NCBI GenBank assembly: GCA_018222915.1
Contig: JAAEZI010000021.1
Span: 1-51,002 of the forward strand
Length of the DNA stretch: 51,002 bases
Direction of reading: 5' to 3'
Source: Algicola sp.
Lineage (GTDB): Bacteria > Bacteroidota > Bacteroidia > Flavobacteriales > Flavobacteriaceae
In this document: piece by piece, positions 1 to 51,002 of the stretch
Numbering within the stretch: the first letter of the stretch is position 1
Layout of the letters: every line of letters starts with the position of its first letter
Notes under the pieces: generated by a model
What the model saw: the letters and a program-made list of their open reading frames with translations, nothing else
Database searches by the model: none
What the model was told of the DNA's origin: nothing
Position numbers and translations under genes: made by a program

Positions 1-28
1 GTGTTGCTTAGGTGTAACACCTTTTTTT
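1..28 (+). terminator. Rho-independent terminator of an upstream gene outside the window
   Basis: GTGTT (1-5) pairs with AACAC (16-20), and the arm is followed at once by C and seven T. The left arm is probably cut by the window edge. It separates carB from whatever lies upstream on the plus strand. Confidence 0.5.
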
Positions 29-71
29 GTACCTATATGTTACCTATTTTTGAACACTTAAAATAACAAAA

Positions 72-2924
72 ATGCCAAAGAACGAAAAGTTAAAATCCAT
101 CCTTATCATTGGCTCAGGTCCAATAATCATTGGTCAAGCCTGTGAGTTTGATTACTCCGGAACACAAGCGTTAAGATCCTTGAGAGAAGACGGAATCGAA
201 ACCATATTAATAAACTCTAATCCTGCTACGATCATGACAGATCCTACCATGGCAGATCACGTTTATTTATTACCATTGACGACAAAGTCTATCATTAAAA
301 TATTAAAGGAACACCCTCAAATTGATGCTGTGTTACCTACAATGGGTGGACAAACGGCTTTGAATTTATGCATTGAAGCAGATGAAAAAGGCATATGGGA
401 AGATTTCAACGTAGAAATTATTGGTGTGGATATTGATGCCATTAATATCACTGAAGACCGAGAGAAGTTTAGAGAATTGATGCTTAAGATTGGCATCGGA
501 ATGGCGCCTCAAGCAACGGCTACATCTTTTTTGAAAGGAAAAGAAATTGCCCAAGAATTTGGATTTCCCTTATGTATAAGGGCGTCTTTTACTCTAGGTG
601 GTGCCGGAGCCTCCATTGTATATAATGAGAAGGAGTTTGATGAGTCATTGACTAGAGGATTAGAAATTTCACCTATCCATGAAGTCATGATTGACAAAGC
701 TTTGATAGGTTGGAAGGAATATGAATTAGAGCTTTTACGTGATAAAAATGATAATGTCGTCATTATCTGTACTATAGAGAATATGGATCCTATGGGTATC
801 CATACAGGAGATTCCATTACGGTTGCTCCGGCAATGACCTTATCTGATAAGACCTTCCAAAAAATGCGTGACATGGCCATTCATATGATGCGCAGTATCG
901 GTGATTTTGCAGGTGGATGTAACGTGCAATTTGCTGTGAGTCCGGACGATAATGAAGATATTATTGCGATTGAAATTAATCCAAGAGTATCCCGATCTTC
1001 TGCTTTGGCAAGTAAAGCTACAGGATATCCTATTGCAAAAGTAGCTGCCAAACTGGCTACGGGTTACAACCTCGATGAACTAAGCAATCAAATTACAGGA
1101 TCCACATCAGCATTATTTGAACCGACATTAGATTATGTGGTTGTTAAAATACCTAGATGGAATTTTGATAAATTCGAAGGATCTGATAGAACATTGGGTC
1201 TACAAATGAAAGCTGTTGGTGAGGTTATGGCTATCGGACGTTCGTTCCAAGAAGCCTTGCACAAAGCAACTCAGTCTTTAGAAATCAAACGTAACGGTCT
1301 TGGTGCTGATGGTAAGGGGTATACGAATTATCAGCAAATTATCGAGAAATTAACCTATGCTAGTTGGGATCGTGTATTCGCAATTTATGATGCTATCCAA
1401 ATCGGTATTCCGTTGAGTAGAATTCATGAAATTACGAAAATAGATATGTGGTTCTTAAAGCAATATGAAGAATTACATGAACTAGAAAAGCAGATTTCAA
1501 CATTTACTATTGATACGATAGAACGCGACTTATTACTTGAAGCAAAGCAGAAAGGATATGGAGATCGCCAAATCGCACATATGCTTAAATGTTTAGAAAG
1601 CCAAGTGTATAATAAACGCGATGAGTTAAATATCAATAGAGTTTACAAGTTAGTAGATACCTGTGCAGCCGAGTTTAAAGCACAAACACCGTATTACTAT
1701 TCAACTTTTGAAAACGAAGTAGAAACGTCAGATGGTGCTATCTATCCAGCTAATGAAAGTGAAGTCACTGATAAAAAGAAAATCATAGTACTTGGGTCTG
1801 GACCAAACCGTATTGGTCAAGGAATTGAATTTGATTATTGCTGCGTTCATGGCGTCTTAGCAGCTTCTGAATGTGGTTATGAAACCATCATGATTAATTG
1901 TAATCCTGAAACGGTCTCTACCGATTTTGATATTGCCGATAAGCTGTATTTCGAGCCCGTGTTTTGGGAACATATTTATGACATCATCCGTCATGAAAAA
2001 CCGGAAGGTGTAATTGTACAGTTAGGTGGTCAAACGGCATTAAAACTAGCAGAGAAATTAGATCGCTATGGTATTAAAATTTTAGGAACCACTTACCAAT
2101 CCTTAGATTTAGCTGAAGATCGTGGAAGTTTTTCTAATATCTTAAAAGATAATCATATTCCTTATCCAGAATTTGATGTTGCTGAAACAGCTGATGAAGC
2201 CCTCGCAGTAGCAGATAAACTTGATTTTCCTATCTTGGTAAGACCATCGTATGTACTGGGCGGACAAGGAATGAAAATTGTGATTAATAAACAGGAATTG
2301 GAAGAGCATGTCGTCGATTTATTACGTAAAATTCCAAACAACAAATTGTTATTGGATCACTATTTAGATGGTGCCATTGAAGCAGAAGCTGATGCGATAT
2401 GTGATGGTGAAAATGTTTACATTATCGGAATTATGGAGCACATCGAGCCATGTGGTATTCATTCTGGTGATAGTAATGCCACATTGCCTCCTTTTAATTT
2501 AGGGGAGTTTGTGATGCAGCAAATTAAAGATCATACAAAAAATATTGCACTGGCTTTAAAAACCGTTGGACTTATTAATATTCAATTCGCCATCAAAGAT
2601 GATAAAGTATATATCATTGAGGCAAATCCGCGAGCATCACGAACAGTACCATTTATCGCGAAAGCTTATGGTGAACCATATGTCAACTATGCGACGAAAG
2701 TGATGCTGGGTGAAAAGAAGGTAACAGATTTTGATTTTAAACCACATTTAAAAGGATATGCTATCAAACAGCCTGTTTTCTCATTTAATAAATTCCCTAA
2801 TGTCAATAAGAAGTTAGGGCCAGAAATGAAGAGTACAGGTGAAAGTATCTTGTTTATTGATAGTTTAAAAGATGACGATTTTTACAATCTTTACTCACGA
2901 CGTAAAATGTATTTGAGTAAATAA
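72..2924 (+). CDS. carB: Carbamoyl-phosphate synthase large subunit, short form
   Basis: Cytoplasmic enzyme that makes carbamoyl phosphate from bicarbonate, ammonia (channelled from CarA) and 2 ATP, feeding pyrimidine and arginine synthesis. The internal duplication is visible: GSGPIIIGQACEFDYSG near residue 14 recurs as GSGPNRIGQGIEFDY near residue 575, each heading a carboxyphosphate/carbamate synthetase half with an ATP-grasp domain. The protein is 950 residues, against about 1,070 in E. coli, and stops after the second synthetase half. The C-terminal MGS-like domain that binds UMP and ornithine in E. coli is therefore absent. carA is not in the window. A possible -7 element (TATTTTTG, 45-52) lies just upstream. 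The ATG at 72 gives the canonical MPKNEKLKSILIIGSGP start. Confidence 0.97.
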   Translation: MPKNEKLKSILIIGSGPIIIGQACEFDYSGTQALRSLREDGIETILINSNPATIMTDPTMADHVYLLPLTTKSIIKILKEHPQIDAVLPTMGGQTALNLCIEADEKGIWEDFNVEIIGVDIDAINITEDREKFRELMLKIGIGMAPQATATSFLKGKEIAQEFGFPLCIRASFTLGGAGASIVYNEKEFDESLTRGLEISPIHEVMIDKALIGWKEYELELLRDKNDNVVIICTIENMDPMGIHTGDSITVAPAMTLSDKTFQKMRDMAIHMMRSIGDFAGGCNVQFAVSPDDNEDIIAIEINPRVSRSSALASKATGYPIAKVAAKLATGYNLDELSNQITGSTSALFEPTLDYVVVKIPRWNFDKFEGSDRTLGLQMKAVGEVMAIGRSFQEALHKATQSLEIKRNGLGADGKGYTNYQQIIEKLTYASWDRVFAIYDAIQIGIPLSRIHEITKIDMWFLKQYEELHELEKQISTFTIDTIERDLLLEAKQKGYGDRQIAHMLKCLESQVYNKRDELNINRVYKLVDTCAAEFKAQTPYYYSTFENEVETSDGAIYPANESEVTDKKKIIVLGSGPNRIGQGIEFDYCCVHGVLAASECGYETIMINCNPETVSTDFDIADKLYFEPVFWEHIYDIIRHEKPEGVIVQLGGQTALKLAEKLDRYGIKILGTTYQSLDLAEDRGSFSNILKDNHIPYPEFDVAETADEALAVADKLDFPILVRPSYVLGGQGMKIVINKQELEEHVVDLLRKIPNNKLLLDHYLDGAIEAEADAICDGENVYIIGIMEHIEPCGIHSGDSNATLPPFNLGEFVMQQIKDHTKNIALALKTVGLINIQFAIKDDKVYIIEANPRASRTVPFIAKAYGEPYVNYATKVMLGEKKVTDFDFKPHLKGYAIKQPVFSFNKFPNVNKKLGPEMKSTGESILFIDSLKDDDFYNLYSRRKMYLSK

Positions 2925-3118
2925 GTTTAAAAGTCTGCCGCTATTATGACGCTCAAAGCATGGAAGCTTATAAAGGTATACGCCTGAAATTTTCGTTAAA
3001 CTGTAGACTTCAATTGTCACTAAATGATTAATTTAGCTAAAAATTTTATGTCAGAATTAAAATGGAATCATTATTGATATCTTTTTTGATAGAGAATTTT
3101 AATAATGAATTGTAAGCT

Positions 3119-3976
3119 ATGAAAACAAAACTACTTTTTTTATCATTCATATTAGTCTCATTCGTTATGACTGCTCAAGTGGTAGCCAATCAGGTTGATG
3201 ATTTTGAGGATGGTACCGTACAGGGTTGGATTATCAATGGCAGTGGGTTTGCTTCAAATCCGCCTTTACCTTTTAACGTCGCTACCGATGGTCCTTCAGG
3301 TGTTGATGATAACTTTTTGAGATACGAAACTACGGGTTCTCCAGGAGGAGCTGGAAGTAAAATGATTATCATTAATCAAGCAGGCAACTGGACTGGTAAC
3401 TATACAGGTCAAGGAGTTGTTGCGATAAAAATGGACGTTAGAGCGACCGACAATGATTTGCATGTGCGTGTAGCATTTGATGGTGCTGGTGGTATTTTTT
3501 GTACAACGGATGCTGTAGTAGTCCCTGCAGGTTCTGGTTGGCAATCAGTAACTATTCCAATTTCTCCTGCTGGGTTTACAGCTTTCGGAGGTTCAGATAT
3601 AAACGCAACCTTAGCTGATGTAACCATTATGAGAATTCTGAGTAGAACAACACCAGGATGGATTGGTGACGCTATTGATGCAACGATGGATCTTGATAAT
3701 ATCACAGCGTCAACTACTTTAGGAACGACGGAAGTTAATCAAATAGGTTTTGAAATTTCACCAAATCCTGCGTCGTCTAAACTCAATATCAAACTACCGC
3801 AGTCATCTACGGATGCAACTGTGGCCATATACGATGTTTTAGGGAAAAGAGTCTATTCAAAATCATTAAATACCATGGTTTCTTCAATTGACGTCTCAAA
3901 ATGGAATTCAGGAGTATATCTTGTAAGAATTTCAAGTAATAACGGTACAATTTCTAAACGATTTGTGAAGCAATAA
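3119..3976 (+). CDS. Secreted protein with T9SS type A sorting domain and jelly-roll-like body
   Basis: 285 residues. A Sec signal peptide (MKTKLLFLSFILVSFVMTAQ) is followed by a beta-rich region of about 180 residues beginning VDDFEDGTVQGW. That opening is typical of galactose-binding/CBM-like jelly rolls in exported flavobacterial proteins, but no catalytic motif is evident. The last 75 or so residues are a T9SS type A sorting domain (ISPNPASSKLNIKLP, DVLGKRVYSK, WNSGVYLVRI, KRFVKQ), predicting passage through the outer membrane and cell-surface attachment or release. It is a monocistronic gene ending at a good terminator. The export route is well supported; the ligand or substrate is unknown. 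Confidence 0.85.
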   Translation: MKTKLLFLSFILVSFVMTAQVVANQVDDFEDGTVQGWIINGSGFASNPPLPFNVATDGPSGVDDNFLRYETTGSPGGAGSKMIIINQAGNWTGNYTGQGVVAIKMDVRATDNDLHVRVAFDGAGGIFCTTDAVVVPAGSGWQSVTIPISPAGFTAFGGSDINATLADVTIMRILSRTTPGWIGDAIDATMDLDNITASTTLGTTEVNQIGFEISPNPASSKLNIKLPQSSTDATVAIYDVLGKRVYSKSLNTMVSSIDVSKWNSGVYLVRISSNNGTISKRFVKQ

Positions 3977-3999
3977 AACATTTCTTTTAAAACATGAGT

Positions 4000-4026
4000 A
4001 TGCCCATCAACGCTATTGTTGGGCAT
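4000..4026 (+). terminator. Rho-independent terminator
   Basis: ATGCCCATCAA (4000-4010) pairs with TTGTTGGGCAT (4016-4026) with one mismatch, followed by ATTTTTAT. It ends the T9SS gene at 3119-3976. Confidence 0.8.
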
Positions 4027-4106
4027 ATTTTTATGTTAATAATTGAGAACTAATTGAAAAAAATCACTAAATTGTAAGAGCATTTAAGATTTTTAAAGCA
4101 AATTCT

Positions 4107-4874
4107 ATGAAAAAAAATTACCTACGAATAAGTCTTTTAATGTTATTCATTTTTGGAATAACGACTGCTTTTTTCAACGCTCAAGTCAGGATTGTTGAAG
4201 TAGATCCTGCTACTGAAAGAGCGACAATTAAAAATTTTGGTGCTTCGATGCTAGATATTTCTACTTACCGATTGTGCTCTAAAATAAAATATGGAACGTT
4301 AAGCAATATGACGGTAGTAAGTGGTTCATTGCAATTGATGCCCAATGCTGAAGTCTCTGTCACTGTAGCTTTATCGGGTGGTAATGCATTAGATGCTCAA
4401 GCCGATCTAGGTTTGTATTTACCTACTGGAAGTTTCGGTACAGCTGCAAATATGATTGATTTTACGCAATGGGGAAGTGGTGGCAACGGACGAGAAAACC
4501 TAGCAGTTCAAAATGGTTTTTGGACCGCAGGAACCTTTATCAATGTGAGTCCTCCTTATGAGTTTACTGGAACAGTTACCGATTACGGTGTTGCGTTTTG
4601 GGATACACTTTTAGGTGTAGAAGATATTAATGATAATACAAAGTTTTCAATTTCTCCTAATCCAGCTACACTCAATTTAAATATCTCAATTCCTAGTAAT
4701 ATTGAAGACGCTACATTACGTGTATTTGACTTATTAGGCAAAAAAGTATTGGAAACGACTTTGAGTAATTTGTCATCGATATCCATAGATGTCAGTGACT
4801 GGAATACTGGAATTTATATTGTGAGAGTTGCTAATAATGATATCTCTCAAACCAAGCGTTTTATTAAACAATAA
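4107..4874 (+). CDS. Secreted protein with lamin-tail-like domain and T9SS type A sorting domain
   Basis: 255 residues. A signal peptide (about residues 1-26, ending FFNAQ) precedes a beta-rich body that begins VRIVEVDPATERATIKNFG. That opening resembles bacterial lamin-tail domains (a statement of position followed by 'TIKNFG...DISTYRL'); this call is by eye and moderate. The C-terminus is a T9SS sorting domain (ISPNPATLNLNISIP, DLLGKKVLET, WNTGIYIVRV, KRFIKQ), closely similar to that of the gene at 3119-3976. The two proteins are probably exported by the same machinery, although their bodies are unrelated. A terminator follows immediately. Confidence 0.82.
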   Translation: MKKNYLRISLLMLFIFGITTAFFNAQVRIVEVDPATERATIKNFGASMLDISTYRLCSKIKYGTLSNMTVVSGSLQLMPNAEVSVTVALSGGNALDAQADLGLYLPTGSFGTAANMIDFTQWGSGGNGRENLAVQNGFWTAGTFINVSPPYEFTGTVTDYGVAFWDTLLGVEDINDNTKFSISPNPATLNLNISIPSNIEDATLRVFDLLGKKVLETTLSNLSSISIDVSDWNTGIYIVRVANNDISQTKRFIKQ

Positions 4875-4899
4875 ATATTATTCACTTACAATTATAATT

Positions 4900-4933
4900 G
4901 AAGCCACCGAATTATTGGTGGCTTCTACTTTTT
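4900..4933 (+). terminator. Rho-independent terminator between convergent genes
   Basis: GAAGCCACC (4900-4908) and GGTGGCTTC (4917-4925) form a perfect 9-bp stem, followed on the plus strand by TACTTTTTG. The stem touches the stop codon of the convergent YceI-family gene. Confidence 0.85.
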
Positions 4934-5461
4934 GTGCAAGTCGAAAGTAAATGAAATCGTGATGGTTTCTGCAATTTTATTACGAACTATTTTTGGGATA
5001 GCAATATCGAAATCGGATGCCTCAACCTTAAAGGTGCCATTCATAGTCATATGCTCATTAGTTGTTACTAAATTGACTGCTATTGTATCCATATCTTTAG
5101 TTTTGCCATGGAAGTTGAGTGTTCCTTTCAACTGATACTCATTGGATAAGTTATGGCTATCAAATGCTATGAACTTACCTTTAAAGCTTGCCTTCGGATA
5201 CTTGTCAGATTCTGCATAATTTTCATTAAAATGTTCTTCCATAAGCGCATTTTTAAATCGGAAAGCTGTCGTTAAAGCTAATGCGGCAAATTCTCCGTTT
5301 TCTGTATTTAAAATGGCACTTACAGACTTGTTTTTTGCGGCGACTTCTTCGAAGGAAGGTACTGAAGCTTCAAACGTTATTATACCAGTTCTGGTAATGT
5401 ATTTATCTTGTGAAAAGCTAGATAAACTGCAGCATACTAAAATGTAAATAAAATACTTCAT
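4925..5461 (-). CDS. YceI-family periplasmic lipid-binding-like protein
   Basis: 178 residues with a signal peptide (about 1-18, ending SFSQ). The body has YceI-family features: TRTGIITFEASVP near the start, DKYPKASFKGKF in the middle and a final strand pair ending ITISFTFDLHKK. YceI proteins are lipocalin-like barrels that bind polyisoprenoid or similar lipids in the periplasm. The gene is the last of a minus-strand group with a cytochrome-like lipoprotein (3 nt upstream) and a DUF5777 barrel. The ligand here is not predictable. The family call is firm, the function is not. Confidence 0.85.
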   Translation of the reverse strand: MKYFIYILVCCSLSSFSQDKYITRTGIITFEASVPSFEEVAAKNKSVSAILNTENGEFAALALTTAFRFKNALMEEHFNENYAESDKYPKASFKGKFIAFDSHNLSNEYQLKGTLNFHGKTKDMDTIAVNLVTTNEHMTMNGTFKVEASDFDIAIPKIVRNKIAETITISFTFDLHKK

Positions 5462-5464
5462 CGT

Positions 5465-5830
5465 TTAATTATTTAAAAGTCCATCCATTTCCCATTGTAC
5501 TACAAGGTCAATCAAGTTTTGAGGAAGCCGAGGACCTCCAAAAGGCATTAAAAAGCTTTGATCTTCAGAAGATATTCTTTCAATCAGTCCTCTTGTTTCT
5601 ATGGCATTTTTTACATCCTCATAGGCCGTAAGTGCCATGGGTGCACCATTTACAGGAGGATCGTTATGACAGGAAATACAATTATTGTCAATAATGGGTT
5701 TGACATGTGCCTCATAAGTAATGCTAGTTGGTAATGGTGTTGCATCTATGAGGTCATCTTCACTTGCATTTGTGCAGGCTTGTCCAATCATTCCTATAAT
5801 TATAAGTACTAAAATGTTTTTCATGTTCAT
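5465..5830 (-). CDS. Single-haem cytochrome c-like lipoprotein
   Basis: 121 residues. The N-terminus (MNMKNILVLIIIGMIGQAC) is a lipoprotein signal with the lipidated cysteine near residue 19. A single CISCH haem-attachment motif lies in the middle (VKPIIDNNCISCHNDPP), and LMPFGG further on supplies a candidate axial Met. This is the usual short 'c-type cytochrome' architecture of flavobacterial lipoproteins, suggesting a one-electron carrier tethered in the periplasm. It lies 3 nt from the YceI gene and 5 nt from the DUF5777 gene, so the three are almost certainly co-transcribed. Confidence 0.85.
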   Translation of the reverse strand: MNMKNILVLIIIGMIGQACTNASEDDLIDATPLPTSITYEAHVKPIIDNNCISCHNDPPVNGAPMALTAYEDVKNAIETRGLIERISSEDQSFLMPFGGPRLPQNLIDLVVQWEMDGLLNN

Positions 5831-5835
5831 TATTT

Positions 5836-6681
5836 TTAAAATCGCCTACTGAGATTAAAACCAAAGTAAATATTCCCATCAGTCCAATCACCAGTGGCTT
5901 GTCCTAAAAATCCATTGGTATTCATGGCTTGTGCGTTGGTAAAATGCATTTGAAAGACATGTCCACCCGTTTCAAAGTCAATGCCTATAGATAATGGGTT
6001 TTTAAACGGCGAATCATTTGCTCGATTAAGGTGCCAGCCATAATCCATATTGAGGGACCACCGCTTTCCTAATTTATATCGGCTTCCAATTCCCAATGCA
6101 AATTGCGAATTATCTTGATGCTTTTGCTGTACATAGTTGTCATGGAAAAACGTCGGTACTATTTCTAAAGAGAACAGTGAATTAACTTTTCTAGAAATGA
6201 TGACTTGTGCTGTGTAACCTAAGCGATGTTTGAATTCTAGTTTAGGTAGGTTATTCCTATCCAATGCCGTATTAACTAAGATGGCATTAAATCCTACGAT
6301 AGTCACAGGTGAACCATGAGGACGTTGTCTTAATAATCTATATTTTATTGAGGACTCATATATTTTCTGATAGGAGCTTCTTGAAATCCCTATGTTTAAA
6401 CCGTCTGAAATACCAAATACAAAGTTCAATCGAGTCACCGCATCATCTAGTCCGAAAAAACTATCGAAACCATTTTCTATACTTCCAAACCGATGAGACA
6501 CGATAAATGTCAATTCTTTTTTGGCAACAAGTTTTGTGGATTCAAAATTAACAATCTTTAACCCCTTAAATGCCGCAGTTGTGAATGAATTGTCTAAGGT
6601 GTCAGAATCAATCTCATCCAACAACTCGTTTTGAGATAAGACGAGAAATGGAAACAAGAGAATTATGAATCGTAGTTTCAT
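5836..6681 (-). CDS. DUF5777-family outer-membrane beta-barrel protein
   Basis: 281 residues with a signal peptide ending VLSQ at about residue 17. The rest is alternating hydrophobic beta strands ending NIYFGFNLSRRF, with the terminal aromatic expected of an outer-membrane barrel. KKELTFIVSHRFGSIENG and FGISDGLNIGISRSSYQK match the pattern I associate with DUF5777 proteins. No enzymatic motif is seen. It is the first gene of the run with the cytochrome lipoprotein and YceI protein. The operon is separated from the cupredoxin gene upstream by a terminator at 6699-6729. Confidence 0.8.
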   Translation of the reverse strand: MKLRFIILLFPFLVLSQNELLDEIDSDTLDNSFTTAAFKGLKIVNFESTKLVAKKELTFIVSHRFGSIENGFDSFFGLDDAVTRLNFVFGISDGLNIGISRSSYQKIYESSIKYRLLRQRPHGSPVTIVGFNAILVNTALDRNNLPKLEFKHRLGYTAQVIISRKVNSLFSLEIVPTFFHDNYVQQKHQDNSQFALGIGSRYKLGKRWSLNMDYGWHLNRANDSPFKNPLSIGIDFETGGHVFQMHFTNAQAMNTNGFLGQATGDWTDGNIYFGFNLSRRF

Positions 6682-6698
6682 GATGGATATATGTATTT

Positions 6699-6729
6699 AA
6701 AAAAAGCCAAGCACAGTAATTGCTTGGCT
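6699..6729 (-). terminator. Rho-independent terminator (minus strand)
   Basis: AGCCAAGCA (6705-6713) and TGCTTGGCT (6721-6729) form a 9-bp stem; on the minus strand a run of seven T follows. It ends the cupredoxin transcript, so the DUF5777 operon needs its own promoter or read-through. Confidence 0.85.
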
Positions 6730-6734
6730 ATGGT

Positions 6735-7325
6735 CTATTTTTTTACAAAACGCTTTAAGGTCGTCGTATTGCCTACAGAAACTTTGATGATGTATATACC
6801 ACTGTGCCAATTGGAAACATCTAATTGATTCAGCGACTCTTCAATATCAACTTTTGTGAGAACAACCTTTCCTAAAACATCAAAGACTTCAAGACTTGAA
6901 TTGCTAGCACCAATTTTAATATTCAAAATATCATCTGTCGGAGTAGGATAAACATTGAAGCTTGATGGGTTGTCAAGATCATCGACACTGAGATTGTCTT
7001 CAACTGTTATGGTACCAGACATACTACCAGCACCATGAACTCCACAGAAGTAGTCATTGTCACCCACAACTGTGAAAGTGTACGAATAAGTAGAACCAGT
7101 TGGGCCTAAAAAGCCACTATTAAAGGTTTCTACACTGCTTCCTGAAACATTCTCCACGGTATGGTTAGGACTCGTCCAAGTCCACATAACAGTATCTCCT
7201 ACATCAATAGTCAAGTCGACACTGGATCCCATACCAGCGAACCAGTCTAAGTTATGTGTTGTTTGAGCATTAAGAGTTGTCATTCCGATAAGGAACATCA
7301 GGGTCATGAGTAATTTTGTTTTCAT
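6735..7325 (-). CDS. T9SS-exported plastocyanin/azurin-like cupredoxin
   Basis: 196 residues: a signal peptide (ending TLNAQ), a cupredoxin domain at roughly residues 22-110, and a T9SS type A sorting domain (VYPTPTDDILNIKIG, DVLGKVVLT, WHSGIYIIKV, KRFVKK). The type 1 copper ligands are visible: His in WTSPNHTV, then Cys, His and Met in YFCGVHGAGSM. VGDTVMWTW is the usual strand before the first His. A surface-exported blue copper protein is expected, an electron carrier outside the outer membrane. It overlaps the upstream OB-fold gene by 4 nt, so the two are co-translated. Confidence 0.88.
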   Translation of the reverse strand: MKTKLLMTLMFLIGMTTLNAQTTHNLDWFAGMGSSVDLTIDVGDTVMWTWTSPNHTVENVSGSSVETFNSGFLGPTGSTYSYTFTVVGDNDYFCGVHGAGSMSGTITVEDNLSVDDLDNPSSFNVYPTPTDDILNIKIGASNSSLEVFDVLGKVVLTKVDIEESLNQLDVSNWHSGIYIIKVSVGNTTTLKRFVKK

Positions 7326-7714
7326 TTTGTTTGGTTTTGATTAATAATAAGGCATTGATCTAATTTGATATCTCCTAGTAAATCATCGTAGCCTATAAAA
7401 CGACCTTTTACTGTGATGGAATCTTTCATATATAATTGTTTGATTGACGTACTAAACTGACAAAAAATGCTATTGTTCAGGATGATAACACTGGAATCTA
7501 TTTTTGAAATATTACCCATAATTTGAACCGTATTATTTAAATATTTTTTTTCTGAAACTTCAGGGTTTACATCAAATTCAGACATGAAACTATCGGCTTC
7601 TAACATATACATTGCTGCTTCTTGTTCAATGTTTCTATGGTCTTGATAAACGTAGTTATAGCCAAAGACTACAACAATTATCAATACAAAGAATACAATC
7701 CATTTCTTGTTCAT
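7322..7714 (-). CDS. Membrane-anchored OB-fold (tRNA_anti-like) protein
   Basis: 130 residues. One N-terminal membrane anchor (about residues 5-22, IVFFVLIIVVVFGYNYV) is followed by a periplasmic domain with VQIMGNISKIDSSVIILNN and ITVKGRFIGYDDLLGDIKLDQCLI. This is the strand pattern of the tRNA_anti-like OB-fold family, common as small periplasmic proteins in Bacteroidota. The name is historical; no tRNA binding is implied. Its stop overlaps the start of the cupredoxin gene, suggesting a shared role in that protein's maturation or electron transfer, but this is inference. Confidence 0.7.
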   Translation of the reverse strand: MNKKWIVFFVLIIVVVFGYNYVYQDHRNIEQEAAMYMLEADSFMSEFDVNPEVSEKKYLNNTVQIMGNISKIDSSVIILNNSIFCQFSTSIKQLYMKDSITVKGRFIGYDDLLGDIKLDQCLIINQNQTK

Positions 7715-7751
7715 TTCTATTTTTTTTGAGCAGGTTTATTTAGAGCACTCC

Positions 7752-7780
7752 AACTGCTTCAGGCATTTGCTGAAGCAGTT
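7752..7780. repeat. Perfect 11-bp inverted repeat between two minus-strand genes
   Basis: AACTGCTTCAG (7752-7762), a 7-nt loop, and CTGAAGCAGTT (7770-7780). There is no T-run on the minus side and only a weak TTTC on the plus side. It is either a T-poor terminator for the acidic lipoprotein gene ending at 7873 or an RNA-stabilising hairpin. Confidence 0.6.
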
Positions 7781-7872
7781 TTCAGCTCGCTATCAAATAA
7801 CTTTGGGGCAATAAAGGTGTTTATTTGACGAATGGAAACTTTTCTTTTTCATAGCAATTTTTCCAATTTTTT

Positions 7873-8952
7873 CTAGTTGCATGTATCGTTTTTGTAACGA
7901 AGACGGTCACTTTCACCGACACGTAAATCCACTTTTGTTTCAGAACTACTATCATCAATTTCCTGTAAAACCCAATTGTTATTGCATAATGGCAAGCTTG
8001 GAATTTCAACGACTATGGTGATGTTGTTGGCTAAACCTGTGGCGTTCCAAGTTCCATAAACCGTCGTGGACTCCCAATAAACAGACAGGGTGCCGTTTTC
8101 AAAGAAATTGAAAAGATAACCAACATAAGCATCGTCATAATCAACATCATTACGTTCAAGCTTATCCACATACCAATCGGAGCAATTGGTTAAAATATCT
8201 TGCAACAGTAGAGGCGTACAATCGTCACAGTCGTCGTCGTTATAATCATAATCATCGTCCTCGTCGCAAACATCTATATTTTGTTCAATGATTGTCTCGA
8301 GTTCAAAAAAGTCTGATATACTAAATATAGAACCATCCGCAATGAAAACGTCTATAGGGAAATTAAGACTAATGAGATCATCACTTTCTATTTGCTCCAA
8401 GAATAGATAAAGTTCATAATCGGTCGTGAATGTTTCAGTATACAGTATTTCACTGTTAGTGTTAAATGCTACTGCAGTCATCGGATAGACAAAATCTAGG
8501 CATTCAATATCAGCGTCAAACTCATTTTCGCCATTACAATTGTTAGAATAATTGTTAAGTTCAGAATAATTAGCAATAGTAATCTCTGAAAAGTCATTCA
8601 ATACAATGATGATAGGGAATAGAATTTCCAAACTATCATAATCATCATCAAATGCGTCAAAAATGGATTCAATTACTAAATAATCTTCCTCTGTGTTCAC
8701 AGTAACTTCGATATCATTCGCAATAACTGTTACAGGAAGGGAAATATTAAAACAATTGGAATTATCAATGATGTTATCGTTGGATCCGTCATTCATCGTA
8801 GTTCGCTGCATCAATTGCGCAATATTAGAATTCGCTTCCAAGGTATCTTCTGGAGCCGTCTGTATAGACTCCATTTCTTCTTTTCTGCAGGCCGTAGATA
8901 GAACTAAGAGCAAAACGCTAAAAAGAATATATTTTGTTATGGGTGTTTTCAT
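7873..8952 (-). CDS. Acidic lipoprotein with duplicated domain and lipocalin-like C-terminus
   Basis: 359 residues, function not recognised. A lipoprotein signal places the lipidated Cys in LSTACRKEE at about residue 22. Two similar segments of about 75-80 residues follow: one starts CFNISLPVTVIAND and ends ITIANYSELNNY, the other starts CLDFVYPMTAVAFN and ends FSISDFFELETI. They look like a tandem duplication. Next is a very acidic linker (CDEDDDYDYNDDDCDDC). The last 100 residues (WYVDKLERN, FFENGTLSVYW, GTWNATG) have the strand pattern of lipocalin-like domains of flavobacterial lipoproteins. The Asp-rich linker could bind Ca2+, which is untested. It is monocistronic. Confidence 0.75.
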   Translation of the reverse strand: MKTPITKYILFSVLLLVLSTACRKEEMESIQTAPEDTLEANSNIAQLMQRTTMNDGSNDNIIDNSNCFNISLPVTVIANDIEVTVNTEEDYLVIESIFDAFDDDYDSLEILFPIIIVLNDFSEITIANYSELNNYSNNCNGENEFDADIECLDFVYPMTAVAFNTNSEILYTETFTTDYELYLFLEQIESDDLISLNFPIDVFIADGSIFSISDFFELETIIEQNIDVCDEDDDYDYNDDDCDDCTPLLLQDILTNCSDWYVDKLERNDVDYDDAYVGYLFNFFENGTLSVYWESTTVYGTWNATGLANNITIVVEIPSLPLCNNNWVLQEIDDSSSETKVDLRVGESDRLRYKNDTCN

Positions 8953-9002
8953 GATGAAAGCGCTTTTGATTTGGTAGTGCTTTATAATTAAACAACTAGC
9001 TT

Positions 9003-9257
9003 TTAAAAACTCCTGAAATTTTCATTAAAAAAATTCATGTCTAAGTTGAGATGCTTGATGGCTGTTGTTGTTTTTACTAGAATTTTATAACGATTCATGG
9101 CTAACTTATAGCGACATTGATAGATTTTATTACGTGGATATTGTCGTATTAATCTTTCAAGGGTTTTTAATTTCTCTTCATATAAAATAATCTCTTGCTC
9201 TTTGATAATCGCAATCGTATGAACAAGGGTTCTGGTATGTACTTCTTTATAGGTCAT
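9003..9257 (-). CDS. Small basic helical protein, unknown
   Basis: 84 residues, rich in Lys/Arg and predicted helical (IIKEQEIILYEEKLKTLERL, YKLAMNRYKILVK). No signal peptide or membrane segment. It occupies the gap between the lipoprotein gene and the divergent sigma-factor gene and starts at an ATG. I do not recognise the family. The composition is more protein-like than a chance ORF in AT-rich DNA, but length alone does not prove it. Confidence 0.45.
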   Translation of the reverse strand: MTYKEVHTRTLVHTIAIIKEQEIILYEEKLKTLERLIRQYPRNKIYQCRYKLAMNRYKILVKTTTAIKHLNLDMNFFNENFRSF

Positions 9258-9306
9258 TATAAGAAAAATTGATAGTGTACTGCGTCGTTTTAGATAACTT
9301 ATAACG

Positions 9307-9341
9307 AGGACTTTTTGGACTGTTTATCAAGTCCTTTTTTT
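9307..9341 (+). terminator. Terminator-like hairpin with no plus-strand gene before it
   Basis: AGGACTT (9307-9313), a 15-nt loop and AAGTCCT (9329-9335) are followed by a run of T. The orientation is plus, yet the upstream gene (9003-9257) is on the minus strand. It may end an unannotated antisense or small RNA, or lie in the leader of the sigma-factor gene. Confidence 0.5.
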
Positions 9342-9424
9342 ATCGGAACATTTGTATATAAATAGAACACTTCATTATTCAAAACTCCCGAAATTTGAAC
9401 GAATTAATTTGAAAGCATCAATAT

Positions 9425-9982
9425 TTGTCTAACTTTAAAGCAGAAAACGCCGAAATTTTGTCAAAAGAATTAAACGAAAATATTTGTAAGGACCAGATTT
9501 TTGAGCACGTTTACAATAGGTATTCCAAAGATTTAAATGATTTTCTTTATTATAAATATGGAGCACAATTAGATCCGAGCGATAAGGTGCAAGATGCGTT
9601 TATGAAGCTATGGGACAATTGTAAGAAAGTCAGCCTAGGTAAAGCTAAATCTTTCCTCTTTACTGTGGCCAATAACATGATGCTGAATGATATTAAACAT
9701 CAAAAAGTTGTTCTTAAGCATCAAAAGACCCTGCCTAGTCAACATTCTTATGAAACACCAGAATTTATTTTAGAAAAAGACCAGTTTTCTCAGCGATATC
9801 AAAAAGTTCTAGAAAGTTTAACCGAAGAACAGCGTGTCGCTTTTCTTATGAGTAAAGTTGAAGGTAAGAAACACAAGGAAATTGCCGAACTATTAAATGT
9901 GACACAAAAGGTGGTTGAGTATCGAATTTATTCAGCATTCAATATTTTAAAACAGGAATTGGAAGGTTTTAAAATAAAATAG
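9425..9982 (+). CDS. FecI-type ECF RNA polymerase sigma factor
   Basis: 185 residues. Region 2 (IFEHVYNRYSKDLNDFLYYKYG, then DKVQDAFMKLWDNC) and region 4 (LTEEQRVAFLMSKVEGKKHKEIAELLNV followed by a recognition helix) identify an ECF sigma factor of the iron/TonB-transducer group. The start is a TTG at 9425: an in-frame TGA at 9410 blocks any upstream start and no ATG lies between. It is followed after 53 nt by a FecR-like anti-sigma gene and a TonB receptor with an STN signalling domain. A signal from the outer-membrane receptor probably releases this sigma to transcribe the receptor operon. Confidence 0.92.
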   Translation: MSNFKAENAEILSKELNENICKDQIFEHVYNRYSKDLNDFLYYKYGAQLDPSDKVQDAFMKLWDNCKKVSLGKAKSFLFTVANNMMLNDIKHQKVVLKHQKTLPSQHSYETPEFILEKDQFSQRYQKVLESLTEEQRVAFLMSKVEGKKHKEIAELLNVTQKVVEYRIYSAFNILKQELEGFKIK

Positions 9983-10035
9983 TCAGGAGAATTAATAATG
10001 AGATTGTTATATACTAAAGTTAAATTGCCTAATCG

Positions 10036-10947
10036 ATGAAACAAGACGATTTACTGAATAAATGGCTCAATGGATCCCTTTCTGCGGATGAAAAACGAGC
10101 ATTTGACGAAAGAAATGATGCTGAATTCAATCAATATCTTATGGCATATGCCAAACATTTTAGGGCCTCCCATTTTACAAAAGTAGATGATTTTAAGCGT
10201 TTTAAGGTACAGTACAAATCACGACAGTCATCGGCGTCGTCTATACATTGGAAGCGATCTCTATTAAAGATTGCGAGTATGGTGGTATTGGCATTAGGTG
10301 TGTATTTTACGATATTTTATCAAAATGAAACCTCGTTCGAAACTCAGATTAGTGAGAAAACGATACTTGAACTTCCAGATAAGACAAGTGTGCAACTAAA
10401 TGCGTTGTCTACGTTATCTTATAATTCTAAAGATTGGAAGACTCAAAGATCGGTGTTTTTGGATGGAGAAGCCTTTTTTATAGTATCAAAGGGAAGTACC
10501 TTTGATGTCAATACAGTTCAAGGTAAGGTTACGGTGGTTGGGACACAATTTAATGTCAAACAACGTACAGATTATTTTGAAGTCACATGTTTTGAAGGTA
10601 TCGTAAAAGTAGCTTCTGATACCATCAATAGAACCTTGCTTGCTGGTGATACATATCGTATTTTAAATGGTGAGTTTTCTGATGGAAAGACAACTGAATT
10701 GGAACCTCGTTGGTCAAAAGACATGAGCTATTTTGAACAAGTCCCATTTAAGGAAGTACTCTCAGAATTGGAACGGCAATACCATATTGAAGTGACGCTA
10801 AAGAGTGGTGACAAAGATCGCCTGTTCACAGGAGGGTTTAGCCATAACCATTTAGAAAAGGCCTTAATGGCAATTACACAGCCTATGAATTTGACCTATG
10901 AATTGACATCTTCTAAACTGGTGATTATTCATGGGAACGAGGATTAA
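10036..10947 (+). CDS. FecR-family anti-sigma regulator
   Basis: 303 residues. The cytoplasmic N-terminus (KWLNGSLSADEKRAFDE) is followed by one membrane helix at about residues 78-95 (LLKIASMVVLALGVYFTIFY). The periplasmic FecR domain contains LPDKTSVQLNALSTLSY, FLDGEAFFIV and VVGTQFNVK, and ends in a DUF4974-like segment (FKEVLSELERQYHIEVTL). The family relays the state of an STN-containing TonB receptor to its sigma factor. It sits between that sigma gene and that receptor gene, overlapping the latter by 17 nt. No unusual features. Confidence 0.93.
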   Translation: MKQDDLLNKWLNGSLSADEKRAFDERNDAEFNQYLMAYAKHFRASHFTKVDDFKRFKVQYKSRQSSASSIHWKRSLLKIASMVVLALGVYFTIFYQNETSFETQISEKTILELPDKTSVQLNALSTLSYNSKDWKTQRSVFLDGEAFFIVSKGSTFDVNTVQGKVTVVGTQFNVKQRTDYFEVTCFEGIVKVASDTINRTLLAGDTYRILNGEFSDGKTTELEPRWSKDMSYFEQVPFKEVLSELERQYHIEVTLKSGDKDRLFTGGFSHNHLEKALMAITQPMNLTYELTSSKLVIIHGNED

Positions 10948-13450
10948 GTTCTGCATATTATGTATCATTTGCACGTTTTGTTTTTCGACAAAAAGTTTGG
11001 CACAACATGAGCCTAGAGCGCGCATATCATTAAGCCAATTGATTGTTAAAATTCAAAACCAGTTTAATGTCAAATTCAATTACGCTGAAGAAACAATCGC
11101 TAATAGCCATGTCGATCAACCAAATGAAAATTGGTCATTACAACGTACTTTAAAGTTTCTGGAAGAACAGACCCACTTGTCCTTTACTTCTATGGATGAT
11201 GGGCTCATCTTAATCAATCCGAAAGTGCCCCAGATATTGTGTGGCTATGTTATTGATAAAAATACAGAACAGCCTTTAGTGTTCGCAACTGTACAGTCAC
11301 CATCGAAAAACACGGTTACCGATGAGAATGGTTATTTTGAATTGGAGGTTTTAAGCATTTCGCATTCCATCTCCATAAATCATTTAGGTTATGGAACAAT
11401 ATTGATGCCGTATAAAGTGCTTAATTTTAATCATTGTGAAACTATCGGAATGATTCCAGACCTTGAGCATTTGTCAGAAATTATAATATCAGATTATATG
11501 ACTTCAGGAATCAACAAATTAACTAATGGTTCTTTTCAAATCGATTTTGAGAAATTCGACATTCTTCCTGGAATGGTCGATACCGATGTTTTACAGGCTG
11601 TACAAGCATTTCCTGGTATTCAGAGTAGTAATGAAACTGTTTCCAATATCAATATACGTGGCGGTACTCATGATCAAAATTTAATCACTTGGGATGGTAT
11701 AAAGATGTATCAATCAGGTCATTTTTTCGGTTTAATTTCCATGTTTAATCCACAAATCACCCAAAAGGTGAGCCTTCTAAAAAATGGTACAGATGTCACG
11801 CTCACGGATGGCGTTTCTGGGACCATTTCAATGAAATCTAATCCTGATGTAACAACTGAGTTCAATGGTAGTCTTGGTGTCAATTTTATTGACGCTAATG
11901 GTTTTGTGGATGTACCTTTGAATGAGAGATCTTCTCTTCAGATAGCAGCAAGAAAATCTATTAGTGATTTTATAGAAACACCAACTTACACCAATTTTTT
12001 TAATCGTATTTCTCAAAATACAGAAGTGCAAAACAATTCGGAAAATAATGTGAATTCAGACCAACAATTTGATTTTTATGATACCTCTTTACGATGGCTT
12101 TATAAGGTGACTGAGCGCGATTTATTACAGGTTAATTTTTTATATGCTAGCAATGAGCTTCGTTTTAATGAGAATTCGGTTATAAATAACGAAGAACGTT
12201 CTAAAGAGAGTAGTCTAAAACAACAAAGTTTTGCAGGCGGTATCAAGTATCAAAGGTTGTGGAGTGATGTTTGGCGTTCCTCTCTTGAGATTTATGAAAC
12301 CGACTATAAATTAAGCGCTATTAATGCTAATATTGAGGATAATCAAAGGTTTCTACAAGAAAATATTGTTTCAGAAACGAGCGCAAGACTAGAGCTAAAT
12401 TATAAAATGAGTCCATCTTTAGAATTACTTAGTGGTTATCACTTCGTTGAGACACAAGTCACAAATTTGGATGATGTTGATAATCCACTATTCCGACTTT
12501 TAATTTCTGAAGTGGTAAGAACACATGGTGTTTTTTCACAACTGAATTATAATTCTTCTGATAGTAAAACTTTTTTTAATCTTGGTAGTCGCTATAATTA
12601 CATTGATAAGTACCATAAACATATTTTAGAACCAAGACTGTCATTTTCTCAAAGATTCCTTAATTATTTTTCTTTAGAAATCTTAGGAGAATTTAAACAT
12701 CAAAATACTTCACAAGTTATAAATTTTCAGAATGATTTTCTGGGAATTGAAAAACGACGCTGGCAATTATCCAACGACCAAGATATTCCTGTGATTCAAA
12801 GTAAACAGTTGTCTATAGGCTTGAATTGCAATGTCAATGGATGGTTATTTAGTACCGAAGGGTATCTTAAAACGGTCAATGGGATTACCACGCAAAGTCA
12901 AGGTTTTCAAAATCAATATGAGTTTACACAAACCCAAGGACGTTATGATGCTTTTGGCATGGATGTCATTATTAGAAAAAAAACGGGACAATTAAATACT
13001 TGGTTGAGTTATGGTTTTATGAAGAATAACTATACCTTTAATACATTACCCGAACCTACTTTTTCAAGTAACTTTGATATCACTCATAGTTTAACTTTAG
13101 GAGCGACCTATACCACACGATATCTTAAACTTTCATCAGGTTTCAACTGGCATTCAGGAAAACCAATCACAACTCCAAATAGTAGCCAGCCAATTGTTGA
13201 CAATCAGGTGAATTTTAATGCGACGAATGCCAATACTTTGAACGACTATTTACGATGGGATATGTCTGCACTTTATAGATTAAAAATAGATAAGACAGTT
13301 CGTGCCGATTTAGGACTTTCGATATGGAATATTCTTGATCAAACCAATCAAATCAATAGATTTTACAGAATTAATGATGGCGTTATTAATGAATCTCAGC
13401 AGAACTCGTTGAGATTGACTACCAATTTATTACTGTGTATTTACTTCTAA
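10931..13450 (+). CDS. TonB-dependent outer-membrane receptor with STN signalling domain
   Basis: 839 residues: signal peptide (ending SLAQ), an STN domain (about 30-100; FNVKFNYAEE, LQRTLKFLEEQ), a carboxypeptidase-regulatory-like domain (CGYVIDKNTEQPLVFATVQ), a plug (INIRGGTHDQNLITWDGIKMY) and a long barrel ending LRLTTNLLLCIYF. The STN domain marks it as a transducer that signals to the FecR protein encoded upstream. No SusD-like gene follows, so this is not a classical polysaccharide locus. The substrate is unknown; siderophore or another small ligand is plausible. Its TAA overlaps the TAG of the convergent thioesterase gene, with no terminator between. Confidence 0.92.
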   Translation: MGTRIKFCILCIICTFCFSTKSLAQHEPRARISLSQLIVKIQNQFNVKFNYAEETIANSHVDQPNENWSLQRTLKFLEEQTHLSFTSMDDGLILINPKVPQILCGYVIDKNTEQPLVFATVQSPSKNTVTDENGYFELEVLSISHSISINHLGYGTILMPYKVLNFNHCETIGMIPDLEHLSEIIISDYMTSGINKLTNGSFQIDFEKFDILPGMVDTDVLQAVQAFPGIQSSNETVSNINIRGGTHDQNLITWDGIKMYQSGHFFGLISMFNPQITQKVSLLKNGTDVTLTDGVSGTISMKSNPDVTTEFNGSLGVNFIDANGFVDVPLNERSSLQIAARKSISDFIETPTYTNFFNRISQNTEVQNNSENNVNSDQQFDFYDTSLRWLYKVTERDLLQVNFLYASNELRFNENSVINNEERSKESSLKQQSFAGGIKYQRLWSDVWRSSLEIYETDYKLSAINANIEDNQRFLQENIVSETSARLELNYKMSPSLELLSGYHFVETQVTNLDDVDNPLFRLLISEVVRTHGVFSQLNYNSSDSKTFFNLGSRYNYIDKYHKHILEPRLSFSQRFLNYFSLEILGEFKHQNTSQVINFQNDFLGIEKRRWQLSNDQDIPVIQSKQLSIGLNCNVNGWLFSTEGYLKTVNGITTQSQGFQNQYEFTQTQGRYDAFGMDVIIRKKTGQLNTWLSYGFMKNNYTFNTLPEPTFSSNFDITHSLTLGATYTTRYLKLSSGFNWHSGKPITTPNSSQPIVDNQVNFNATNANTLNDYLRWDMSALYRLKIDKTVRADLGLSIWNILDQTNQINRFYRINDGVINESQQNSLRLTTNLLLCIYF

Positions 13451-13998
13451 TGATTCTCTGGAAGCTCCACTTTTACCCGATAGGGTTTTAAATCGTCCAG
13501 GTAATCCATATGCGTAAAATCTGCGCGATCAAATTCTTGCTGTCTTGAGCGCTTTGTTTCACTGCGCTTGATAGATTTTAAAAATCGCTTGACCTCAGTG
13601 TTGTCATTGACAATTAAGCCAGGAACTTCGACACTATTCCCAGATTCATCCTTGGCAACCATCGTAAAGTATGACGAATTACAGTGCTTTACTTTACCTG
13701 TTCTAATATTTTCAGACTCAACGCGAATACCAACGACCATAGACGTTCGACCCACAAAATTGATGGAGGCTTTCATGGTTACCAATTCTCCAATCTCAAT
13801 TGGATTTAAAAAATCAACCGTGTCTACAGAAGCTGTCACGCAATAGGTTTCTGAATGTTTAGAGGCACAAGCAAATGCAATTTGATCCATGAGGTTTAAA
13901 ATGTAACCACCATGAATCTTACCGCCAAAATTGGAGTGTGAAGGTTGCATTAATTCGGAAATACTAATCCGTGTAGCGTCAACAGTTTTATAAGTCAT
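13447..13998 (-). CDS. Acyl-CoA thioesterase, hotdog fold
   Basis: 183 residues. The hotdog signature is clear: LMQPSHSNFGGKIHGGYILNLMDQIAFACAS at residues 15-45, followed by VTASVDTVDFLNPIEIGELV. It hydrolyses acyl-CoA to free fatty acid and CoA in the cytoplasm; chain-length preference cannot be read. It lies 8 nt downstream of rmuC on the same strand and is likely co-transcribed with it, with no obvious functional link. The basic C-terminal tail of about 45 residues (SIKRSETKRSRQQEFDRAD) is beyond the core fold. Confidence 0.9.
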   Translation of the reverse strand: MTYKTVDATRISISELMQPSHSNFGGKIHGGYILNLMDQIAFACASKHSETYCVTASVDTVDFLNPIEIGELVTMKASINFVGRTSMVVGIRVESENIRTGKVKHCNSSYFTMVAKDESGNSVEVPGLIVNDNTEVKRFLKSIKRSETKRSRQQEFDRADFTHMDYLDDLKPYRVKVELPENH

Positions 13999-14006
13999 TT
14001 TTGAAA

Positions 14007-15326
14007 TTATTGATGGTCCTTCGCTCGTTTAACAATCGCTTCAGGAAGTGATTTTTTGGCCTTGGCACCCATTTTTTTCAGTTTCTCAACGGTGGTGATG
14101 AGGTTGCCTCGACCGTCTACGAGTTTATTCATGGCTGATGAATAATCCTTTTTAGCATCATCGATCTTTTTACCTACACCAGTAAGGTCTTTGACCAATC
14201 CTTCAAATTTATCGTATAAGGCGCCAGCTTGTCTGGCAATTTCAATGGCATTGCGTTGCTGTTTTTCGTTATTCCACATGGTGTCTATGGTACGTAAAGT
14301 TGCCAATAACGTCGCAGGTGTCACAATGACAATGTTTTGTTCGAAGGCCTTATTATACAGCGAATTATCTTCGTTAATAGCCACAGCAAAAGCAGGTTCA
14401 ATAGGAATGAATAACAAGACAAAATCTGGTGATTCAATATCGTACAAATCTTGATAATTTTTTTCCGAAAGTTGATCCACATGCTTTTTGATCGAATTGA
14501 TATGAGCTTTTAAAAATATGGCTCGGTCGGCATCGTCTGCATTCACGTAGCGCTCATAATCGGTGAGTGATACTTTACTGTCAATGATCATTTTTTTACT
14601 GTCAGGTAAGTGCAGTACTACATCTGGTAAGACTCGTGTGCCATCTGGAAGCGTAAAACTTTGTTGTACATAATATTCACGATCTTTTTCCAATCCAGAC
14701 TTTTCTAAAACACGCTCTAATACCAATTCGCCCCAATTGCCCTGCATTTTACTGTCTCCTTTTAAGGCTTTTGTTAAATTGGTAGCTTCCTTAGTCATTT
14801 GTTGATTGAGATCTTTCAACCCAAGTAGCTGCTCTTTCAGTGCCGAATGCATGCTAATACTTTCCTTTTGTGTGTCTTCAACTTTTTTCTCAAATACTTG
14901 AATCTTCTCTTGTAGTGGATTCAGTATGTTTTTAATATTTTCTTTATTCTGAAGGGTGAATTTCTCAGATTTTTCATCGAGAATTTTATTGGCCAATAAT
15001 TCAAAGTCCTTGCGCAATTGTTCTTGACGCTCTTCTAATTCTTGATCGCGCTTTAGGTTTTGCTGCTGAAGGTTGTCGTATTCTGTATTGCGTCTTGTGA
15101 GTTCTGTATTCAGAAATTCTTTTTCTTGTCTTATAGTGTCACGTTCTGATTCTAAACGAGAAAGCTGTTTTTTGAGCTCATCGATGGTCGTAGTCATTTG
15201 ATGTTGACGTTCTTCTAGAGTACTTTGTTCACTTTTACTTTTCAGCTTAATAAAGAGCATACCAATATAGGCTCCCAAACCACCAGATATTAAGATGGCT
15301 AAAATAAGAATGAGGTTGTCGTTCAT
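14007..15326 (-). CDS. rmuC: DNA recombination protein RmuC
   Basis: 439 residues. One N-terminal membrane helix (LILILAILISGGLGAYIGMLF) is followed by a coiled coil of about 120 residues (TIDELKKQLSRLESERDTIR onward), then the RmuC nuclease-like domain with GNWGELVLERVLEKSGL, PDVVLHLPDSKKMIIDSKVSL and FIPIEPAF. RmuC limits inversions at short inverted repeats and is a predicted PD-(D/E)XK-type enzyme; D..DSK is visible in the quoted segment. Followed at 8 nt by the thioesterase gene. A -7 match directly upstream suggests its own promoter. Confidence 0.94.
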   Translation of the reverse strand: MNDNLILILAILISGGLGAYIGMLFIKLKSKSEQSTLEERQHQMTTTIDELKKQLSRLESERDTIRQEKEFLNTELTRRNTEYDNLQQQNLKRDQELEERQEQLRKDFELLANKILDEKSEKFTLQNKENIKNILNPLQEKIQVFEKKVEDTQKESISMHSALKEQLLGLKDLNQQMTKEATNLTKALKGDSKMQGNWGELVLERVLEKSGLEKDREYYVQQSFTLPDGTRVLPDVVLHLPDSKKMIIDSKVSLTDYERYVNADDADRAIFLKAHINSIKKHVDQLSEKNYQDLYDIESPDFVLLFIPIEPAFAVAINEDNSLYNKAFEQNIVIVTPATLLATLRTIDTMWNNEKQQRNAIEIARQAGALYDKFEGLVKDLTGVGKKIDDAKKDYSSAMNKLVDGRGNLITTVEKLKKMGAKAKKSLPEAIVKRAKDHQ

Positions 15327-15346
15327 GTATACTATTGAAATTTAAC

Positions 15347-15354
15347 CAAAGATA
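15347..15354 (-). promoter_or_regulatory. Candidate -7 element for rmuC
   Basis: Minus-strand TATCTTTG matches the Bacteroidota consensus TAnnTTTG, 20 nt before the rmuC ATG. No convincing -33 TTG was found. Confidence 0.35.
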
Positions 15355-15400
15355 ATGGAAAAGGTTGTAAGATCGAAAACAGGCATTGAAAACTACCGAC

Positions 15401-16195
15401 TTATTTTTTTACCCGAAAACTTCCCGTTTTATCATCAAATCCAATTAAGTCTTTAGGGAATAGTGTTTCAAAAACGCCTTGTTCAATAAGATGACATGGC
15501 GTGTCGGAAATCACGCCTGTTTTAGTCATAACAACCATTCGATCACAAAGCTGAATGGCCAAATCAATTTCGTGTGAGGAAAATAAGATGGTTTTACCCG
15601 TATCTTGCGCTAATCGTTGTAGTAGTTTTAAAATATAGGCTTTATGATACATGTCAAGATGCGTTGTGGGTTCATCCAAAATGATTAAATCGGTATCTTG
15701 TGCCAACGCACGCGCAATCAAAACTTTTTGAAACTGACCGTCACTTAATTCATAGCATTTTCGATGTTTCAAATCGGTGATGTTGGTCTGTTCCATGGCG
15801 CTTTCAATAGTAACGGTATCCGTTTCTGTTAAGTTGCCAACCCAATTCGTGTAAGGCTGTCTTCCTAAGGCAATCAATTCAAAAACAGACAGGTTTTTGG
15901 ACATCAGTTGTTCCGTTAAAACCAAACTCATGGTTTTAGCCAGCGAGATAGGTGTATAGGTGTTCAATAATTTCCCATTGATGGAAATATCACCACTCAA
16001 TGCAGGCTGAATACTAGCTAATGTTCGAAGCATCGTTGATTTACCAATTCCATTGGCACCTACAAGTCCAATAAGTTCACCTTCCTTCAGCTGAATATTA
16101 ATCTGTTCGGCAACCACCTTGTTAGTCTTATTGGATGGGTAGCCAATACAAAGATTTTTAGTCTCTAGGATGCTATGTGTGTGCTTGTCTACCAT
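15401..16195 (-). CDS. btuD: Cobalamin ABC transporter, ATP-binding protein
   Basis: 264 residues. Walker A GANGIGKST at about residues 43-51, signature motif LSDGQFQKV (Asp in place of the usual Gly), Walker B LIILDEPTTHLD and a switch His (SSHE). It belongs to the FecE/BtuD group that energises import of cobalamin, haem or ferric siderophore. The B12 assignment rests on linkage to the riboswitch-controlled btuB and is inference. Third gene of the operon, 4 nt after btuC. The C-terminus has the extra segment usual for this group (VFETLFPKDLIGFDD). Confidence 0.88.
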   Translation of the reverse strand: MVDKHTHSILETKNLCIGYPSNKTNKVVAEQINIQLKEGELIGLVGANGIGKSTMLRTLASIQPALSGDISINGKLLNTYTPISLAKTMSLVLTEQLMSKNLSVFELIALGRQPYTNWVGNLTETDTVTIESAMEQTNITDLKHRKCYELSDGQFQKVLIARALAQDTDLIILDEPTTHLDMYHKAYILKLLQRLAQDTGKTILFSSHEIDLAIQLCDRMVVMTKTGVISDTPCHLIEQGVFETLFPKDLIGFDDKTGSFRVKK

Positions 16196-16199
16196 GATG

Positions 16200-17222
16200 T
16201 TAAAATATCATTTTTCGTTGTCTCACCAGTAACCAAACCACAACTGGAGCTCCTATTAGCGATGTTATAGCATTGATGGGTAGCGTGTAATCACTTGTCG
16301 GTAATTGGGCGATACTATCGCAAACGAGCATGACGATAGCACCAAACAAAAACACTGCTGGCAATAAAATTTTGTGATCAGAGGTGTTAAAAAATTGCCG
16401 TGTCATATGCGGAATAGCTAAACCAATGAAAGCTATCGGTCCGGCAAAGGCTGTTATAGTTCCTGCCAATAAACTAGTTGCTAAGATGATTATTAAACGG
16501 CTTTGTTTTATATTCAATCCTAAACTTTTTGCATAATTTTCACCCAATAGAAAGGAATTTAAGGCTTTTATAGATCGAATGGATAAAAAGAGTCCTAAAA
16601 GATAAATACATAAGAAAATAAAGAGCTCTTGCCATGACAAATTACCCAAACTTCCAAATCCCCAAAAAATATATTGTTGTAATTGTTCGGCAGAACTGAA
16701 ATAGGAAAGCACACTCACGACAGCTGCCGTGATACTCCCAAACATCAATCCAATGATTAATATAGCCATAGTATCTCTAACTTTAGATGATACCACCAAT
16801 ACAGCTAACAGTACCAGAAAACTACCTAAGCTTGCTGCAATGACGATACTCCATTTAGAGGCTAAAAAAGCGGCAAAAACACCACCGAACAAACCGGAAC
16901 CCAAAATAATTAGTGCCACACCTAAACTAGCTCCAGAACTAATGCCAAGCACAAAGGGTCCAGCTAAAGGATTTCTAAAAAGTGTTTGCATGATGAGACC
17001 AGCAATGCCTAATCCTGAACCCACTAAAACAGCAGTAATAGCTTTTGGTAGGCGATAGTCTTGAACAATGTATTGCCATGAACTATTTTCTGAATGTCCA
17101 AAAATACTCTCTACCACTTCAGTAAAAGGAATTTGAACAGATCCCAAACTGATATTCATTAAAAAGCATATCAGTGTGATAAAAATGAGGGTTAGAAAAG
17201 TATATGTGTATTTTGTTTTCAA
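16200..17222 (-). CDS. btuC: Cobalamin ABC transporter, permease
   Basis: 340 residues, FecCD/BtuC family with about ten membrane helices. Family landmarks: YRLPKAITAVLVGSGLGIAGLIMQTLFRNPLAGPFVLGISSGASLGVAL in the first third and GPIAFIGLAIPHMTRQF (the coupling-loop region facing the ATPase) near residues 265-281. Inner membrane; forms a dimer with two BtuD subunits. It lies 3 nt after the substrate-binding protein gene and 4 nt before the ATPase gene. Substrate assignment follows from the B12 riboswitch/btuB next door. Confidence 0.9.
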   Translation of the reverse strand: MKTKYTYTFLTLIFITLICFLMNISLGSVQIPFTEVVESIFGHSENSSWQYIVQDYRLPKAITAVLVGSGLGIAGLIMQTLFRNPLAGPFVLGISSGASLGVALIILGSGLFGGVFAAFLASKWSIVIAASLGSFLVLLAVLVVSSKVRDTMAILIIGLMFGSITAAVVSVLSYFSSAEQLQQYIFWGFGSLGNLSWQELFIFLCIYLLGLFLSIRSIKALNSFLLGENYAKSLGLNIKQSRLIIILATSLLAGTITAFAGPIAFIGLAIPHMTRQFFNTSDHKILLPAVFLFGAIVMLVCDSIAQLPTSDYTLPINAITSLIGAPVVVWLLVRQRKMIF

Positions 17223-17225
17223 TTA

Positions 17226-18377
17226 TTATAGAGGTTTGAAAAACGTCGTGTCATAGTTTATTAGCAATTGCGGATGGCAAATTTTAATCATATCTTTTAA
17301 TACGAGATCAGGCCTAGCTGTCCCTAACTCGTAATAAGTCACACCACCTGTTGCGCCAGTCGTGTTAGAAAATGTAAAGATATTCTTATTCCGAAAGGCA
17401 TCAAACTTAGTGTAATGCTCATTAGATGCTTCCAAGGCCTGGTAACTGCCATAATAAGAAGGACTCAACCATATTTGGGCATCTTTAGCTTTTTCATAAA
17501 CAGCTTCAAAGCTAAGTGCTAAGCTACCTGCTTCTTCAGTAGCGTGCCATAAATAGTTGGTATTCGCGTCTTTTAAAAATTGCGCTTCCGGACTCGTACC
17601 GCTCGGTAAATACCAAATATCCTTATACATCGCTCCACAAAGTACTGTTGGTTTATTGGTGGCTTTCGCGGCTATGGCTTTGGCATTTAAATAATCGGTT
17701 TCTATCCGTTGGAATATAGAGTCAGCTTGTTTTTCTTTGTTGTACAATGCCCCAAAGAATTTAAGCCATTCTGCTTTTGCTAATGGCGATGCTTCAACCC
17801 AATCACCATTGTAAATCACTGGAATTCCTGTTTTCTCTATCGTTGCCATGCTTTTATTCGTACCATCTACGCCAAAAGCAACGACCAGTTCTGGTTGTAA
17901 TTCCAATAGAACTTCTGTATTGATTCCTTCGTTTTTCCCTAATTCTCGAATGGCTTTGTTATCGATTCTAACTCTCGTTTTTTCTGATGACACATAATCT
18001 GTACCTGGAAAACCAACTAAGGTGTGTTCAACATCCAAAAGCTCTAAGGCCGGAATATGTGTCGTGGAAGTCACTACAATTCGTTCTACTGGAACTGTGA
18101 TAATACCGTCATACGCATCTTTATTAAAGGTACTTTTTACAGCCTCTTCTTGGGTCAGTAATAAATACTTATAACTTTTATCGGATTTTGGCCAAGGATT
18201 CGTAATGCTAAGAATTTTACCGATAGATTGTTGCTCTACATTGAATCCTGTAGCGTAGGAATTGTTGTTTTGAGCAGCAAGCTCGGTCAGGTCTTTGTTT
18301 TCTGATTTATCACCTTTACAATAGGTGAATACAAAGAAGGGTAAAAAAAGGATGAAAAAGTAGTTCCTATGTAACAT
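17226..18377 (-). CDS. btuF: Cobalamin ABC transporter, substrate-binding lipoprotein
   Basis: About 383 residues from the start chosen here. The frame extends to an ATG at 18440, but the internal Met at 18377 opens a proper lipoprotein signal (MLHRNYFFILFLPFFVF, TYCKG), so I use that. A candidate -7 element at 18445-18452 would put the transcript start inside the longer version, which supports the choice. The body has helical-backbone binding-protein features: VERIVVTSTTHIPALELLDVEHTLVGFPGTDYV and LQPELVVAFG. It captures the ligand in the periplasm and hands it to BtuC. First gene of btuF-btuC-btuD. B12 specificity is inferred from context. Confidence 0.87.
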   Translation of the reverse strand: MLHRNYFFILFLPFFVFTYCKGDKSENKDLTELAAQNNNSYATGFNVEQQSIGKILSITNPWPKSDKSYKYLLLTQEEAVKSTFNKDAYDGIITVPVERIVVTSTTHIPALELLDVEHTLVGFPGTDYVSSEKTRVRIDNKAIRELGKNEGINTEVLLELQPELVVAFGVDGTNKSMATIEKTGIPVIYNGDWVEASPLAKAEWLKFFGALYNKEKQADSIFQRIETDYLNAKAIAAKATNKPTVLCGAMYKDIWYLPSGTSPEAQFLKDANTNYLWHATEEAGSLALSFEAVYEKAKDAQIWLSPSYYGSYQALEASNEHYTKFDAFRNKNIFTFSNTTGATGGVTYYELGTARPDLVLKDMIKICHPQLLINYDTTFFKPL

Positions 18378-18387
18378 TTGTAACGCC

Positions 18388-18414
18388 TTGAAAGTTGTCA
18401 AGTCTTTAAATTTG
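18388..18414 (+). promoter_or_regulatory. Candidate promoter of the membrane microprotein gene
   Basis: TTG (18388-18390), 16 nt, then TAAATTTG (18407-18414), a match to TAnnTTTG. Transcription would begin near 18421, about 11 nt before the ATG at 18432. The spacer is slightly shorter than usual. Confidence 0.4.
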
Positions 18415-18431
18415 ATTAAAAATTTATGCGG

Positions 18432-18539
18432 ATGCATCATAGTTCAAATGTAATAATATATATAGCAGGAGGCCTTATTTTGGGGCATTTTTTGATCGGA
18501 TTTGTTTATTTGGTTTATAAATTAAGAAAGAAAAAATAA
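18432..18539 (+). CDS. 35-residue single-helix membrane microprotein
   Basis: ATG at 18432 to TAA at 18537-18539. The product starts MHHSSNVIIYI, continues with GGLILGHFLIGFVYLVYK and ends LRKKK. That is a short polar start, one hydrophobic segment of about 24 residues and a basic cytoplasmic tail, typical of a real one-pass membrane peptide rather than chance. It sits between btuF (opposite strand) and the cobalamin riboswitch, with a candidate promoter directly upstream. It could be a small subunit or modulator of the B12 transporter, or unrelated. I do not recognise a named family. Confidence 0.55.
   Translation: MHHSSNVIIYIAGGLILGHFLIGFVYLVYKLRKKK
18445..18452 (-). promoter_or_regulatory. 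Candidate -7 element for btuFCD
   Basis: Minus-strand TACATTTG matches TAnnTTTG. Initiation near 18438 gives a 5' leader of about 60 nt to the lipoprotein start at 18377. No clear -33 motif. It lies inside the microprotein ORF on the other strand. Confidence 0.4.
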
Positions 18540-18569
18540 GTTTTTTAAGTGTCTGTTTAAAAAAGCATC

Positions 18570-18577
18570 TATTTTTG
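18570..18577 (+). promoter_or_regulatory. Candidate -7 element for the riboswitch-btuB transcript
   Basis: TATTTTTG matches TAnnTTTG and would start the RNA near 18584, just before the conserved riboswitch begins. The -33 region is weak. Confidence 0.4.
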
Positions 18578-18587
18578 CAATGAATTT

Positions 18588-18760
18588 AGGTTCTACTAGG
18601 CGTAACCTTGTAGATTAAAAGGGAATCTGGTGCAAATCCAGAACTGTTCCCGCAACTGTAAGCTATTCAGCTTGTTATTACCTTCAATGTCACTGGAAAT
18701 ATAACTCCGGGAAGACCAATAGCAAGACGCAAGTCAGGAGACCTGCCAAATTCAAACATA
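18588..18760 (+). promoter_or_regulatory. Cobalamin (B12) riboswitch
   Basis: Contains the family core GGTGCAAATCCAG (18629-18641), CTGTTCCCGCAACTGTAA just after it, and the B12 box (GACGCAAGTCAGGAG, then ACCTGCC; 18726-18747). These are diagnostic of the adenosylcobalamin aptamer. It lies directly upstream of the btuB-like receptor gene, whose expression should fall when cobalamin is abundant. A weak hairpin at 18767-18787 (AAACTTT / AAAGTTT) lies between aptamer and start codon and may be the expression platform. There is no T-run, so control is more likely translational. Confidence 0.95.
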
Positions 18761-18830
18761 GAAGTCAAACTTTCGGGATAAAAGTTTTGGTGTGATTAGT
18801 CATGCTATTCCGAGTATTTTAAACATTATA

Positions 18831-20759
18831 ATGCACAAAAAAAACAGGTTTTTGGGTATGCTATTTCTTGGTATATCAACATGTGGTTTTGCACAGCAGC
18901 AAACCGATTCCTTAAAAGTGGAACATCTAAAGGAAGTTGTAGTGACAGATTCTAAATTCAAATTGAAACGAGAGAATTCCGGAAAGGTCATTACAAAAAT
19001 TACACAAAAAGAGCTGCAACATTTACAAGGTAAGACTGTAGCAGAGATTATCAATAATACCGTAGGTATTGAAATTAATGGATCACGGAGCCATGCAGGG
19101 CAAAATTTAAGTTATTTTATTCGTGGTGGACGCAACCGACAAGTATTAGTGCTTATTGATGGTATTGCCGTAACAGATGCTTCACAAATTGCAAATGACT
19201 ATGATTTACGGTTGTTAAATGTAGATCAGGTTGAGAATATCGAAATTTTAAAAGGAGCGTCAAGTACCCTATATGGTTCTGGAGCCGCGACTGCTGTTAT
19301 CAATATTAAATTAAAGGATTCAAGTAAGCGACCGATAGCTGTAAGCGTCAACACGGCCATTGGATCGAATCAATCACAAATGGATACCGACTATGCTGTA
19401 GAACATTTCATGAATAGTGTGTCGGTTAATGGAGGTGCTGCGTCTTGGAATTATTTGGCGAGTTTTGGTCACCAATTTACCAATGGATTATCTGCTGTAG
19501 TGAATGGCTCGGAAGCAGATGCTTATAACGCTCATAATGGTTATTTAAAATTAGGGTATCGCTTTTTTGATAACTTAAAATTTCAAGGCTATGCTAGTTT
19601 TGATAAGTTCAAGGCCGAGTTTGATGATGGGTTTAGCCTTATGGATGCTGATAATTTGTCAACTACCAAACAACACCGTATAGGTATATCTCCTGAGTTC
19701 ACTTACCATAAAGGGAGTGTTGTTTTGAATGCGGCATTTAATGAAACGCACCGTGAGATATCATCTAGTTTTCCAACTGAATTTTATGCCAAGAGCTTCA
19801 TCGGTGATTTGTACAACCGTTATAATTTTAAAGATACATTTTATGTAGTTCTAGGTGTGAATGCCCAGCAAAATAGTATGGAGAGTTCATCGCTGCCATT
19901 TGGTGGTACTAATTTGTCTCAAGATATCAGTCCAGACCAAGCGACTTTTAAGACCATAGACCCTTATGCTAATGTTGTCTTTGCCTCAGATTTTGGGTTA
20001 AATGTGAACGCTGGATTACGATGGCATCATCATAATATCTATGGTAATCACGTGGTGTACAGTGTGAATCCATCTTATAAAAAAGTGTTTGAATTTGGAT
20101 ACATCAAAGGTTTGGCAAGTTATAGCACCGCTTTTATAGCGCCATCATTGTACCAATTATTTGAACCTACCTACGGAAATACGGACTTACAACCCGAGGA
20201 AAACAGAACAATAGAGATAGGAGCCGAAGTAAAATTTGAAAAGAAAGCAACTTTGAGTGTGGTCTATTTTAATAGGCATGAGGAAAATTTTGTAGACTTT
20301 GTGGATTTAGGACAATTTGTATATCAATATGCGAATACGAATAACGACTTCACAGCAAGTGGTATTGAGGTGGTAGCAGATCTCACTATAGCAAAGCATT
20401 TGAATTTAAGAGTAAATGGCGCCTATACCAAAGTGCAAGAGGATTTAAATTTAAGAATTCCTGAAGTCAAAGTAAATGCGACCATGGATTATACTTATAA
20501 ACGTACTTTTTTCCGATTGAGCTACCAATTTAATGATCAACGTAATGATTCGTTTTTCAATAATGATACCTTTCTGACCGACTCTGTGTCATTGGATGCT
20601 TACAGTTTATTCAATATCTATATTAGTCAAAAGATAATCAATGAAAAAGTGACCTTCTTTTTAGATATGAGCAATATTCTAAATACTGATTATCAAGAAT
20701 TATATGGATACACTACAAAAGGACGAAATGTGCTTTTAGGTTGTCAGATTAAGCTATAA
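18831..20759 (+). CDS. btuB: TonB-dependent cobalamin receptor
   Basis: About 642 residues. The frame opens at a GTG at 18792, but the ATG at 18831 begins a normal signal peptide (MHKKNRFLGMLFLGIST, ending GFAQ) and is used. Directly after comes LKEVVVTDSKFKLKRENSGK, then a plug (TVAEIINNTVGIEINGSRS, NRQVLVLIDGIAVTDASQ) and a barrel ending GRNVLLGCQIKL. No STN or carboxypeptidase-like domain precedes the plug, so it is a plain transporter. The cobalamin riboswitch upstream makes B12 or a corrinoid the likely substrate. Divergent from btuFCD. Confidence 0.92.
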   Translation: MHKKNRFLGMLFLGISTCGFAQQQTDSLKVEHLKEVVVTDSKFKLKRENSGKVITKITQKELQHLQGKTVAEIINNTVGIEINGSRSHAGQNLSYFIRGGRNRQVLVLIDGIAVTDASQIANDYDLRLLNVDQVENIEILKGASSTLYGSGAATAVINIKLKDSSKRPIAVSVNTAIGSNQSQMDTDYAVEHFMNSVSVNGGAASWNYLASFGHQFTNGLSAVVNGSEADAYNAHNGYLKLGYRFFDNLKFQGYASFDKFKAEFDDGFSLMDADNLSTTKQHRIGISPEFTYHKGSVVLNAAFNETHREISSSFPTEFYAKSFIGDLYNRYNFKDTFYVVLGVNAQQNSMESSSLPFGGTNLSQDISPDQATFKTIDPYANVVFASDFGLNVNAGLRWHHHNIYGNHVVYSVNPSYKKVFEFGYIKGLASYSTAFIAPSLYQLFEPTYGNTDLQPEENRTIEIGAEVKFEKKATLSVVYFNRHEENFVDFVDLGQFVYQYANTNNDFTASGIEVVADLTIAKHLNLRVNGAYTKVQEDLNLRIPEVKVNATMDYTYKRTFFRLSYQFNDQRNDSFFNNDTFLTDSVSLDAYSLFNIYISQKIINEKVTFFLDMSNILNTDYQELYGYTTKGRNVLLGCQIKL

Positions 20760-20764
20760 AGAAA

Positions 20765-20788
20765 AAGAGCCACATCCGTGTGGCTCTT
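20765..20788. terminator. Terminator hairpin between convergent genes
   Basis: AAGAGCCACA / TGTGGCTCTT forms a 10-bp stem with a 4-nt loop. The minus side is followed by TTTC and TTTA, the plus side by ATTTATG. It probably serves both btuB and the S41 protease gene. Confidence 0.75.
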
Positions 20789-20795
20789 ATTTATG

Positions 20796-22235
20796 TTATT
20801 CGATAGTTATTCTATTGAAATATATCTCGTTGTCAATGTATAAACGTTCTTCGTGAACCTTTTTATCCACTGTAGTCGTCAGCGGTCTAAATTCTATTTG
20901 TGGCTGTGTGAAACGTCCTAAGCCCTCAATATCTGCCAAGGCAGCAGCTAAAAGCGGTTCATTAACATCTCCTAACGTGCCAAAGTTTCTAGGGGATTCT
21001 ATAATAGTAATATCTGGAGCAATACCATTGGAAGGCACTTCAACATCATTGACATTAATAGAATTTGCTACTAGCGGTTGCATAGCATACGTATGACTCG
21101 GATTGATGTTTTGAGAAGATAAATCTGGAGAGTCATAAATGGTCACAGAAGCCTGAGTTTTTCCAGTCGTAAAATCACCAATTTGAACAACGTCAATGTA
21201 GGCGCTTAAACTATTAATAACAAGTTCGCTTGCTGAAGCAGAGCGGGAAGTTGTTAAAACATACACTTTATTTAAGTTCAAACTATTCAAGGCAGTGTTA
21301 TTAATATTGTCTACAAAGTTAAAATCAGTATTCAATTCTTGTAAGTCATCGTTATACACTAACTTAGAATAAACACTTCCAGTAAATTGCCCTGTGATCA
21401 AGCTCCCTAAATAAGATGCCGTTAAAACACTGCCACCAGGATTATAACGGAGATCTAATACGAGTTCTTGCACGTTATTAGCTTGAAATTCGGCGAATGC
21501 AGCATTCAATTGGTTGCTGAAATTATTGTTAAAAGCATTGTAAACCAAATACCCAACATTATTGCCACCTACATTTAAAATATTGGTTTGGTGCACTGGA
21601 TTTTCGGTATAGGTTTGCTTGGTTAGCTGAACACTATCCGTTGTAGAATCTATCGTATCATCGTCAATTGTTTCAGTACCGTTGTCGTTATAGGTTGCAA
21701 AATTCAAGGTGTATGAATCTTGGTTTAATAAACTACTGAGGTTGTCTTGGGTTAGTGGTGTGCCATTGACCGCATCAAAAATTTGTCCGCGTTCTAAGCC
21801 AAGACCACTCGCTACACTGTTATTGAGCACTAATCGAATGATTCCAAACACTTCCGTTGCACTTCCAGGTTTGAGGTAGAAATTATATTCTAAGCCATTA
21901 CTTTTAGAGGTTCCAGCCAGCAATTGTTCAAAAGCAATATAGTCTGGAATAATAACACTAAAGCGATCTACAGTTTCTCTTTCATAGATTAAACTTTCAA
22001 ACAATTCCTCAGGAGTTCCGTAACTATTTAGGTAATTAGCATATTCTTCACTGGTTGAAAACCGATCATTGGCTAAATCAGGAATTTCAGCTTTATAGAG
22101 ATAAACAGCATTCATACCCTTCCATACGAAATCGTTGATTTCATTGGCAGAGATGGTATTATCATCTCTATCCTCATAACAACTTGTCATAACAAGGGTT
22201 AAAAGACATACGACACTTAATTTTAATAATTTCAT
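20796..22235 (-). CDS. S41-family peptidase lipoprotein with PDZ domain
   Basis: About 479 residues from the start at 22235 (MKLLKLSVVCLLTLVMTSC, a clear lipoprotein signal); the frame runs 23 codons further upstream without a signal. Order: N-terminal helical segment, PDZ-like region (LGLERGQIFDAVNGTPLTQD), then the tail-specific protease core. The catalytic Ser is in SRSASASELVINSLS and the Lys in GDFTTGKTQAS, the usual Ser-Lys dyad. Periplasmic or outer-membrane-associated. Substrate unknown. Monocistronic, distinct from the larger Prc-type protease at 30561-32621. Confidence 0.9.
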   Translation of the reverse strand: MKLLKLSVVCLLTLVMTSCYEDRDDNTISANEINDFVWKGMNAVYLYKAEIPDLANDRFSTSEEYANYLNSYGTPEELFESLIYERETVDRFSVIIPDYIAFEQLLAGTSKSNGLEYNFYLKPGSATEVFGIIRLVLNNSVASGLGLERGQIFDAVNGTPLTQDNLSSLLNQDSYTLNFATYNDNGTETIDDDTIDSTTDSVQLTKQTYTENPVHQTNILNVGGNNVGYLVYNAFNNNFSNQLNAAFAEFQANNVQELVLDLRYNPGGSVLTASYLGSLITGQFTGSVYSKLVYNDDLQELNTDFNFVDNINNTALNSLNLNKVYVLTTSRSASASELVINSLSAYIDVVQIGDFTTGKTQASVTIYDSPDLSSQNINPSHTYAMQPLVANSINVNDVEVPSNGIAPDITIIESPRNFGTLGDVNEPLLAAALADIEGLGRFTQPQIEFRPLTTTVDKKVHEERLYIDNEIYFNRITIE

Positions 22236-22401
22236 TTGTAATTTTTCTTTAATATAACATTTCAGAAGTTCATAGGGGTCATAGCAAAAACCGAATAACT
22301 TCAATACATTTTTTTCTTTTTCAAACTGTAGGAAATATCAGAGGGTACTTCCTATTAAACTCTAAATTTACTGACATTATTGTAATTTTAAAAATATCGT
22401 G

Positions 22402-22425
22402 TAACAAAACTTATACATAGTCGTC
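22402..22425 (+). promoter_or_regulatory. Possible ECF-type promoter of the sigma operon
   Basis: TAAC (22402-22405), 16 nt, CGTC (22422-22425) matches the general AAC / CGTC pattern and spacing of ECF promoters, 51 nt before the sigma gene. Suggests autoregulation. Short motifs, so weak. Confidence 0.3.
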
Positions 22426-22475
22426 GTAATAATAGAAAGCGGAATAATCAACTGCTTCTAACTAACAAACCACCA

Positions 22476-22985
22476 ATGACACAAACTGATTTTATAAAAT
22501 TAGTGATGCCTTTTAAGGATAAAGTCTTTCGTCTAGCTAAAAGACTTCTGGTTTCCAAAGAGGAAGCTGAAGATGCAACGCAAGAGATTTTAATGAAATT
22601 GTGGCGTAATAAACAGAAAATAAGTGACTATAAAAATGTGGAAGCATTTTCAATGACGATGACCAAAAACTTCTGTTTAGACCGACTCAAATCAAAACAG
22701 GCACAGAATTTGAAAATAGTTCATAGTAATTATCAAGATAATAACACGTCGTTACAAAAAGAAGTTGAAAACAAAGATAGTGTAGACTGGGTATCGCGAA
22801 TAATTGAAGAATTACCAGAACAACAAAAAATAATATTACAGCTCAGAGATATTGAGGATTATGAGTTTGATGAGATAGCGAAAGTAGTGGATATGAACCC
22901 TACAGCTATTAGAGTGGCCTTATCCAGAGCAAGAAAAACAATAAGAGAAAAATTAACTAATACACATCGCTATGGTATTAAATAG
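22476..22985 (+). CDS. ECF RNA polymerase sigma factor
   Basis: 169 residues. Region 2 (KVFRLAKRLLVSKEEAEDATQEILMKLWRNK) and region 4 (LPEQQKIILQLRDIEDYEFDEIAKVVDMNPTAIRVALSRARKTIREKL) are intact. First gene of a four-gene operon: a putative anti-sigma gene overlaps it by 14 nt, and two DUF4252 genes follow. This sigma/DUF4252 arrangement recurs in flavobacteria, to my knowledge without a defined signal. It is only distantly similar to the FecI-type factor at 9425. Confidence 0.93.
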   Translation: MTQTDFIKLVMPFKDKVFRLAKRLLVSKEEAEDATQEILMKLWRNKQKISDYKNVEAFSMTMTKNFCLDRLKSKQAQNLKIVHSNYQDNNTSLQKEVENKDSVDWVSRIIEELPEQQKIILQLRDIEDYEFDEIAKVVDMNPTAIRVALSRARKTIREKLTNTHRYGIK

Positions 22986-23487
22986 TATAGAGAAATTACT
23001 TGAAAAGTATGATAATGGTGAAACGACACTGAAAGAAGAGCAGCAGTTAAAAGCTTATTTTGCTCAAGATGACGTAGCTCCACATTTAGAATCCTATAAA
23101 ATTCTATTTCAATACTTTAACAATACAAAACAAGAACATTATACCAAAGACGTTCCATTAAAACCTAGAAAAAGTTATATCTATCAATGGATTTCTGTCG
23201 CAGCCGTAATCGTTCTAATGTTAGGGATTTTTATCCCGCAGGTTTTTGGAGGAGAGACTTATTCTTCGGTAGCAGATTTGCCACAAGAACAACAGGAAAC
23301 TTACCAAAAAACCAAACAAGCGTTATCAATGCTGTCAATTAATTTTAACGATGCAGCAAGTAGCGTGAATACATTGGATCTTGTATCATCCAATTTAAAT
23401 AAAGGTGCAGAGCAAGTGAATCATGTAAATGAATTTGCGAAATCAACAAACAAATTAGTAAAAAAGAAAAAAACACTTAAACAGTAG
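22972..23487 (+). CDS. Putative membrane anti-sigma factor
   Basis: 171 residues. The cytoplasmic N-terminus has the short helical pattern EKLLEKYDNGETTLKEEQQLKAYFAQ seen at the start of Bacteroidota anti-sigma proteins. One membrane helix lies at about residues 74-92 (WISVAAVIVLMLGIFIPQVF), and a periplasmic helical tail ends in a Lys-rich stretch (LVKKKKTLKQ). Overlap with the sigma gene (14 nt) and topology argue for control of that sigma. No zinc-binding anti-sigma motif is present. Function inferred from position. Confidence 0.7.
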   Translation: MVLNSIEKLLEKYDNGETTLKEEQQLKAYFAQDDVAPHLESYKILFQYFNNTKQEHYTKDVPLKPRKSYIYQWISVAAVIVLMLGIFIPQVFGGETYSSVADLPQEQQETYQKTKQALSMLSINFNDAASSVNTLDLVSSNLNKGAEQVNHVNEFAKSTNKLVKKKKTLKQ

Positions 23488-23492
23488 AAATC

Positions 23493-24062
23493 ATGAAGAA
23501 ATTAGTAGTAATATTAGCAGTCGTTTTGACATCATCAGTAAGTTTTGCCCAAGGAATTTTTGATAAATATGAAGATCAAAAAGGTGTGATGTCCGTAGTT
23601 GTGAACCAAAAAATGTTTAGCATGTTGGCCACAATGAATATTGACGTAGACGATCCGGAAGCGCAAGAATATATCAATATGGCAAAGAATATCACAGGTT
23701 TGAAAGTTTTTACAACAGGTGATGAAAAAATTTCTGCAGATATGAACGCAACAGTTACCAGTTATTTGAGAACTTCAAAATTGGATGAGTTGATGCGTAT
23801 CAAGGATGGTGACCAAACCGTTAACTTTTATGTAAAGGAAGGTAAAGATGAGAATCATGTAAAGGAACTTTTAATGTTCGTGAATGGTTTAAAGGAATTT
23901 ACTAATGGACAGGACATTACTATCAACGGTAAAAAGCGAGAAGTAGAAACGGTATTATTATCCTTGACTGGAGATATCGATTTAAGACAAATCTCTAAGT
24001 TGACCAGTCAAATGAACATGCCTGGTGGAGAGCAGTTGAAAAAAGCTGGTAAAAAGCAATAA
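23493..24062 (+). CDS. DUF4252-family secreted protein
   Basis: 189 residues. Signal peptide ending VSFAQ, then the DUF4252 pattern: GVMSVVVNQKMFSMLATMN, NITGLKVFTTGDEKISADMN and LMFVNGLKEF. No catalytic motif or lipobox. It follows the putative anti-sigma gene by 5 nt and precedes a second DUF4252 gene by 7 nt. It is probably the periplasmic effector or signal input of the sigma system, but the role of this family is unknown. Confidence 0.85.
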   Translation: MKKLVVILAVVLTSSVSFAQGIFDKYEDQKGVMSVVVNQKMFSMLATMNIDVDDPEAQEYINMAKNITGLKVFTTGDEKISADMNATVTSYLRTSKLDELMRIKDGDQTVNFYVKEGKDENHVKELLMFVNGLKEFTNGQDITINGKKREVETVLLSLTGDIDLRQISKLTSQMNMPGGEQLKKAGKKQ

Positions 24063-24069
24063 TTAGATT

Positions 24070-24615
24070 ATGAACACATCAATCAAAACTATAATCAAGT
24101 TATTAATTTTGGTTGTGACTTTACAGAGTTGCAACCAAGATTTAACGCTTCAGTCCTATTATGTTGATCATGAATTGTCACCGGGATTTACCTCTTTGGA
24201 CGTTCCTGTGAGTATCTTGAATATTGACGAGGAACAGTTGTCTGAAGAGTTAAAAGAAGCTTATGAATCTGTTGAAAAATTAAGTGTTTTAGCTTTTTTA
24301 AAAGACAGTGTCAATGCCTCTAAAATGGAAGTGGAAATTGCAAAAGTACAAGCGATTCTTAAAGATCCTAAGTATGAAGAATTAATGCGTGGTGGAAATT
24401 CTACAGAAGGGAAATTTGTCATCAAATGTATTGGTGATGGTGAAGATGTTGATGAATTTATACTTTTTGGAAACTCTGAGGAATCGGGATTTGCCGTAGT
24501 ACGCATTTTAGGAGATGATATGAATTTCAACAAGATTATGAAATTGTCATCTGTATTGGAAGAAGGTGATTTTCAACAAGGACAATTAAAACAAATAAGT
24601 AACTTCTTTAAATAA
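24070..24615 (+). CDS. DUF4252-family lipoprotein
   Basis: 181 residues with a lipoprotein signal (lipidated Cys in TLQSCNQD, about residue 21). The body is a diverged DUF4252 domain (VEKLSVLAFLKDS, GEDVDEFILFGNSEESGFAVVRILGDDMNF). It appears paralogous to the gene immediately upstream but is membrane-anchored where the other is soluble. Last gene of the sigma operon, followed by a terminator. Confidence 0.82.
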   Translation: MNTSIKTIIKLLILVVTLQSCNQDLTLQSYYVDHELSPGFTSLDVPVSILNIDEEQLSEELKEAYESVEKLSVLAFLKDSVNASKMEVEIAKVQAILKDPKYEELMRGGNSTEGKFVIKCIGDGEDVDEFILFGNSEESGFAVVRILGDDMNFNKIMKLSSVLEEGDFQQGQLKQISNFFK

Positions 24616-24646
24616 ACTTATCACAGATATTTATTTAATGTTAATG

Positions 24647-24686
24647 AACCACCTTAGGTCTGACTACTTAGGGTGGTTTTCTTTTT
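24647..24686 (+). terminator. Terminator of the sigma/DUF4252 operon
   Basis: AACCACC (24647-24653) pairs with GGTGGTT (24672-24678), followed by TTCTTTTTC. The right arm overlaps the 3' end of the convergent small membrane protein gene. Confidence 0.7.
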
Positions 24687-24861
24687 CAGAATCCTTCAAG
24701 ATAATCATGACTAGATATACGGCCAGTAATGCGAATGCCAAAAAGAGAATGGCTTTTACGATTAAATAATCTAAAATATCTAAGACACCAGCGATAAAAA
24801 AGCCTACAACTATGAGCCCTGAGTAAATTAAGGTCAACGTATTTCGTGTCGGTTTTTTCAT
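24664..24861 (-). CDS. Small two-helix membrane protein
   Basis: 65 residues. Two hydrophobic helices (about 9-30, LTLIYSGLIVVGFFIAGVLD; about 35-55, VKAILFLAFALLAVYLVMII) with a basic N-terminus (MKKPTRN) and a charged tail (KDSEKENHPK). Family not recognised. It starts 5 nt after purB ends and is presumably on the same transcript. Codon use and topology look like a genuine gene. Confidence 0.75.
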   Translation of the reverse strand: MKKPTRNTLTLIYSGLIVVGFFIAGVLDILDYLIVKAILFLAFALLAVYLVMIILKDSEKENHPK

Positions 24862-24866
24862 GCTAT

Positions 24867-26210
24867 TTAAATGCCTGTATAATTGCTTGGGCTGATGGCT
24901 TTTAATTCTGATTTTATGGCGTCAGAGACTGCTAAGGTATCAATAAATTCTGAAATGGATTGTTCGTTGATTGTGTCATTGGTTCGGGTTAAGCCTTTTA
25001 AAGCTTCATATGGATTGGGATAACCTTCACGTCGAAGGATGGTTTGAATAGCCTCTGCAACAACAGCCCAATTATTTTCTAGATCTTGTGCAAATTTACT
25101 TTCATTCAGTAATAACTTGTTCAAGCCTTTTAGCGTCGATTTAAATCCAATTAATGTGTGGCCAAAAGGAACACCTACATTTCGCAATACTGTACTATCT
25201 GTCAAATCACGTTGTAATCTGGATATAGGTAATTTTGCAGATAAGTGTTCAAAAATGGCATTGGCAATTCCTAAATTACCTTCGGAATTTTCAAAATCAA
25301 TAGGATTCACTTTGTGTGGCATGGCGCTACTACCAACTTCCCCTTTTTTAATTTTCTGTTTGAAGTAGTCCATAGAGACATAAGTCCAAATATCACGATC
25401 TAAATCTATAATGATTGTATTGATACGTTTCAAGGCGTCAAATAAAGCTGCCATATGATCATAATGCTCAATTTGAGTGGTTGGAAACGAATGTTGCAAT
25501 CCTAATTTTGTTTGCACGAATTCGGTTCCGAAAGCTTTCCAATCTACAGATGGGTAAGCGACTTTATGCGCATTGAAATTTCCAGTGGCACCTCCAAATT
25601 TAGCAGCACTTGGAATGTCATTTAATAAATTGAATTGCTCTTCCAACCGCACAGCAAATACTTGAATTTCCTTGCCTAATCGCGTAGGAGAGGCAGGTTG
25701 TCCATGGGTTCTTGCCAACATAGGAATCGACTTCCATTCTTCGGCTAAGGACTTTAATTTTTCTAAAACCTCTAAATATTCTGGTACATAGACATCGTTC
25801 ATAGCTTCCTTTATACTCAAAGGAATCGCGGTATTATTGATGTCTTGTGATGTCAATCCAAAATGTATAAACTCTTTGTATTGTGAAAGATGGAGCTTGT
25901 CAAATTGTTCTTTGATAAAATACTCCACAGCCTTTACATCATGATTCGTAATGGCTTCTATTTTCTTAATCGCTTGTGCATCATTCGTTGTGAAGCCTTT
26001 ATAAATGGCTCTTAAATCATCAAACACCTTAGAGTCGATATCAGCGAGTTGAGGTAATTTGAGCTCACATAAGGCGATGAAATATTCAATTTCAACCAAA
26101 ACGCGATATTTTATGAGTGCTTCTTCAGAAAAATAGGGCGCTAGTTTATCGACTTTATTACGATATCTGCCATCTATAGGTGAGATAGCATTGAGAGATG
26201 AAATTGACAT
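24867..26210 (-). CDS. purB: Adenylosuccinate lyase
   Basis: 447 residues. Cleaves SAICAR and adenylosuccinate in purine synthesis (two steps), homotetrameric and cytoplasmic. The fumarase/aspartase superfamily signature GSSAMPHKVNPIDFENSEGNL is present near residue 295, HGQPASPTRLGKE near residue 170, and the start SISSLNAISPIDGRY is typical of bacterial PurB. Length is normal. Followed by a small membrane protein gene at 5 nt. A HEAT-like protein gene lies upstream on the same strand. Confidence 0.97.
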   Translation of the reverse strand: MSISSLNAISPIDGRYRNKVDKLAPYFSEEALIKYRVLVEIEYFIALCELKLPQLADIDSKVFDDLRAIYKGFTTNDAQAIKKIEAITNHDVKAVEYFIKEQFDKLHLSQYKEFIHFGLTSQDINNTAIPLSIKEAMNDVYVPEYLEVLEKLKSLAEEWKSIPMLARTHGQPASPTRLGKEIQVFAVRLEEQFNLLNDIPSAAKFGGATGNFNAHKVAYPSVDWKAFGTEFVQTKLGLQHSFPTTQIEHYDHMAALFDALKRINTIIIDLDRDIWTYVSMDYFKQKIKKGEVGSSAMPHKVNPIDFENSEGNLGIANAIFEHLSAKLPISRLQRDLTDSTVLRNVGVPFGHTLIGFKSTLKGLNKLLLNESKFAQDLENNWAVVAEAIQTILRREGYPNPYEALKGLTRTNDTINEQSISEFIDTLAVSDAIKSELKAISPSNYTGI

Positions 26211-26232
26211 TGGTTGTGTGTTTTAGAAGGCG

Positions 26233-26240
26233 CAAAGATA
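26233..26240 (-). promoter_or_regulatory. Candidate -7 element for purB
   Basis: Minus-strand TATCTTTG matches TAnnTTTG, 22 nt before the purB ATG. No -33 TTG at the expected distance. Confidence 0.35.
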
Positions 26241-26270
26241 AGCATTTGATTGGCGATTTGCCATCTAGGA

Positions 26271-26840
26271 TTACGAATTTTTATTCAATTTTTTAAGTAT
26301 TTGTCGTGCTCTGGCTTTAAAACCTGAGCTTTGCATTTGATAATCGCGCTCTATGATCATACGTAATTCAGGATGTACCCAATCATGATCATTTCCAAAA
26401 AGAAATAAGGTATTCATAGCATAGGCCTTAGGTGCAATTTTTTCGTCATTAATCATCCAATCAAAACATGCTTCAATAATGCGTTCTTGGTGTTGACGAC
26501 TCAAAGAAGTCTTGATTCGGTTAGCGCCTTTCGCGTAATAAGCCTTTGCTAAATATTCACATATTTTAGCGACTGGACGTACAGCAGGATCCAAATGAAC
26601 CCGATGGATGTTCTCCGTAAATTCATCCAGATAAGGAATACAGGTTTCCAATTTTTCACCACACATGAACTCAAACACCCAAGCAGCTCGACAGGAGATT
26701 TTGTCGTCCACCATAAATAATATATCCAATAGCTTGGGAATTAGCTCAGGATGATTAATGACTAAATGCGCATAATGTAAACGCTTCTCCCTAGAATGAT
26801 TTACATACGTTAATTCTTTATAAAGTTCTTTTGTTGTCAA
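26271..26840 (-). CDS. HEAT-like helical protein, unknown function
   Basis: 189 residues, all helical by inspection, no signal peptide. Helical pairs such as LVINHPELIPKLLDILFMVDDKISCRAAWVFEFMC and IACFDWMINDEKIAPKAYAMNTLFLFGND look like degenerate HEAT/ARM repeats. It lies 60 nt upstream of purB on the same strand. Proteins of this type may be mislabelled 'adenylosuccinate lyase' because of that linkage; nothing in the sequence resembles the lyase fold. Perhaps a scaffold or adaptor. Function unknown. Confidence 0.75.
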   Translation of the reverse strand: MTTKELYKELTYVNHSREKRLHYAHLVINHPELIPKLLDILFMVDDKISCRAAWVFEFMCGEKLETCIPYLDEFTENIHRVHLDPAVRPVAKICEYLAKAYYAKGANRIKTSLSRQHQERIIEACFDWMINDEKIAPKAYAMNTLFLFGNDHDWVHPELRMIIERDYQMQSSGFKARARQILKKLNKNS

Positions 26841-26951
26841 GTTGTTTTTGTTAATTTTAGCGAACGTATGACATAAATATTATGGATTGTAAAACAAACC
26901 ATTCTTGGTTTCTTATGGATTCGAAATAGCTGTCTTTTAATTTCTAAAAAT

Positions 26952-27428
26952 ATGAAAATCGTAAAAAAAATACTAGTGGCTTTATTGTTTGTTTTTGTGG
27001 TCATGCAATTTTTTGGTCCAGACAGAAATCAAGGTGAATTAGCCTCTATTGATAACTTTATCGCCGATACTAATCCACCAGAAAAAGTTCATGGCATTTT
27101 AAAAAACACGTGTTTTGACTGTCATAGTGATGTCACAAGATATCCGTGGTATAGCAGTATTACACCTGTTAATTATTGGATGGCAGAGCATGTTGAAGAT
27201 GGAAAGAAACATTTCGATGTTTCAGACTGGGAAAATTACAGTGTAAAAAAGAAGCGCCACAAGTTGGAGGAATTGATAGAGGAGGTGAAGGAGAAAAAAA
27301 TGCCTTTGGAATCATATACTTATACCCATGATGACGCCAAACTTACCGATGAAGAGATAAAAGCCATTGTAGAATGGGCAGAAATGGCACGATTTAGTTA
27401 TGTCATGCGTGAAGAACAACCACAATAG
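26952..27428 (+). CDS. Haem-binding domain protein, membrane-anchored
   Basis: 158 residues. One N-terminal membrane segment (about 5-22, VKKILVALLFVFVVMQFFG) is followed by a periplasmic haem_bd-type domain with one CFDCH site, then SDVTRYPWYSSITPVNYWM, KMPLESYTYTHDDAKL and LTDEEIKAIVEWAE. The Met in KKKMPL is the likely distal ligand. Such proteins are predicted periplasmic c-type haem carriers of unknown partner. Divergent from the HEAT-like gene; the glycosyltransferase gene begins 3-12 nt downstream. Confidence 0.88.
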   Translation: MKIVKKILVALLFVFVVMQFFGPDRNQGELASIDNFIADTNPPEKVHGILKNTCFDCHSDVTRYPWYSSITPVNYWMAEHVEDGKKHFDVSDWENYSVKKKRHKLEELIEEVKEKKMPLESYTYTHDDAKLTDEEIKAIVEWAEMARFSYVMREEQPQ

Positions 27429-27431
27429 GCA

Positions 27432-28682
27432 TTGCATCAATTGAAAAAGCTTTTAATCATAGGTTTCGTATGGCCTGAACCTAATAGTTCTGCAGCAGGT
27501 CAAAGAATGATGCAACTCATTTCCTTTTTTAAAAACCATGATTACCAGATTACTTTTGCTAGTGCTTGTAGCAAAACAGACAATGCCACGGATTTAATGG
27601 CAATGGCCATTGATAGTGTTCATATTCAATTGAATCATTCGAGCTTTGATACGTTCATATTAGACTTACAACCACAAATCGTTTTATTTGACAGGTTTAT
27701 GACCGAAGAACAATTTGGTTGGCGTGTATCTCAGCAGTGTCCGCAAGCACTTAAAATTTTGGATACTGAAGACTTACATTTTTTAAGACGTGCTAGACAA
27801 GATGGTGTTAAGCATGCTTCTGAAAGTATCGAACAGCATTTGATAAATGACACTACAAAACGAGAAATAGCCAGTATCTATCGATGTGATTTGAGTTTGA
27901 TTATCTCTAAAGCTGAAATGCGACTGCTCATGAATACGTTCAAATTGGATCCATCCTTATTACTTTACGTGCCCTTTTTATTGGATCCAATACCTCAGGA
28001 TGTCAAAATGGCGCTTCCAGGATTTACGTCGCGTGAGCACTTTATCAGTATTGGAAACTTTCTGCATGAACCCAATTATGATGCCTTGCTTTATTTGAAA
28101 CAATCCATATGGAAAGCTATTCGTAAGCAGCTGCCAACTGCAGAATTACACAATTATGGCGCTTATCGTTCTCAAAAGATTGACCAATTGCATAATGAAA
28201 AGGAAGGCTTCTTAATCAAAGGATTTGCAGAAAATGCACGTGAGGTCATGCAAGGAGCGAAAGTGCTTTTAGCACCACTGCGATTTGGAGCTGGATTAAA
28301 AGGAAAGCTGTTTGATGCTATGCAAAGTGGAACACCCTTTGTCTCAACAACTATAGGAACAGAGGGTATTATTGAAACGGATGATGATACCATGGTAGTC
28401 TGTGATGATCCAGAAAAATTTGTAGCGTCTGCTGTCGCGTTATATAAGGACCATACACTTTGGTCTGCACAACAAGACTTTGGTTTTGAGCTATTGGAAT
28501 CAGATTTTTCAAAAGACGATTATATCACTAAACTTACCGAAAGGTTACAGTGCTTAATGGCAGGTTTAGAAACACATCGACGACAAAATTTCATCGGTCA
28601 AATGTTGCAGCATCATACGATGCAAAGCACGAAATATATGAGTCGGTGGATCGAAGCAAAGCGATCTCAAAATAAGGCATAA
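27432..28682 (+). CDS. Glycosyltransferase, GT-B fold (family 4-like)
   Basis: 416 residues if started at the TTG at 27432; a second TTG at 27441 giving LKKLLIIGFVWPEPNSSAAG as the N-terminus is equally likely. No ATG fits. N-terminal Rossmann half (GQRMMQLISFFKNHDYQITFAS) and C-terminal nucleotide-sugar half with VLLAPLRFGAGLKGKLFDAM and GTPFVSTTIGTEGI, the GT4-type donor site including an E (in GTEG). It probably acts on a lipid or surface glycan in the cytoplasm. It is alone, not in a polysaccharide cluster, so the acceptor is unknown. Confidence 0.82.
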   Translation: MHQLKKLLIIGFVWPEPNSSAAGQRMMQLISFFKNHDYQITFASACSKTDNATDLMAMAIDSVHIQLNHSSFDTFILDLQPQIVLFDRFMTEEQFGWRVSQQCPQALKILDTEDLHFLRRARQDGVKHASESIEQHLINDTTKREIASIYRCDLSLIISKAEMRLLMNTFKLDPSLLLYVPFLLDPIPQDVKMALPGFTSREHFISIGNFLHEPNYDALLYLKQSIWKAIRKQLPTAELHNYGAYRSQKIDQLHNEKEGFLIKGFAENAREVMQGAKVLLAPLRFGAGLKGKLFDAMQSGTPFVSTTIGTEGIIETDDDTMVVCDDPEKFVASAVALYKDHTLWSAQQDFGFELLESDFSKDDYITKLTERLQCLMAGLETHRRQNFIGQMLQHHTMQSTKYMSRWIEAKRSQNKA

Positions 28683-28707
28683 AAAAACCCGAAACAGGGT
28701 TCGGGTT
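28679..28707 (-). terminator. Rho-independent terminator of yebC
   Basis: AACCCGAA / TTCGGGTT (28686-28693 and 28700-28707), 8-bp stem. On the minus strand it runs into a T-tract of about seven. It also lies just past the convergent glycosyltransferase gene. Confidence 0.85.
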
Positions 28708-28727
28708 GTAAAATTATTTAAGAAAAT

Positions 28728-29450
28728 TTATTCTTCTGTGGATTCTTCCATGGTGTGATAGACATTTTGAACATCATCATCTTCTTCCAGTTTTTCCAAA
28801 AGTTTTTCAACATCTTCGGCTTCTTCAGGTGTAAGCTTTTTAGTGACTTGCGGGATACGTTCAAAACCAGAGGATAGTATTTCGATACCACGAGATTCCA
28901 ATTCTGCTTGTATGGCTCCAAAGCTTTCGAAAGGTGCATAAATCAATATACCGTCGTCATCAGCAAACACCTCTTCAGCACCATAATCTATAAATTCAAG
29001 TTCAATTTCTTCCGGATCTAAACCTTCAGCATCGATTCTAAAATTACAAGTATGATCAAACATAAACACCACCGAACCGGAAGTTCCTAAACTACCATCA
29101 CACTTATTAAAGTAACTTCTAACATTGGCTACTGTTCGCGTATTGTTATCTGTAGCTGTCTCTACTAAAACAGCAATACCATGCGGTGCATAGCCCTCAA
29201 AAACCACTTCCTTATAATCACCTTGAGATTTATCAGACGCTCGCTTGATGGCGCGTTCAATATTATCTTTAGGCATATTAACGGCTTTCGCATTTTGAAT
29301 GACGGCACGTAAGCGAGAATTTGCATCAGGATCTGGACCACCTTCTTTTACAGCCATAACAATGTCTTTGCCAATACGCGTAAAGGCTTTACTCATTGCA
29401 GACCATCGTTTCATTTTCCTTGCTTTGCGAAATTCAAAAGCTCTTCCCAT
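28728..29450 (-). CDS. yebC: YebC/PmpR-family protein
   Basis: 240 residues. MGRAFEFRKARKMKRWSAMSKAFTRIGKDI at the start, GPDPDANSRLRAVIQNAKAVNMPKDNIERAIKR, and YAPHGIAVLVETATDNNTRTVANVR are hallmark segments of the family. Members are described as transcriptional regulators and, more recently, as translation factors helping ribosomes through difficult sequences. The C-terminus is acidic (LEKLEEDDDVQNVYHTMEES). It has its own promoter and terminator, so it is monocistronic. Confidence 0.96.
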   Translation of the reverse strand: MGRAFEFRKARKMKRWSAMSKAFTRIGKDIVMAVKEGGPDPDANSRLRAVIQNAKAVNMPKDNIERAIKRASDKSQGDYKEVVFEGYAPHGIAVLVETATDNNTRTVANVRSYFNKCDGSLGTSGSVVFMFDHTCNFRIDAEGLDPEEIELEFIDYGAEEVFADDDGILIYAPFESFGAIQAELESRGIEILSSGFERIPQVTKKLTPEEAEDVEKLLEKLEEDDDVQNVYHTMEESTEE

Positions 29451-29483
29451 GATTTTTCTTATTTATATCGTTTTAATTCGATT

Positions 29484-29514
29484 CAAAATTATTGAAATTA
29501 TAGCTAACAGACAA
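29484..29514 (-). promoter_or_regulatory. Promoter of yebC
   Basis: On the minus strand: TTG (29514-29512), 20-nt spacer, TAATTTTG (29491-29484), close to the Bacteroidota TTTG / TAnnTTTG consensus. The leader to the ATG at 29450 is about 27 nt. Confidence 0.55.
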
Positions 29515-29523
29515 TACCCATGC

Positions 29524-30558
29524 TTAATCATTTGGGATGTGTTTAGACAAAAAGTTGGCATTTGTGTTATTGAGGCTATTGATCATATTTTGTCGCTCAT
29601 TATTCAGCTCTGTATTGGTCTTATTGTAATTATTCACGGCTTTATTAATAGCTTTCACTTTTTTGTTATAGTTATCAATTTGTTCCTTAGTTCGTTTTTT
29701 TTCAGGTGTTTGTTCTAAATTGGATTTTATAGATTCAAAATCTTCATTTAAAATTAAAAATTCAGTGATTTGAGGTATTTTATTTTCACTTTCATCAATA
29801 AAAAATTCAAAGGCATTTTTTGTTGCTTTGATAATGGAGTCGTCGTTGTTATAAGCTGTTTGCGTTTCTAAGATTTCTAGGCCTTCATTGGCTGACACAC
29901 TCAGGGCATTGGCATTTTGCTGAATCGCGCTAACATTAGCTTCCTCAATAGCTTCCCACAAGTATATTTCATTCATGTAGACTTTAAAATAAATAAGGTA
30001 TAAGTCATTGTAATGCGTAAATACTTCATTAGAAAGTTTCATTTTATTTCCTAAATCCGTTTCGCTTTCAATGATGTCAATTTGGTGTTTAGCGGCAAAA
30101 TCGTAGAAGTTCTTTTCATATTCTTGTTGAGATTCCTCCATCTTTTTGTCAGCCATCTCTTGAGCAATAATGTAAGCTTCCATGGCATCATAGGATTGTT
30201 CGGCGACTGCTTTCATATCAATGATCTTTGCATAATCCTGGTTGAGTAAATCCTTTTTAAAAATGAGCTGTTCTAAAACTTTATTTTTATAATCGTCACC
30301 GTCAAAACCTTCCGCTTTTTGAATTTTTGCGATAGCACGCTCCATTGATTTTAGAAGATTTTGTCGCTTACCATTGATACTTCTGTCGCTCTTACTGTGG
30401 GCAATTGCTTTGGTATATTTCCACATGTTTTTAATGATGGTCTGTTGTTCAGCACCTATAAAGTCTAGGTATTCTGCGGCATTATTAAATTTTTGCGCGT
30501 TCGAGAATTGAACAACTAAGAATAATGTGACGGTAAGTTTTAAAGTAATGGTTTTCAT
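29524..30558 (-). CDS. Secreted helical protein, LIC11966-like
   Basis: 344 residues. Signal peptide ending QFSNAQ, then long charged helices throughout (KMEESQQEYEKNFYDFAAK and similar), ending in Asn-rich sequence (NERQNMINSLNNTNANFLSK). AEYLDFIGAEQQTIIKNMWKYTKAIAHS near the N-terminus fits proteins I associate with the 'LIC11966 family surface protein' label; I hold this loosely. It starts 2 nt after the Prc-type protease gene and is co-transcribed with it. Possibly a substrate or partner of that protease. Confidence 0.6.
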   Translation of the reverse strand: MKTITLKLTVTLFLVVQFSNAQKFNNAAEYLDFIGAEQQTIIKNMWKYTKAIAHSKSDRSINGKRQNLLKSMERAIAKIQKAEGFDGDDYKNKVLEQLIFKKDLLNQDYAKIIDMKAVAEQSYDAMEAYIIAQEMADKKMEESQQEYEKNFYDFAAKHQIDIIESETDLGNKMKLSNEVFTHYNDLYLIYFKVYMNEIYLWEAIEEANVSAIQQNANALSVSANEGLEILETQTAYNNDDSIIKATKNAFEFFIDESENKIPQITEFLILNEDFESIKSNLEQTPEKKRTKEQIDNYNKKVKAINKAVNNYNKTNTELNNERQNMINSLNNTNANFLSKHIPND

Positions 30559-30560
30559 GT

Positions 30561-32621
30561 TTAGTTTAAGGCGTTTAATTTGAGTAAGTCTTGAAGTATG
30601 GCTTGAGCTTCTTCTATATATATATCTTGTTTAATGTCTTTAAGAATGGTTTCGTTTAAACGCTTTTGGTCTTCATTATAACGCATCACTTCTTTTGTTG
30701 ATTGCGAGTTTTTGACTAAAAATCGAGATTGATGAACGTCCAGTGGTTGACTGATAGTGCTCCAATGTTGGCGATAATTCATCATTTCGTTATAGACATT
30801 ATCAAGCGTTAACTGGTATTCGGTATCCAAATTGAAATAGTTATTCAAAATCAATTGATTGAGTCCTTTTATCGCATCAAACGGAGTGTGATTTACTAAT
30901 CGGTTGAAACTTTTTTTCTTGAGCTCTAAAACGGGCAGTTTTTTTAGTTTAGGAAATTTGATGGTTTTACCTACCGTGTCGTTTTTAAGAGCGAAGGCTT
31001 CAAATTGCTCTTGAGTTTTAAAACCATCGTATAAATTAGGTAGAATGATGTCTGGCACAACGCCTTTAGATTGGTGGCTTTGTCCGGTCACCCGATAAAA
31101 TTTTTCAACCGTTAATTTTGAATAACCAAGTGTTTCATCTTCATCGAGCGGAAATATCACTTGAGCAGAAGCCTTGCCATGGGTTGTGGCTCCAACAATG
31201 ACGGCTCTGTTATAATCTTGCATAGAAGCCGCGAAAAATTCAGAAGCAGAAGCGCTGTAATTATTTACCAAAACGACTATGGGCTTTGTAAAAAGCGAGC
31301 CTCTGTTAAAGTCTTTAATGGTTATGGTCTCACCATTGTTGTATCTCAAAATGGACAGCGGACCTCTATTGATAAACATTCCAGAAAGATCTGCTGCCTC
31401 TTTCATGGAACCACCACCATTGAATCTTAAATCAAGAATCAAGCCTTCTATATTCTCTTTTTGTAGTTTGTATAATTCTTTGGCCACGTCATTCGCAAGT
31501 CCGAGGCCATTTGGAGAATCCATATCTGAATAAAAACTAGGAATACTGATATAGCCTACCTTTGATTGGTCTTCTATGATGAATCCAGAAACCGTATTAT
31601 CTTCAGTTTTGGTCTCGGTCTTCGTGAGTTCAATATCAAGAACAGGACCATTTTTCTTTTTTATTTTGAAGGTAATGGTGTTGTGCTTTTGATCAAATAA
31701 AAAGTCTATAACGTCTTCATTGGAAACACAATAAGTCTCCAGCGTTTGTGAGGTTGTTTGAAGTGATTTAATAACATCGTTGACTTCTATTTCACCGTTA
31801 TTGAAGGCGGCACTTCCAGGAGAAATATGTACGATGACAATATCACCATCATCGTTTTTTTCTGTGGTGATACCAAATGAAAATTGATGGTTAGATAGCG
31901 AACTTTCAAAAATTTCCTTTTCCGTAGGTGTAAAGAACGATGAATTTGGGTCGTGATAATGGAGATAGGCATTAAGAAAGGATTCTTTAACAAACGCATC
32001 AAGACTTCCCAGCTTATTTTGTAAAGCTTCTAACTGACAAATTTCTTTTTGAATGAGTTTGGGTTTCAGTTCTTTTTCTAGGTCTTTAAAGTCTGTTTTT
32101 AAACGGTCTAAAACCGAATCATTTTCTACTAACGCATATAAAATATTATAACGCATGCGCTTACTCCAATAGCTTTTAACGGCTTCCTTACTTCTAAAAT
32201 AAGGCCACTTAGAATCTTTTTTAAATCGTAAAGTATCTTTACCAGAATAGTCAAAAGTGACGGTTTCTAATGCTCTAAGAATATCTTTTGAATCCTCAAT
32301 GCGTTGATTCAAAACCTCGGCATATTTAGTGACGAACTCACAATTATTCGTATGGATATAATCATCTATTTGAAGGCGGTCGCTTTCAAAAACATCGATA
32401 TCTTCCTGCATAAATAAACGATTACTATCATCCAAGTTATCTAGGAATAAATCATAAACGCTACTCGATAAACTATCATTAATGACTTTAGGTTGGTAAT
32501 GATTAGATGTTACTAACTTCTGTAGCGCTTGTAACTGTTCACAAAAGCGTTGGTTGTCTTGAGAAAAACCGAATGACAACGAAAAACAGACACTTAAATA
32601 AAATACGGTGCGTTTAAGCAT
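30561..32621 (-). CDS. Tail-specific (carboxy-terminal processing) protease, Prc/Tsp type
   Basis: 686 residues, full length for the large Prc group. Signal peptide (about 1-20, ending GFSQ); N-terminal Tsp domain (LFLDNLDDSNRLFMQEDIDVFE); PDZ (DIVIVHISPGSAAFNNGEIEVNDVI); S41 core with GLILDLRFNGGGS, catalytic Ser in NNYSASASEFFAASMQDY and Lys in TTHGKASAQVIFP; C-terminal DUF3340-like helices. Periplasmic protease that degrades or trims proteins from their C-termini. Followed by the LIC11966-like gene after 2 nt. Confidence 0.95.
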   Translation of the reverse strand: MLKRTVFYLSVCFSLSFGFSQDNQRFCEQLQALQKLVTSNHYQPKVINDSLSSSVYDLFLDNLDDSNRLFMQEDIDVFESDRLQIDDYIHTNNCEFVTKYAEVLNQRIEDSKDILRALETVTFDYSGKDTLRFKKDSKWPYFRSKEAVKSYWSKRMRYNILYALVENDSVLDRLKTDFKDLEKELKPKLIQKEICQLEALQNKLGSLDAFVKESFLNAYLHYHDPNSSFFTPTEKEIFESSLSNHQFSFGITTEKNDDGDIVIVHISPGSAAFNNGEIEVNDVIKSLQTTSQTLETYCVSNEDVIDFLFDQKHNTITFKIKKKNGPVLDIELTKTETKTEDNTVSGFIIEDQSKVGYISIPSFYSDMDSPNGLGLANDVAKELYKLQKENIEGLILDLRFNGGGSMKEAADLSGMFINRGPLSILRYNNGETITIKDFNRGSLFTKPIVVLVNNYSASASEFFAASMQDYNRAVIVGATTHGKASAQVIFPLDEDETLGYSKLTVEKFYRVTGQSHQSKGVVPDIILPNLYDGFKTQEQFEAFALKNDTVGKTIKFPKLKKLPVLELKKKSFNRLVNHTPFDAIKGLNQLILNNYFNLDTEYQLTLDNVYNEMMNYRQHWSTISQPLDVHQSRFLVKNSQSTKEVMRYNEDQKRLNETILKDIKQDIYIEEAQAILQDLLKLNALN

Positions 32622-32664
32622 AATGAATGGTAATGACGTGCAACATAATTAAAAGTGGTCAACT

Positions 32665-32955
32665 TCAGTCTTGTACTTCTACGATATCTTCGATGGCTTG
32701 GGCTAATTTGAAGTCTTTTTCAGTGACACCATTTACATCATGTGTTGACAATGAAATTTTAAGCACATTGTAAACGTTCGTCCATTCTGGATGATGATTT
32801 TGTGATTCACACTCGAAGGCAATTCTACTCATCGCGCTAAAACAATCTTTGAAATTGTCAAATTCAAATTCAGCATATAAGGTGTTGTTTCTGTGTTCCC
32901 AGTCAGGAAAGCGAAGTAATCGCTTTTCTATCGTTTCATCTTTCATTAAACTCAT
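32665..32955 (-). CDS. 4a-hydroxytetrahydrobiopterin dehydratase
   Basis: 96 residues. The family pattern is complete: ECESQNHHPEW, then VYNVLKISLSTHDVNGVTEKD, with the two adjacent His and the downstream His-Asp of the active site. It recycles the pterin cofactor after aromatic amino acid hydroxylation. No hydroxylase gene is visible in the window. The Met at codon 4 is an alternative start. Monocistronic. Confidence 0.93.
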   Translation of the reverse strand: MSLMKDETIEKRLLRFPDWEHRNNTLYAEFEFDNFKDCFSAMSRIAFECESQNHHPEWTNVYNVLKISLSTHDVNGVTEKDFKLAQAIEDIVEVQD

Positions 32956-33097
32956 AGGTAGGTATTTTAAATAAAAATAATGTATTTCTTATAAATATAA
33001 GGCATATTGATAACTGAGGCTATAAAAAAAGATAAAGCGAATGGTTTTTTCTTTGAAGTGATTTCATAAAGCTATTGCTTTCACAGAATGCCTAACC

Positions 33098-33931
33098 TTA
33101 TTTTGTAAGGTCTTTGAGCACTTCGGCACTAGTGATTTCAAGATGTTTAGGCAGCTTATTAAATTTAGGTAAAACAGCCAGATATCGGTCTTCATTGGTG
33201 GTGTAGACGTGTTTGTAGGTGACGCCATTTTTATAAGGAATTTGTTTGATGATATCCTTGATATATTCATCATGGTGCACCAAATCAATACTTCCTAAAT
33301 GAAAAATGCCATACTTATTTCGATTGATCATATAATGAATTTGCTGCGTGACCTTAGAGTCAGTCGTAACATTCATAATGATATTTGGAAAAATTTCTAT
33401 CGCTGTCTTATCTTGTAAATGCTGTTTGATTTCCTTGAGTCTTGGTGATTGCGATCCCAGAACCATAGGTAAACGAACAATGGCCACTTTTTTCTTTGGT
33501 AATCGCAATAGCATGTTCTCTATTTTAATCTTGAAGTGTCCGTAAATACTTCCGCTAAGGGTTTTGTCAAATTCATAACTTGGGTATTTGCTGTAGGCAT
33601 CAAATACATTGGCAGAAGATAAAAATATGATTTTACAATCGTGTTCTAGAAGGTATTCTGAAATGTGTTGGTGTGCGATGGTTTGCGCTCTAAAATCACC
33701 TCTCAAACAGGAAATCACTATGGAAGGATTCGTCGCTTTTAGGATGTCATAAATATCATCTTCCTCCACATTATACTGAAAGAAATGCTGGTTGTTATCA
33801 TAGTCTTTCTTTGGAATGCGATAGGTGCCAAACGTTTTAAAATAAGCGCAGAGCTCTTTGTAAATGGCATTACCAATGAATCCACTAGCGCCTAAAATCA
33901 AAATACGATGTTTACTGTCGAACGCCTTCAT
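33098..33931 (-). CDS. NAD(P)-dependent sugar epimerase/reductase-like SDR
   Basis: 277 residues. Nucleotide-binding GASGFIG at about residues 14-20 and the catalytic YGHFK (Y-x3-K) near residue 130, preceded by the conserved Ser region (FLSSANVFD), place it in the extended short-chain dehydrogenases. It most resembles dTDP-4-dehydrorhamnose reductase-like members. It lies 21 nt after gcvT on the same strand, so probably co-transcribed, though no metabolic link is obvious. The substrate cannot be read. Confidence 0.85.
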   Translation of the reverse strand: MKAFDSKHRILILGASGFIGNAIYKELCAYFKTFGTYRIPKKDYDNNQHFFQYNVEEDDIYDILKATNPSIVISCLRGDFRAQTIAHQHISEYLLEHDCKIIFLSSANVFDAYSKYPSYEFDKTLSGSIYGHFKIKIENMLLRLPKKKVAIVRLPMVLGSQSPRLKEIKQHLQDKTAIEIFPNIIMNVTTDSKVTQQIHYMINRNKYGIFHLGSIDLVHHDEYIKDIIKQIPYKNGVTYKHVYTTNEDRYLAVLPKFNKLPKHLEITSAEVLKDLTK

Positions 33932-33952
33932 GAATCTTTCCTCAGTGATTGG

Positions 33953-35035
33953 CTATGCCTTGTAGAAAGGTAATTTTACGACCGTTGCAGGAATCGCATT
34001 TTTGCGTACCTGAATGAAAATTTTGCTGCCAAAATCAGAAAAAATGGGCGAGACATACCCTAGACCAATGCCCTTTTTTAAGGATGGTGACATCGTGCCT
34101 GAAGTTACTTTACCAATTGCTTTTCCATTGGCGTCTACAATGTCATAACCGCGTCTTGGCACGCCTTTCTCATCCAATTCAAACGCGACTAATTTTCTGT
34201 TTAAAATACGTTTTTTCTGCTCGGATAAATTATCAGAATTGGTGAAGGACTTCGTGAATTTTACAATCCAACCCAATCCTGCTTCAAAAGGAGATGTACT
34301 GTCGTCAATGTCATTTCCATAAAGGCTGTAACCCATTTCAAGACGCAAAGTGTCTCTGGCTGCTAAACCAATAGGTTTGATACCATAGGGTTCACCAGCT
34401 TCCATAACCTTATCCCAAATTTGCTTCACCTCACTATTTTTGCAATATATTTCAAAACCTCCGCTGCCTGTATAGCCTGTGGCAGAAATTATAACGTGTT
34501 CAATACCTGCAAAGTCACCAACAATAAAATTATAAAATCCAATTTGAAATAAGTCATGGCTAGACAATGTTTGCATGGCTTCAACGGCTTTCGGACCTTG
34601 AATGGCCAATAAGGAATATTCATCACTTAAGTTACGCATGGTGGCGCCTACATCATTTTTTGACGAGATAAATTCCCAGTCTTTTTCAATATTACTGGCA
34701 TTAACTACCAACATATAGGTGTCTTCCTTGATACGGTAAACAATTAGATCGTCGACGATACCGCCAATGTCATTAGGTATACAACTATATTGCGCTTTCC
34801 CCACGGTTAAATTTGAAGCATCATTACTCGTTACTTTTTGTATTAATTCTAAGGCTTTTGGACCTTCAATTAAAAATTCACCCATATGTGATACGTCAAA
34901 TACGCCTACAGAGTTTCTGACCGTTTCATGTTCTATATTAACGCCTTCATATTGTACTGGCATATTATAGCCTGCAAAAGGAACCATTTTAGCACCTAAG
35001 GCAACGTGTGTTTCTGTTAAAGCTGTATTTTTCAT
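33953..35035 (-). CDS. gcvT: Glycine cleavage system T protein (aminomethyltransferase)
   Basis: 360 residues. Transfers the methylene group from aminomethyl-lipoyl-H protein to tetrahydrofolate. Typical segments: [70 protein letters not shown] and [13 protein letters not shown]. The catalytic Asp is in FDVSHMGE or DLIVYR according to family alignments; I have not aligned it. gcvH and gcvP are not in the window. A -7 match (35075-35082) lies 40 nt upstream of the ATG. Confidence 0.97.
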
Positions 35036-35074
35036 CTTCTAATGTGTCCTATTTTTGTTGTAATTTTACTTTGA

Positions 35075-35082
35075 CAAATGTA
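35075..35082 (-). promoter_or_regulatory. Candidate -7 element for gcvT
   Basis: Minus-strand TACATTTG matches TAnnTTTG (the same octamer as before btuF); the start would be near 35068. On the plus strand TATTTTTG at 35050-35057 could serve the divergent aminopeptidase gene. Confidence 0.35.
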
Positions 35083-35211
35083 TCGAAAAATATCTGTTTC
35101 TTAGAAGGCTTAATAATAGAAAAATAGTTTAAAAATGTGTTAATACCAGCATCTTCTCGTACAGAATGGTCATTTATTGTTAATTTTCAAAAATCTTTAA
35201 AACTCAGTCTT

Positions 35212-36690
35212 ATGAAATCGCCAGTTATTCTTTTGTTATTATTTTTTGGCATATGCTTTTTGAATGCTCAAGAAGGCCTGCCTGAAGATTATTTAAGTAA
35301 GGAATTTCATCAATCTAGACGTGATGTGTTGCGTCAAAAAATGCCATCCAATACTGTGGCTGTGTTCTTTGCGAATGCTGTTAGAAATAGAGCGAACGAT
35401 GTAGATTACGTGTATCATCAAGATCCTAATTTTTATTACCTAACGGGTTATAAGGAACCACACGCTGTACTGGTTATTTTTTCGGAGAACCAAACAAATG
35501 CTTCCGGACAAACCTACAATGAACTGTTGTTTGTTCAAGAGCGAAATCCGAGAGCAGAGCAGTGGACAGGACGCAGATTAGGTGTTGATGGCGCTAAATC
35601 TGAGCTTGGATTTGAGCACGTTTTTAACGGTAGCGAATTTATGAATTCTGGTATTGATTTCACCAGTTTTGACAAAGTGATGTATATGGATTTTAAGAAT
35701 GATTACAGAGACACAAGAGAGACCGCAGATTTATATGATTTGATTCAATCATTTAAACAACAAATTAAGCTAGTAGATAATTATACGATTGAAAATGCAA
35801 CAGATGACATTGAAACGGAAGCTAATAGCAATGTGGATGTTCCAACCTTAAAAACAGACACGAGAACCTTATCCTATTTAATGGCTGCGTTAAGAGAAGT
35901 AAAAACAGAAGAAGAATTGGTGTTGCTTAAAAAGGCGGTTCGTATATCAGCTATGGGGCAACGTGAGATTATGAAAGCAATGCATCCAGGTATGTCTGAG
36001 ACTGAAATTCAAGGTGTTCATGAATACATTTATAAAATTTATGGTAGCGAGTATGAAGGATATCCGAGTATTGTTGGTGCTGGAAATAATGGTTGTGTAC
36101 TTCATTATATTGAAAACTCAAAAATGAAAGTTGAAAATGATTTAGTGCTTATGGATTTGGGTGCAGAATACCACGGTTATACAGCCGATGTGACACGTAC
36201 GATTCCTGCCAACGGTACCTTTAGTGACGAACAAAAGGCTATCTACGATATTGTTTACAACGCGCAAGAAGCTGGTATTGCGGCAACCGTCATTGGCAAT
36301 TCGATGCAATCACCTGATACGGCAGCGAGAAAAGTGGTTTATCAAGGATTAATTGATTTAGGTATTGCTAAAAATGAAAGTGAGGCCAGACAGTATTTTC
36401 CACATGGGACGTCTCATCATATAGGGTTAGATGTGCATGATCCTGGTACCTACGGTGCACTGCAAGCCAATATGGTGATTACGGTTGAACCGGGTATCTA
36501 TATTCCCGATGGAAGTGATTGCGATCCAAAATGGCACGGGATTGCAGTACGAATTGAAGACGATATTTTAGTAACTGAAAGTGGTCCCATTAACCTCTCT
36601 GAGGAAGCACCTCGAACATCAGAGGCTATTGAAAAATTGATGAAGAAAAAGAGTGTTTTGAATACACTCGAATTACCGAAACTTGATTAA
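35212..36690 (+). CDS. Secreted Xaa-Pro aminopeptidase (aminopeptidase P)
   Basis: 492 residues from the ATG at 35212, which opens a signal peptide (MKSPVILLLLFFGICFLNAQ); the frame extends 25 codons upstream without one. An N-terminal creatinase-like domain (VDYVYHQDPNFYYLTGYKEP) is followed by a pita-bread metallopeptidase domain with metal ligands in LVLMDLGAEYHGYTADVTRTIP, FPHGTSHHIGLDVHD, VITVEPGIY and IAVRIEDDIL. Removes the N-terminal residue before Pro, using two metal ions (usually Mn2+). Periplasmic, unlike the usual cytoplasmic PepP. Followed by a small secreted protein gene at 18 nt. Confidence 0.93.
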   Translation: MKSPVILLLLFFGICFLNAQEGLPEDYLSKEFHQSRRDVLRQKMPSNTVAVFFANAVRNRANDVDYVYHQDPNFYYLTGYKEPHAVLVIFSENQTNASGQTYNELLFVQERNPRAEQWTGRRLGVDGAKSELGFEHVFNGSEFMNSGIDFTSFDKVMYMDFKNDYRDTRETADLYDLIQSFKQQIKLVDNYTIENATDDIETEANSNVDVPTLKTDTRTLSYLMAALREVKTEEELVLLKKAVRISAMGQREIMKAMHPGMSETEIQGVHEYIYKIYGSEYEGYPSIVGAGNNGCVLHYIENSKMKVENDLVLMDLGAEYHGYTADVTRTIPANGTFSDEQKAIYDIVYNAQEAGIAATVIGNSMQSPDTAARKVVYQGLIDLGIAKNESEARQYFPHGTSHHIGLDVHDPGTYGALQANMVITVEPGIYIPDGSDCDPKWHGIAVRIEDDILVTESGPINLSEEAPRTSEAIEKLMKKKSVLNTLELPKLD

Positions 36691-36708
36691 TTGTTATAAG
36701 CATTCTAA

Positions 36709-37257
36709 ATGAAGTTAGACTTAAGCTCATTCGTTTGTTTTCTTGTGTTTTTTAAAGTCGAAGCACAGCATTCTCAATCTTACAAAAATTATGTAGACGC
36801 CTTTATTTTAAAGGATTCCATTATGATCAATGACACATTTTCTAATGGGTTTCCTAAGGAAGCAGGTAAGAAATTGATTTATGTCTATGATGATTATGTC
36901 TATGAGTTTTTTGCCGGTAGCTTTGTACAATACGATAAAAAAGGACGTGTGATTACAGATTCTCAGTTTGATGATTATGGGAACTATTTGTCCTATAAGT
37001 ATTTTGATACCGAAGGGAATTTGTTGGAATCAATAGACGTCAAATCAATTGATACCAATGCTAAAACGGTAGATGAATTCATGGCTAATTCGTTTAAAGA
37101 AACAAAGGTATTAGCGACCAAAAAGGTTTATCGCTACAGTTATAAACGTTGTGAGTACTATCTAAGAAAAGTAGGAATGATTGAAAACTTTAAAAAAGTA
37201 GGCCATTGGAAGTTTTACGATGAAGAAGGGATGCTGGAAAAAGAAAAATCCTTTTAA
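36709..37257 (+). CDS. Secreted protein with MORN/YwqK-like repeats
   Basis: 182 residues. Signal peptide (about 1-19, ending KVEAQ), then repeat-like strands: FVQYDKKGRVITDSQFDDYG, YLSYKYFDTEGNLLESID and GHWKFYDEEGMLEKEKSF, each with the 'Y-[FD]-[x]-G-[x]-L' pattern of YwqK/MORN-type repeats. Such proteins are common in flavobacteria with no fixed role. It follows the aminopeptidase gene by 18 nt, so probably shares its transcript. Confidence 0.7.
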   Translation: MKLDLSSFVCFLVFFKVEAQHSQSYKNYVDAFILKDSIMINDTFSNGFPKEAGKKLIYVYDDYVYEFFAGSFVQYDKKGRVITDSQFDDYGNYLSYKYFDTEGNLLESIDVKSIDTNAKTVDEFMANSFKETKVLATKKVYRYSYKRCEYYLRKVGMIENFKKVGHWKFYDEEGMLEKEKSF

Positions 37258-37263
37258 TAAAGA

Positions 37264-38562
37264 TTAAGTCATCGCTAATAAAAACGTTTTTAAATCCTCA
37301 TAGTTGCTTATTTTTTTAGACACTTTGTTTTTATCCATAACAGCTTTTATTTGGTCTGGAAGTTCCATAGCTGTATGGATGGTTTCTTCAACGACGTCCA
37401 AGAATTTTGTGGGATGCGCTGTTTCTAAAAACACACAATGTGCATCAGGATGCTTCTCTGCATACGCTTTGCATCCTAAATACCCGATGGCACCGTGAGG
37501 ATCAGCTATATAATGATATTGTTCATAAATTTCAGTCATAGCAGCTTTAGTCTCATTATCTGAAAAACTGAAGGAGGATAAGTTGTTTTGCAATAGCTCA
37601 AAATTATGTTGGTATATTTCCTGAATTCGGATGAAGTTACTCGGATTCCCAACGTCCATCGCATTACTGATGGTCTGAATAGATGATTTCGGTATGTAGT
37701 GCTTTGTTTGAAGGTATTCGGTCACGACATTGTTAGCATTATTCGCTGCGATGAAATGTTTAATGGGCAATCCTAATTGTTGCGCCATCATTCCGGCACA
37801 AATATTTCCGAAGTTACCACTAGGAATAGAAAAAACAATGTCTTCATACTTTCGTTGCAGCTGCTTGTAAGCAAACATAAAATAGAACATTTGTGGAAGC
37901 CATCGCGCCACGTTGATGGAATTGGCAGATGTCAATTGCATATGATCCGTAATGCTTGTGTCTAAGAACGCCTTTTTGACCATATCTTGGCAATCATCAA
38001 AGACGCCATCTACTTCTAGGGCCGTAATATTTTTACCTAAAGTTGTTAATTGCTTTTCTTGAATAGCACTCACTTTACCTGACGGATAAAGAATCACGAC
38101 ATTTACGCCTTTGACACCAAGAAATCCATTAGCGACAGCACCTCCAGTATCACCAGATGTTGCTACAAGTACCGTGACGTCTTCGTTATTGTTTTCGTTA
38201 AAATAGCCGAGACATCGCGCCATAAACCGTGCACCAACATCTTTAAATGCCATCGTTGGTCCATGAAACAACTCTAAGGTTGAGATTTGTTCGTTTAATG
38301 GTACCACAGGAAAATCAAAATTTAAAGTGTCCTCTACGATCGCTTTTAACGTTGGCTCAGGGATGTCTGGTAGCACAAATTGTTTGATGGCTTCAAATGC
38401 AATTTCTACAGGTGATAATTGGCCAATTTGTTCAAAAAAAGTAGCAGGTAAAGGCTTGATCTCACTAGGAAAATATAAACCTTTATCAGGAGCAAGCCCT
38501 TTAATTACGGCATCTTTAAAATTGGTATTAGGTGCTTGTTTATTGAGACTGTAATAATTCAT
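37264..38562 (-). CDS. thrC: Threonine synthase
   Basis: 432 residues. PLP enzyme converting O-phosphohomoserine to threonine. PLP-lysine in TMAFKDVGARF (about residue 106), ATSGDTGGAVANGFL and IPSGNFGNICAGMMA are typical. The N-terminus (MNYYSLNKQAPNTNFKDAV) matches the thrC group. Last gene of thrA-thrB-thrC: its ATG lies immediately after the thrB stop codon. No strong terminator was seen after it. Confidence 0.97.
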   Translation of the reverse strand: MNYYSLNKQAPNTNFKDAVIKGLAPDKGLYFPSEIKPLPATFFEQIGQLSPVEIAFEAIKQFVLPDIPEPTLKAIVEDTLNFDFPVVPLNEQISTLELFHGPTMAFKDVGARFMARCLGYFNENNNEDVTVLVATSGDTGGAVANGFLGVKGVNVVILYPSGKVSAIQEKQLTTLGKNITALEVDGVFDDCQDMVKKAFLDTSITDHMQLTSANSINVARWLPQMFYFMFAYKQLQRKYEDIVFSIPSGNFGNICAGMMAQQLGLPIKHFIAANNANNVVTEYLQTKHYIPKSSIQTISNAMDVGNPSNFIRIQEIYQHNFELLQNNLSSFSFSDNETKAAMTEIYEQYHYIADPHGAIGYLGCKAYAEKHPDAHCVFLETAHPTKFLDVVEETIHTAMELPDQIKAVMDKNKVSKKISNYEDLKTFLLAMT

Positions 38563-39483
38563 CTATAGTATGTTTACACCTTTCGTATTAATACGTGATA
38601 CGTAAATCTCGAAAGCAATATTGGTTTGAGAATATATGTTTTTGATGGCAGAAGCGACATTTTGAGCCACTTTTTCTCCATGGCACAAGCTGAAAATTGA
38701 AGGTCCAGATCCCGAAATCCCACAACCTAAAGCACCTTGTTTTAAAGCAGCTTCTTTTACGTTTTGATAGTGTGGAATTAACTGACTGCGATAAGGCTCA
38801 ACCACAACATCTTGGAGAGATTGACTAAGTAAGTCATAATCACTCGTGTGCAAGGCATGAACAAAACTTCCCACATTTGACCATTGCGTAATGGCATTTT
38901 TCAATGGAATAGCATCGGGTAAGATAGCTCTAGCTTCTGATGTTTTAATCTCTATTTGAGGATGAATAATTACAGCAAACAAATTTTTAGGTGTTGGTAA
39001 CTGAAGTACCTTTAAAGGTGCAACTGATTTTACAAGGGTAAAACCACCAAAAAGGGCAGGAGCAATATTATCGGCATGCTCGCACTGACTTGCCAAAGCT
39101 TCACCCTTCATAGCGAAATAAGTGAGTTCAAGCTTGTTATAAGGTCTACCCAACAACTCATTTATTCCAAAAACACTACCAACAGCACTGGCAGAACTAC
39201 TTCCGATACCACTACCTGGTTTAATGCGTTTATATATTTCAATTTCAAAACCACAATCAGGTTTCGCGTCTTCTAGAAGTGCTAAAGCTGAGACACCAGC
39301 AACATTTTTTTCAATCTCGAAAGGAAGATCAAATCCGACAATCTTTGTGATTTTCAATCCTTTTTCTTTGGTTTTTTTAATCACCATTTCGTCTCCAATT
39401 GAATCAAGGCAAAACCCTAGTACATCAAAGCCACAAGAGACATTAGCCACTGTTGCTGGCGAAAAAAGTTTGATATGTTCCAT
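38563..39483 (-). CDS. thrB: Homoserine kinase
   Basis: 306 residues, GHMP kinase family. The ATP-binding motif PGSGIGSSSASAVG is intact near residue 90; the N-terminus IKLFSPATVANVSCGFDVLG and GCGISGSGPSIFS near residue 250 match ThrB. Phosphorylates homoserine for ThrC. It starts within the thrA stop codon (TAATG, one shared base) and ends directly before thrC, so translation of the three is tightly coupled. Confidence 0.97.
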   Translation of the reverse strand: MEHIKLFSPATVANVSCGFDVLGFCLDSIGDEMVIKKTKEKGLKITKIVGFDLPFEIEKNVAGVSALALLEDAKPDCGFEIEIYKRIKPGSGIGSSSASAVGSVFGINELLGRPYNKLELTYFAMKGEALASQCEHADNIAPALFGGFTLVKSVAPLKVLQLPTPKNLFAVIIHPQIEIKTSEARAILPDAIPLKNAITQWSNVGSFVHALHTSDYDLLSQSLQDVVVEPYRSQLIPHYQNVKEAALKQGALGCGISGSGPSIFSLCHGEKVAQNVASAIKNIYSQTNIAFEIYVSRINTKGVNIL

Positions 39484-41927
39484 TATTTGTTTCCTGTTCT
39501 TATGATGTCGGCAAATAGTCCTGATGCCGTCACATCTGCACCAGCACCAGCCCCTTTTATAATCATAGGTTGGTCGGGATAGCGCTTCGTGAAATACATC
39601 ACAATATTATCTTTTCCTTCCAGATTGTAAAAAGGATGTCCTTCAGGGATTTCTTTTAAGCCTACTTTAGCATTTTCACCATCAAACTCAGCGACGTACT
39701 TCAATTGACAACCGTTAGATTTTGCTGAGTTATACAGTTGCTGGAAATGTGATTCATCTTGTAGTAAACTCTGATAAAAATCATCTACAGATCCGCTGTT
39801 CAAGTTGCTTTCAGTTAAAAAGGGATTGTTCTCAATATCTTCAAGTTCCATTGTTGTTCCACTTTCACGAGCTAAAATTAAAATTTTTCTTGCAACATCA
39901 ACACCACTCAAATCAATCCGAGGATCAGGTTCCGTATAGCCTTCTTTTTGAGCTTGTTTGACCACATCGTGAAATTTGGTGGTGGCGTCAAAGTTATTGA
40001 AAACAAAGTTGAGACTACCAGATAAAACAGCTTGGATAGAGGTGATTTTGTCACCTGAAGCTACTAAGTTATTCAGTGTGTCAATCACAGGCAAACCAGC
40101 GCCAACATTCGTTTCAAATAAAAAAGGCGCGTTGTATTTGCGAGATAATTCTTTTAATTCATTGTAGTTTTCAAAAGTACTAGAACAAGCAATTTTATTA
40201 CAGGCCACTACAGAGATACTTTCTTTGAGATAGTTGGCATACAATTTTGAAACGTCCTCATTGGCAGTAATGTCCACAAAAATACTGTTTCGTAAATTAA
40301 ATGCTTTCGCTTTTTCTAGGAAGCCATCGAGTGAAGCGGTTTCTCCTTTGCTAAGTTGCGATTTCCAATCTTTTAATGAGAGACCGCCATCGTCAAAAAT
40401 CATGGTTCTGGAATTGGAAAGTCCTACGACTTTAAGATTAATTTTTAATTGCTCTTTGAGGTATTTCTTCTGTTGTTTAATTTGCTCTACTAAGCGTTCA
40501 CCAACATTTCCAACACCCGTTATGTAAACATTGAGTTGTTTGGTTTTATCTTCAAAAAAGCGTTCATGCAATGCATTTAGTGCTTTTTTGACATCTTTTT
40601 CTGCGATCACTGCTGATATGTTTTTTTCTGAAGCCCCTTGTGCGATGGCTCTGATATTAATATTGTTTTTACCCAATGTACTGAACATTTTCCCACTGAT
40701 GCCTTGGTGACTCTTCATCTTGTCACCTACTAATGCTACAATCGACAAATCCGTTTCCACAATAATTGGATCGATTTTGTGCAGCGATATTTCATTGTCA
40801 AAAATCTCATCTATGGCTGATTTAGCTTGTAATGAGTCGTTGATGTCGATACCAAAACAAATAGAGTGTTCCGAAGAGGCCTGTGTGATAAAAATCACGT
40901 TAATTTTTTCTTGAGCTAAAGTTTCAAATAGACGCTTGGAAAATCCTGGGATGCCCACCATGCCATTTCCCTGAAGTGTTAAAAGCGCAATATTGTTGAT
41001 GTTGGAAATCCCTTTAACGGCTCCTGTATTGCCATTCAAATCATTAGAGATTATGGTGCCTGCGGCTTGAGGCTCCAATGTGTTTTTAATATGAATTGGA
41101 ATTTCTAAATCTAACACTGGCTGTACGGTTGGAGGATAAAGGACTTTAGCACCGAAATGAGAAAGCTCCATGGCTTCCTGATATGAGAGGTGCTTGATAG
41201 GAAACGCCTGTTTCACTATTTTTGGATTCGTCGTATACATGCCACTAACATCTGTCCATATTTCTAGTCGATTAACTTGTAAGGCAGCTGCGATTATTGC
41301 CGCTGTAAAATCTGATCCGCCACGACCAAGCGTTGTTTGCTCTCCAGATGCCGATTTCGCAATAAATCCAGGAAGAATGGTAATAGCTTGTTGGGCATCA
41401 GAAAAATAGGCTTTGATGTTGGCATTTGTTTGCTCATAAAGCACTTCCGCTTTGGTAAAGTTTGAATTGGTTACGATGAGTTCCTGACTGTTTTTTCTCA
41501 GGCAGTTCATTCCTCTACTTTTCATCGTTTCAGAAATAATAAAAGAGGAAAGAAGTTCGCCAAAACTCACCAATTTATCTGAGGTTTTAGGAGATACTTC
41601 ATTGATGAGAAAAATACCATCGAGAAGCTGTTTTAATGCCTCCAGTTTTTCATCGAGCTCCTCTACAACTTTCTTCTGATGAGAAGGGATCAATTCTGAA
41701 ACAATGTCGTGGTGCTTTTTCGAAATGAATGCATATTCCAATTGGTAGTCCAAGTCTTTATTTTGAGCAAGTTCACCAGCTTTGAGTAGTTTATCCGTAA
41801 TGCCACCAACCGCAGAAACAATACAAATAACCTTTTCGGTTTTTGAATAATTTTCTAAGATTTCTATGACATTATTTATATTTTGTGCTGAACCTACTGA
41901 GGTTCCTCCAAATTTTAAAACATTCAT
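39483..41927 (-). CDS. thrA: Bifunctional aspartate kinase / homoserine dehydrogenase I
   Basis: 814 residues, the normal length for the fusion. N-terminal aspartokinase (MNVLKFGGTSVGSAQNINNV; TLGRGGSDFTAAIIAAAL), two ACT-type regulatory regions around residues 310-460 (IALLTLQGNGMVGIPGF, IVALVGDKMKSHQGISGKMF), then homoserine dehydrogenase with GVGNVGERLVEQ (NAD(P) binding, about residue 471), CNKIACS, FETNVGAGLPVIDTLNNL and YTEPDPRIDLSGVDVARK. First step and branch step toward Thr, Met and Ile. Upstream lies a leader ORF rich in Ile/Thr/Met codons (42009-42101). Confidence 0.97.
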   Translation of the reverse strand: MNVLKFGGTSVGSAQNINNVIEILENYSKTEKVICIVSAVGGITDKLLKAGELAQNKDLDYQLEYAFISKKHHDIVSELIPSHQKKVVEELDEKLEALKQLLDGIFLINEVSPKTSDKLVSFGELLSSFIISETMKSRGMNCLRKNSQELIVTNSNFTKAEVLYEQTNANIKAYFSDAQQAITILPGFIAKSASGEQTTLGRGGSDFTAAIIAAALQVNRLEIWTDVSGMYTTNPKIVKQAFPIKHLSYQEAMELSHFGAKVLYPPTVQPVLDLEIPIHIKNTLEPQAAGTIISNDLNGNTGAVKGISNINNIALLTLQGNGMVGIPGFSKRLFETLAQEKINVIFITQASSEHSICFGIDINDSLQAKSAIDEIFDNEISLHKIDPIIVETDLSIVALVGDKMKSHQGISGKMFSTLGKNNINIRAIAQGASEKNISAVIAEKDVKKALNALHERFFEDKTKQLNVYITGVGNVGERLVEQIKQQKKYLKEQLKINLKVVGLSNSRTMIFDDGGLSLKDWKSQLSKGETASLDGFLEKAKAFNLRNSIFVDITANEDVSKLYANYLKESISVVACNKIACSSTFENYNELKELSRKYNAPFLFETNVGAGLPVIDTLNNLVASGDKITSIQAVLSGSLNFVFNNFDATTKFHDVVKQAQKEGYTEPDPRIDLSGVDVARKILILARESGTTMELEDIENNPFLTESNLNSGSVDDFYQSLLQDESHFQQLYNSAKSNGCQLKYVAEFDGENAKVGLKEIPEGHPFYNLEGKDNIVMYFTKRYPDQPMIIKGAGAGADVTASGLFADIIRTGNK

Positions 41928-41963
41928 TGGTAGTATTTTAATAAAATGCGTTGCTGATTAAAT

Positions 41964-41978
41964 TCCTATATCATAGGA
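41964..41978 (-). other. Short hairpin between the thr leader ORF and thrA
   Basis: TCCTAT / ATAGGA, a perfect 6-bp stem with a 3-nt loop, about 40 nt before the thrA ATG. A second weak self-complementary element (ATTTTATTAAAAT) lies closer to the start. No GC-rich stem with a T-run is visible, so a classical intrinsic attenuator is not evident by eye. Confidence 0.45.
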
Positions 41979-42008
41979 TCACTGTGGTACTGAAGAAATG
42001 ATAGACGA

Positions 42009-42101
42009 TTAACCCCTAAGGGTCATAATGCCAAAAGTCATCCCAAAAATCATGGTGATGCTATTCTGTAAAGATATTTGTACTTGATGTGACATTTTCA
42101 T
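42009..42101 (-). CDS. Candidate thr-operon leader peptide (30 residues, Ile/Thr/Met-rich)
   Basis: Minus-strand ATG at 42101 to TAA at 42009. The first half is ordinary (MKMSHQVQISLQNS); residues 15-27 read ITMIFGMTFGIMT, so 9 of 13 are Ile, Thr or Met, followed by LRG and stop. These are end products of the pathway that ThrA starts. The ORF begins about 14 nt after a -7 element and ends 81 nt before thrA. By analogy to thrL of enterobacteria, ribosome stalling on scarce Thr/Ile/Met tRNAs would raise operon expression. The analogy is inference; the codon content is directly seen. Too short for ordinary gene callers. Confidence 0.65.
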   Translation of the reverse strand: MKMSHQVQISLQNSITMIFGMTFGIMTLRG

Positions 42102-42114
42102 AGACTATACCTTT

Positions 42115-42122
42115 CAAAAGTA
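42115..42122 (-). promoter_or_regulatory. Candidate -7 element of the thr operon
   Basis: Minus-strand TACTTTTG matches TAnnTTTG; start near 42108, leaving a leader of about 7 nt before the leader-peptide ATG. No clear -33 TTG. The remaining 41928-42254 intergenic DNA holds this leader and, on the plus strand, a 15-codon ORF (42211-42258) overlapping the nnr start. Confidence 0.45.
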
Positions 42123-42254
42123 TTATTTTTACAAGAATAAAAAAACTTAAAGGGTTGTTTTGCGTTTTTTTCAGTTTAACACATGGTTCATAAAATAATT
42201 AGCAATTAAAATGAAAAATAATCACAAATTAACAACTGATTTAAAAGGATATAG

Positions 42255-43817
42255 ATGAAAATATTTTCAAAAGAACAAATTTATCAAGGAGACGCGTTAA
42301 CGGCAAAAAAGCAGAATATTTCTTCCACGGAATTAATGGAGCGTGCTGGTATACAAATTTTTAATTGGTTGCATGTACGAATGCAAGGTTCACAAGTACC
42401 AATTCATGTGTTTTGTGGGATTGGGAATAATGGAGGTGATGGTTTGGTTGTGGCGAGGCATTTACTTACGCACGGTTATAATGTGACAACTTATATCGTG
42501 AATTGCAGTGATAAACGTTCTAAAGATTTTTTAATTAATTACGATAGAATCAAACAAACCACCAAAGAATGGCCAGAGATGATGGCCTGTGAAGCTGATT
42601 TCCCTGAAATACATAAAGACGATATTATTGTAGATGCTGTTTTTGGAATCGGACTTAATAGACCAGCCAATGATTGGGTAAAAGCGCTATTTGTACATTT
42701 CAAAAATAGTAAAGCGTTTACATTATCAATTGATATTCCATCGGGTGTCTACACAGACAAGATTCCGGAAGATGAAAATGGCGTGGTTTGGGCTAATTAT
42801 ACCTTGAGTTTTCAAGCGCCAAAATTAGTGTTCTTTCTACCTGATACGGCCAAGTACACCGTAGAATGGGAAGTGCTGGATATTGGCATCGACAGAGAGT
42901 TTTTATTTACGACGGAAACAGTAGCAGAATTGATTGGTAAGAACGAAGTTTTACCGCTCTATCAACCTCGTCAGAAATATGCGCACAAAGGAACGTATGG
43001 ACATGCCCTGATTGTTGGTGGAAGTTATGGTAAAATTGGGTCGGTATTGCTCGCTAGTAGAGCAACATTATCTATAGGAGCTGGTTTAGTGACGGCCTAT
43101 ATTCCAAAATGCGGTTATCAAATCATGCAAACAGCCTTACCTGAAGCAATGGTGATTACAGGGGAAAATGAACAAATAATTTCTGATATTAATGTGACGT
43201 TTGAGCCAACGGTTATTGGTTTAGGTATAGGTATGGGGACAGACAAGAAAACCATTTTGGGACTTGAGGCATTTTTAAAAGAGCATCAACGTCCAATGGT
43301 AATTGATGCAGATGGATTAAATTGTTTGGCACAGAAAAAGAGTTTACTTAAGCTACTTCCGGAGCATACCGTTTTAACACCACATCCAAAAGAATTGGAG
43401 CGCCTTATCGGTCATTGGAAGGATGATTTTGATAAACTTAAAAAGACTAAGGAATTTTCAAAAAAGTATCAGGTGATTGTGGTCATAAAAGGCGCACATA
43501 CTATTACGGTATTCCAGGATAAATACTATGTAAATACAACCGGCAATCCTGGTATGGCAACCGCAGGTTCTGGTGATGTTCTAACAGGTATTATTACTGG
43601 ATTAATTTCACAAGGCTATGAAGCACTCTCAGCAACTGTGTTTGGCGTTTACTTGCATGGGAAGGCAGCAGATATCGCTATTGAAGATTTAGGATATCAA
43701 AGCTTGATTGCAAGTCATATTATTGAAGCCTTGGGTGACGCGTATATTGATTTGTTTAGACAGCCAGAAGAGCCAGAGCCGCAAAAAGAACCTGAAGAGG
43801 AAGCAGCAAACAATTAA
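42255..43817 (+). CDS. nnr: Bifunctional NAD(P)H-hydrate repair enzyme (epimerase + dehydratase)
   Basis: 520 residues. The N-terminal YjeF_N epimerase half (FCGIGNNGGDGLVVARHLL near residue 54; SIDIPSGVY near residue 165) is fused to the C-terminal ADP/ATP-dependent dehydratase half (HKGTYGHALIVGGSYGKIGS; VIDADGLNCL; LTPHPKELERL; GNPGMATAGSGDVLTGIITGLI). Repairs hydrated NADH and NADPH in the cytoplasm. The last 17 residues are Glu/Pro-rich (EEPEPQKEPEEEAANN), outside the core fold. Terminator directly after. Divergent from the thr operon. Confidence 0.96.
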   Translation: MKIFSKEQIYQGDALTAKKQNISSTELMERAGIQIFNWLHVRMQGSQVPIHVFCGIGNNGGDGLVVARHLLTHGYNVTTYIVNCSDKRSKDFLINYDRIKQTTKEWPEMMACEADFPEIHKDDIIVDAVFGIGLNRPANDWVKALFVHFKNSKAFTLSIDIPSGVYTDKIPEDENGVVWANYTLSFQAPKLVFFLPDTAKYTVEWEVLDIGIDREFLFTTETVAELIGKNEVLPLYQPRQKYAHKGTYGHALIVGGSYGKIGSVLLASRATLSIGAGLVTAYIPKCGYQIMQTALPEAMVITGENEQIISDINVTFEPTVIGLGIGMGTDKKTILGLEAFLKEHQRPMVIDADGLNCLAQKKSLLKLLPEHTVLTPHPKELERLIGHWKDDFDKLKKTKEFSKKYQVIVVIKGAHTITVFQDKYYVNTTGNPGMATAGSGDVLTGIITGLISQGYEALSATVFGVYLHGKAADIAIEDLGYQSLIASHIIEALGDAYIDLFRQPEEPEPQKEPEEEAANN

Positions 43818-43830
43818 GACAAAAAATCCT

Positions 43831-43869
43831 AAAAAAAAGAGCCACTGATGTCAGTGGCTCTTTTTTTTT
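43831..43869. terminator. Bidirectional Rho-independent terminator
   Basis: GAGCCACTGA / TCAGTGGCTC (43839-43848 and 43851-43860), perfect 10-bp stem with TG loop, flanked by eight A on the left and nine T on the right, so it works for nnr and for the convergent TlpA-like gene. Confidence 0.95.
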
Positions 43870-43884
43870 GAATTTATTGTTGGA

Positions 43885-45282
43885 CTACATTTTAGCCGTT
43901 TTATCTGAATTTAACTCATTTTTCAATAGTTCTGTTAATTTTGGATTGGAAGGTCTAGGCGCATCTGCACTTACGATATTTCCATTCGGATCAATTAAAA
44001 TAAATCTCGGGATACCTTGTATGGCGTAATCTTTTACAAATTGTGAATTCCAATCATTATCTGCCATTAATTGAATGCCACCTAATTCTTTGTCATCAAC
44101 CATCGTTACCCATTTATCATGATTTTTCTTTTCATCAATGGAAGCACTCACAAAAGCGATATTTTCGTTATGAAAATTTTTCTCCACTTCTTTTAAAGAA
44201 GGAATCTCTCTAATACATGGTCCACACCAAGTCGCCCAAACATCCACATAAACATATTTACCTTTAAGATCAGAGAGGGATGTGGTTCCTCCTTCATGGT
44301 TTTCATAGTTTACGAATTGAGGCGATGGTTTACCTTTGATCAAATCTTTATTCTTGTCAAAGGTTTCCGTCAAGGATTTGATGTCATCTTCATCGGTAGA
44401 ATTCTCTTTAAAAAAGGTATAAATAGCTTCCATATTCGGATTGGCTGGTGAGATTAAAAAACTCCCTAAATAGTCAATGGCATCGTTTTTCAATGCTTGA
44501 ATTTTAACTTCTTTTAATTGTTTTAAGTCAGACACATCAACTTCTGTTATGTCATCTCCAATATTTTCAAATATGGAATTCATCAGATCTGTAAAAGCCA
44601 TATTTTTATAAGAGCTTGAAGATTTATAGGCTTTTTCATCATCAAATGCCATGTTTTTCAATTCACTAGGGATGAATCCCTCGGACACTTTAAAATCCTG
44701 TTTGTTGGTATAGCTACCATGACGTTCCGCATATGTGTTGAGCATCGCATAATTGTCATACACCAAATTTTGTTTTTCGGTGGCCAAGAAATCTTGATCT
44801 GCTTCAGTTAACTGTCCTAATTGCGACTCATTGTTATTTTTAATTTTAGAGAGTTCCTTTAGAAATGTCTCTTCTTCCAAAGAATAAAACTCCCTAGCGT
44901 TAGTCATCACTTCTATGTTATTTAAAGTTTTAGCCGCCAAGTAATTGTTTTCTATGGCGCCTTCTCCAGTATATTTGATAGATTCATCAAATTGATTGGC
45001 ATCTAGAGACATCGCTAATTCATTACCTTTTTTCAAATAAAGAGGTGTGTATTCACGCCCAATAGATAAGGTGTAAAATCCACTCTCTGGAATATCAAGC
45101 GTATCTGTAAAAGTACCAGACGCATCTATCGTTATTTCTTTAGTGTAATCGGCATTGTTAATTTCTACAGTGGTCGCTTTAGTGTTTTCAACCTTTCCTG
45201 TAATAACGGTGTAATCAATTTTAGGATCTTGCTGACAAGCAACTATCGAGAGTCCGCAAATGATCATGAGTAATTTTTTCAT
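43885..45282 (-). CDS. TlpA-like thiol-disulfide lipoprotein with DUF4369-like N-terminus
   Basis: 465 residues. Lipoprotein signal (MKKLLMIICGLSIVAC, Cys about residue 16); N-terminal beta domain (VITGKVENTKATTVEINN, FYTLSIGREYTPLYLKKGNEL) as in DUF4369; a helical middle; C-terminal thioredoxin fold with WATWCGPCIREIPSLKEVEK and cis-Pro in GIPRFILIDPNG. Periplasmic reductase or isomerase, likely supplying cytochrome c or envelope thiol chemistry. Monocistronic. A -7 match lies 20 nt upstream. Confidence 0.93.
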   Translation of the reverse strand: MKKLLMIICGLSIVACQQDPKIDYTVITGKVENTKATTVEINNADYTKEITIDASGTFTDTLDIPESGFYTLSIGREYTPLYLKKGNELAMSLDANQFDESIKYTGEGAIENNYLAAKTLNNIEVMTNAREFYSLEEETFLKELSKIKNNNESQLGQLTEADQDFLATEKQNLVYDNYAMLNTYAERHGSYTNKQDFKVSEGFIPSELKNMAFDDEKAYKSSSSYKNMAFTDLMNSIFENIGDDITEVDVSDLKQLKEVKIQALKNDAIDYLGSFLISPANPNMEAIYTFFKENSTDEDDIKSLTETFDKNKDLIKGKPSPQFVNYENHEGGTTSLSDLKGKYVYVDVWATWCGPCIREIPSLKEVEKNFHNENIAFVSASIDEKKNHDKWVTMVDDKELGGIQLMADNDWNSQFVKDYAIQGIPRFILIDPNGNIVSADAPRPSNPKLTELLKNELNSDKTAKM

Positions 45283-45301
45283 AGTATAAGTATTAGTCGT
45301 T

Positions 45302-45309
45302 CAAAAATA
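45302..45309 (-). promoter_or_regulatory. Candidate -7 element for the TlpA-like gene
   Basis: Minus-strand TATTTTTG matches TAnnTTTG, 20 nt before the ATG at 45282. No obvious -33. Confidence 0.35.
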
Positions 45310-45405
45310 CAGATTATTAACTACTAAGAATAAACTTTATAAATTATTAACATTTTTTGCAAAGTCGATATGTTATTCAGAATTTTGATACCGTAAATCA
45401 ATCCT

Positions 45406-46917
45406 ATGAATGCTATACATTATATCTCTTCTGAAATTTTGGAACTATCCACTATAAGAGACATTATATTTCAAAACAAAAAAATAGAACTTTCCAAAAA
45501 TGCCGTAGAGAAAATAAAAGCATGTAGAGATTACTTAGATGAAAAAGTAAAACATCAAGACAAACCCATTTATGGTATCAATACGGGTTTTGGATCTTTA
45601 TGTGACGTCAAGATTTCGAAAGATAATTTGACGATACTCCAAGAAAATTTAGTCATGTCACATGCCTGTGGAGCGGGAGATAGAGTGCCAAATAGTATCG
45701 TGAAATTGATGTTGTTGTTGAAAGTTCAGTCCCTAAGTTATGGACATAGTGGTGTACAGCTAGCTACAGTGGAGCGATTAATTGATTTTTTTAACCATGA
45801 TGTTTTTCCTATCGTATATACAAAAGGATCTTTAGGAGCATCTGGAGATTTAGCACCCTTGGCTCATTTAGCCTTGCCTCTAATTTCTAAAGGTGAAGTT
45901 ATTTATGACAATGAGGTCTATAGTGCAGAAGACATTTTGAAAAAGTTTCATTGGGAACCAATTTTATTAAAATCGAAAGAAGGCTTAGCCCTTTTAAATG
46001 GGACCCAATTTATGAGTGCCTATGGTGTTGATTTACTAATGAAGTCTTATGAACTTTCTTATTTCGCTGACTTCATAGGTAGTATTTCGCTAGAAGCATT
46101 CGATGGGAGAATAGAACCATTTAACGAATTAGTGCATTTGGTGAGACCTCACAAAGGCCAATTAAAAACAGCAGAACGTATTCGTGAATTTTTAGAGGGA
46201 AGTGAATTAATAAAACAAGAAAAATCCCATGTTCAGGATCCTTACTCTTTTAGATGTATTCCTCAAGTTCACGGAGCTACAAAAGACACATTGGATTTTG
46301 TTCATAAAGTTTTTAAAACTGAAATTAACGCAGTAACAGATAATCCTAACATTTTTATTGGAGAGGATGAAATTATCTCTGGCGGTAATTTTCACGGACA
46401 ACCATTAGCACTAGCATTGGATTATTTGAAAATTGCAATGGCAGAATTAGGCAATATTTCAGAGCGAAGAACTTATCAGCTCGTTTCTGGATTACGTGGC
46501 TTACCGGCTTTCCTTGTAGATAATCCAGGATTGAATTCAGGCTTTATGATACCACAATATACGGCTGCAAGTATGGTAAGTGCCAATAAGCAATTAGCCA
46601 CGCCTGCCAGTGTCGATAGTATTGTCTCAAGTAATGGTCAAGAAGACCATGTAAGTATGGGTGCAAATGCTGCAACACAATGTCACGAGATCGTCCGAAA
46701 TGTCAAGAACATACTTTCTATTGAATTACTGAATGCTTCACAAGCTATATATTTCAGGAAGCCGTTGATTTCTTCACCGTTAATTGAAACATTTTTAGAT
46801 AGTTATAGAGCTACGGTGCCATTCGTTAAAGAAGATGAGGTTTTTTATATTTTAATGAAAAACACGCTGCGTTTCATCGATGATTTTTACATCGAAAATG
46901 ATCTGCTTTTCGATTAA
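45406..46917 (+). CDS. hutH: Histidine ammonia-lyase
   Basis: 503 residues. Forms the MIO cofactor from Ala-Ser-Gly at about residues 145-147 (GSLGASGDLAPLAHLALPLI). The substrate-selectivity pair at residues 85-86 is Ser-His (LVMSHACG) and Glu413 lies in GQEDHVSMG. Both fit His-specific lyases rather than Phe or Tyr lyases, as far as family knowledge goes. Product: urocanate and ammonia. hutU, hutI and hutG are not adjacent, so the rest of histidine degradation must be encoded elsewhere. YGINTGFGSL near the N-terminus confirms the family. Confidence 0.95.
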   Translation: MNAIHYISSEILELSTIRDIIFQNKKIELSKNAVEKIKACRDYLDEKVKHQDKPIYGINTGFGSLCDVKISKDNLTILQENLVMSHACGAGDRVPNSIVKLMLLLKVQSLSYGHSGVQLATVERLIDFFNHDVFPIVYTKGSLGASGDLAPLAHLALPLISKGEVIYDNEVYSAEDILKKFHWEPILLKSKEGLALLNGTQFMSAYGVDLLMKSYELSYFADFIGSISLEAFDGRIEPFNELVHLVRPHKGQLKTAERIREFLEGSELIKQEKSHVQDPYSFRCIPQVHGATKDTLDFVHKVFKTEINAVTDNPNIFIGEDEIISGGNFHGQPLALALDYLKIAMAELGNISERRTYQLVSGLRGLPAFLVDNPGLNSGFMIPQYTAASMVSANKQLATPASVDSIVSSNGQEDHVSMGANAATQCHEIVRNVKNILSIELLNASQAIYFRKPLISSPLIETFLDSYRATVPFVKEDEVFYILMKNTLRFIDDFYIENDLLFD

Positions 46918-46968
46918 ATGCAGAAAAAAATGTTGAACTGTTTGATCTGAAAAAAAAGAATAAATTTA

Positions 46969-47000
46969 TTTGGCAGTCAGTTTATTATGATATACTTTTG
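46969..47000 (+). promoter_or_regulatory. Strong promoter of the giant surface protein gene
   Basis: TTTG (46969-46972), 20-nt spacer, TACTTTTG (46993-47000): both elements match the Bacteroidota TTTG / TAnnTTTG consensus. Start predicted near 47006, giving a leader of about 276 nt to the ATG at 47282. Confidence 0.65.
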
Positions 47001-47040
47001 AAAGTAAGTTAAGGTGAGTTTCGCTCATTTTTAACCCAAT

Positions 47041-47240
47041 AGTAAGTTTCATAATAGCAATAAACTTACTGTTCTTACCTAAAAATTGTTTGATAGCACA
47101 ACAATTGATTATTAGCACATTTATTGATTTTAGAATGATGTCATTCTAAGCATTGATATTCTGTTTATCAGGATGTCATATTTGATTTTAAGCTTACACG
47201 CAAATGTTTTTGCGCTTTTGCTGACAATACGTGTATTGTC
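47041..47240 (+). promoter_or_regulatory. Structured leader with five perfect inverted repeats
   Basis: The 364-bp gap 46918-47281 holds a promoter and then five inverted repeats: AGTAAGTTT/AAACTTACT (47041-47070), AATTGTT/AACAATT (47084-47106), TAGAATGA/TCATTCTA (47131-47148), CGCAAA/TTTGCG (47199-47214) and GACAATAC/GTATTGTC (47223-47240). All lie downstream of the predicted transcription start. The fourth is followed by CTTTTG, a possible weak attenuator. No ORF of note. Could be an RNA regulatory element or protein-binding sites. Confidence 0.55.
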
Positions 47241-47281
47241 TATATAAATGTTAAGATAATTTTAATTTAAAACCAAATGTT

Positions 47282-50200
47282 ATGTTTATGAGCAATTTTA
47301 CCCGAAGTGGTAGACGCGCCAAAATTTGGCAATCTATCACGAGTTTATCGTGTTGTAGCATTGATCTTAAGACTAAACGAAATTTAAGCATGAAGGTTCT
47401 GGCCTTTATCATGCTTTTTGCGTTTAGTACAAGTTCAGTGTTCGCACAAGACACGGCTCGAAGTACTTTCTTCAACCGTTGTCAAGCAGACGCACCTCCT
47501 GGTCCTAGTGAGGCAGACGTTGCTAACCTTTACCTGAACCAATGTGGGGACGTTCCTGCACAAGTTGTTAAGTCAACTTTGATGGAAGGTAACGATTGTG
47601 CTTGGAATGTTGAATACACTTACGATGTGAAGTGTGGAGACTTTGAAGAGCAAATCAAAATTAGCTACAACGGTGGAGATATTTCAGCCCCTGAATTAAA
47701 TGATGGCGCTGAAGTTCCTACAGGAGGTAGTAACTTGAACTTATGCTATAGTGATATCCCAGAGGGACCAAGTATAGCTGATATTGCTGCATTGTATGTA
47801 GACAATTGTAGCGATGTGATTGTTACTAAATCTGGTAGCCCAGAAGGAAGCGATTGTGCTTGGAATGTAACGTATAAGTATACGATACAGGATGCTTGTG
47901 GTAACATGGCCGAAGATTTAGATGTGTCTTATTCTGGAGGCGATACTGCACCACCAACTTTAAATAAAAACGCACAGATTCCTCAAGGAGAAAATGGTTT
48001 AAACCTTTGTTTTTCAGATAAGGTTGCTGGACCAACTGTTGAAGAAATCGCAGCGTTATTTTCTGATAACTGTGGTTTAGTTTTAGTTGATAAGACTGAA
48101 AACTCTAAAGGGACAGATTGTAAATGGTTAGCGAATTACACATATACCATCCAAGATGAGTGTGGAAATTTTGCTGATCCTATTTCAATTACATATAGAG
48201 GTGGAGATTTTGAAGCGCCTGTATTGGCTAATATCCCTGCAGACATTACAGTAGACTGTATCGATGAAATTCCTGGATTCCCTAAAAATGTAAGTGCTTC
48301 AGATAATTGTACTGCTAAAGTAACTGTTATTGCAAGTGATGATAATTCAGGATTAGGAGATGCTTGTAATGGCGGAACAGTTGTTAGAACTTGGATCGCT
48401 ACGGATGATTGTGGTTTAAATTCTTCTGCTAGCCAAACTATTACGGTTTTACCTACACCTGAAGCTACATTAGCTGAAATTGAATTTGTTTCAAATATAT
48501 CATGTGAAGATGCTGCTGGTTTTGAAGCACCTGACTTATCATATAATAATGGTGTAGATGGTGGCGCTTGTGCTGTTTCTGGAAGTCTTGAAGCAGTAGT
48601 TGTTCCTGATTATACGGAGTGCGGTGGTACTATCACTGTATCTTATGATGGCGTTGATTCTTGTGACCGTCCTTTAAGTGCTGGTCCATTTGTTATCACT
48701 GTCGATCCAGCTCCAATGGCCGAGTTTGAACAAGTTGTGAATATGGAAATTACCTGTGAGGAAGCGAATGCTTTTGAGCCAGGATCATTATCATATACTA
48801 ACGGTGGAACTGGAGCTTGCGAAATCTCTGGATCTGTACCAGGTGAATTACTAGGTTCTTACACAGAATGTGGTGGAACACTTTATGTAGACTGGGCATT
48901 TACTGATGATTGTAATAGAACAATTACAGCTAAGAAAACCATCACTGTGTTACCAGCACCAATGGCTGAGTTTGATGAAGTGATTGATATGGAAATGACT
49001 TGTGAAGAAGCTAATGCTTTTGAAGCAGGATCATTATCTTATACTAACGGTGGAACTGGAGCTTGTGAAATCTCTGGATCTGTACCTGGTGAATTAAGTG
49101 GTACTTACGATGAATGTGGAGGAACACTTTATATTGATTGGTCATTTACTGATGACTGTGACAGAACAATCACTGCTCAAAAAGTAATCACTGTCTTACC
49201 AGCACCAATGGCTGAATTCGAAGAAGTTATTGATATGGAAATCACTTGTGAAGAAGCGAATGCTTTTGAGCCAGGATCATTATCATATACTAACGGTGGA
49301 ACTGGAATTTGTGAAATTTCAGGATCAGTTCCTGGTGAATTAACAGGTTCTTACACGGAGTGTGGTGGAACATTATATGTTGATTGGTCATTTACAGATG
49401 ATTGCCAAAGAACAATCACAGCTAAGAAAACAATCACGGTTTTACCAGCACCTATGGCTGAATTCGACGAGGTTCTTGATGAAGAGATCACTTGTGAAGA
49501 AGCTAACGATTATGTAGCTGGATCTTTATCTTACACTAACGGAGGAACAGGAGTTTGTGAAATTTCTGGATCTGTTGATGGTGAGTTAAGTGGACAGTAC
49601 AACTACTGTGGAGGAACACTTTACGTAGATTGGACTTACACTGATGAGTGCCAAAGAACTATAACAGCTCAAAAAGTAATCACTGTATTACCTGCACCAA
49701 TGGCAGAATTTGATCAAGTGACGGATATGGAAGTGACTTGTGAGGAAGCTGGAGCAATTGAAGCAGGATACTTAGCATATTCTAACGGAGGAACTGAAGC
49801 TTGTAATATTTCTGGAGAAGTATTAGGAGAATTAACTGGTTCTTACACAGAATGTGGTGGTACATTATATATCGATTGGACTTATACTGATGAGTGCCAA
49901 AGAACAATAACAGCTAAGAAAACAATTACTGTGTTACCAGCACCAATGGCTGAGTTTGATGGTGTTGAAGACATGGAAGTGTCTTGTGAAGAGGCTGCAT
50001 CTATTGCGGCAGGCTACTTAGCTTACACTAACGACGGAACTGGAGCTTGCGAGATTTCAGGAGAAGTGTTAGGAGAATTAAGTGGATCTTACACTGAATG
50101 TGGTGGAGCACTTTATATTGATTGGACGTTTACTGATGAATGTAATAGAACAATCACTGCTCAAAAAGTAATCACTGTCTTACCAGCACCAATGGCTGAG

Positions 50201-51002
50201 TTTGACGATGTTCAAAATATTCAAATTGAATGTGATTTAGCAGATGATTATATCGTAAACCCATTAGCATACACTAACGGAGGAACAGGAGCTTGTGAAA
50301 TCTCTGGATCTGTTGAAGGTGAATTAAGTGGATCTTACACAGAATGTGGTGGAACACTTTATGTAGACTGGACGTATACTGATGAATGTAATAGAACAAT
50401 CACTGCTCAAAAAGTAATTACTGTCTTACCAGCGCCTATGGCTGAGTTCGAAGAAGTTAATGATATGGAAATCACTTGTGAAGAAGCGAATGCTTTTGAG
50501 CCAGGATCATTATCATATTCTAACGATTTAGCTGGAGCTTGTGAAATCTCCGGATCAGTTCCTGGTGAATTAACAGGATCTTATACGGAGTGTGGTGGAA
50601 CATTATATGTTGATTGGTCGTTTACTGATGACTGTGATAGAACAATCACTGCTAAGAAAACAATCACTGTCTTACCAGCACCTATGGCTGAATTCGACGA
50701 GGTTCTTGATGAGGAGATCACTTGTGAAGAAGCTAACGATTATGTAGCTGGATCTTTATCTTACACTAACGGAGGAACAGGAGTTTGTGAAATTTCTGGA
50801 TCTGTTGATGGTGAGTTAAGTGGTCAGTACAACTATTGTGGAGGAACACTTTACGTAGATTGGACGTATACTGACGATTGTCAAAGAACGATTACTGCTC
50901 AAAAAGTCATCACTGTATTACCAGCGCCTATGGCTGAGTTTGAAGAAGTTCTTGATGAAGAGATCACTTGTGAAGAAGCTAACGATTATGTAGCTGGATC
51001 TT
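47282..51002 (+). CDS. Giant secreted repeat protein (HYR/Ig-like), truncated by the window end
   Basis: At least 1,240 codons with no stop before the edge. A 36-residue basic extension (MFMSNFTRSGRRAKIWQSIT...) precedes a signal peptide (MKVLAFIMLFAFSTSSVFAQ; internal ATG at 47390 is an alternative start). Then three 88-residue repeats, each with an 'NGGD..AP' type junction and 'CGN.A' (to about 48200), an HYR-like domain (ITVDCIDEIPGF, SASDNCT, ATDDCG), a divergent 85-residue unit, and from 48716 the 82-residue units described separately. About four Cys per unit suggest disulfides outside the cell. Probably an adhesin or gliding-type surface protein; a T9SS signal would lie beyond the window. 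Confidence 0.85.
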   Translation, partial: MFMSNFTRSGRRAKIWQSITSLSCCSIDLKTKRNLSMKVLAFIMLFAFSTSSVFAQDTARSTFFNRCQADAPPGPSEADVANLYLNQCGDVPAQVVKSTLMEGNDCAWNVEYTYDVKCGDFEEQIKISYNGGDISAPELNDGAEVPTGGSNLNLCYSDIPEGPSIADIAALYVDNCSDVIVTKSGSPEGSDCAWNVTYKYTIQDACGNMAEDLDVSYSGGDTAPPTLNKNAQIPQGENGLNLCFSDKVAGPTVEEIAALFSDNCGLVLVDKTENSKGTDCKWLANYTYTIQDECGNFADPISITYRGGDFEAPVLANIPADITVDCIDEIPGFPKNVSASDNCTAKVTVIASDDNSGLGDACNGGTVVRTWIATDDCGLNSSASQTITVLPTPEATLAEIEFVSNISCEDAAGFEAPDLSYNNGVDGGACAVSGSLEAVVVPDYTECGGTITVSYDGVDSCDRPLSAGPFVITVDPAPMAEFEQVVNMEITCEEANAFEPGSLSYTNGGTGACEISGSVPGELLGSYTECGGTLYVDWAFTDDCNRTITAKKTITVLPAPMAEFDEVIDMEMTCEEANAFEAGSLSYTNGGTGACEISGSVPGELSGTYDECGGTLYIDWSFTDDCDRTITAQKVITVLPAPMAEFEEVIDMEITCEEANAFEPGSLSYTNGGTGICEISGSVPGELTGSYTECGGTLYVDWSFTDDCQRTITAKKTITVLPAPMAEFDEVLDEEITCEEANDYVAGSLSYTNGGTGVCEISGSVDGELSGQYNYCGGTLYVDWTYTDECQRTITAQKVITVLPAPMAEFDQVTDMEVTCEEAGAIEAGYLAYSNGGTEACNISGEVLGELTGSYTECGGTLYIDWTYTDECQRTITAKKTITVLPAPMAEFDGVEDMEVSCEEAASIAAGYLAYTNDGTGACEISGEVLGELSGSYTECGGALYIDWTFTDECNRTITAQKVITVLPAPMAEFDDVQNIQIECDLADDYIVNPLAYTNGGTGACEISGSVEGELSGSYTECGGTLYVDWTYTDECNRTITAQKVITVLPAPMAEFEEVNDMEITCEEANAFEPGSLSYSNDLAGACEISGSVPGELTGSYTECGGTLYVDWSFTDDCDRTITAKKTITVLPAPMAEFDEVLDEEITCEEANDYVAGSLSYTNGGTGVCEISGSVDGELSGQYNYCGGTLYVDWTYTDDCQRTITAQKVITVLPAPMAEFEEVLDEEITCEEANDYVAGS
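48716..51002 (+). repeat. Tandem 246-bp coding repeats (nine complete, tenth partial)
   Basis: Unit boundaries taken at the Met of P-A-P-M-A-E-F fall at 48716, 48962, 49208, 49454, 49700, 49946, 50192, 50438, 50684 and 50930: exactly 246 bp (82 codons) each time. Each unit reads MAEF...TCEEA...GxLxYTNGG.....CEISG...GEL.G.Y..CGGTLY.DW..TD.C.RTITA..-ITVLPAP, with Cys at unit positions 14, 35, 52 and 66. The unit at 49454 recurs five units later at 50684 with about three differences in the first 190 bases, and its opening again at 50930. Confidence 0.95.

Follow-up and report, generated by a model that had tools for sequence, protein, structure and literature searches.

The window, a 51,002-nucleotide stretch of DNA from Algicola sp., carries the thrABC operon on its minus strand, and a short ORF lies ahead of thrA (Table 1). 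The ORF runs from 42101 to 42009 on the minus strand and reads MKMSHQVQISLQNSITMIFGMTFGIMTLRG*; its stop codon ends at 42009 and the thrA ATG is at 41927, which leaves the gap of 81 nt described in the initial annotation. The run of Ile, Thr, and Met residues claimed there was confirmed (9 of the 13 residues of ITMIFGMTFGIMT). Counted over 15 residues, the run of the window leader holds only 3 Thr and 3 Ile, which speaks against a Thr/Ile sensor. An ORF of 20–45 codons with an Ile/Thr/Met run on the same strand appeared in 3 of 5000 dinucleotide shuffles of the 327 nt intergenic region, and 2 of the 243 window ORFs of 20–45 codons (both strands) have a comparable run. The sole other window ORF of this length with 9 of 13 Ile, Thr, or Met residues lies at 8190–8273 on the minus strand.

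Table 1. Features of the thrABC locus in the window
Feature	Position	Strand	Remark
Element TAnnTTTG, presumably of the promoter -7 type, TACTTTTG	42115..42122	-	13 nt before the first ATG
Leader-peptide ORF	42009..42101	-	Probable start 42095, 28 aa
Hairpin P0 within the ORF, CATCaCCA / TGGGATG	42039..42060	-	Seen in the predicted window fold; its counterpart covaries in 15 other leaders
Hairpin P2 (ACCC..GGGT core) at the ORF end, adjoining and partly over the stop codon	42010..42025	-	Comparative
C-rich, G-poor untranslated stretch from leader stop to thrA	41928..42008	-	C 17, G 9 of 81
Hairpin P3, TCCTAT-GAT-ATAGGA, no T-run after it	41964..41978	-	Folding z over 77 loci
thrA, aspartate kinase / homoserine dehydrogenase, 814 aa, first operon gene	39483..41927	-	Orthologues found
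thrB	38563..39483	-	Named by reading the sequence
thrC	37264..38562	-	Named by reading the sequence

When we aligned 14 leaders from the window's genus, the invariant ATG was the second one of the window ORF, at 42095, which makes MSHQVQISLQNSITMIFGMTFGIMTLRG (28 aa) the probable peptide. The ORF of 30 codons in the initial annotation therefore exists, but its translation probably begins at 42095 and covers 28 codons. The sole length change within the ORF in this alignment is of 3 nt, and the sequence checks proposed in the initial annotation did not contradict it. We conclude that the short ORF is real and very probably a leader-peptide gene of the thrABC operon.

A search for ThrA in 120 genomes of the family (Flavobacteriaceae) gave a match in 119. 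We read the upstream regions of 90 loci with close matches, from 89 genomes and mostly one per genus (the 90th locus is a second copy in the window's own assembly), and left out 30 genomes that had distant matches only. Together with 20 further loci from the window's genus, this gave 110 thrA upstream regions. A detector that required an ATG ORF of 12–70 codons ending at a CCC/GGG hairpin 50–215 nt before thrA was positive in 77 of the 110 loci (65/90 in the family set and 12/20 in the further genus set), compared with 1 of 2200 dinucleotide shuffles. This count is a lower bound: L092 was scored as a miss yet has a leader, and the hairpin is present at seven further undetected loci (L032, L037, L049, L053, L062, L080, and L083); at three of these (L049, L053, and L062), the leader frame lacks an ATG start. 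Over the last 15 codons before the hairpin, the 77 leaders contain 30% Thr and 46% Thr plus Ile. The identification of the ORF as a thr-operon leader peptide is supported by the preservation of its Thr/Ile content and its position at these loci, and most of the upstream regions that we read carry such an ORF. The TAnnTTTG element that had been noted upstream of the ORF is also there, and it stands at a comparable place in 68 of the 77 leader loci.

No such leader was found in seven loci of the genus (L097, L098, L100, and L107–L110), which suggests that the thr leader has been lost at times within the genus. The second thrA copy of the window's assembly (L031, L113) is 71–72% identical, lies on a 4.8 kb contig, and has no leader; its upstream layout resembles that of genus members L107–L110. 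This copy perhaps represents contamination (the assembly's contamination value is 5.42%) or an acquired copy.

The GC-rich hairpin into which the leader ORF runs, P2 (ACCC(C)..(G)GGGT), was detected together with the ORF in 77 of the 110 loci. In 76 of the 76 loci that have ACCC in the 5' arm, the ACC is an in-frame Thr codon; the 77th locus lacks ACCC. Thr is most dense in the six codons that precede this one, being present in 30–50% of loci at each position from -6 to -1. After the P2 Thr codon, translation of the rest of the arm and the loop gives P-L-G, L-W-G, L-R-G, R-stop, or other sequences, and the leader stop codons begin between 7 nt before and 12 nt after the end of the P2 GGG. Because P2 is read as such varied peptide tails, it is the hairpin in the RNA that has been kept across these sequences, with the Thr codon at its base, and not the tail of the peptide. 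The initial annotation reported no GC-rich terminator with a T-run after the ORF; the T-run is indeed missing, but two hairpins had gone unmentioned, the GC-rich P2 where the ORF ends and P3 behind it.

We found no U-run intrinsic terminator between the leader and thrA in the window, and neither P2 nor P3 is followed there by a T-run. Among the 77 thr leaders, a strict terminator rule was satisfied by one (L038), whereas the same rule identified terminators in 20 of the 21 his leaders and 22 of the 28 trp leaders that we found in the family (in 30 his and 30 trp loci). In these his and trp loci (among L196–L255), leader peptides with HHHH or WWW precede hisG and trpE, and intrinsic terminators lie between leader and gene. 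The genome of the window itself has both a his and a trp leader, each followed by a terminator (L210 and L244). A looser rule found terminator-like sites in 22 of the 77 thr leaders, 18 of them at P2; the window is not included, and in its genus such sites occur at L002, L093, L102, L104, and L106. As most his and trp leaders from the family satisfy the strict rule, the lack of a strong terminator is peculiar to the thr leader and does not reflect how terminators look in this lineage. The doubt raised in the initial annotation about a classical intrinsic attenuator was thus well placed, and we consider it likely that the read-out is something other than an intrinsic terminator. Two family loci, L057 and L065, have a short Thr leader followed by a strong intrinsic terminator. 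At L057, inspection by eye showed that the stop-codon segment can pair with the 5' arm of the terminator, like a textbook antiterminator.

The stretch between P2 and thrA has a distinctive base composition: C/(C+G) is 0.715, and C exceeds G in 76 of the 77 leader loci. The same ratio is 0.49 upstream of the promoter, 0.52 in 30 thrA loci without a detected leader (7 of which have P2), 0.43 before gyrB (30 genomes, with C exceeding G in 5), 0.51 in his leaders, and 0.59 in trp leaders, the trp ones having terminators. The bias is opposite in L057 and L065, where an intrinsic terminator is present (0.32 and 0.27). The C excess is not confined to the thr leaders, however, given the trp value and the fact that some thrA loci are C-rich despite having no detected leader (L098, 0.69; L097, 0.65; L040, 0.65; and L030, 0.62). 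Because the stretch from leader to thrA is C-rich and G-poor, we regard Rho, whose gene is present in the genome, as the best single candidate for the read-out, albeit a tentative one. There are precedents for such control: the leader ORF decides Rho termination in tna and mgtL (PMC5021804), and mdtU is a Rho-controlling leader whose stop codon lies 106 nt before mdtJ (PMC7815308).

As a whole, the 206 nt window leader folds no better than its shuffles (z 0.50); the case for structure is a comparative one. Over the 77 loci, the ORF region with P0 folds better than shuffles (mean z -0.98), as does the region after P2, including P3 (mean z -1.12; p<0.05 in 21%). In 15 Flavobacterium-like leaders, a structure of three helices has 93% paired cells and 9 pairs that are changed on both sides; it was reached by 0 of 500 shuffles on four of five measures and by 24 of 500 on the fifth, and slid versions of it score lower. 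The covariation of P0 and P3 comes from this one group of 15 leaders, within which P2 hardly varies. RNAalifold recovered only P2, without covariation, from the genus alignment and from the T-P-L-G group, and most of the 14 genus leaders show P3 when each is folded singly. We built a covariance model from 73 of the 77 leaders (L003, L045, L051, and L104 were dropped), and it found this site alone in the window's genome at E up to 5, with 150 of 972 candidates scored. Eleven of 13 model-match loci that we examined have no nearby ThrA start and were taken as chance matches.

We also considered P1, a helix that would join the 5' end (GGTATAGACTA) over a long range to the leader-stop segment (TAGTCTATA). 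By eye it is striking in L002, L093, L095, and L106, and over 68 loci the native pairs were more stable than swapped pairs (-8.14 vs -7.20 kcal/mol, 0/10000 permutations). The signal was gone when the 5' side was trimmed close to the start codon and dinucleotide shuffles served as the reference (n=61, mean z 0.01; genus, n=13, mean z -0.88), and we rejected P1 as a general element; it is at most a feature of the genus. In an alignment-free scan of 508 pairs of windows over 76 loci (L104 was left out), the best values involved the thrA coding sequence and were apparently dominated by sequence conservation. The scan gave a hint that the Thr run pairs with the region of the P3 5' arm, and this pairing can be seen by eye in the Flavobacterium-like group (e.g., L019).

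The sequence evidence makes it very likely that thrA is under leader-peptide control by the supply of Thr and Ile, and we hold with good confidence that thrABC has a threonine/isoleucine attenuator that is read out by something other than an intrinsic terminator. In the mechanism that we propose, with Rho as the candidate read-out, ample charged Thr- and Ile-tRNA would let the ribosome pass through P2 to the stop codon and leave. Its departure would expose the G-poor stretch to Rho, which would stop RNA polymerase before thrA or early within it. When Thr- or Ile-tRNA is short, the ribosome would halt at the base of P2, on its Thr codons, where it would cover the Rho loading region or keep it folded, and thrABC would be transcribed. 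Neither the P1 test against shuffles nor the 508-pair scan revealed an alternative pairing that a halted ribosome could switch.

Other read-outs of the same leader have to be weighed against termination by Rho. The position of the ribosome might alter the P2–P3 fold and so affect initiation at thrA or cleavage of the message. The conservation of P3 between leader and thrA is consistent with a translational or mRNA-stability read-out of this kind, as is the absence of a strict terminator from 76 of the 77 leaders, but the 508-pair scan gave no convincing pairing with the thrA start region, and we judge this read-out unlikely. The translational coupling that the initial annotation had offered as an alternative is disfavored by the 81 nt between leader stop and thrA start, which make reinitiation unlikely; against this distance can be set the Bacteroidetes peak of 11–14 bp (PMC4833913). 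Less probable still is that P2 acts as an intrinsic terminator, short and with a poor U-tract, which the halted ribosome would mask. Several genus members have TTTTTAG after P2, and most of the sites found by the looser rule (18 of 22) are at P2; on the other hand, the stem is short, the window has GGGGTTAATCG after the loop, and under the strict rule the thr leaders (1/77) stand far apart from the his and trp leaders (20/21 and 22/28). That the ORF encodes a small functional protein is extremely improbable: although its start and frame are conserved in the 14 genus leaders, there is little conservation of the peptide beyond its Thr/Ile content, the reading of the tail varies while the hairpin stays, and none of four leader peptides has a match in Pfam or NCBIfam.

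A separate question is whether the leader in this genus senses Met besides Thr and Ile, which would match a ThrA that alone serves all three products. Met accounts for 13 of the 210 run residues (6.2%) in the 14 genus leaders and 22 of 945 (2.3%) in the 63 others (Fisher p 0.006), and L092, which is outside this count, also has Met in its run. ThrA searches of the family returned frames of about 1,130 aa in many other genera, which we take to be MetX-ThrA fusions. The matches in 23 genomes of the window's genus comprised thrA (in 22 of 23) and an aspartate kinase of shorter length; a long MetX-ThrA-like frame of this size was not among them, and so ThrA may be the only homoserine dehydrogenase in the genus. 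However, the genus leaders share ancestry and are not independent, the run of 5 of the 14 lacks Met, in L001, L099, and L101 the ATG of GGG-ATG also belongs to a P0 arm, and at the hairpin it is a Thr codon that is invariant. We therefore regard Met sensing as a reasonable idea but not a probable one.

Returning to control by Rho, a broader and more speculative picture can be drawn. In much of the family, and in contrast to the his and trp leaders of this lineage, two elements may have replaced the intrinsic terminator of the thr leader: a stop-codon hairpin that always opens with a Thr codon, and a stretch on which Rho loads. In this new layout, the hairpin would sharpen the stall and Rho would do the stopping, and in one genus, where ThrA is seemingly the sole homoserine dehydrogenase, the code would be widening to Met.

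To place these leaders in a wider context, we surveyed the class, in which ThrA was found at E up to 1e-90 in 21 of 99 genomes, and read 20 upstream regions by eye, 19 of them outside the family. Four loci outside the family have P2-type leaders (L119, L120, L126, and L131), and in the last 90 nt before thrA these show no clear C excess (C/G 11/13, 15/13, 20/20, and 17/14). At L117 and L124, a Thr leader ends in a hairpin of opposite polarity (ACGGG-GTRA-CCCGT). The GTRA loop of this hairpin holds the stop codon (ACGGG-GTAA/GTGA-CCCGT). Thr leaders with terminators are present at L127 and L133, L129 is a weaker case, and no Thr leader was seen by eye in the other 10 of the 19 loci. The variety of leader types suggests that Thr leaders extend beyond the family and that their read-out differs among lineages. 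The upstream regions of ilvD (L135–L164) contain no evident Ile/Val/Leu leader. Within about 200 nt before ilvD, many of these regions share recurrent motifs that we noticed by eye, TTGAATATGATAAAA or GAACATCATA followed by TTGAATTTA, possibly an unknown cis element.

Our search of the open-licence literature found no paper on a thr leader in this group. For Flavobacterium psychrophilum, strong clues for leader-peptide attenuation before amino-acid operons have been reported in general terms (PMC9723704), and the word thrA is absent from the main text of that paper. A study of Bacteroides thetaiotaomicron describes short ORFs in long 5' UTRs that are reminiscent of leader peptides (PMC7366714), and a paper on premature terminators (PMC2965389) has none of five words looked for in it. 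Our results suggest that many amino-acid operons of this group, in which regulation by RNA has been little studied, are under the control of leader peptides. They also reveal a natural contrast within single genomes, between his and trp leaders with textbook terminators and a thr leader without one, which offers a direct way to test how a leader is read out when no intrinsic terminator is present. Such leaders may already be listed in a comparative attenuation study (Lopatovskaya et al. 2010, cited in PMC4833913).

In enterobacteria, the thr leader (thrL, Rfam Thr_leader) has a Thr/Ile run directly before thrA of the thrABC operon. The leader described here resembles thrL in being a short ORF with a Thr/Ile run just ahead of thrA in a thrABC operon, and its mode of action is probably that of a thr attenuator. 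It lacks two features of the classical family for which we tested, an Rfam match and a U-run terminator: at the gathering score, Rfam has no match at the window leader, and a search of 12 loci at E up to 1 gave only two chance-level mir-2 matches, both at L079. (Elsewhere in the window, Rfam identifies a Cobalamin riboswitch, RF00174, with 114.6 bits at 18571–18764 on the plus strand.) Also unlike thrL, leaders of the window type have a hairpin at the stop codon that opens with an in-frame Thr codon. Like the thr leader, the family's his and trp attenuators have, ahead of the operon's first gene, an ORF in which codons for the amino acid made by the operon form a run; they differ from it in their strict intrinsic terminators. 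The leaders at L057 and L065 in the family and L127 and L133 in the class likewise place Thr/Ile codons before thrA, but they have terminators, and L057 and L065 show an excess of G instead of C. As regards the proposed read-out, there is a likeness to tnaC, mgtL, and mdtU, where translation of the leader decides the action of Rho on the untranslated stretch behind it (PMC5021804, PMC7815308); those leaders serve other genes and respond to other signals, and Rho dependence at thrA is a likeness that we infer.
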